Below the pieces are notes generated by a model. The model was not told the DNA's origin, made no database searches, and worked only from the letters and a program-made list of their open reading frames with translations. Below are positions 1-24,507 of a stretch of 24,507 nucleotides of DNA, piece after piece. The position numbers and the translations under genes were made by a program. Source of the DNA: a virus; IMG/VR virus record IMGVR_UViG_3300028550_001146, positions 1 to 24,507 of that record; one strand, given 5' to 3'. How positions within the stretch are numbered: the stretch's first letter is position 1; every line of letters starts with the position of its first letter.

Positions 1-8
1 ATTCAGTA

Positions 9-37
9 TTGACATAACGTTAATTAGGCCTTATTGT
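9..37 (+). promoter_or_regulatory. Sigma70-like promoter for the left rightward operon
   Basis: A perfect -35 box TTGACA lies at 9-14. A 17-nt spacer separates it from TATTGT (32-37), which matches 4 of 6 positions of the -10 consensus. It points toward the first gene at 70. The spacer contains the small palindrome TAACGTTA (15-22), which could be part of an operator. No other promoter is needed to explain the seven-gene series up to 1911. Confidence 0.6.
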
Positions 38-69
38 AGCTACTCATTCATACACATATAGGTACATAC

Positions 70-354
70 ATGACTTCATTAACTAACAATCAATCTTCGG
101 CTCTTGCTGTGTTCCATAGCGCAATAGAAACCAACTCTGACTTTGAATGGGGTGACTACTTTTATATGGACGACCTACTGGATATGCTTACCGATAACGG
201 TTGGGAGCGTAAAGCCGCAGAGGGAACAGTCGGCAGTCTACTGGATTCAACGGGCGCAGACGTTCAGGCTTTCGATGAAGTAGAGAACCCAGACAAAAAT
301 GATAGCCTTGAGATGCTTTATGTTGTACACCACGACCACAACTGGGGTGAATAG
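70..354 (+). CDS. Hypothetical acidic early phage protein (94 aa)
   Basis: The family is not recognised. The protein is small and strongly acidic (many Asp/Glu, last residues HNWGE), with no membrane segment or Cys/His cluster. A helical region around residues 30-62 (MDDLLDML through VGSLLD) could be a small fold for protein-protein contact. AGG at 61 lies just upstream of the ATG at 70, and the gene is the first downstream of the promoter at 9-37. Small acidic leading-operon proteins in phages are often host-takeover or anti-defence factors. That role is an inference from position only. Confidence 0.7.
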   Translation: MTSLTNNQSSALAVFHSAIETNSDFEWGDYFYMDDLLDMLTDNGWERKAAEGTVGSLLDSTGADVQAFDEVENPDKNDSLEMLYVVHHDHNWGE

Positions 355-422
355 TAGCTTTATAGAGCCACTTTTCGAGGTGGCTTTATTAAACCAACTA
401 ACCAATAGAGAGAGAGATAACC
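355..422 (+). repeat. Modular intergenic leader, copy 1
   Basis: The spacer after the first gene has the order TAGTAGCTTTA, hairpin (366-385), TTAAACCAACTAA, then a GA-rich Shine-Dalgarno run at 408-417, five bases before the ATG at 423. The same order recurs at 667-742 with similar flanks but a different hairpin sequence. Confidence 0.6.
366..390 (+). terminator. UUCG-capped hairpin, possible weak terminator or processing site
   Basis: AGCCACTT and AGGTGGCT form an 8-bp stem (one G-T pair) around a TTCG tetraloop at 366-385, followed by TTATT. The U-tract is short, so this may be an attenuator or mRNA-stabilising hairpin and need not stop transcription. It sits between the first two genes, inside a repeated intergenic module (see the module at 355-422). 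Confidence 0.5.
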
Positions 423-668
423 ATGACAAACTTAATAGGCGTTGAAGATATAACCAAATACAGTGACCAAGAGTTGAGGTTGCGAGTGTTAAATGACCAA
501 TACTTTTATGATCTGATGAAAAATAGAGACTGGCTATATACAGAGGTAGCAGACCAATTCATATACAGCGATCAACAGTTTGCGGAATTAGAAAAAGCCG
601 TTGACGAAATACACGAAAGAGTCTGGCCGCAACCGATACATGTAGGCGGTGGCTTGTACGTTTCCTAG
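423..668 (+). CDS. Hypothetical phage protein (81 aa)
   Basis: The family is not recognised. The protein is mostly helical in appearance and acidic, rich in aromatic residues (FYDL, WLYTE, FIYSD), with a Gly-rich end (HVGGGLYVS). It has no membrane segment or metal motif. The start at 423 is supported by the GAGAGAGAGA run at 408-417. It is flanked on both sides by copies of the repeated intergenic module, as if it were an exchangeable single-gene cassette. The function is unknown. Confidence 0.7.
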   Translation: MTNLIGVEDITKYSDQELRLRVLNDQYFYDLMKNRDWLYTEVADQFIYSDQQFAELEKAVDEIHERVWPQPIHVGGGLYVS

Positions 669-742
669 TAGCTTTAACTAATGAGCATTCGATAAGAGTG
701 CTTATTCTTAAACCAACTAAAACCAACAGAGAGAGTATAAAA
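667..742 (+). repeat. Modular intergenic leader, copy 2
   Basis: This is the second copy of the element at 355-422: TAGTAGCTTTA (667-677), a hairpin with stem AGCATTC/GAGTGCT and loop GATAA (684-702), TTAAACCAACTAA, then GAGAGAG (729-735) before the ATG at 743. The stem sequence differs from copy 1 while the flanking blocks are conserved, so structure and flanks, not the stem sequence, appear to be kept. Confidence 0.6.
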
Positions 743-1018
743 ATGATAGCTAATAAATGTTATATAAGCCCCAAACTCGAAGAGCAATTCGGTTATTCAG
801 TTTACAGAGTAGATAATGATGTAAATGGGAATCCACGTTATGTTATAAAGCATGGAGCTTTTGGAGAGACTTACAGCGAAGCAAAAAAGGTCGCCAATAG
901 CTTAGGCTTTAAAGTTTACCGCGCAAGGTGGTTCGGTGGTGGTTTTGTCGGTTCTTCTTATAATCTTGAGAATACTATCGAGCAAATAATCGACGTTCGC
1001 AGTGAGGTGACAGCATGA
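743..1018 (+). CDS. Hypothetical phage protein (91 aa)
   Basis: The open frame extends upstream to 698, but that part lies in the repeated leader. The ATG at 743, eight bases after a GAGAGAG ribosome site, is the likely start (MIANKCYISP...). The family is not recognised. A stretch of alternating polar and aromatic residues (YRVDNDVNGNPRYVIKHG) followed by a helix (YSEAKKVANSLG) suggests a small alpha/beta fold. Its 3' end, GAGGTGACAGCATGA, holds the Shine-Dalgarno and the ATG of the next gene, so the two are translationally coupled. Confidence 0.7.
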   Translation: MIANKCYISPKLEEQFGYSVYRVDNDVNGNPRYVIKHGAFGETYSEAKKVANSLGFKVYRARWFGGGFVGSSYNLENTIEQIIDVRSEVTA

Positions 1019-1296
1019 AAATCGACACATTAGAAAAACTAGAGATATTAATGTTTGGCCTAAATGCTGGGCGAGGTTTGGAAATTCAAATAGAATCTGG
1101 AGCAGAAGGCGCTTTGTTCTTAGGTGACTTTGACGGTTTAGGTTTCCGTATCGATAGTGGCGGCAAAATAAAAGAGTGGATAAACACAGGTCAAGAACGC
1201 GACTTGTGGATTCTGGAAGGTTGTCTTTCTAGCTCTATAAAAGAAGCTAAAGACTGGTTTAAACACATACAAGAAATGAACGAGGTGACAGTATGA
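1015..1296 (+). CDS. Hypothetical phage protein (93 aa)
   Basis: The family is not recognised. The start overlaps the previous stop as ATGA. The N-terminal helix (residues 3-15) is followed by a glycine-rich beta-like part (EGALFLGDFDGLGFRIDSGG, about 30-50) and a C-terminal helix. No catalytic motif is visible. The C-terminus NEVTV* is encoded by the same GAGGTGACANNATGA junction that ends the neighbours on both sides. Confidence 0.65.
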   Translation: MKIDTLEKLEILMFGLNAGRGLEIQIESGAEGALFLGDFDGLGFRIDSGGKIKEWINTGQERDLWILEGCLSSSIKEAKDWFKHIQEMNEVTV

Positions 1297-1493
1297 GCAA
1301 CCATGAACAGTTAGGCGATCAATTACAGGCGTTTTACTTAGATTATGTTAATAACTACCTAACAGTAGCTAGAATAGCAGAGCATAACGGTTTAACGGAA
1401 CACCACGCGGCCACATTGGTTGATATGGGGCGCAAAATCCACAACATCCGCGTTGATGCGTGGAACTACTGCCAAAATGAGGTGACACAATGA
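1293..1493 (+). CDS. Small HTH-like phage protein (66 aa)
   Basis: The protein has one compact helical region. The segment VARIAEHNGLTEHHAATLVD (residues 25-44) has the spacing of a helix-turn-helix, and the following helix (MGRKIHNIRVDAWNY) could dimerise. Similar short proteins occur in early operons of many phages, with unknown function. A DNA-binding role is an inference from the HTH look. The gene is coupled by ATGA to both neighbours and ends with the repeated junction (NEVTQ*). Confidence 0.65.
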   Translation: MSNHEQLGDQLQAFYLDYVNNYLTVARIAEHNGLTEHHAATLVDMGRKIHNIRVDAWNYCQNEVTQ

Positions 1494-1675
1494 GAATCAG
1501 TAACAACAGACTAGCCGCAGAGAATAGAGCCAAACGCTATTTAAACAGCAAACAAGCAGAAAGGCAGAATATGGAGCGTAAAAAAATGGACAATTTCATG
1601 TGTTTCTTTTCAGGTTTGGCCATAGCATTTATTATTGGTTGCGGCTATGAAATTTATATTATGGGGGCGTTGTAA
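1490..1675 (+). CDS. Small single-pass membrane protein (61 aa)
   Basis: A basic, charged N-terminal half (residues 1-34, many Arg/Lys) is followed by one hydrophobic segment at about 36-58 (FMCFFSGLAIAFIIGCGYEI). By the positive-inside rule the N-terminus would face the cytoplasm. It could be an early membrane effector, for example for superinfection exclusion or host membrane remodelling, but no family is recognised. It overlaps the previous gene (ATGA) and shares the A of TAATG with the next. Confidence 0.65.
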   Translation: MRISNNRLAAENRAKRYLNSKQAERQNMERKKMDNFMCFFSGLAIAFIIGCGYEIYIMGAL

Positions 1676-1911
1676 TGTATACGGAAACATGCCCAGATTG
1701 CTTAGGCGTTGGCACTATTACCCATCGCAAAATGTTAAGCGTTCATATGGAGACGGTAAACTGTGGAAAGTGTAAAGGCAAAAAGGTTATTAAATACAAG
1801 ACAAGCTTAGAAAGTAGGGAATATCATCGCAAAAAAAAGCAAAGCAAAAGGGTAACTACTCCGGTACGTTGGACACCACCCGAAAAAATACCAGAAGAAT
1901 ATACACTCTAA
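1675..1911 (+). CDS. Small DnaJ-type zinc-finger protein (78 aa)
   Basis: Two CxxCxGxx-type half-sites are visible: CPDCLGVG (residues 6-13) and CGKCKGKK (30-37). Together they would bind one zinc ion as in the DnaJ cysteine-rich domain. The C-terminal half is highly basic (HRKKKQSKR) and proline-rich at the end. The family is known only for the finger; a nucleic-acid or protein-binding role is inferred. This is the last gene before the terminator at 1925-1947. Confidence 0.7.
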   Translation: MYTETCPDCLGVGTITHRKMLSVHMETVNCGKCKGKKVIKYKTSLESREYHRKKKQSKRVTTPVRWTPPEKIPEEYTL

Positions 1912-1924
1912 ATCCCTGCCATTT

Positions 1925-1947
1925 GCCCCAATCATTGGGGCTTTTTT
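1925..1947 (+). terminator. Rho-independent terminator of the left operon
   Basis: A perfect 7-bp stem GCCCCAA/TTGGGGC with loop TCA (1925-1941) is followed by six T (1942-1947). It lies 13 bases after the stop of the last rightward gene. In the leftward direction the hairpin is not followed by a U-tract, so the converging operon ending at 1966 is not obviously terminated here. Confidence 0.9.
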
Positions 1948-1965
1948 ATGCCTGTTACTTTCCTG

Positions 1966-3138
1966 TTAGTATCCTGCCATTTCAGCCTTGAAGGTTTGCC
2001 GCTCTAACTCCCCATATTCTTTATGATGAGTTACGCATGTCATTGTTCGCCCTGCTCCGTAGCCTTTTCCTGCATGGTAAGCATCCGTGGCACATAATAC
2101 GCCCCATTGCTCCATAATCATGCCGCCACGCTCTTCTACCGTCTTATGATGCAAGTGTGCAGTGTAACCATAGACAAACGGACATTCGCCCCATTCTTTT
2201 CGATAATCCCTAGTCGCTACTTCGTACATCTTTTGTGCGTTGATACCGTCGCCATGATGCGTCAATATAAAAGTCTTGCCCCATACGAACGGGATAAATT
2301 TCTTTTGGTTACAGAGAACAGTTATTCGTGGCTCATTGTGAAAGTAAGCCGTCATAATTTGATTCATAAACAGGGAAGCGTTTTTATCATGATTACCCTG
2401 CACGTTTATCACGTAAACATGGGCGTGTTTTTCAAGTAATCGCGTTATCATTCTATGCATGAGTTTAGCCGCATGCTCGATAGTCCTGCCATACCTGCCA
2501 TCGGTATCTTGTGGCGTTCCTGCGGTCGTTAGTCCAGAAACAGAATCGGTATGCAAAAAATCACCCATGTTTAAGAACAATCCAGATTCAGCATTGGGCG
2601 ATCTTTTAATCAGGGATTCAAAACTTTGCTCCAGTAGGTTTTCTGCTATGTTCACATCATAGTTATGACCAGTCTCAGTTTTATAACTGTACATACCTAA
2701 GTGGTGGTCGCCTATGGCATAGACATTTAAACGATCTTGAATACTTGTAATTGGTGCGGTGACAGGCTTGTAAACATTTTTCACGCTATCAATCAGGCCA
2801 TTGGTGAAGTCTTGTAGTCGTTCCTCTAGCGCACTATCCTTGTCCCTTTCCTGCCTTACATACTGCCCTGCTAGGTTGCCGTCTTTATCGTACCGACTAG
2901 TGACAAATTTGGCACTGAAACCTTCCATCGTTTGATGGTCAACGTCCCGATGGGGAGCGACTGCATTTAATGAGGCTTTATTTTCTAGTTTCTTAAGGGA
3001 TTCGCGCAAGGTAGACGGGTCGATATTCAAAGCCCTAGCCGCGCCTTTAATAGTTCCATGCTCAATTAAGGCTTTAACATTCCTTGTTTGCTTTTCAGTA
3101 TCACAATATGACAACAACATTTCAGGATTAATGTGCAT
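1966..3138 (-). CDS. HTH-metallophosphoesterase fusion protein (390 aa)
   Basis: Residues about 15-55 form a helix-turn-helix (GTIKGAARALNIDPSTLRESLKK). From about 138 the protein is a calcineurin-like metallophosphoesterase: DHH in AIGDHHLG (142-148), GDFLH (192-196), GNHD (249-252), THHGD (293-297) and AHLHH (327-331). All the usual metal ligands seem present, so it should be an active two-metal phosphatase or nuclease of the SbcD/Mre11 superfamily type. It closes the leftward recombination operon and starts ten bases after the 23-aa peptide gene, with GGAG before the ATG. A role in DNA-end processing is inferred from the operon. The N-terminal DNA-binding module suggests sequence-specific targeting. 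Confidence 0.85.
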   Translation of the reverse strand: MHINPEMLLSYCDTEKQTRNVKALIEHGTIKGAARALNIDPSTLRESLKKLENKASLNAVAPHRDVDHQTMEGFSAKFVTSRYDKDGNLAGQYVRQERDKDSALEERLQDFTNGLIDSVKNVYKPVTAPITSIQDRLNVYAIGDHHLGMYSYKTETGHNYDVNIAENLLEQSFESLIKRSPNAESGLFLNMGDFLHTDSVSGLTTAGTPQDTDGRYGRTIEHAAKLMHRMITRLLEKHAHVYVINVQGNHDKNASLFMNQIMTAYFHNEPRITVLCNQKKFIPFVWGKTFILTHHGDGINAQKMYEVATRDYRKEWGECPFVYGYTAHLHHKTVEERGGMIMEQWGVLCATDAYHAGKGYGAGRTMTCVTHHKEYGELERQTFKAEMAGY

Positions 3139-3148
3139 ATTAACTCCG

Positions 3149-3220
3149 TTACATTCTTAAATCATCCTTAGCAATTACCATTAAACCAAAAACTGCTAAA
3201 AATATATAGCAAGTAACCAT
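3149..3220 (-). CDS. 23-residue membrane micropeptide
   Basis: The sequence MVTCYIFLAVFGLMVIAKDD, then LRM, is one hydrophobic helix with a short charged tail. The start ATG (3220) has one of the best ribosome sites in the window, AGGAGG with six bases to the ATG. It lies 10 bases upstream of the metallophosphoesterase gene and just downstream of a TATAAT promoter on the same strand. The size, the TM helix and the strong SD argue for a real small gene. It could instead be a leader peptide controlling the downstream gene. Its function is unknown. Confidence 0.55.
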   Translation of the reverse strand: MVTCYIFLAVFGLMVIAKDDLRM

Positions 3221-3248
3221 TTGCGACCTCCTTAGTGTGTGAAGCCGC

Positions 3249-3278
3249 ATTATACTTGCCTGTTAAGCCCTTTTGTAA
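3249..3278 (-). promoter_or_regulatory. Internal leftward promoter before the micropeptide
   Basis: On the minus strand a perfect TATAAT (3254-3249) follows TTACAA (3278-3273) with an 18-nt spacer. The -35 is a weak match. It would start a transcript carrying the 23-aa peptide and the metallophosphoesterase independently of the main leftward promoter at 5618-5647. Confidence 0.5.
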
Positions 3279-3310
3279 TGACTTTTATCTATAAGCCATA
3301 TACCAAAAAG

Positions 3311-3643
3311 TTATTTACTCCACGTTTCTAGTCGCTCAATTTCAGCTTCTATGTAAAACTTGATTTTCTTTGCATCCCTTAACTGGTCACTATGCGAGGC
3401 AATGCCGTAACGGTAGCATGACCGGAATATCTCCCCCATTTGAGAATTCATATTCTTATAAGAGATCAGGTGTTGTAGTTCACTAGCGTCATCAGGCAAT
3501 TCATAATAGCTTGCCGTACTTCCATCGCTGACATTGTCAATAGAATCGTGCGCTTCTTGCATTTCATTGTCGATAGATGATTCAAGTGCAGGCGTTGCTT
3601 TCTGCAACATTTCCCATTCTTTTTCAGTCACTTTATTTTGCAT
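3311..3643 (-). CDS. DUF3310-like phage protein (110 aa)
   Basis: The C-terminal half (about 45-108) has the pattern of DUF3310 proteins: an aromatic YYELP start, KNMNSQMGEIFRSCYRYG, and a final D-x-x-KIKFYIEAEIERL helix. The N-terminal 40 residues are acidic and low in complexity. DUF3310 proteins are common in phage nucleotide and recombination regions, and their activity is not established. GGAG precedes the ATG. It follows the SSB-like gene after a 105-bp spacer in which I see no gene. Confidence 0.65.
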   Translation of the reverse strand: MQNKVTEKEWEMLQKATPALESSIDNEMQEAHDSIDNVSDGSTASYYELPDDASELQHLISYKNMNSQMGEIFRSCYRYGIASHSDQLRDAKKIKFYIEAEIERLETWSK

Positions 3644-3748
3644 GGCTTGTCTCCTTTAATTAATAGCGCGTTTCGGCCACCACACGCGCCACATGGTCAG
3701 ATTGTTACAGCCATTGCTTGCTAAAGGCAATTTTTAAAACGGTATTCA

Positions 3749-4042
3749 TCAGAAGGGAATGTCTTCGTCTATAACAGCTTTGCTTTGTGGTGCAGATTGT
3801 GGTGCAGATTGTGCGCCATCTGTGAAAAACACCTTAACATTACCCAAGATTGGAGTCTGTACACCCTGCTCGCGCTCTTCTTTGTCCACACTTTGGCTGA
3901 TAAAACCGTTGTTTTCGTACTGATCTTGCTGATCTGTGTCTACAAACGTAGTTAGATCAAGGTAAGTACCCTTTGCCCCTGCATACAGGCGAGCTTTGTC
4001 GATCTTTGTAACGTCAATTCGTACTGATAAACCTATTTTCAT
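3749..4042 (-). CDS. Small phage SSB-like protein (97 aa)
   Basis: The start MKIGLSVRIDVTKIDKARLY matches a family of short phage proteins annotated as single-stranded DNA-binding. The beta-rich core runs to about residue 73. The tail is a linker with SAPQSAPQS and an acidic tip, DEDIPF, like the C-terminal tip of bacterial SSB that recruits partner enzymes. It follows the ERF and exonuclease genes, with an ATGA overlap to the exonuclease. It probably coats ssDNA produced by the exonuclease. At 97 aa it is shorter than host SSB and has no canonical long OB fold that I can confirm. Confidence 0.75.
   Translation of the reverse strand: MKIGLSVRIDVTKIDKARLYAGAKGTYLDLTTFVDTDQQDQYENNGFISQSVDKEEREQGVQTPILGNVKVFFTDGAQSAPQSAPQSKAVIDEDIPF
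3786..3809 (-). repeat. 12-bp tandem duplication in the SSB linker
   Basis: TGTGGTGCAGAT occurs twice in direct contact (3786-3797 and 3798-3809). It encodes the repeated SAPQ of the flexible linker and keeps the reading frame. This looks like simple slippage in a disordered linker. Confidence 0.75.
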
Positions 4043-4650
4043 GCTAATTTCTCCGTTTCGTTGATAATAATTGTAACAGCTTTGTCTATTTCAGCCGCTA
4101 GTTTTTCAATATACTCTTCATCGCGCTCAACCCTGATTATTAAGTGATGGGGCTTTTTGTCAGAATACGCCATTAAATCCCACCACTTAGCTCCAGTAAT
4201 CATCATACAGCCCATGACTTGTTGCTTGTACTTAGTAACAAAGGACTTATTGTCTCTATGATAGCCTACCATGTTAGCAGGACACTTCACCTCTAGTCCA
4301 CCTTCAAAAATTCCATCATTGTCTTTAATAAGACCATCCGGTGAACACCCAAACTCTTCAGAATCGTCTAGGATAAAACCGTATTCTGTTACTTTTTGGT
4401 CAGTTAAAAATTCATAATATTCACGCGCTTCAGGCTCTAGCCTTGTTCCCCTTTCCATATGCTCATTAACGTATACAGGAGCGCGAACACCATTTAATCT
4501 TTCATCCACCAACTCATCAATATACTTACTAGCAGAAGTGCTTGGCTTTCCTGTAGATGTTATCAGCTTGTTAAACATGGAAGCGGATGGTCTGCCCAAT
4601 CTAGCGGCAAACCACTCGTCACTTCCCTGCTCATGGTCTAAGATAATCAC
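4039..4650 (-). CDS. YqaJ/lambda-Exo-type recombination exonuclease (203 aa)
   Basis: The signature QGSDEWFAARLG (residues 8-19), GTRLEPEARE (68-77), CSPDGLI (102-108) and GLEVKCP (118-124) is that of the YqaJ viral recombinase family in the PD-(D/E)XK superfamily. The likely metal ligands are D105 and E120, with K122. It would resect dsDNA 5' ends and expose 3' ssDNA for the ERF protein encoded directly upstream. The start is GTG (4650), overlapping the ERF stop as GTGA; the next in-frame ATG lies inside the conserved core, so GTG is preferred. The length is typical. Confidence 0.92.
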   Translation of the reverse strand: MIILDHEQGSDEWFAARLGRPSASMFNKLITSTGKPSTSASKYIDELVDERLNGVRAPVYVNEHMERGTRLEPEAREYYEFLTDQKVTEYGFILDDSEEFGCSPDGLIKDNDGIFEGGLEVKCPANMVGYHRDNKSFVTKYKQQVMGCMMITGAKWWDLMAYSDKKPHHLIIRVERDEEYIEKLAAEIDKAVTIIINETEKLA

Positions 4651-5222
4651 TTGTTAGCCTTTGCCTTTAGCGCACTAACTGCCTTAGAGTAGTGAACCGC
4701 TAACATTAAATCGACAGAGGTAGTTTTGAAATGCTGTAAAAATACTTTAACATCTACACCATGATCCGCTAGTAGTCCCTTAATCTCTTCAGCCTGATCT
4801 GCCGACACTACAGCGGTTTTGCTCTGATTATTGCGTATCATTGCCGACTCTGCATCGTCATCTGCCGTTGGAATCCCTGCAATAGACTGCAAAGCATACC
4901 GTCTTGCGTAAGTTATTGCGCTTCCTGCCGATTGTGGATCAGCTTTAGTAGTGGGTAGCGTATAAGAATGCTCTAAATATTCACCAGATTCGTGCATCAG
5001 CATAGTTACTACGCCTATCCTACCCTCGTCATTAGTTGGGAATTGCGTGTAAGAAAGCCCATTGTTTGCAAAAGGCTCTTTAATTGCCTTAATTACAGAC
5101 GTTAAATCGGCATAATCAGATTTAAAGAATGGGTTTTTACTCTCTTTAACCGCACCGCCCATCTCTTCCTGCGCTTTACATAAAGCAGAAGCTAGATTTT
5201 TAATTGATTCACTTGATTTCAT
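4647..5222 (-). CDS. erf: ERF-family single-strand annealing protein (191 aa)
   Basis: The N-terminal two-thirds matches the ERF superfamily (P22 Erf): KNPFFKSDYADL (29-40), the central FANNGLSYTQFP, and DPQSAGSAITYARRYAL (95-111), then GIPTADDDAE (116-125). ERF proteins form rings on ssDNA, anneal complementary strands and support circularisation and recombination of phage DNA. It pairs with the exonuclease downstream (GTGA overlap) and the SSB-like protein. The C-terminal part (about 130-191) is probably a partner-binding helix region. Its ATG overlaps the stop of a 52-aa ORF, with AAGGAG upstream. Confidence 0.92.
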   Translation of the reverse strand: MKSSESIKNLASALCKAQEEMGGAVKESKNPFFKSDYADLTSVIKAIKEPFANNGLSYTQFPTNDEGRIGVVTMLMHESGEYLEHSYTLPTTKADPQSAGSAITYARRYALQSIAGIPTADDDAESAMIRNNQSKTAVVSADQAEEIKGLLADHGVDVKVFLQHFKTTSVDLMLAVHYSKAVSALKAKANK

Positions 5223-5377
5223 ATTAATATCTCCTTTGATTGGTTCTGTTCTAGCACATATCTTGCACCGTAGCCTATATAGTATGCTTCTGACTCGTCC
5301 TCTCTGACAGTTTCGCCACGTTGACAGTCATAGTTACCACGATCAAGGTCATTTAAAAACTCAATATCGCTTCTCAT
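5219..5377 (-). CDS. Small hypothetical protein (52 aa)
   Basis: The ORF begins MRSDIEFLNDLDRG and ends QNQSKEILI. It is joined to both neighbours by ATGA overlaps (start at 5377 over the stop of the 71-aa gene, stop at 5219-5221 over the ERF start), and the 3' end carries the AAGGAG of ERF. The composition is acidic, with a segment EDESEAYYIGYGARY resembling small proteins seen in other phage early operons. No function can be assigned. The coupling makes translation likely. Confidence 0.65.
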   Translation of the reverse strand: MRSDIEFLNDLDRGNYDCQRGETVREDESEAYYIGYGARYVLEQNQSKEILI

Positions 5378-5589
5378 TTTCTACCCCACATTTCTTGCCA
5401 ACGGTTTAGAATTGCTTGCACTTGTCTTTCTTTTTTATCGTAAGCTAACTTATCTTCCATCGTAAACTGTGATTCGCGATAAACCGGTGGCATTTCATAC
5501 GACTCTAAATCACTAGGGTCTTTGCCAGTTATCTTACTTATAAAGTTATTAAAATAATCTTCTGGATGTTGTATCGGGTGGTCTTTCAT
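5374..5589 (-). CDS. Hypothetical protein, first gene of the leftward operon (71 aa)
   Basis: The family is not recognised. The protein is charged and predicted helical, with a Trp-containing end (RWQEMWGRK). It is the first gene after the leftward promoter at 5618-5647, with GAGG upstream of the ATG at 5589, and is coupled to the 52-aa ORF. No membrane or metal motif is seen. Confidence 0.65.
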   Translation of the reverse strand: MKDHPIQHPEDYFNNFISKITGKDPSDLESYEMPPVYRESQFTMEDKLAYDKKERQVQAILNRWQEMWGRK

Positions 5590-5617
5590 TTTTATTATCC
5601 TCTGTTGTTGTAGTTTT

Positions 5618-5647
5618 ATTCTATAACTATTATTAATGCCTTGTCAA
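5618..5647 (-). promoter_or_regulatory. Leftward early promoter
   Basis: On the minus strand a perfect TTGACA (5647-5642) is followed after 18 nt by TAGAAT (5623-5618), 5 of 6 to the -10 consensus. An alternative -10, TATAGA, has a 16-nt spacer. It drives the 71-aa gene and the recombination operon. Its -35 lies in the dyad at 5643-5659. Confidence 0.7.
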
Positions 5648-5659
5648 ACACTTGTTGAC
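5643..5659. promoter_or_regulatory. Candidate operator dyad between divergent promoters
   Basis: GTCAA-acacttg-TTGAC is a 17-bp imperfect dyad with perfect 5-bp arms. It covers the leftward -35 and most of the rightward -35, so one repressor dimer could close both promoters. The Cro-like protein encoded at 5710 is the obvious candidate. Arms made of -35 boxes could also be palindromic by chance because two promoters face away from each other. Confidence 0.4.
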
Positions 5660-5683
5660 TATCTAACTAAATTAAATTAAAGT
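5655..5683 (+). promoter_or_regulatory. Rightward early promoter
   Basis: TTGACT (5655-5660) and TAAAGT (5678-5683, 4 of 6) are separated by 17 nt, upstream of the HTH gene at 5710. The -10 is a modest match. Confidence 0.45.
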
Positions 5684-5709
5684 TCACTTTCACTTACAAG
5701 GAAATCACT

Positions 5710-5910
5710 ATGGATATCAAAAGATCAATCGAACATTTCATGTATGAACTACGCTTGAACCAGAATCAGCTTGCTATTAAAGCAGGGATGGACGTTTCTA
5801 CCCTTAGCCTTATTAGAAATCAGCGCAGATCACCTAACTTGGACTCATTAAATAAGCTCGCTACTGCTTGTGAAGTTAAAGTAAGCGAATTTATCGCGGC
5901 TGGTGAGTAA
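5710..5910 (+). CDS. Cro/C1-type helix-turn-helix regulator (66 aa)
   Basis: This is a single-domain XRE/Cro-type protein. The HTH lies at about 17-38 (NQNQLAIKAGMDVSTLSLIRNQ), followed by the usual SPNLDSLNKLATACEVKVSEF helices. It has no cleavage or oligomerisation domain, so it is more like Cro than CI. It is the first gene after the divergent control region and overlaps the initiator gene by one base (TAATG). It probably autoregulates and controls the leftward promoter through the dyad at 5643-5659 (inference). AAGGA precedes the ATG. Confidence 0.85.
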   Translation: MDIKRSIEHFMYELRLNQNQLAIKAGMDVSTLSLIRNQRRSPNLDSLNKLATACEVKVSEFIAAGE

Positions 5911-6644
5911 TGAATAAAGGATACTACGCAATTATTCCTGCCGATGTACGTTATGACGTACGTTTAACGCCTAATGCCAAACTTTTGTATGGTGAGATCA
6001 CCGCTTTATGCAATGAGAAAGGGTTTTGTTGGGCAATGAATGGTTACTTTGCAGATTTATACTCAGTAAGCAAGGTGTCAGTTAGTAAATGGGTTGGTAG
6101 CTTGCGTGATTGCGGGTATATAGAGTGCGAAGTGCAGTACAAAGAAGGTACTAAACAGATAACTAATCGCCACATAAAACTCTCTACCCCTATTAAAGAA
6201 ATCTTGGGTACCCCCATAAAGAAATCTTTAATACCCTCACAAAGAAAAGTTAAAGACCCTATTAAAGAAAAGTTTAAAGATAATACTACAGTTAATAATA
6301 CAGTTAATAATACAATTAATATGGGGGAAACAAGTTCCCCAAAAAAAGAAATCAAACCTAAAGGTAAGCATTTTGTTGAGCCTACACTGGATGATGTTAT
6401 TGATTACTGCAATTTAAATTCGTATCAGTGTGAACCTAAAGCCTTTGTTGACCACCATTCAGCAAGAGGTTGGGTCTTAAGCAATGGAAAGAAAATGGTC
6501 AAGTGGCAGTCAGCGCTGTCAACTTGGGAGCGTAATCACAAAAAATATGAGGCAAAAAATGGACTTAAACAAAATAACGTCAATAAAAGATCTGAATACG
6601 CTAGTAACATCAGGGACTACAACAAGGCAATGCGCGACTTTTAG
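5910..6644 (+). CDS. Lambda-O-like replication initiator (244 aa)
   Basis: Residues 1-85 form a winged-helix DNA-binding domain of the type found in phage replication proteins (LTPNAKLLYGEITALCNEKGFCWAMN, then SVSKVSVSKWVGSLRDCGYI). Residues about 92-145 are a low-complexity linker (TPIKE, TPIKK, TVNNTVNN) whose DNA holds the iteron array at 6187-6340. The C-terminal domain (about 152-225) has the phage-initiator pattern TLDDVIDYCNLN, FVDHHSARGW, KWQSALSTWERN. It should bind the iterons and recruit the loader encoded next. Its 3' end overlaps that gene by 86 bases. This is the same arrangement as lambda O-ori-P. Confidence 0.8.
   Translation: MNKGYYAIIPADVRYDVRLTPNAKLLYGEITALCNEKGFCWAMNGYFADLYSVSKVSVSKWVGSLRDCGYIECEVQYKEGTKQITNRHIKLSTPIKEILGTPIKKSLIPSQRKVKDPIKEKFKDNTTVNNTVNNTINMGETSSPKKEIKPKGKHFVEPTLDDVIDYCNLNSYQCEPKAFVDHHSARGWVLSNGKKMVKWQSALSTWERNHKKYEAKNGLKQNNVNKRSEYASNIRDYNKAMRDF
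6187..6278 (+). repeat. Four 23-bp iterons inside the initiator gene
   Basis: There are four consecutive units with an exact 23-bp period: 6187-6209, 6210-6232, 6233-6255 and 6256-6278. All share CCC at positions 2-4, AAAGAAA at 9-15 and TT at 18-19; units 1 and 2 share TAAAGAAATCTT, and units 3 and 4 share AAAGAAAAGTT. As 23 is not a multiple of three, the units are read in shifting frames (KEI, KKS, QRK, KEK), so DNA, not protein, is conserved. These are probable binding sites for the initiator. Confidence 0.85.
6279..6340 (+). other. Candidate replication origin: A+T-rich repeats and inverted repeat
   Basis: Directly after the iterons come three 12-bp A+T-rich units: TACAGTTAATAA twice (6287-6298, 6299-6310) and TACAATTAATAT (6311-6322). 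A perfect inverted repeat GGGGAA/TTCCCC with loop ACAAG (6324-6340) follows. Four initiator repeats, then an A+T-rich unwinding region inside the initiator gene, is how lambda ori is built. The 12-bp units are in frame, so protein slippage alone could explain them; the context supports a DNA unwinding element. Confidence 0.75.
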
Positions 6645-7038
6645 TGATAATGACAAAGATACGATAAATTATTTTTTTATGCGATTACAAAATGTTTACG
6701 GAACTGTAAAGATTCAAACCCAATGGCCTGATGTTGAAGATTTAAAAATGGCAAGGCGAGAATTTGGAAAGGTTATTGCTAAATTTGACAGGGAAAAGAT
6801 TGATAATGCTTTTGATCTGGTACACAAAGAAAGAAGATCAGGTAACAAGCGTTTTGATTGGCCTGACATTGACGCTATTATTGGCTTGTTAACCAATGAA
6901 GGGGTGTTTACTGGGTCTGCTGGCATGTTGGCGCACAAGATATATGAGCCAGAAAATTTGTTAGCGCATGGAACGAAGCAAGAGAGAAAGGAAATAGCTT
7001 TAGACGAGCTATCAAAATTAAAAGATATGTTTAAATAA
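6559..7038 (+). CDS. Lambda-P-like helicase loader (159 aa)
   Basis: The frame is open further upstream, but the ATG at 6559 has GAGG at 6549-6552 with six-base spacing, so it is chosen. The protein has the layout of replication protein P: an early helix with INYFFMRLQNVYG (36-48), an acidic W/P-rich turn, REFGKVIAKFDREKIDNAFDLV (67-88), then FDWPDIDAIIGLL (99-111), as in the P-family 'WP...F' region. It would deliver the host DnaB helicase to the initiator at the origin. Similarity is judged by pattern only. Its start lies within the 3' end of the initiator gene. Confidence 0.65.
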   Translation: MDLNKITSIKDLNTLVTSGTTTRQCATFSDNDKDTINYFFMRLQNVYGTVKIQTQWPDVEDLKMARREFGKVIAKFDREKIDNAFDLVHKERRSGNKRFDWPDIDAIIGLLTNEGVFTGSAGMLAHKIYEPENLLAHGTKQERKEIALDELSKLKDMFK

Positions 7039-7049
7039 GGAAATACAAA

Positions 7050-7529
7050 ATGACAAGTGATAGAAGAACAATATTAATTGAGTACAGAGGCACAAACCCT
7101 AAGTTAGTTTCTGGTCATATTTATAATAGAAACCACATAGCAAAAGCGTTCGGCATATCACGATCAACGGTTGCTAACAAGCTCAAAGGCAAGACAATAA
7201 TGGTCGATAATGACTTGATTTTATTGCAACCACAAAAATACCACAAAAAATCAGTGCCGGAAAAGTTAATGACTTATATGGGCGAAGAAACAAATGGGTT
7301 TAAGACTTATAAAAAATACACGTACAAAGAAATATCAGCATTGTCTGGAATTAAAATCAATAATTTAAACAAACGTATTGGAACTGATCTTGTTTTTGGT
7401 GCAAAACAAATAAGAAGCAAAGCTGTTAACCAATTAGTAAAAACAGACGGACACCGCGTAACTCAATTTGACTCTTACGCAGAAGTAATCAGCGCCAATT
7501 GGCTAAAGAGGAGTATTTTAAATGCCTGA
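7050..7529 (+). CDS. Hypothetical protein with two HTH-like segments (159 aa)
   Basis: No family is recognised. Two segments look like related helix-turn-helix units: HIAKAFGISRSTVANKLKG (about 29-47) and YTYKEISALSGIKINNLNKRIG (about 89-110). Each is followed by a hydrophobic strand-like stretch (MVDNDLILLQ; TDLVFGAKQI), which suggests an internal duplication. The composition is strongly basic. A DNA-binding or recombination-accessory role is inferred. It begins 11 bases after the loader stop, with AAGGA upstream, and overlaps the next gene by 8 bases. Confidence 0.6.
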   Translation: MTSDRRTILIEYRGTNPKLVSGHIYNRNHIAKAFGISRSTVANKLKGKTIMVDNDLILLQPQKYHKKSVPEKLMTYMGEETNGFKTYKKYTYKEISALSGIKINNLNKRIGTDLVFGAKQIRSKAVNQLVKTDGHRVTQFDSYAEVISANWLKRSILNA

Positions 7530-7956
7530 AGGTTATACAGTAAACAGTGACTCGCGTTTGGAAAGCTATGTTAAGTTTGCAACTGAACTATACGAGAAAA
7601 AGAAGTACGTTACGTTCAATTACAAGTTAGGCAAGCCAAGAACCATAAAACAAAATGACGCTATCTGGGCTTTCTGTAAAGACATAGCAAACAAGTGCAA
7701 CAATGCAGGGTTTGAAATGCAAACGACTAGCCCACTGTTAAAGAATCCAATAGAAACTCCGTGGACTTCTCGCAGTGTTATGGATAAATTGTGGATGGCA
7801 GTACAAAAAGCAATGTATCCTAACAAACCAGAAAGCAGTAGCGAGTTAGATACTTGGGAAGTAGCACCTGTAGCTGAAACTTTAACAAGACATTTAGGTG
7901 AGACTCATGGCATTGGTGTATTGTTTGCCAAGCAAGCTATGGACAAGGGTGTCTAG
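7522..7956 (+). CDS. NinB-like conserved phage recombination protein (144 aa)
   Basis: The pattern KQNDAIWAFCKDIANKCNNAGFEM (about 38-61), then a TPW-like ETPWTSRSVMDKLWMAVQKAM (73-93) and a C-terminal EVAPVAETLTRHLGETHGI (114-132), matches a widespread phage family with NinB-like organisation (many-residue helical core, KQN-x-x-W start). NinB/Orf of lambda binds ssDNA and assists recombination. The assignment is tentative, but the place before a NinG-like gene agrees. AGAGGAG (7506-7512) precedes the ATG. Confidence 0.6.
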   Translation: MPEGYTVNSDSRLESYVKFATELYEKKKYVTFNYKLGKPRTIKQNDAIWAFCKDIANKCNNAGFEMQTTSPLLKNPIETPWTSRSVMDKLWMAVQKAMYPNKPESSSELDTWEVAPVAETLTRHLGETHGIGVLFAKQAMDKGV

Positions 7957-7957
7957 G

Positions 7958-8092
7958 ATGCTGTTTAAAGGCATTCTAAGGGCTATTTCAGAGCGTTTAA
8001 CGAAAATTATGATATACCCTACATGGTATGGTAAAATAAAAAATAATGGAGGTTTAAATGTTGTTTTTCCCAACACAAAAACAAGACGCTGA
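7958..8092 (+). CDS. Possible small basic protein (44 aa)
   Basis: The ATG at 7958 lies one base after the upstream TAG, with AAGGG nine bases before it. The translation (MLFKGILRAISERLTKIMIY...) is basic and amphipathic at the N-terminus, like a membrane-active or nucleic-acid-binding helix. It overlaps the following nuclease gene by 35 bases, and that gene's GGAGG lies within it. It may be real and coupled, or a chance ORF in a 100-base spacer. Confidence 0.3.
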   Translation: MLFKGILRAISERLTKIMIYPTWYGKIKNNGGLNVVFPNTKTRR

Positions 8093-8609
8093 AGCTAGGC
8101 AAGAATCATCTGGGTCAGCATTTAATAGTAAAACCATTCTTAAAAGTGGAACTGGTCAATATGTGGGTAATTTAGCTGAAATAATTTTTCGAGATTATTT
8201 AAATGAATTGATGTTAGAGCATGATTATACAGCAAAGACTTCTTATCATTATGACTTTAAGGTTGGTGATGCAACGTTAGATATTAAAGCCAAACAAAGA
8301 ACTGTTAAATGTCAGCGTGATTATGATACTCATGTCGCCTTGTACCAAAAGAAAAGTCCCTGCCATTACTATGTGTTTAGTAGTGTGCTAATCCCAAAAG
8401 GGGAAACGCAAGCAAAGAGTGTCGAGTTTATGGGCTGGCACAGAAAAAAAGATTATTGGGACGAATGCGAAATAAAGCTAAAAGGACAAAATAGTAATGG
8501 TTTAAATGAACGTGAAGATGTAGGCAAAATGAAGTACCACCAAATGCTACCTATGTCTGATCTTTTTTTGGGATTAGAAACTCATTTATATGAAAAGGCT
8601 TTTATTTAA
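8058..8609 (+). CDS. PD-(D/E)XK-type nuclease (183 aa)
   Basis: The core has GNLAEIIFRDYLNEL (37-51) with E41, then YDFKV (65-69) with D66, and LDIKAKQR (74-81) with D75-I-K77, which is the D...(D/E)xK metal-binding arrangement of the PD-(D/E)XK superfamily. A beta strand HYYVFSSVLI (103-112) follows, then ALYQKKS. The rest is charged, with a helix at the end. It lies between the NinB-like and NinG-like genes, so a recombination or Holliday-junction nuclease role is likely; a restriction-like attack on host DNA is possible. GGAGG lies six bases before the ATG. Confidence 0.7.
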   Translation: MLFFPTQKQDAEARQESSGSAFNSKTILKSGTGQYVGNLAEIIFRDYLNELMLEHDYTAKTSYHYDFKVGDATLDIKAKQRTVKCQRDYDTHVALYQKKSPCHYYVFSSVLIPKGETQAKSVEFMGWHRKKDYWDECEIKLKGQNSNGLNEREDVGKMKYHQMLPMSDLFLGLETHLYEKAFI

Positions 8610-8623
8610 AATGGAGAGTATTT

Positions 8624-9028
8624 ATGGCCGTAACACTGCGTTCTAAATGTTTAACTGCGATACAAAAGTTAGCACGAATATCAGCCGCAGATGAATATGG
8701 CATGGTTGAATGTGTTTCTTGTGATAAGAGAATGCACTGGAAGGAGTGTGACGGTGGTCACTACATAGCCAAAGGTAGCTCGTCTTACTGGGCACTTGAG
8801 ATGGAGTGCGTACACCCCCAGTGCAAAGGATGTAACGGTTTCGGTATGAAGCATGGCAGTGCAGAAGGTCAGTACACGCTATGGATGATTGATATGTACG
8901 GTGAAGACTTTGTTAGAGAAATGCATAGAGACAAGCGCAAGATCAAAAAGTTATACACTGCTGACTACAGAGAAATGCTAAAAGAGTTCAATGACTTAAT
9001 TAAATACCATGAGGAGAGACTACAATGA
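8624..9028 (+). CDS. ninG: NinG/Rap-like recombination nuclease (134 aa)
   Basis: The protein has the NinG arrangement: CVSCDKR (30-36), then GGHYIAKG (44-51), CVHPQCKGCN (62-71), and a C-terminal basic helix region (DKRKIKKLYTADYREMLKEF). The cysteines C30, C33, C67 and C70 could bind zinc, and GGHY is the conserved HNH-like core of the family. Lambda NinG (Rap) cuts Holliday junctions and D-loops during phage recombination. GGAGA precedes the ATG, and its stop overlaps the next start (ATGA). Confidence 0.85.
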   Translation: MAVTLRSKCLTAIQKLARISAADEYGMVECVSCDKRMHWKECDGGHYIAKGSSSYWALEMECVHPQCKGCNGFGMKHGSAEGQYTLWMIDMYGEDFVREMHRDKRKIKKLYTADYREMLKEFNDLIKYHEERLQ

Positions 9029-9237
9029 ATAGAACAGAATACAAAACATACGTAATGAACATCTACTCAAAGATACATGAATACGCAGAAAGCGAAGAAA
9101 TTTTTGAAAAACGTACAGATGATTTTTATGAAGCGATAGGTGCGTCTTTTGCTGGTCACTCACAACTTGCAAGAATCTTATTAGATGAATTATCCATCAG
9201 CATTGATACTAATTCGGAAGATAAAACTAAACATTAA
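9025..9237 (+). CDS. Hypothetical small protein (70 aa)
   Basis: The family is not recognised. The protein is acidic and helical, with no membrane or metal motif. It overlaps the stop of the NinG-like gene (ATGA) and has GAGGAGA upstream, so it is probably translated. The end is very polar (SEDKTKH). Confidence 0.6.
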   Translation: MNRTEYKTYVMNIYSKIHEYAESEEIFEKRTDDFYEAIGASFAGHSQLARILLDELSISIDTNSEDKTKH

Positions 9238-9249
9238 TAGGTGACTATT

Positions 9250-9483
9250 ATGACTGGATATTTACAGGAGCTAAGAGCAAGAGCAATTAAATTTGGAATG
9301 AGTGAAATCCCTGCCAAGATGGATTCTATTGTTGAGTCAGTTATCTACGGCCACGCACTCCCTGCTTATGCTAGAGAAGAATTAGATTTAATCTGGCTAG
9401 AGGTAGAGGCAGAAGAAGAGGCTTGGTTAGAACCACCAACAGAAGAAGAATTAAAGTTGCTCCACCCTAACTTTGATGTATAA
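9250..9483 (+). CDS. Hypothetical strongly acidic protein (77 aa)
   Basis: A GTG in the same frame at 9241 is part of the AGGTGA ribosome site, so the ATG at 9250, five bases later, is the better start. The C-terminal half is very acidic (WLEVEAEEEAWLEPPTEEEL). Such acidic tails are seen in DNA mimics and anti-restriction proteins, but also in many unrelated small phage proteins. The family is not recognised. It is the last gene of the nin-like group before a structured intergenic region. Confidence 0.6.
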   Translation: MTGYLQELRARAIKFGMSEIPAKMDSIVESVIYGHALPAYAREELDLIWLEVEAEEEAWLEPPTEEELKLLHPNFDV

Positions 9484-9516
9484 TAGCTGGGTGATGATCT
9501 CCTTGGTCAAAACATC

Positions 9517-9547
9517 TTGATAGGGTTGCGCTAACAACTTCTATCAA
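9517..9547 (+). other. 31-nt inverted repeat (RNA hairpin)
   Basis: Arms TTGATAG (9517-9523) and CTATCAA (9541-9547) pair perfectly. Inside, GTTG pairs with CAAC around loop CGCTAA, with one G-T pair and one bulged T between. It is followed by a second small inverted repeat, AAACT-AAA-AGTTT (9546-9558), but no T-run, so it is not a simple terminator. It could protect the mRNA 3' end or be a protein-binding site. Confidence 0.5.
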
Positions 9548-9590
9548 ACTAAAAGTTTAAATTGTTATTCTGTATTACCTCTGTTGTTTT

Positions 9591-9611
9591 GCCCTTTCGG
9601 GGGCTTTTTTT
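9591..9611 (+). terminator. UUCG-loop terminator of the nin-like operon
   Basis: GCCCT-TTCG-GGGGC (9591-9604) forms a stem of five pairs, one of them T-G, with a TTCG tetraloop, followed by seven T (9605-9611). It should stop transcription about 110 bases after the 77-aa gene. The T-run overlaps the next promoter's TG element. Confidence 0.8.
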
Positions 9612-9619
9612 GTTATAAT
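9611..9619 (+). promoter_or_regulatory. Extended -10 promoter, probably leaderless
   Basis: TGTTATAAT (9611-9619) is a perfect extended -10 (TGnTATAAT), which does not need a good -35. Transcription would begin at about 9625-9627, the A of the ATG at 9626. The mRNA would have no 5' leader. Confidence 0.55.
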
Positions 9620-9625
9620 ACAGCT

Positions 9626-9904
9626 ATGAAAGATAAGAGCTTATTAAAACGAATTGGTGTCTCTGGTTACAATAAACCTAAGCGCACACCTAGCCATCCA
9701 ACAAAATCTCACGTTGTTGTTGCCAAGTCTGGCGATCAAGTTAAAACTATCCGGTATGGTCAACAAGGCGTATCTGGTGCAGGGTCTAATCCTACTACTG
9801 AAAAGCAAAAGGCTAGACGCAAATCATTCAAAGCTCGTCACGCTAAAAACATTGCCAAAGGTAAAATGTCTGCGGCATACTGGGCTAACAAATCAAAATG
9901 GTAG
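9626..9904 (+). CDS. Very basic small phage protein 1 (92 aa)
   Basis: The start is ATG 9626. An upstream extension in the same frame runs through the terminator and is not used. The protein is rich in Lys/Arg, Ser and Gly, with RYGQQGVSGAGSNP (about 50-63) and a basic end (KQKARRKSFKARHAKNIAKGK, then AAYWANKSKW). Proteins of this look occur in many marine phages next to the two tiny proteins that follow; no function is established. Its charge suggests DNA or RNA binding, perhaps packaged with the genome (inference). There is no Shine-Dalgarno, which agrees with a leaderless transcript. Confidence 0.7.
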   Translation: MKDKSLLKRIGVSGYNKPKRTPSHPTKSHVVVAKSGDQVKTIRYGQQGVSGAGSNPTTEKQKARRKSFKARHAKNIAKGKMSAAYWANKSKW

Positions 9905-9913
9905 GAGAATAGA

Positions 9914-10042
9914 ATGCCACAAGGTAAAGGTACATACGGTAGTAAAGCTGGTCGGCCAAAGAAAACCCATGTCATGCCAGATGGTAGCGTTATGAAAGGC
10001 GCTAAACATAAAGGCAAGAAAAAATCTATGTTGAAGAAATAG
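9914..10042 (+). CDS. Tiny basic phage protein 2 with GRPKK motif (42 aa)
   Basis: The sequence starts MPQGKGTYGSKAGRPKK and ends KKKSMLKK; about a third of its residues are Lys, Arg or His. GRPKK resembles an AT-hook core (GRP flanked by basic residues), a minor-groove binding motif. TAGGAG at 9902-9907 precedes the ATG. It shares one base with the next gene (TAGTG). Similar tiny proteins are common in marine podoviruses, where their role is unknown. Confidence 0.65.
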   Translation: MPQGKGTYGSKAGRPKKTHVMPDGSVMKGAKHKGKKKSMLKK

Positions 10043-10194
10043 TGAAAGGTTTATACGCTAACATACACGCTAAGAAGAAAAGAATAGCGGCTGGCTCTGG
10101 TGAGAAAATGCGTAAGGTTGGGTCTAAAGGCGCACCTACAGCTAAAGCATTTAAGCAATCAAAGAAGACTGCTAAGAGTTTGCTTAGTCAGTAG
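10042..10194 (+). CDS. Tiny basic phage protein 3 (50 aa, GTG start)
   Basis: The frame starts at GTG 10042, overlapping the previous stop (TAGTG), so it is translationally coupled. The translation begins VKGLYANIHAKKKRIAAGSG and goes on EKMRKVGSKGAPTAKAFKQS. This pattern (GLYANI, AGSGEKMRK, GSKGAPT) recurs in marine and other phages as a conserved short protein of unknown function. It is extremely Lys-rich. It forms a three-gene basic set with the two preceding genes. Confidence 0.7.
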   Translation: MKGLYANIHAKKKRIAAGSGEKMRKVGSKGAPTAKAFKQSKKTAKSLLSQ

Positions 10195-10208
10195 TAACCA
10201 AGTATAAT
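10180..10208 (+). promoter_or_regulatory. Promoter candidate for a short transcript
   Basis: A perfect TATAAT (10203-10208) lies 17 nt after TTGCTT (10180-10185, matching the TTG of TTGACA). It begins inside the end of the 50-aa gene. The start site would be about 10214-10216, with a terminator only 80 bases further on, so no protein gene follows. Confidence 0.45.
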
Positions 10209-10214
10209 ATCCAC

Positions 10215-10298
10215 AGTTGGTGGGGTTTCTTCGAGGTACTTCCACTCAACGAAAAAGTTCTAAGCGTCCTCCTGTTCAAGCAGTTGGACGTTTTTTTT
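10215..10298 (+). ncRNA. Candidate small structured RNA (about 84 nt)
   Basis: The predicted transcript folds into two hairpins. The first is GTTG-GTGG paired with CCAC-T-CAAC (10216-10223 with 10242-10250, one bulged T; two further G-T pairs). The second is the terminator. They are joined by an A-rich linker, GAAAAAGTTCTAAG. No tRNA fold, ORF with SD or known RNA family is recognised. It may be only the structured 3' end of the basic-protein mRNA. Confidence 0.35.
10265..10298 (+). terminator. Terminator at the convergent gene end
   Basis: CGTCC (10265-10269) pairs with GGACG (10286-10290), and CTG with CAG inside, followed by eight T (10291-10298). It ends the rightward block 27 bases before the last leftward gene. 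In the leftward direction the same stem is followed by TTTTT only after about ten bases, so it may work weakly both ways. Confidence 0.85.
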
Positions 10299-10324
10299 CG
10301 TCTATTCGTTTTGCTTATAATTTA

Positions 10325-10666
10325 TCAGTAGCTCCAGACAACAGGCATTCCCTTTCTAATGTCTACATGGATAAAGCTTTTAGCCACACCTATGCCATTA
10401 AATCCCATTGACTGCGCGTGTTTAATGATCTGGTAGGCTTCATTTCCGTTATTGATTCGTATGTCACTAGCAATTCCTCTAGCATGGGTTCCTGCTTTTG
10501 CCTTTCTTGCCTCAATGCTATGGCTTGGATCCCTGTAACCACTGGTAATTATGAATGGGAAGCCACAGACATGCCTAAGATCATCCAGTTTCTCAAGGAA
10601 CTCTTCTGACATTTCATTGTTGCCTGTTTCCTGACAATCAAAGTCTGACAGTTTAAAGTATCTCAT
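10325..10666 (-). CDS. M15-family peptidase endolysin (113 aa)
   Basis: The sequence is a compact peptidase M15 (VanY/M15_3-type) domain: SGYRDPSHS (42-50), THARGIASD (60-68) with zinc ligands H61 and D68, and IHVDIR (99-104) with H100. It should cleave peptide crosslinks of the cell wall (L-Ala-D-Glu or D-Ala-D-Ala bonds). No signal peptide is seen, so it needs the holin encoded directly upstream (ATGA overlap at 10663-10666). The length is usual for single-domain phage M15 endolysins. Confidence 0.88.
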   Translation of the reverse strand: MRYFKLSDFDCQETGNNEMSEEFLEKLDDLRHVCGFPFIITSGYRDPSHSIEARKAKAGTHARGIASDIRINNGNEAYQIIKHAQSMGFNGIGVAKSFIHVDIRKGMPVVWSY

Positions 10667-11034
10667 TTACCTATACCTTTAGATCGTTCAAATGATCGCA
10701 TACCACCAAGTCCTAATAGACCCATAAGAACAGGCATCATTACAGAGGTGTCTGCTTGAGGAATAACCACACTAAATCCTGCGGCTATGGGAGATACTAA
10801 GAAGTTGACTGCGAATCCAAGGACACAAACCCAGCCAGTTGCTGGTCGCCAAGAACTTTGGAACCAGTTTCCTTTAGCTTCTGCGGTGTTGAGTTTAATC
10901 TGAGCGACTGCGAGTTCCTGCGCGTGGCGTTCTGACATCGTTGCAAGTTCAAATGCAATCTCCTGCTTGGTGTCGGCATCGGGTATCCATTTATCCAGTA
11001 GACCAGTAATAGGGGCAATCAAAGACTCTAACAT
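10663..11034 (-). CDS. Three-TM holin, GTA_holin_3TM-like (123 aa)
   Basis: The ATG at 11034 is chosen over an in-frame TTG at 11037; it shares one base with the upstream stop (TGATG), with AAAGG before it. A helical N-terminal half is followed by SWRPATGWVCVLGF (61-74), a hydrophobic stretch to about 92, and PVLMGLLGLGGMRSFER (101-117). The W-RP-TGW motif and the LLGLGGMRSFE end are typical of the GTA_holin_3TM family. It would form pores that release the endolysin. It is coupled to the endolysin by ATGA. Confidence 0.85.
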   Translation of the reverse strand: MLESLIAPITGLLDKWIPDADTKQEIAFELATMSERHAQELAVAQIKLNTAEAKGNWFQSSWRPATGWVCVLGFAVNFLVSPIAAGFSVVIPQADTSVMMPVLMGLLGLGGMRSFERSKGIGK

Positions 11035-11216
11035 CAAGCTAACCTTTCAATTAGAAACAATCCAATGATGAGTGGGTACATTCCCCACAACATCATCTCA
11101 GACTTTTTAAATCTTTCCGAACCGTCATCAAGGCGTTCTTCAATGTTCTTCATTCTTACAGCGCACTCTCTTTCATGCGCCTCTAGCTTTAACAGAGCCT
11201 CTTTAACAGTAGCCAT
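11034..11216 (-). CDS. XhlA-like coiled-coil/TM lysis accessory (60 aa)
   Basis: An N-terminal charged helix (VKEALLKLEAHERECAVRMKN), continuing to about residue 38, is heptad-like, and one hydrophobic segment ends the protein (about 42-58, MLWGMYPLIIGLFLIE). This layout matches XhlA/hemolysin-associated and small phage lysis proteins. It lies directly upstream of the holin and may be a second holin or holin modulator. No spanin motif or lipobox is seen. Confidence 0.65.
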   Translation of the reverse strand: MATVKEALLKLEAHERECAVRMKNIEERLDDGSERFKKSEMMLWGMYPLIIGLFLIERLA

Positions 11217-11235
11217 TTTTGTTCATCCTTGAATA

Positions 11236-11397
11236 TTATTGTTTAGCTTTACCGCCTAGAAAAGCAAATTGCTCTAAGATTTTATACGCTTTAGCTACAA
11301 ACGCATCGTCTTTGGGGGTGTCAGTATAGTTACAGATAACACTAGCTATGGTTACTACAGACGTAGCAAGTACATATAAATCAATTAAGTATTCCAT
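11236..11397 (-). CDS. Small one-TM protein of the lysis cluster (53 aa)
   Basis: The translation starts MEYLIDLYVLATSVVTIASV and ends AFLGGKAKQ. A hydrophobic segment spans about 4-22. It is followed by the conserved-looking TPKDDAFVAKAYKILEQFA, a pattern I have seen in small proteins near phage lysis genes. GGAG precedes the ATG at 11397. A holin-like or membrane-assembly role is likely but not proved. It fills an otherwise empty space between the XhlA-like gene and the virion genes. Confidence 0.65.
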   Translation of the reverse strand: MEYLIDLYVLATSVVTIASVICNYTDTPKDDAFVAKAYKILEQFAFLGGKAKQ

Positions 11398-11429
11398 TGT
11401 ATACTCCAATGTATATTGTAGTGTATATT
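11394..11429 (-). repeat. Three 12-bp imperfect tandem repeats upstream of the 53-aa gene
   Basis: On the + strand the units are CCATTGTATACT, CCAATGTATATT and GTAGTGTATATT (11394-11429). They include the start codon and Shine-Dalgarno region of the 53-aa gene on the minus strand. The TATA-like units may give several -10-like sites. Confidence 0.55.
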
Positions 11430-11431
11430 AT

Positions 11432-11734
11432 TTAAACAGGAGATCGCCAATTGCCACCGATACGCAAGACAATGCTAGAGGTAGCACCAAACTGACCTGC
11501 TTTGCATCCTGCACGATAATACATATTGGGTTCTGGCTCAAAGCCTACAAACTCACCATTAGCAGTAAAGGTATCTACGTCTACCCATGAAGATCCATCA
11601 GTGCTTCGCTGAACAGTAATGATTGCACTGTTAGCAAACGTACCAGAGACAGAGAAGTTAAAGTTTCCGTCAAAGAATACTGTATCAGTAAAAGTGTTTT
11701 CCGCAGTAATAGTCTTAGTAACGTAAGTAGTCAT
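11432..11734 (-). CDS. Small beta-rich virion candidate (100 aa)
   Basis: The protein is rich in Thr, Ser, Val and Phe with alternating patterns (TVFFDGNFNFSVSGTF, AIITVQRSTDGSSWVDVDTF), typical of a small beta-sandwich. The STDGSSWVDVDTFTANGEF part is like repeats in carbohydrate-binding and phage decoration proteins. It follows the tail fibre genes, so a fibre-tip or adsorption accessory role is likely (inference). GGAG precedes the ATG. Confidence 0.65.
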   Translation of the reverse strand: MTTYVTKTITAENTFTDTVFFDGNFNFSVSGTFANSAIITVQRSTDGSSWVDVDTFTANGEFVGFEPEPNMYYRAGCKAGQFGATSSIVLRIGGNWRSPV

Positions 11735-11735
11735 C

Positions 11736-11996
11736 TTATTCTCCTTGCGCGTCTAAGTGAGTTTGATATGCGGCTTTAGCTTCGTCTGTAAATACAACAC
11801 CAGCAATTGCTACAACATCAGCATCTTCACTAGAAAGGTCTGCATCAGGTGTAAGAATATGACGATGGAAGTTTCTGCTAATCTCTACATCGTCTTTGCT
11901 AATAATATTTGCAGTGCGTACCTGTACTACTGGGTATCCTGCGGCTAAATGTAATACTTCTATCTTGTCGTTTATTGTTGCTTCTGAAAGTGCCAT
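11736..11996 (-). CDS. Hypothetical small protein (86 aa)
   Basis: The N-terminal part (MALSEATINDKIEVLHLAAG then YPVVQVRTANII) resembles short proteins found downstream of tail fibre genes in marine phages. It ends with an acidic helix (TDEAKAAYQTHLDAQGE). No catalytic motif is seen. The leader, TTAACATAGGA then AAGAAAATG, repeats that of the tailspike gene. A fibre-assembly role is possible. Confidence 0.6.
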   Translation of the reverse strand: MALSEATINDKIEVLHLAAGYPVVQVRTANIISKDDVEISRNFHRHILTPDADLSSEDADVVAIAGVVFTDEAKAAYQTHLDAQGE

Positions 11997-12010
11997 TTTC
12001 TTTTCCTATG

Positions 12011-12859
12011 TTAAACAGTATATATTGCTGTGCCAGTTACTCGACAACTATCTCCAAGAACAGCAACATTTGATAATCCTGTGCCAGCCGCTGTTAATGA
12101 TCTAAATCTAATTTCTGAATTTATAACATAAGCATTTAGCTCAACTACACTTGACGTTAATCCATCAAAAAAGTTAACGGACACACCTTCAGCAATCGCA
12201 TCGGCTGTAGCAAAAGGTAATCCTGTAATGGTAGAAGTAGAACCTGTCCCAATTAAAGTAATATTTAAGTCAAAGGTGGCCATAACTTGTCGGCCAATTT
12301 TTGTATATCTTCCACTATTAGCGCCATAAGTGGCTGTACCCCCAACTAATGACGTCCATGAACCCTCTTCGTAATCCGAAAAAAGCTCAGAGGTGCCAGT
12401 GCCAGAGGTAGCAGAGAAGTCTATGCCTTTGCCAGATGTGCCTATTACTAGGTTGCCAGTGCTGACAGTTACATTCCCTACGGAATTGACGCGGATGCGT
12501 TCTGTGCCGCCACTACCGCTAGAAAACGTCATTTCGTCACCAACTGCACCAATAGTTACTGAGTAGTTATTAGTGGTTGCGCTATCTTTAAATCCTATTT
12601 TTACATTAGCATCTGTTGATTCAAAAAGACCAATTTGATTGGCTGTCCCACCGTTTACATGGAATTTAACAGAAGGAGTTCCAGAACCAATAGCCATGCT
12701 CCCTAAAACTGATGAAGACCCTGTAACATCAAGATCGCCATCAACTTTAAGGTCAGAGTTAATATCAATGTCACCATCAAAGGTTAGTTGCCCTTCAATA
12801 GTGACATCGTTGAATGTTGGGTTTCGGCCAAAAACTCCACCATTTTGTTTAATGCTCAT
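12011..12859 (-). CDS. Tail fibre-like protein (282 aa)
   Basis: The N-terminal part (1-55) has short repeated IEGQLTFDG, DGDLDVTG-type strands, as in trimeric beta-helical fibres. Glycine-rich beta sequence runs to about 155. The C-terminal domain begins with YEEGSWTSLVGGTATYG, then NSGRYTKIGRQVMATFDL (163-198), a module widespread in marine phage and cyanophage structural proteins. It probably forms a trimeric fibre or host-binding tip attached near the tailspike. It has AGGA before the ATG and follows the tailspike after about 47 bases. Confidence 0.8.
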   Translation of the reverse strand: MSIKQNGGVFGRNPTFNDVTIEGQLTFDGDIDINSDLKVDGDLDVTGSSSVLGSMAIGSGTPSVKFHVNGGTANQIGLFESTDANVKIGFKDSATTNNYSVTIGAVGDEMTFSSGSGGTERIRVNSVGNVTVSTGNLVIGTSGKGIDFSATSGTGTSELFSDYEEGSWTSLVGGTATYGANSGRYTKIGRQVMATFDLNITLIGTGSTSTITGLPFATADAIAEGVSVNFFDGLTSSVVELNAYVINSEIRFRSLTAAGTGLSNVAVLGDSCRVTGTAIYTV

Positions 12860-12906
12860 AATATTGTCCTGTTGTTTTGTATTTTAGTTAACTCCACTGC
12901 TGTCTT

Positions 12907-15366
12907 TTATACTAACCGCCGCTCAGTAAAATATTTAAAATTCAAAGGTACTTTATAGTTATTTCCTACAGCCCAAGAACCGTTATATTGCGTTAAATTA
13001 GAGCTTAACCATGCGGATGTGGGAATTGATCCACTTGTACCAGACGGCATAGCTATCATGCCTTGCGATCCTGCGCTTGAAGTAGTAAGACTTGCAACAA
13101 AAGGAAATGAGTAGCTTGGGCCGTAACTTCCACCTACGGTTAGTTTTGATGGTATATTTTGGAGTTTAACTATTGCGCTTGAGCCAGTGATATTAAAATC
13201 GGCATATCCAGTAATAGAAACCTCACCATGTTTAATACACATATTAATTTGGAACTTATTAATGGTCATAGTTCCACCCGAAGCGGCAAGTATTCCGTCC
13301 GAAGCGCCAAAATTTAAGTTATCAATGTCAACCGTATTTATATAATCAAGAGTAATTCCTGCGCTGTAGAGTTTTAGTTGCTGTCCAGACTCCTCGCTTA
13401 CATCATTATTAATTAAAACAGAATCAGAGATTGTAAATGCTTGATCAACACTTTCGACAAAGAAAACCGTTCCAGAACCAATGCCTACTATCTTCCCAGA
13501 ATTGCCAGTAATAGTGACATTGGTTAGTGTAGAAAAAGAAGCGGAGGTAGTTAATGTAACCGCAAGAAAAGCGTTTTTTAAATCGCTAAACGCATTGTCT
13601 AGTATTTTATAAAACCCGCCATTTACTGCTGGGTCTGTCATAGAAACAAAGTAAGGAGTTTTTTGTTGGTTATCACTACTAACTAGTGTTTTTCCCGGTC
13701 TCAATCCTGCGGTATATTGGTTTGCTTGAACCGTAAAATTAATTGATTTTGAGCATTGTACACAAGCAATAATAATGTCTTGATAAAAATAATTACCAGA
13801 AACAACCTCATCTTTTCCTCTAAGAAGAATACCAAATCTTGATCCTGACACTTGATTATTTCGGTAGTTGTTAAATTCAGAACCTTCGTGAGAACCAAAT
13901 CCACTTGATCCAGTATTAGCTGACAAATTATTTCCAAGATTATCCAAGCCAGAACCGTCAGCGCTGTTAAAAGCAATATCGCAACCACGCGTAGGAATAT
14001 CTCCTGACAAATCAACTCCTCTGCGGCAACCACTAAACGAACTGCAATGTACCTTTATATCTGTGCATGCATTAATTTGTATGCCATACCCTAATCCAAC
14101 GTTATTAGACTCGTGAATTACATGATTAACCATTTTTGTTTTATAACAATTAATTAAATTAAACCCTTGTATTTGCGCTTTATTAATAGTGCAATTTTGA
14201 ATTACTCCTCCGTCATCACCTTTAATTTGGATTCCAACTTTTGCTTCTGACGGGCCAAAATCAATGTTAAGATTGTTAATATGTACTTTAACGCTGTCTA
14301 TTTTTGTAAGCGTTATAGTTTCGGATGCAATAAGATAGTTATCTGTTAATAATTTTTCAAAATAAATTACGTTTCCAGATACGCGGTTAATTTTATTTAT
14401 TGATCCTTTTTTTATCGACTCAGTTGGAGTGGGGTCAAGCATCCATGCTAAAGTGCTTTTTATTTTAACCAAGTTTCCAACCGCAAAAGCAGAAGCATCT
14501 GCAACCGTTATAAAGTTTGTATTTACGGCTATATTTGCACTAGCAGTTGTCGATGTTCCTACTTGAGTTTTGGCAACAATCAAGCCAGAACAACCGACAG
14601 GTTTAATGGTCGCGCCATTTGCCTCAAAATTAAAATCTGATTTAATTTCTATTGAAGATGTTATTTTATAAATGTCATTAGCGTTTGCCACAACAGCAGT
14701 AGGGGTATTTTGCAAAAATGTACTTAACGCCAACCATGCCGCAGTATCATCTGTAACTCCATCGCCCACTGCACCAAAGTCTTCAACACTGACAGACTCG
14801 CGTAACTTAGTTTGAACAGTAGTAACAACCGCGCCAGTACCAGCAGGAGTATAATTAACAAGAGAAGCGTCAGTTACACTGCCACCTGTTCCTGCAACTA
14901 CTTCTGGCGCGCCAGTAACCGAATTAAACGATAAATATTTACCTTTACGATCTGCCTTTAAAGGGATAGTCATGTCTACCCCAGTAGTAGGCGGCTCTAC
15001 ATCCTGAAGTCTTAGACTACGGTCATTTAAGTTTTCGTTCTGAATAGCACCAATATAGATTTTATCAAAGTCTTCGTTAACATCATCGGCAAGAAACTTA
15101 CCACTGTTCTGGTAGTTAGTAGTACGGTCTAACGGCATAGCCAATACAAGGCTCACAATCTGCCCTACAGAGGCTCCAGTGTCTAGGACTACTGTTCCAC
15201 CAGTTGTATTGTTAACGTTGTTTACAGTGTAACCAGAGGACAATAAGACCCCATTCTGGTATACAGCCATGTCAGTAGCAACCAGAACCCTAAAGGTATA
15301 GGCAAAACTTGTCTGACTAGCTGTAGCCGTTATGTCATTTCTTGTAATTAATGCCGATACGGTCAT
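12907..15366 (-). CDS. Tailspike with T7-fibre anchor and pectate-lyase-like beta-helix (819 aa)
   Basis: Residues 1-150 match the virion-anchoring head domain of T7 gp17-like fibres (FAYTFRVLVATDMAVYQNGVLL; RTTNYQNSGKFLADDVNEDF). At about 193-211, SVEDFGAVGDGVTDDTAAW starts a pectate_lyase_3 right-handed beta-helix, which continues with Asn/Gly-rich turns (GVDLSGDIP, NNYRNNQVSG) to about 700. The end (740-819) is a different glycine- and serine-rich beta domain. This is the usual design of depolymerising tailspikes that cut host capsule or O-antigen. Catalytic residues cannot be named, so activity is inferred. Confidence 0.85.
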   Translation of the reverse strand: MTVSALITRNDITATASQTSFAYTFRVLVATDMAVYQNGVLLSSGYTVNNVNNTTGGTVVLDTGASVGQIVSLVLAMPLDRTTNYQNSGKFLADDVNEDFDKIYIGAIQNENLNDRSLRLQDVEPPTTGVDMTIPLKADRKGKYLSFNSVTGAPEVVAGTGGSVTDASLVNYTPAGTGAVVTTVQTKLRESVSVEDFGAVGDGVTDDTAAWLALSTFLQNTPTAVVANANDIYKITSSIEIKSDFNFEANGATIKPVGCSGLIVAKTQVGTSTTASANIAVNTNFITVADASAFAVGNLVKIKSTLAWMLDPTPTESIKKGSINKINRVSGNVIYFEKLLTDNYLIASETITLTKIDSVKVHINNLNIDFGPSEAKVGIQIKGDDGGVIQNCTINKAQIQGFNLINCYKTKMVNHVIHESNNVGLGYGIQINACTDIKVHCSSFSGCRRGVDLSGDIPTRGCDIAFNSADGSGLDNLGNNLSANTGSSGFGSHEGSEFNNYRNNQVSGSRFGILLRGKDEVVSGNYFYQDIIIACVQCSKSINFTVQANQYTAGLRPGKTLVSSDNQQKTPYFVSMTDPAVNGGFYKILDNAFSDLKNAFLAVTLTTSASFSTLTNVTITGNSGKIVGIGSGTVFFVESVDQAFTISDSVLINNDVSEESGQQLKLYSAGITLDYINTVDIDNLNFGASDGILAASGGTMTINKFQINMCIKHGEVSITGYADFNITGSSAIVKLQNIPSKLTVGGSYGPSYSFPFVASLTTSSAGSQGMIAMPSGTSGSIPTSAWLSSNLTQYNGSWAVGNNYKVPLNFKYFTERRLV

Positions 15367-15392
15367 TATCTTGTCCTATGTTAAGTGTGCCA

Positions 15393-15398
15393 ATTATA
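15393..15398 (-). promoter_or_regulatory. -10 box before the tailspike gene
   Basis: A perfect TATAAT on the minus strand lies about 26 bases before the tailspike ATG in an A+T-rich gap. No good -35 is visible. A late internal promoter is possible. Confidence 0.3.
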
Positions 15399-15410
15399 CT
15401 ATTTTTAGCG

Positions 15411-18400
15411 TTATAAATCACTCGATGCTTTTTGAACTTCATCTAGTCCATGTCTTATATAAAATAAATTCTGCAAAGGTATAAGTCTTCTAAGTGTTCT
15501 TATGTCTGATTCAGTCATTTCACCTTCAGATGTAATTGCATTGGTTGCCGCTACAGTAGTGCTTAACAAGCTACCAAAAGTTGGCCCCAACAAAGACTCA
15601 GAAACAGTGCGAGCTACTTGCTTAGAAGCAGGGGCATCAATTCCTAGTAACGGCCTTAACCCTAAAGAGTTTCCTGATATCTTTTCTATTGTGTTAGTAA
15701 TTTCTCCAATAACACCTATAGCGCCCGATCTATCAATTCCTTCTGTAACCCATACAGCAGGATCATCGCTAACATCTCTTCCTGCAATTTTCTGTTTAAG
15801 ATAATAAGTAAACATTCCCATACCAACAAGTGAAGCAAGACCGCCCACTGCATTGTGATCCTGATTCTGCAATGCGGCAATAAAGACTCGCTGGGTAGCA
15901 GACAATATAAACGATCTAAACTGACCAACAGTTTTACCCATTTCAGTAGACATAAACAATGGCTTTTCTTGTCCGGGAATTAGGATTACGCGATCACTTT
16001 CTTTGCGTACAGCCGCGCCCCACATTCTTTCTAGGTCTGGTCTATCCCAATTCTTAGCATTAGTCAGCCACACACCATCTTCATTCTTGCCATGCTTTAC
16101 TACTTGTTTGTACATGTCCTTTGCTGATTGCTCGTCAATACCTAATCGAGCTAGGCGCTTGTCATAAACTCCTTTTTTTAATCCATCAAAGATAGATGTT
16201 TGCATAGTAACAGCGTGAAGTTGCTTCATTCCTGCTGTCCAATGATCTAAGAAGTTTATCTTTCCAAACTTGCTAGAAGCAGATCGCAACCCTCTTTCGA
16301 TAGCTGTACCGCCTTGAGCGTAATCGCCAACATCAGCAATAATTTCTGACTTGCCTGACATAATGGCATCAGTGCCAACACCATAACGCTTTAACTCAGA
16401 AGCCGCTTCTTTAAATTGTTTTGTGTTTTTAATTAACGGCCCAAGACCACTCTTAAATGTTTTAGCAAAACCTTCAGCCATAAATACACGAGAAACATCA
16501 GGTAAACTAGAAACAGTTACACCACCAAGCAAGCGCAAATAGTTTAAGTCTCTTGAAGACCTAGCCATACGAGTCCAGATATTATCTTCAGAAAATCCGT
16601 AGACACCACGAATACGATCACGCATTCCTGCAATGTCTCTAACGTCACTTTCTCGTTGCTTTTCTAACTTTTCTTGTTGCTTTGGAGTAAGTGATTTGTC
16701 ATTTTTTTTCTTGGCATACCATGTGTTAATATCTTTAAGTTGATCGGTCATATTAACATCATCAAACTTTCTAACTAACTCAATATCTCCAGCTACATTT
16801 TGAAGATACCTAGCGCCTAATGTCTCAATGTCATTCTCTAAAAACTCTTCAACTATTTCATCGTCAATTTGAAATACACGATTTCTTAATGGGCCACGTA
16901 ATGTAGTGCCTTTAATGCCTTTGTTATTTACACCGCCTGTAGGTGAACCGCTACCTAACTTCCAATCATAAGGAAGTCTACCATCTGGACTGCCTTGTAT
17001 TCTTTGTGCTATTTCTTCAGAAAGAGACTCATAATCTTGACGCTCAAAATCCATGCCTTTCTTAAACTCAGCTTTATCTATGATAGCTTGAAGATTATCT
17101 TTTTCTTTTCCTGTTGCTGTAGCAATTTTCTCAGAAGCCGCCTTAGCATCTTCAAATAATTTTACGTCTTTTTCTGCAAGCCAGTTAGAAACTTTATTAA
17201 CAAACTGAGGAAAGTTAGCTGAAATTTTATTTTTGTTCCACACACGATTTAGATAGTTATTAGCTGTTTTAACATCTACATCTTCAGGAAGTAATTTTAA
17301 GGCTACCATTTCATCTTTAAGAGGAGTGTATAATTCTTTATTCCAGTAATCAGCGGAAGCCTTGACTTGAGGTATGTCGCTATCGCCTTTTCTAATTGCA
17401 GTAGATACAGCTTCATTAAACTGCTTTCGATTCATCTTTCCACCAGCACTTTTATACTCTGCAAAAAGATTAGCATTGTTTTGCAATGATGTGCCTAATT
17501 TTCCTGAATGAGCTTTAGCTAAAGACTCAGCCGCTTGAAGAACATTGCCATCCATTTTTATGGGGTTCTCAGCCATCATAGTAGCAATTAATCTAGTTGT
17601 TGGATTCTCACTTGTGATTGTGCGAGACAACGGATCAAAGCCTAATAACTTTACTAGTTTTTTAGCTATCTTTCCCGAAACTTGAGTGTCACCAAGAACT
17701 TGCTGTGCGCCAACACTGCCCGAACCTACAGGCTTAGTAACAGCGTCAATAGTAGGATTAATACCTTCTGCAATCTTAGGCTCAACATTCATAACATTTT
17801 CGTATGCGTCGATCATTTTAGCATCAACACCATACGTTGCTAACTTAGCCGCTGTGCCTCCTAAAACGCCACCTAAGAGCATTCCAGCGGAAATGTTAGT
17901 AGCAGACTCTCCGTAAGTTCTAGTAAGCTGTTGCGTGTGTAAAGCCGCTTCTTGGATAGCTGTGTCAACACCAACAACCGAACCCATTACAGCCGCGCCC
18001 TTTAGAATGCCTTTTCCTGCTCTATAAGTATTTAGTGCAACACCGCCTATAGACAATAAAGAAATAGGGTCAGCCATCATTACAGGCAAGCCAACAATAA
18101 AAGAAGTAGCTCCACCTTGAGCCATTGTTTCTCTGTCGGTTTTTTCTCTAGTCATTTGGCGACGTACAGCTTCTAACTCTTCATCATTATCCGCATACAG
18201 CGCATTGCTAACAAAAGCCTGATCTAGTCTTTCATCTTCGGTAAATAATCCATAAGGGTCGTAATCTGGGTTATCTTTTGTAGAATCAGGTAAGCCAGAT
18301 TCTTCAGAAACAAATGATCCAATAATATTTTCTTGTCGATAAAACGCCTTGGCAATTTCACCAACTGAAGGACGCTCATCTTCTTCTAAAGCAAGAGGAA

Positions 18401-18449
18401 CTAATTTTGGAGCTATTAACTCTTGATCTGGCGATGCAACAAAACCCAT
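15411..18449 (-). CDS. Internal virion (ejection) protein, T7 gp16-like (1012 aa)
   Basis: This is a large protein in the position and order of T7 gp16, after gp14-like and gp15-like genes. A hydrophobic, Gly-rich region at about 112-205 (TSFIVGLPVMMADPISLLSIGG, GMLLGGVLGGTAAKL) may insert in membranes. The rest is mostly helical and charged; DDPAVWVTEGIDRSGAIGVIGE lies near the end. T7 gp16 carries an N-terminal transglycosylase and forms the DNA channel across the envelope. No such lysozyme motif is seen at the N-terminus here, and at 1012 aa it is shorter than T7 gp16 (1318). Confidence 0.75.
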   Translation of the reverse strand: MGFVASPDQELIAPKLVPLALEEDERPSVGEIAKAFYRQENIIGSFVSEESGLPDSTKDNPDYDPYGLFTEDERLDQAFVSNALYADNDEELEAVRRQMTREKTDRETMAQGGATSFIVGLPVMMADPISLLSIGGVALNTYRAGKGILKGAAVMGSVVGVDTAIQEAALHTQQLTRTYGESATNISAGMLLGGVLGGTAAKLATYGVDAKMIDAYENVMNVEPKIAEGINPTIDAVTKPVGSGSVGAQQVLGDTQVSGKIAKKLVKLLGFDPLSRTITSENPTTRLIATMMAENPIKMDGNVLQAAESLAKAHSGKLGTSLQNNANLFAEYKSAGGKMNRKQFNEAVSTAIRKGDSDIPQVKASADYWNKELYTPLKDEMVALKLLPEDVDVKTANNYLNRVWNKNKISANFPQFVNKVSNWLAEKDVKLFEDAKAASEKIATATGKEKDNLQAIIDKAEFKKGMDFERQDYESLSEEIAQRIQGSPDGRLPYDWKLGSGSPTGGVNNKGIKGTTLRGPLRNRVFQIDDEIVEEFLENDIETLGARYLQNVAGDIELVRKFDDVNMTDQLKDINTWYAKKKNDKSLTPKQQEKLEKQRESDVRDIAGMRDRIRGVYGFSEDNIWTRMARSSRDLNYLRLLGGVTVSSLPDVSRVFMAEGFAKTFKSGLGPLIKNTKQFKEAASELKRYGVGTDAIMSGKSEIIADVGDYAQGGTAIERGLRSASSKFGKINFLDHWTAGMKQLHAVTMQTSIFDGLKKGVYDKRLARLGIDEQSAKDMYKQVVKHGKNEDGVWLTNAKNWDRPDLERMWGAAVRKESDRVILIPGQEKPLFMSTEMGKTVGQFRSFILSATQRVFIAALQNQDHNAVGGLASLVGMGMFTYYLKQKIAGRDVSDDPAVWVTEGIDRSGAIGVIGEITNTIEKISGNSLGLRPLLGIDAPASKQVARTVSESLLGPTFGSLLSTTVAATNAITSEGEMTESDIRTLRRLIPLQNLFYIRHGLDEVQKASSDL

Positions 18450-18457
18450 TTTATTTC

Positions 18458-20491
18458 CTATTTAGATATGGCTCTTAAATCTGGAGTAGATGCATAAATT
18501 TGTCCACTTTGCGCGGCTCTCATTTCTCGTTCTGCCGTATCTTTAATTATAGCCATTTCTTCTTCTTCAGCAGTTAAAATGTCAGGCATATATCTGTTTA
18601 ACATTACTTCGTTACCATTTTCATCTTGCCCAGCAAACACAGCAGTATTTAAAGTGCCATTATTCTCCCGATACATTACAGTATAAGAAGGATTCCCTGT
18701 AGATGCTTGCCTTGCAGTAATTGAATCAGAGACTAAAACAATATCTTTTTTATCTAACTCAAGGCCAAAAATTCCAGAAGGGCCAGTTAGCTCATTATAA
18801 ATATCTTCTCTAATATAATTTACGCTGTCAGTAACTCCAAGCCCATAATAATCTTCAGGGCGAAACTTCATAAATCCAAACTCGCTTTCTTTGTAATTAG
18901 TCTGAATGTTTTTTATAGCCTGTTCTTTAGCATTATCTACAGACATACCGGAAATGTAATAGCTTTCAACTAAAGTTCCGTAGTCTTTAATTAAGTCATA
19001 TTGCGCGATATCATTTACATTAAATTTCTCAAAATATCCTGAGCCATATTCTTCAAGCATTTCGTTTCTATAAGACCCACTAAAAGTTTTCTTACCTTCT
19101 GTAGACTTAATTTCGGCTGTTCTAGCTTCAATTCTTGCCTTATTAGTTGGGTCAGTGTTCTTAATTGCTTGCTGTGTGGCAAGGTCTGCACCCATAAACT
19201 GACTTAAAGAATTAACTTCTGTAGCAAAAGCGCGTTGTTGTTCAGTAAGAACTGTTTGTCCAATTCCCGGAATTTCGGTTAATCTTCCAATAGTTTCTGA
19301 AGCCGCTTGTATTCTGTTTACATCTTGCGACATTAAATCATTAGTTAGCTCTTGCTTTAACATTGCAGGAATAAGGCCAGTCTTTGCTACAAAATCTGTT
19401 TGCTTTGCACCTCTAGCATCAGGGTTATCAGATGGTAATTCTTGGAACGTAACTTCCGCATAATAATCATTTGCATCTTTTTGCGTAATTGGAATTTGAT
19501 CGCCAACAGGTGTAACGCTGTCCATTACATTTCCAACGCGAATCATTCCTTGATCTTTTTTAACTTCCGCTAATTCTGCTTTATATGCTTGTCTAACACC
19601 ATTTAATCTTTGGCTAATTAAACCTAGCATTTGATCTTTTTCTGTAGGGCTTATACCTTCAATTTCAGACGTTCTAAAATCTTCGAGGAATTTTGCGCCA
19701 CTAATAAGCTTTTCTTCATTAGACAAATCTTCATTAAAGACAGCCCTATCAACATTGCCAATTTCAGTTTGAAGCATAATTGAACTTTCAACTTTGCGCT
19801 TTTCAGCCTCAAGGTTAGAAGCGTATTTAGGAGAAGCTTCAGCCAAAGCATCCATCTCTGCAAATAATATTTCTTTTTCTACACTAACAAGTTCTGCGTC
19901 ACCGTTTCGAGCTAAGTTTTCAATATCAATAACACCGACATCAACGCCATTAGACAATGTATCAATGCTTTGATTTTGAGTAGATACTTCAAACGCTTTG
20001 CTTATGTTTGCAGTAGTGGTTGCAATTCTTGGAGCTATTGCGGATATAAGGTCTTGCCTTAATTCTATAGGAGCAGAGTTAATTGTTGCATCAAAATATG
20101 CTTTAGAAGCATTTTCGTAGCCAACAGGATCATCTGCAAATTCTGTTGCAAGCTCTATTAAACGTACTTTTGAATCAGTGTTGCGCTGAGAAAGCTGTGC
20201 ATTAATTACGGTATTCTGATAAACGTCAGCGCCATAACCTCGACGCTCTTCTATCTCTCCGTAAGATACTTTACCTTCTTCATCAACTATACGAGCCTCT
20301 TCAACAGCCAGCAATGCTTCTTCAGGAGCCTCACGCTCTGCCTTAGCAATACCAAACTGTTCAGCAACACCGCCTACTTGCTCTGCTAATCCTGCTAGAG
20401 CTTGCATACGTTTTGCACCAGACTGATCTACACCAGTAGGTTGGAACTTACCGTAAAAGCCAATGCGCTCTTGTCTAGGTTGTTTAGCCAT
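18458..20491 (-). CDS. Internal virion protein, T7 gp15-like (677 aa)
   Basis: It has long helical, acidic and Gln-rich sequence without TM segments, between the gp14-like and gp16-like genes. This is the position of T7 gp15 (747 aa), which stacks with gp16 to form the ejection tube through the periplasm. The start MAKQPRQERIGFYGKFQPTG is like other podovirus gp15-like N-termini. The assignment rests on order, size and composition; no clear motif can be named. It shares the A of TAATG with the gp14-like gene and ends 8 bases before the gp16-like start. Confidence 0.7.
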   Translation of the reverse strand: MAKQPRQERIGFYGKFQPTGVDQSGAKRMQALAGLAEQVGGVAEQFGIAKAEREAPEEALLAVEEARIVDEEGKVSYGEIEERRGYGADVYQNTVINAQLSQRNTDSKVRLIELATEFADDPVGYENASKAYFDATINSAPIELRQDLISAIAPRIATTTANISKAFEVSTQNQSIDTLSNGVDVGVIDIENLARNGDAELVSVEKEILFAEMDALAEASPKYASNLEAEKRKVESSIMLQTEIGNVDRAVFNEDLSNEEKLISGAKFLEDFRTSEIEGISPTEKDQMLGLISQRLNGVRQAYKAELAEVKKDQGMIRVGNVMDSVTPVGDQIPITQKDANDYYAEVTFQELPSDNPDARGAKQTDFVAKTGLIPAMLKQELTNDLMSQDVNRIQAASETIGRLTEIPGIGQTVLTEQQRAFATEVNSLSQFMGADLATQQAIKNTDPTNKARIEARTAEIKSTEGKKTFSGSYRNEMLEEYGSGYFEKFNVNDIAQYDLIKDYGTLVESYYISGMSVDNAKEQAIKNIQTNYKESEFGFMKFRPEDYYGLGVTDSVNYIREDIYNELTGPSGIFGLELDKKDIVLVSDSITARQASTGNPSYTVMYRENNGTLNTAVFAGQDENGNEVMLNRYMPDILTAEEEEMAIIKDTAEREMRAAQSGQIYASTPDLRAISK

Positions 20492-20916
20492 TATGCTGTC
20501 CAGTTAGTTGATTCGCCTTGCTTATAAACACTTGCGCCACCTTTAAGCAAAGTAGATGTAGCACCAATATTAGCTATTGATCGAGCATTAGCGCCTTGTC
20601 TTCGTAACTGTGCGCGTTTTAGCTTTTCAGATAGATTAATCATGCCTTCACTAGAGCCTATTTGCTTTGCGCTTTCAAGAGCAATACTTGCAGGAGTACC
20701 TTCACCAGTTTGACCAGACATAGACGCACTAACTTCATTAGCGGCAAGAACCTTATTAAGCTCTTGTTTACGCTGTAGCTCCCGACCTTCAGCCGCAATC
20801 TTTTCTTCTTCAGCTTGGCGTTCAAGTTCATCTTGTTGCATTTTACCAGATTCAACTTGACCATAAACACTTACCGCTGTGCTTGTGGCAATTGCGGCTA
20901 CAATCCAAAATGACAT
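20491..20916 (-). CDS. Internal virion protein, T7 gp14-like (141 aa)
   Basis: The N-terminus MSFWIVAAIATSTAVSVYG is hydrophobic. It is followed by a long charged helix (about 24-60) and a conserved-looking ASMSGQTGEGTPASIALESA (63-82), as in podovirus gp14-like ejection proteins, which form a pore in the outer membrane. T7 gp14 is 196 aa. It sits right after the cupin-like gene and is coupled to the gp15-like gene. Confidence 0.75.
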   Translation of the reverse strand: MSFWIVAAIATSTAVSVYGQVESGKMQQDELERQAEEEKIAAEGRELQRKQELNKVLAANEVSASMSGQTGEGTPASIALESAKQIGSSEGMINLSEKLKRAQLRRQGANARSIANIGATSTLLKGGASVYKQGESTNWTA

Positions 20917-21294
20917 TTAAATATCCTCTGGCTCTAATAAAGCCTTTTCTATTTCTTCAATATCAGTTAAATGTGTAGGGTGGTATGTAACCCATACACA
21001 ATCTGTTTCAGCGTATATAACACGCTTAGTTTGTGGAATAGTTTCTCCCATAAACGGTGCTTCAATATCTAAATTACCAAACTGGCTTGATACCTTACAT
21101 CTACCCTTTACTACTGTGTACAAGTGCGTAGTCTTATGCGTAGCACCCACCAGAACAACGCCTGCTGGAATAAACAACTCTCTTGCATATAACCCATCAC
21201 TAAAGTGATGCTTTGTTTCTAGCTCTAGTGTATCGCCTTTTAGCATTAAAGTCTGTAGCTTTACTATGTCGTCTTGTGTTGTTACTTGATTCAA
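20917..21294 (-). CDS. Cupin-like protein of the tail region (125 aa)
   Basis: It has beta-barrel-like sequence: GLYARELFIPAGVVLVGATHKTTH (35-57) with H53 and H57 like a cupin first motif, then VVKGRCKVSS and IEAPFMGETIPQTKRVIYAETD, and WVTYHPT at 101-107. Similar proteins lie between the gp12-like and gp14-like genes in several podoviruses. A metal-binding or structural role is possible; no enzyme activity is known. It is coupled by ATGA to the gp12-like gene and directly abuts the gp14-like gene. Confidence 0.65.
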   Translation of the reverse strand: MNQVTTQDDIVKLQTLMLKGDTLELETKHHFSDGLYARELFIPAGVVLVGATHKTTHLYTVVKGRCKVSSQFGNLDIEAPFMGETIPQTKRVIYAETDCVWVTYHPTHLTDIEEIEKALLEPEDI

Positions 21295-23915
21295 GAAGAC
21301 TCTACCTCGTATTCAATAGCCTGTATGTGGAATGGCGTAGGTTCAGGTACAGTAATTATAGGCTGTACTTCTATGTTCCAGCCATTGCCACTGTTCTCAC
21401 CTTGTATAACACCTGTCTGTTCAGGCAAGTTTTCGTTTAATGGAGAATCAGCCGCGCTACCAAACTGTCTAATAGCAACAGGATTGTCATCAATGTACAC
21501 CCCAGAACTCTTGTAAACTCTTAGGTTAATACGAGTAATCTTCTTTTGTCGCATCTGGTTCTGACCAGCAGGAGCCGCAGTATTTAAAGGCATACTCTTA
21601 ATCTTAGGTATAAAGTTATACCCTACCTCTACGTCTATAACGCCAGTAGCAGGGTCTTGCTCAAGGATAAATGATTTTTCACCATTAGTTAAAACAATGT
21701 ATCCTGAACCAGAACCTGTTTGTACTACACGTTTTGGTAATGGCGTTCCTCTTGCCACTACACTAACTGTTTCTCCGTCTAAATGGTTTGTAGCTAAAAA
21801 TAAATTATTACCTATCATGCTTGTTGAGCTTTCCAGCTTAACAGAAGAATCCATCAAGTAATCAAAATCCCACTTTTCTACTGTGTAGGTAGTAGTAGTA
21901 TCAGTAGTTCTTTTGTTGACTAAAAACAAATCATTATTAACAACAGACACCGATACAGTTTTAAGAGGGTATACAGTGTTAGTGTCCCCATTAATCCATT
22001 TAGTAAAGCCATTAATGTCTTGTGATCTAAGCGTATTAAGAATTGCTGAAGTACCATCTTGATTAACAATAAATACCCAGTTAGCATCTTCTGATAATGA
22101 CCCTGCTAAAATACCTAAGTCTGCTGGGTTATCTATAAGTTGTGAAGACAATACAGATATGTCCGTACTGTTATAAGCATCTTCATTAAAGTTGTACAAG
22201 TATGATCGTAATGTCCTACCATTTTGGTCAACGAATAATGTAGCGCCATCTACTGATTTAACTTCTAAAGTAGCCGCGCCATGCTGTGTCTGCGCTTGAA
22301 TAGAAATGTCAGCAGGAGTAGAGCCAATGACTACAAACTCTGCACCAGCAGTAAATACTTGCAAGCCACGATCAGGATTAATATCAATAATTTCTGTAAG
22401 CTGTCTTGACGATATTGTTGTAAATATACCCTCGTCAGCATCGCCCTCTTCAGTATAGAAATCAAAAAACGAACTAGACCTAGAAGCAAACAAACTTTGC
22501 AGTTTAGATTTTGTACCACCAAACCATAACCGCCCTTCATGGAACGCGGCAGTCTTAGGAAATCCTCTAGTCGTAGACCATACATCTTCTTTACGAGGTG
22601 ATCCTTGTTGATTTAAAACAAAAGCTACTGTATTTGCAGTGCCACCACTATCTGAGGTTGCAAACCCTGACCACAACTCAAAAGATTTTGTAGATTCGCC
22701 AGAAACAGTAATTGTAAATACAGAGTTTCCACCTGTAACAGCAACGCCTGTATCACCAAAAATAGGCATTTCTTGCAAGTTACGTTGTATGTTAGCCGCA
22801 GACGATGAAGCTCCACCAGTTAAAGTAATGTTTTTACTTAACACACCCTCTACATCTATTTGAAATCTATCGCCTACAGAAAAATGACCTAATGTAAGTG
22901 TTGTTATATAGTCTGTAGGTGTAGGGCTTTGTGAATCATCATAGTCATATTGAGGAACATTAAGAAACGGAATGTCATCAATAACAAACACATTACCACT
23001 TGTGTTTATAATTCTTTTAGACGCATGATCTTCATGGAACATTAACATGACGTTTTCAGTCTGCACATCGCGTACTGTAGCTACCTCAGAAGACCTAAAA
23101 GGCAACGGTAAATAAGCTACAGGCGTAAAGTTAGACGTTTGGTCTGTTACTCTGTAGATAGACATATTTCCGTAAGAAGGTGTAGTCTCAGCACCTCCAG
23201 TTACAACGCATAGATAGTGCCTGTTTGTCTCAATACTAAAATCAAAGGTCTTAACATCTGAGGCAGTAGCTGTTGGGTACAAGATATTAAATTCACTTAA
23301 TTGTATTTTAAGTGTGCCTAAGTCGCCAGTGTCTCCGGTGCGAACAATCCTAAAATATTTGTAATCAAATGTATCAGTTACCCTAATGCGAATTGATTGC
23401 TCTATTTCAGTAACAGTCATAGTCTGACGAGTAGACCAAGATACGTTATCTAAAGATGCCTGTATTTTAAATGCGCCAGAACCAGTGCCACTTAACTTAA
23501 TGTTTTTTACATCAATAAATTTACCAAGATTGCTTTCGCCAGAAATATTATATAACGCAACTACATAATCTGCATTAGCTCCAGTACCCAACACGCCAAT
23601 GTTAGTTGTTGTTAGTCCTACAGTAGCAGGGTTAAAGTCATTAATATTAGCTATTGCAGTTTCTTCTGCCGAAGTTGGGGTAACTCTGGGCATAGTGGCG
23701 GTTATTTCAGAACTAACAAAAGGCTTAATAATATTTTCTGCTGTGTCTACATGCTGAGTGCCTGCTCTACGCTTTAAACCGCCTTGTGGTACGATTAAAA
23801 CGTTCTCGGCTGTCTCCATACCCTGATAGTATTGATCTAGGTCTACACGACCTTTAAGCAGGGGCGATAGCTCTCCACTTACAAACGAGCTTTGCATGAA
23901 CTTAGACTTTGGCAT
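21291..23915 (-). CDS. Tail tubular protein B, T7 gp12-like (874 aa)
   Basis: The N-terminus has the gp12-type signature FVSGELSPLLKGRVDLDQYYQG (11-32) and VPQGGLKRRAGTQHV (42-56). It forms the nozzle of the short tail. The C-terminal part has beta-propeller-like and KGWTTT-style motifs (EDVWSTTRGFPKTAAFHEGRLWFGG, LFASRSSSFFDF). T7 gp12 is 794 aa; here an extra stretch at about 85-213 looks like a discoidin-type carbohydrate-binding domain. It follows the gp11-like gene after 2 bases. Confidence 0.85.
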   Translation of the reverse strand: MPKSKFMQSSFVSGELSPLLKGRVDLDQYYQGMETAENVLIVPQGGLKRRAGTQHVDTAENIIKPFVSSEITATMPRVTPTSAEETAIANINDFNPATVGLTTTNIGVLGTGANADYVVALYNISGESNLGKFIDVKNIKLSGTGSGAFKIQASLDNVSWSTRQTMTVTEIEQSIRIRVTDTFDYKYFRIVRTGDTGDLGTLKIQLSEFNILYPTATASDVKTFDFSIETNRHYLCVVTGGAETTPSYGNMSIYRVTDQTSNFTPVAYLPLPFRSSEVATVRDVQTENVMLMFHEDHASKRIINTSGNVFVIDDIPFLNVPQYDYDDSQSPTPTDYITTLTLGHFSVGDRFQIDVEGVLSKNITLTGGASSSAANIQRNLQEMPIFGDTGVAVTGGNSVFTITVSGESTKSFELWSGFATSDSGGTANTVAFVLNQQGSPRKEDVWSTTRGFPKTAAFHEGRLWFGGTKSKLQSLFASRSSSFFDFYTEEGDADEGIFTTISSRQLTEIIDINPDRGLQVFTAGAEFVVIGSTPADISIQAQTQHGAATLEVKSVDGATLFVDQNGRTLRSYLYNFNEDAYNSTDISVLSSQLIDNPADLGILAGSLSEDANWVFIVNQDGTSAILNTLRSQDINGFTKWINGDTNTVYPLKTVSVSVVNNDLFLVNKRTTDTTTTYTVEKWDFDYLMDSSVKLESSTSMIGNNLFLATNHLDGETVSVVARGTPLPKRVVQTGSGSGYIVLTNGEKSFILEQDPATGVIDVEVGYNFIPKIKSMPLNTAAPAGQNQMRQKKITRINLRVYKSSGVYIDDNPVAIRQFGSAADSPLNENLPEQTGVIQGENSGNGWNIEVQPIITVPEPTPFHIQAIEYEVESS

Positions 23916-23917
23916 AA

Positions 23918-24475
23918 CTAGCGCCTTACGTTAATAAAGGGACGATCAGTTATAGGCACTACAGGATATTGTTGAGAATCTGTAAATCTTGCCATGCGAG
24001 AGGCATTAAGATACTGTCTAGCGTTAGCATCCATAGAAGCCGCGCTGTCACGAATAGAAGGTGCAAAGTCCATAGCAAGTGCGTACTCAATCATCTTAGA
24101 AAAGTAAACAGGCCATGTAGATTCTGGAGCGTTATAGATGTAATCAACGTATATTGCATCACTTGCATTGCAATACAGCTTGTCACCGTATAGTCCGTAG
24201 GGGACTTGAGGATTAACTTTAATGAGGAATAATAGATCAGCAGGAAGTTGGTAAATGGATTGCCATTCAGTGCCTACTGGTGTTTCAACTGTTAGGTCTA
24301 ACTGTGCTTTTTTCCTAGCAAATCCCCAGCGAAACTTGGTTATCTCATTCTGTACAATGTTGTCATACAGATTGTTAGCTACAGTTTGTGCGCGAGAATT
24401 GCCCTCTAAAGAAGTGATAGGCAAATCGCCAATTAAAATTAATGCATTAGAGATTAATTGGATTTTACTAGCCAT
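23918..24475 (-). CDS. Tail tubular protein A, T7 gp11-like (185 aa)
   Basis: MASKIQLISNALILIGDLPI, the pattern of an adaptor-like helix, followed by NNLYDNIVQNEITKFRWGFARKKAQL and WQSIYQLPADLLFLIKVN, is characteristic of gp11-type tail gatekeepers (T7 gp11, 196 aa) that join portal to nozzle. The remainder, TWPVYFSKMIEYALAMDFAPSI, fits the family. AAGG precedes the ATG. Portal and capsid genes would be expected upstream, past the right edge. Confidence 0.85.
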   Translation of the reverse strand: MASKIQLISNALILIGDLPITSLEGNSRAQTVANNLYDNIVQNEITKFRWGFARKKAQLDLTVETPVGTEWQSIYQLPADLLFLIKVNPQVPYGLYGDKLYCNASDAIYVDYIYNAPESTWPVYFSKMIEYALAMDFAPSIRDSAASMDANARQYLNASRMARFTDSQQYPVVPITDRPFINVRR

Positions 24476-24507
24476 AACGCTACCTTAGAATTAAGAAAGA
24501 AAGGGGG

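Follow-up and report, generated by a model that had tools for sequence, protein, structure and literature searches.

The window, i.e. the whole 24,507-nucleotide stretch of viral DNA that was analysed (positions 1 to 24,507 of IMG/VR record IMGVR_UViG_3300028550_001146), contains a replication initiator gene (5910-6644, + strand, 244 aa), which is directly preceded by a Cro/CI-type HTH gene (5710-5910, +; Pfam HTH_3, E 4.1e-7) and overlapped at its end by a gene for a 159-aa candidate helicase loader (6559-7038, +). The initiator was recognised by Pfam HTH_36 (PF13730; E 5.2e-9, 36.2 bits against a cut-off of 25) and by PHROG 19658 'replication initiation protein' (E 2.2e-31), matches that place it among the HTH_36 phage replication initiators (PHROG 19658, 270). 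An AlphaFold2 model based on an 11-sequence alignment predicts a winged helix at residues ~11-91 and a C-domain of helices at residues 160-243, separated by a linker that is predicted to be disordered (residues 96-152, pLDDT <50). The codons of the recognition helix (residues 55-67, including V56, S59 and K60) lie at 6072-6110 (+) and were assigned from the AlphaFold2 helix and from the arm coupling described below. Among the structures closest to the model are the initiator or Rep N-domains 4pql, 4pt7 and 5kbj (modest E-values of 6e-3 to 3e-2), which we take to belong to pSK41-type RepA_N plasmid initiators; the resemblance is one of fold only, and Pfam gave no RepA_N match for the window initiator.

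Repeats inside the initiator gene

Beginning ~280 bp into the initiator gene, four iterons follow one another on the + strand: iteron 1 at 6187-6209 (CCCCTATTAAAGAAATCTTGGGT, codon frame 1), iteron 2 at 6210-6232 (ACCCCCATAAAGAAATCTTTAAT, frame 0), iteron 3 at 6233-6255 (ACCCTCACAAAGAAAAGTTAAAG, frame 2) and iteron 4 at 6256-6278 (ACCCTATTAAAGAAAAGTTTAAA, frame 1), the last one containing the inverted repeat TTAAA-GAAAAG-TTTAA. All four units share CCC at 2-4, AAAGAAA at 9-15 and TT at 18-19 and encode, in order, the peptides IKEI, KKSL, QRKV and IKEK. They are followed by three A+T-rich 12-mers (6279-6314, +; cores AATACTACA at 6282-6290, AATAATACA at 6294-6302 and AATAATACA at 6306-6314), the first core lying 10 nt downstream of the A-run of iteron 4, and by the stem-loop GGGGAA-ACAAG-TTCCCC (6324-6340, +; arms 6324-6329 and 6335-6340). 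A first-pass annotation of the sequence had listed the four 23-bp units with their shared bases and peptides, the three 12-mers and the GGGGAA/TTCCCC inverted repeat; all were found where it had placed them when the sequence was re-read, and Tandem Repeats Finder returned a period of 23 at 6185-6280 and a period of 12 at 6281-6321.

The four units have a mean pairwise identity of 0.703. When synonymous codons were shuffled within the initiator gene, the value reached at most 0.60 if any start and period was allowed (0/1000 as high as the real array) and 0.64 with start and period fixed (0/2000), dinucleotide shuffles reached 0.57 (0/1000), and the runner-up four-copy repeat elsewhere in the window, scored in 735-bp tiles, had 0.54. 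Since the synonymous shuffles lose the repeat, protein selection alone is insufficient to produce the iterons, which bears out what the first-pass annotation had argued. Selection on a repetitive disordered linker would be in keeping with the low complexity and predicted disorder of the part of the protein that the iterons encode, and with the recurrence of the linker peptide KVKDPIKE in several relatives; it is at odds with a period that is not a multiple of three, with the loss of the repeat in synonymous shuffles, with a nearly fixed choice of NNT codons and with the near absence of a synonymous control pattern from initiators (see below), and we regard it as scarcely credible.

Elsewhere in the window, a 97-aa ORF (3749-4042, -) ends in DEDIPF, reminiscent of the acidic tip of single-strand binding proteins, and includes a 12-bp tandem repeat (3785-3813) encoding SAPQ units. 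A 390-aa protein (1966-3138, -) has an N-terminal HTH and, by eye, the metallophosphoesterase-type motifs GDHHLG and GNHDK; Pfam gives weak HTH matches only. Lambdoid-style early genes at 7522-7956 and 8624-9028 (NinB-like and NinG-like by profile) stand beside a podovirus-type internal virion protein (15411-18449, -; PHROG 342), and judged by this gene content the virus is a mosaic. The GC skew, proposed as a check by the first-pass annotation, does change sign near 6.0 kb; the coding strand changes at the same place, so that the skew is no independent evidence.

Protein searches with the initiator recovered 35 viral loci, and tblastn returned 90 phage records, chiefly from Staphylococcus and Lactobacillus and also from Enterococcus, Lactococcus, Fusobacterium and Cellulophaga; a search of genome contigs with the initiator protein gave no match. 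The comparison covered ~160 relatives; the class is widespread, with members in marine viral contigs and in phages or prophages of Bacillota, Fusobacteriota and Bacteroidota. Downstream of the N-domain, the DNA was inspected one sequence at a time in 15 phages and in 22 viral sequences other than the window, and repeats followed by A+T-rich 12-mers were present in every one of these initiators except that of Lactobacillus phage phiLdb. In this phage (L050 2001-2500) the N-domain is broken by stops ahead of the iterons and a different replication gene comes next; its initiator has apparently been replaced. Two class initiators come from contigs that binning had assigned to Thermoplasmatales and Euryarchaeota (L438, L461), which are probably misbinned phage contigs. 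The record of a 23-kb circular plasmid of S. epidermidis (L470 1501-2202) contains the same type of initiator with iterons and 12-mers and a DnaB-like helicase downstream, and could be a phage-plasmid or a plasmid with this type of origin. The Rep proteins of Tuc2009 and TP901-1, annotated with experimental origins or as replication proteins, were considered and fall outside this initiator subfamily.

Iteron symmetry and the recognition helix

The first-pass annotation had described the iterons by their 23-bp period and shared bases. The repeats are real, but the description is incomplete: beyond a direct repeat, the unit is an inverted repeat around a sense-strand A-run, and among phages the arms vary while the symmetry is kept, as in Cellulophaga phage phi39:1 (ACGACAAAATTGTC), Lactobacillus phage PL-1 (CCGAAAAATCGG), Fusobacterium phage Funu2 (CACGAAAAATCGTG) and Enterococcus phage SEsuP-1 (GTGAAGAAAACTTCAC). 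In 74 of 87 non-redundant origins, at least three of the four bases located 14 to 11 nt ahead of the first 12-mer core are A. Arm symmetry was evaluated on 58 distinct 18-mers in one register fixed for all, so that the centre was not chosen; the fractions of complementary pairs at offsets 2, 3 and 4 were 0.69, 0.71 and 0.55 versus 0.38, 0.48 and 0.26 with shuffled partners (0/2000 each), and sliding the partners by one or two columns gave no comparable excess at these offsets. Of 160 origins, 141 have iteron cores in two or more codon frames, most often spaced by 22-24 bp. The C-rich box between iterons reads CCC in 92 and GGG in 38 of the 160 origins (noticed for instance in L023 3715-4419, L033 4974-5702, L056 and L127), while the central A-run is mostly on the sense strand; the box seems able to flip independently.

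N-domains were aligned for the 102 origins in which the core was clear (effective number 67), and mutual information between their residues and the arm bases was determined. The strongest couplings were those of arm base 4 with residue 56 and of arm base 2 with residue 60, found in the left arm and, independently, in the right arm; arm base 5 couples with residue 59. As a group, the recognition-helix columns 53-61 ranked above the other 75 variable columns (p 7e-5 for the left and 5e-4 for the right arm). In weighted counts, A accompanies V56 (13/13), and G accompanies R56 (9/9) and, mostly, E or D at this position; at residue 60, C is found with R (18/21) and A with K (13/18). The permutation test for coupling leaves relatedness in, and kinship is controlled only in part, by the ranking of columns and by a held-out set of prophage loci with N-domains less than 85% identical to any training sequence. 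Rules derived from the viral contigs predicted the base correctly in 14 of 14 held-out origins at offset 4 and in 10 of 10 at offset 2, the effective numbers being below 14 and 10 since some of these loci are mutually related. For the window, V56 and K60 predict A at offsets 4 and 2, and iteron 4, with the left arm TAAAG beside AAAA, has both. The simplest reading of these correlations is direct contact between residues 56 and 60 and the arm bases. Aligning homologous initiator genes, as the first-pass annotation had advised, thus showed that iteron DNA and recognition helix change in concert while the inverted symmetry of the iterons persists, and that the encoded peptide follows the DNA.

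The arms also bear on the nature of the molecule that is recognised. Inverted arms around AAAA would fold in RNA, where the stem-loop at 6324-6340 could work as well, and the repeats might accordingly be mRNA hairpins acting on translation or RNA stability. This reading is disfavoured by arm bases that track a DNA-recognition helix, and by the arm mismatches, of which GT/TG make up 12 of 46, no more than CA/AC (12), although RNA pairing would favour G-U; we consider it very improbable. Binding of DNA by the initiator could alternatively mean that the repeats are an operator autoregulating the initiator operon, not an origin, given that winged-helix proteins often bind their own gene and that helix-arm coupling speaks for binding and not for replication. 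Against an operator stand the position of the array this far inside the gene, the motif-specific A+T-rich element at a nearly fixed distance from it and the frequent adjacency of the initiator gene to helicase or helicase-loader genes, which leave a purely regulatory role unlikely. The array may regulate as well as serve as an origin, in which case regulation would be additional.

The 12-mers, the stem-loop and the exchanged cassette

The three 12-mers are the proposed unwinding element, a role suggested by their position, composition and motif specificity. Across origins, 12-mers ending in AATAATACA follow the iterons at a nearly fixed distance. A pattern defined on DNA only, AATAATACANNTAATAATACA, was found in at least 120 viral-contig stretches, and at 94 of the 117 loci examined among the matches listed it falls within an ORF that the initiator profile recognises, several of the others being contig ends. 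The synonymous control pattern with ACT for ACA was in an initiator at 1 of 84 loci. Two further variants of the 12-mer pattern lay in an initiator ORF at 117 of 121 and 78 of 91 loci, and in bacterial and archaeal genomes this applied to 35 of 44 sites of one 12-mer pattern. As sets gathered with the 12-mer pattern are biased towards the motif, statements on the motif itself are based on the synonymous control and on 23 initiators that had been identified from protein similarity only. In these, ACA is the Thr codon in 60 of 63 NxT motifs but at only 94 of 318 other Thr positions (Fisher p 8e-24), and AAT encodes the first Asn of the motif in 61 of 63 cases versus 315 of 441. The specificity of the motif is therefore for initiator genes rather than for the NNT peptide that it encodes. 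Of 245 distances between 12-mers, 241 are 12 or 15 bases, so that these repeats, unlike the iterons, keep to one codon phase; translation would end if they were read in the TAA frame. Boxes for the host DnaA were not enriched, with exact matches in 1 of 160 origins versus 1.7 in shuffles and matches with one mismatch in 40 versus 50.

By analogy with plasmid Rep proteins, which recognise their 13-mers in single-stranded form (PMC4081077, PMC10797057), we propose that the 12-mer element is read by the initiator itself. In RK2, A+T-rich 13-mers lie beside the iterons, their exact sequence matters and they are read by the initiator (PMC4081077); the window differs in that single-strand binding is a proposal here and in that the motif is common to phages of several phyla. 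In a literature text search for TAATAATACA, the matches listed were unrelated by title.

The GGGGAA/TTCCCC repeat at 6324-6340 lies at the edge of an exchanged cassette (see below) and recurs in close relatives. Of 150 distinct segments downstream of the 12-mers, 36 have a strong stem-loop in the first 70 bases, compared with a mean of 2.6 in dinucleotide shuffles, 0 of 145 for the following 70 bases and 12 of 150 for a control segment taken from the N-domain. Stem sequences vary (TGTCGGG/CCCGACA, GTTGAAC/GTTCAAC, CCTTCGA/TCGAAGG, ACGTGC/GCACGT), and candidate roles are a loader or primase site or a recombination edge.

Compared with its relative L006, the 5' half of the initiator gene is identical mostly at 27-30 of 30 positions per 30 bp up to ~6330; identity is gone after ~6341 and back at 96.8% from 7047. 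On this comparison the C-terminal half of the initiator and the next gene are exchanged as one cassette (6342-7046, +). The next gene occurs together with initiator tails of the type SEYAS...DYNK (the window, L005, L013 and L014), whereas the next position is without it where the tail is LTDxSWAD or LTDTTWYGE (L006, L012, L015, L016, L017, L020 and L023). The cassette and this pattern support the view that C-domain and next gene work as a pair. In annotated phages the next gene is often, though not in all, a DnaC/DnaI-type loader or a DnaB-type helicase. The first-pass annotation had called the window's next gene P-like. A gene does follow the initiator, but the P-like assignment is not established: the match to PHROG 109 'P-like helicase loader' is weak (E 0.14, and 0.11 for a 62%-identical homologue), Pfam gave no match, including PF06992, profile comparison with lambda P gave none, and the predicted structure was too poor to be used for comparison. 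The tails LTDTTWYGE, LTDTSWAD and LTDRSWAN (L006 5001-5735, L017 4031-4699 and L023 3715-4419) resemble the end of lambda O, LTNTDWIYGVDL (L424 687-1586); a common short tail recruiting helicase or loader is possible, the profile comparison not being significant.

Relation to known origins and proposed mechanism

The lambda iteron is a 19-bp imperfect inverted repeat with an A-tract, located in the middle of O, and the minimal unwinding unit consists of two iterons plus the AT-rich region (PMC7466680). The window shares this plan, with four iterons in the middle of an initiator gene, 20-24 bp apart and built as inverted repeats with an A-run at the centre, then a region that is A+T-rich by position and composition, and then, in lambda, the helicase-loader gene, for which the window's next gene is only a candidate. 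The families differ, with Phage_rep_O in lambda (lambda O matches PF04492 at 5.7e-36) and HTH_36, the only Pfam match, in the window, and so do the arm sequences; no AATAATACA 12-mers occur in the lambda O gene. The initiator profile does not score lambda O and direct profile comparison with lambda O gave no match either; a distant link exists in that both proteins match PHROG 678, 345 and 391. The first-pass label of a lambda-type origin consequently holds for the plan of the mechanism and the in-gene iterons but not for the protein family.

In pSK41-type plasmids the N-domain of the initiator binds boxes central in its own rep gene, and the linker encoded there is dispensable (PMC5703833). 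These initiators are RepA_N and not HTH_36, are subject to plasmid copy control, and their structural score against the window initiator is weak only. In pPR9, an HTH_36 domain with an in-gene origin is swapped onto a pSK41-type C-domain, and the mini-replicon replicates autonomously (PMC5703833). Its in-gene repeats are likewise followed by AAT-rich NNT codons, whereas its N-domain lies outside this subfamily by profile and AATAATACA is absent. As a direct functional anchor, pPR9 rep fails at the level of the subfamily. Given lambda, the pSK41-type plasmids and pPR9, in-gene origins are a kind already known. In the literature searched, no description was found of the shared 12-mer, of its specificity at the DNA level or of the residue-base code. 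A review of bacteriophage replication modules by Weigel and Seitz (2006), cited in PMC6669507 and outside that search, may describe in-gene origins of such phages.

We conclude from the sequence comparisons that 6187-6340 is very probably a theta-type origin (probability about 0.92), placed in the part of the gene that encodes the disordered linker. Each iteron would be bound by a dimer of the winged-helix N-domain, the two recognition helices reading the two arms with the A-run between them. Several bound dimers would form a nucleoprotein complex and the adjacent 12-mers would be opened, after which the C-domain of the initiator and, in this phage, the protein of the next gene would bring in the replicative helicase. 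We infer dimer binding, duplex opening, helicase loading and origin function alike.

A broader reading, which we hold tentatively and at somewhat below even odds, is that this origin represents a very large class in which residues 56 and 60 form a two-residue code, AATAATACA is read after melting by the initiator and not by DnaA, and the stem-loop aids assembly of the helicase or its loader. AATAATACA would then be the same across phyla because the initiator, and not the host DnaA, reads it. The specificity domain and its site form one continuous stretch, so that initiator and origin would travel together and recombination just after the origin would swap the helicase-recruiting parts with recognition intact. 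If this is true, the origins of many uncultured phages and prophages would be findable from sequence alone, the bases bound by an initiator would be partly predictable from two amino acids, and the reading of an unwinding element as single strand by the initiator would become a question testable across many phages.
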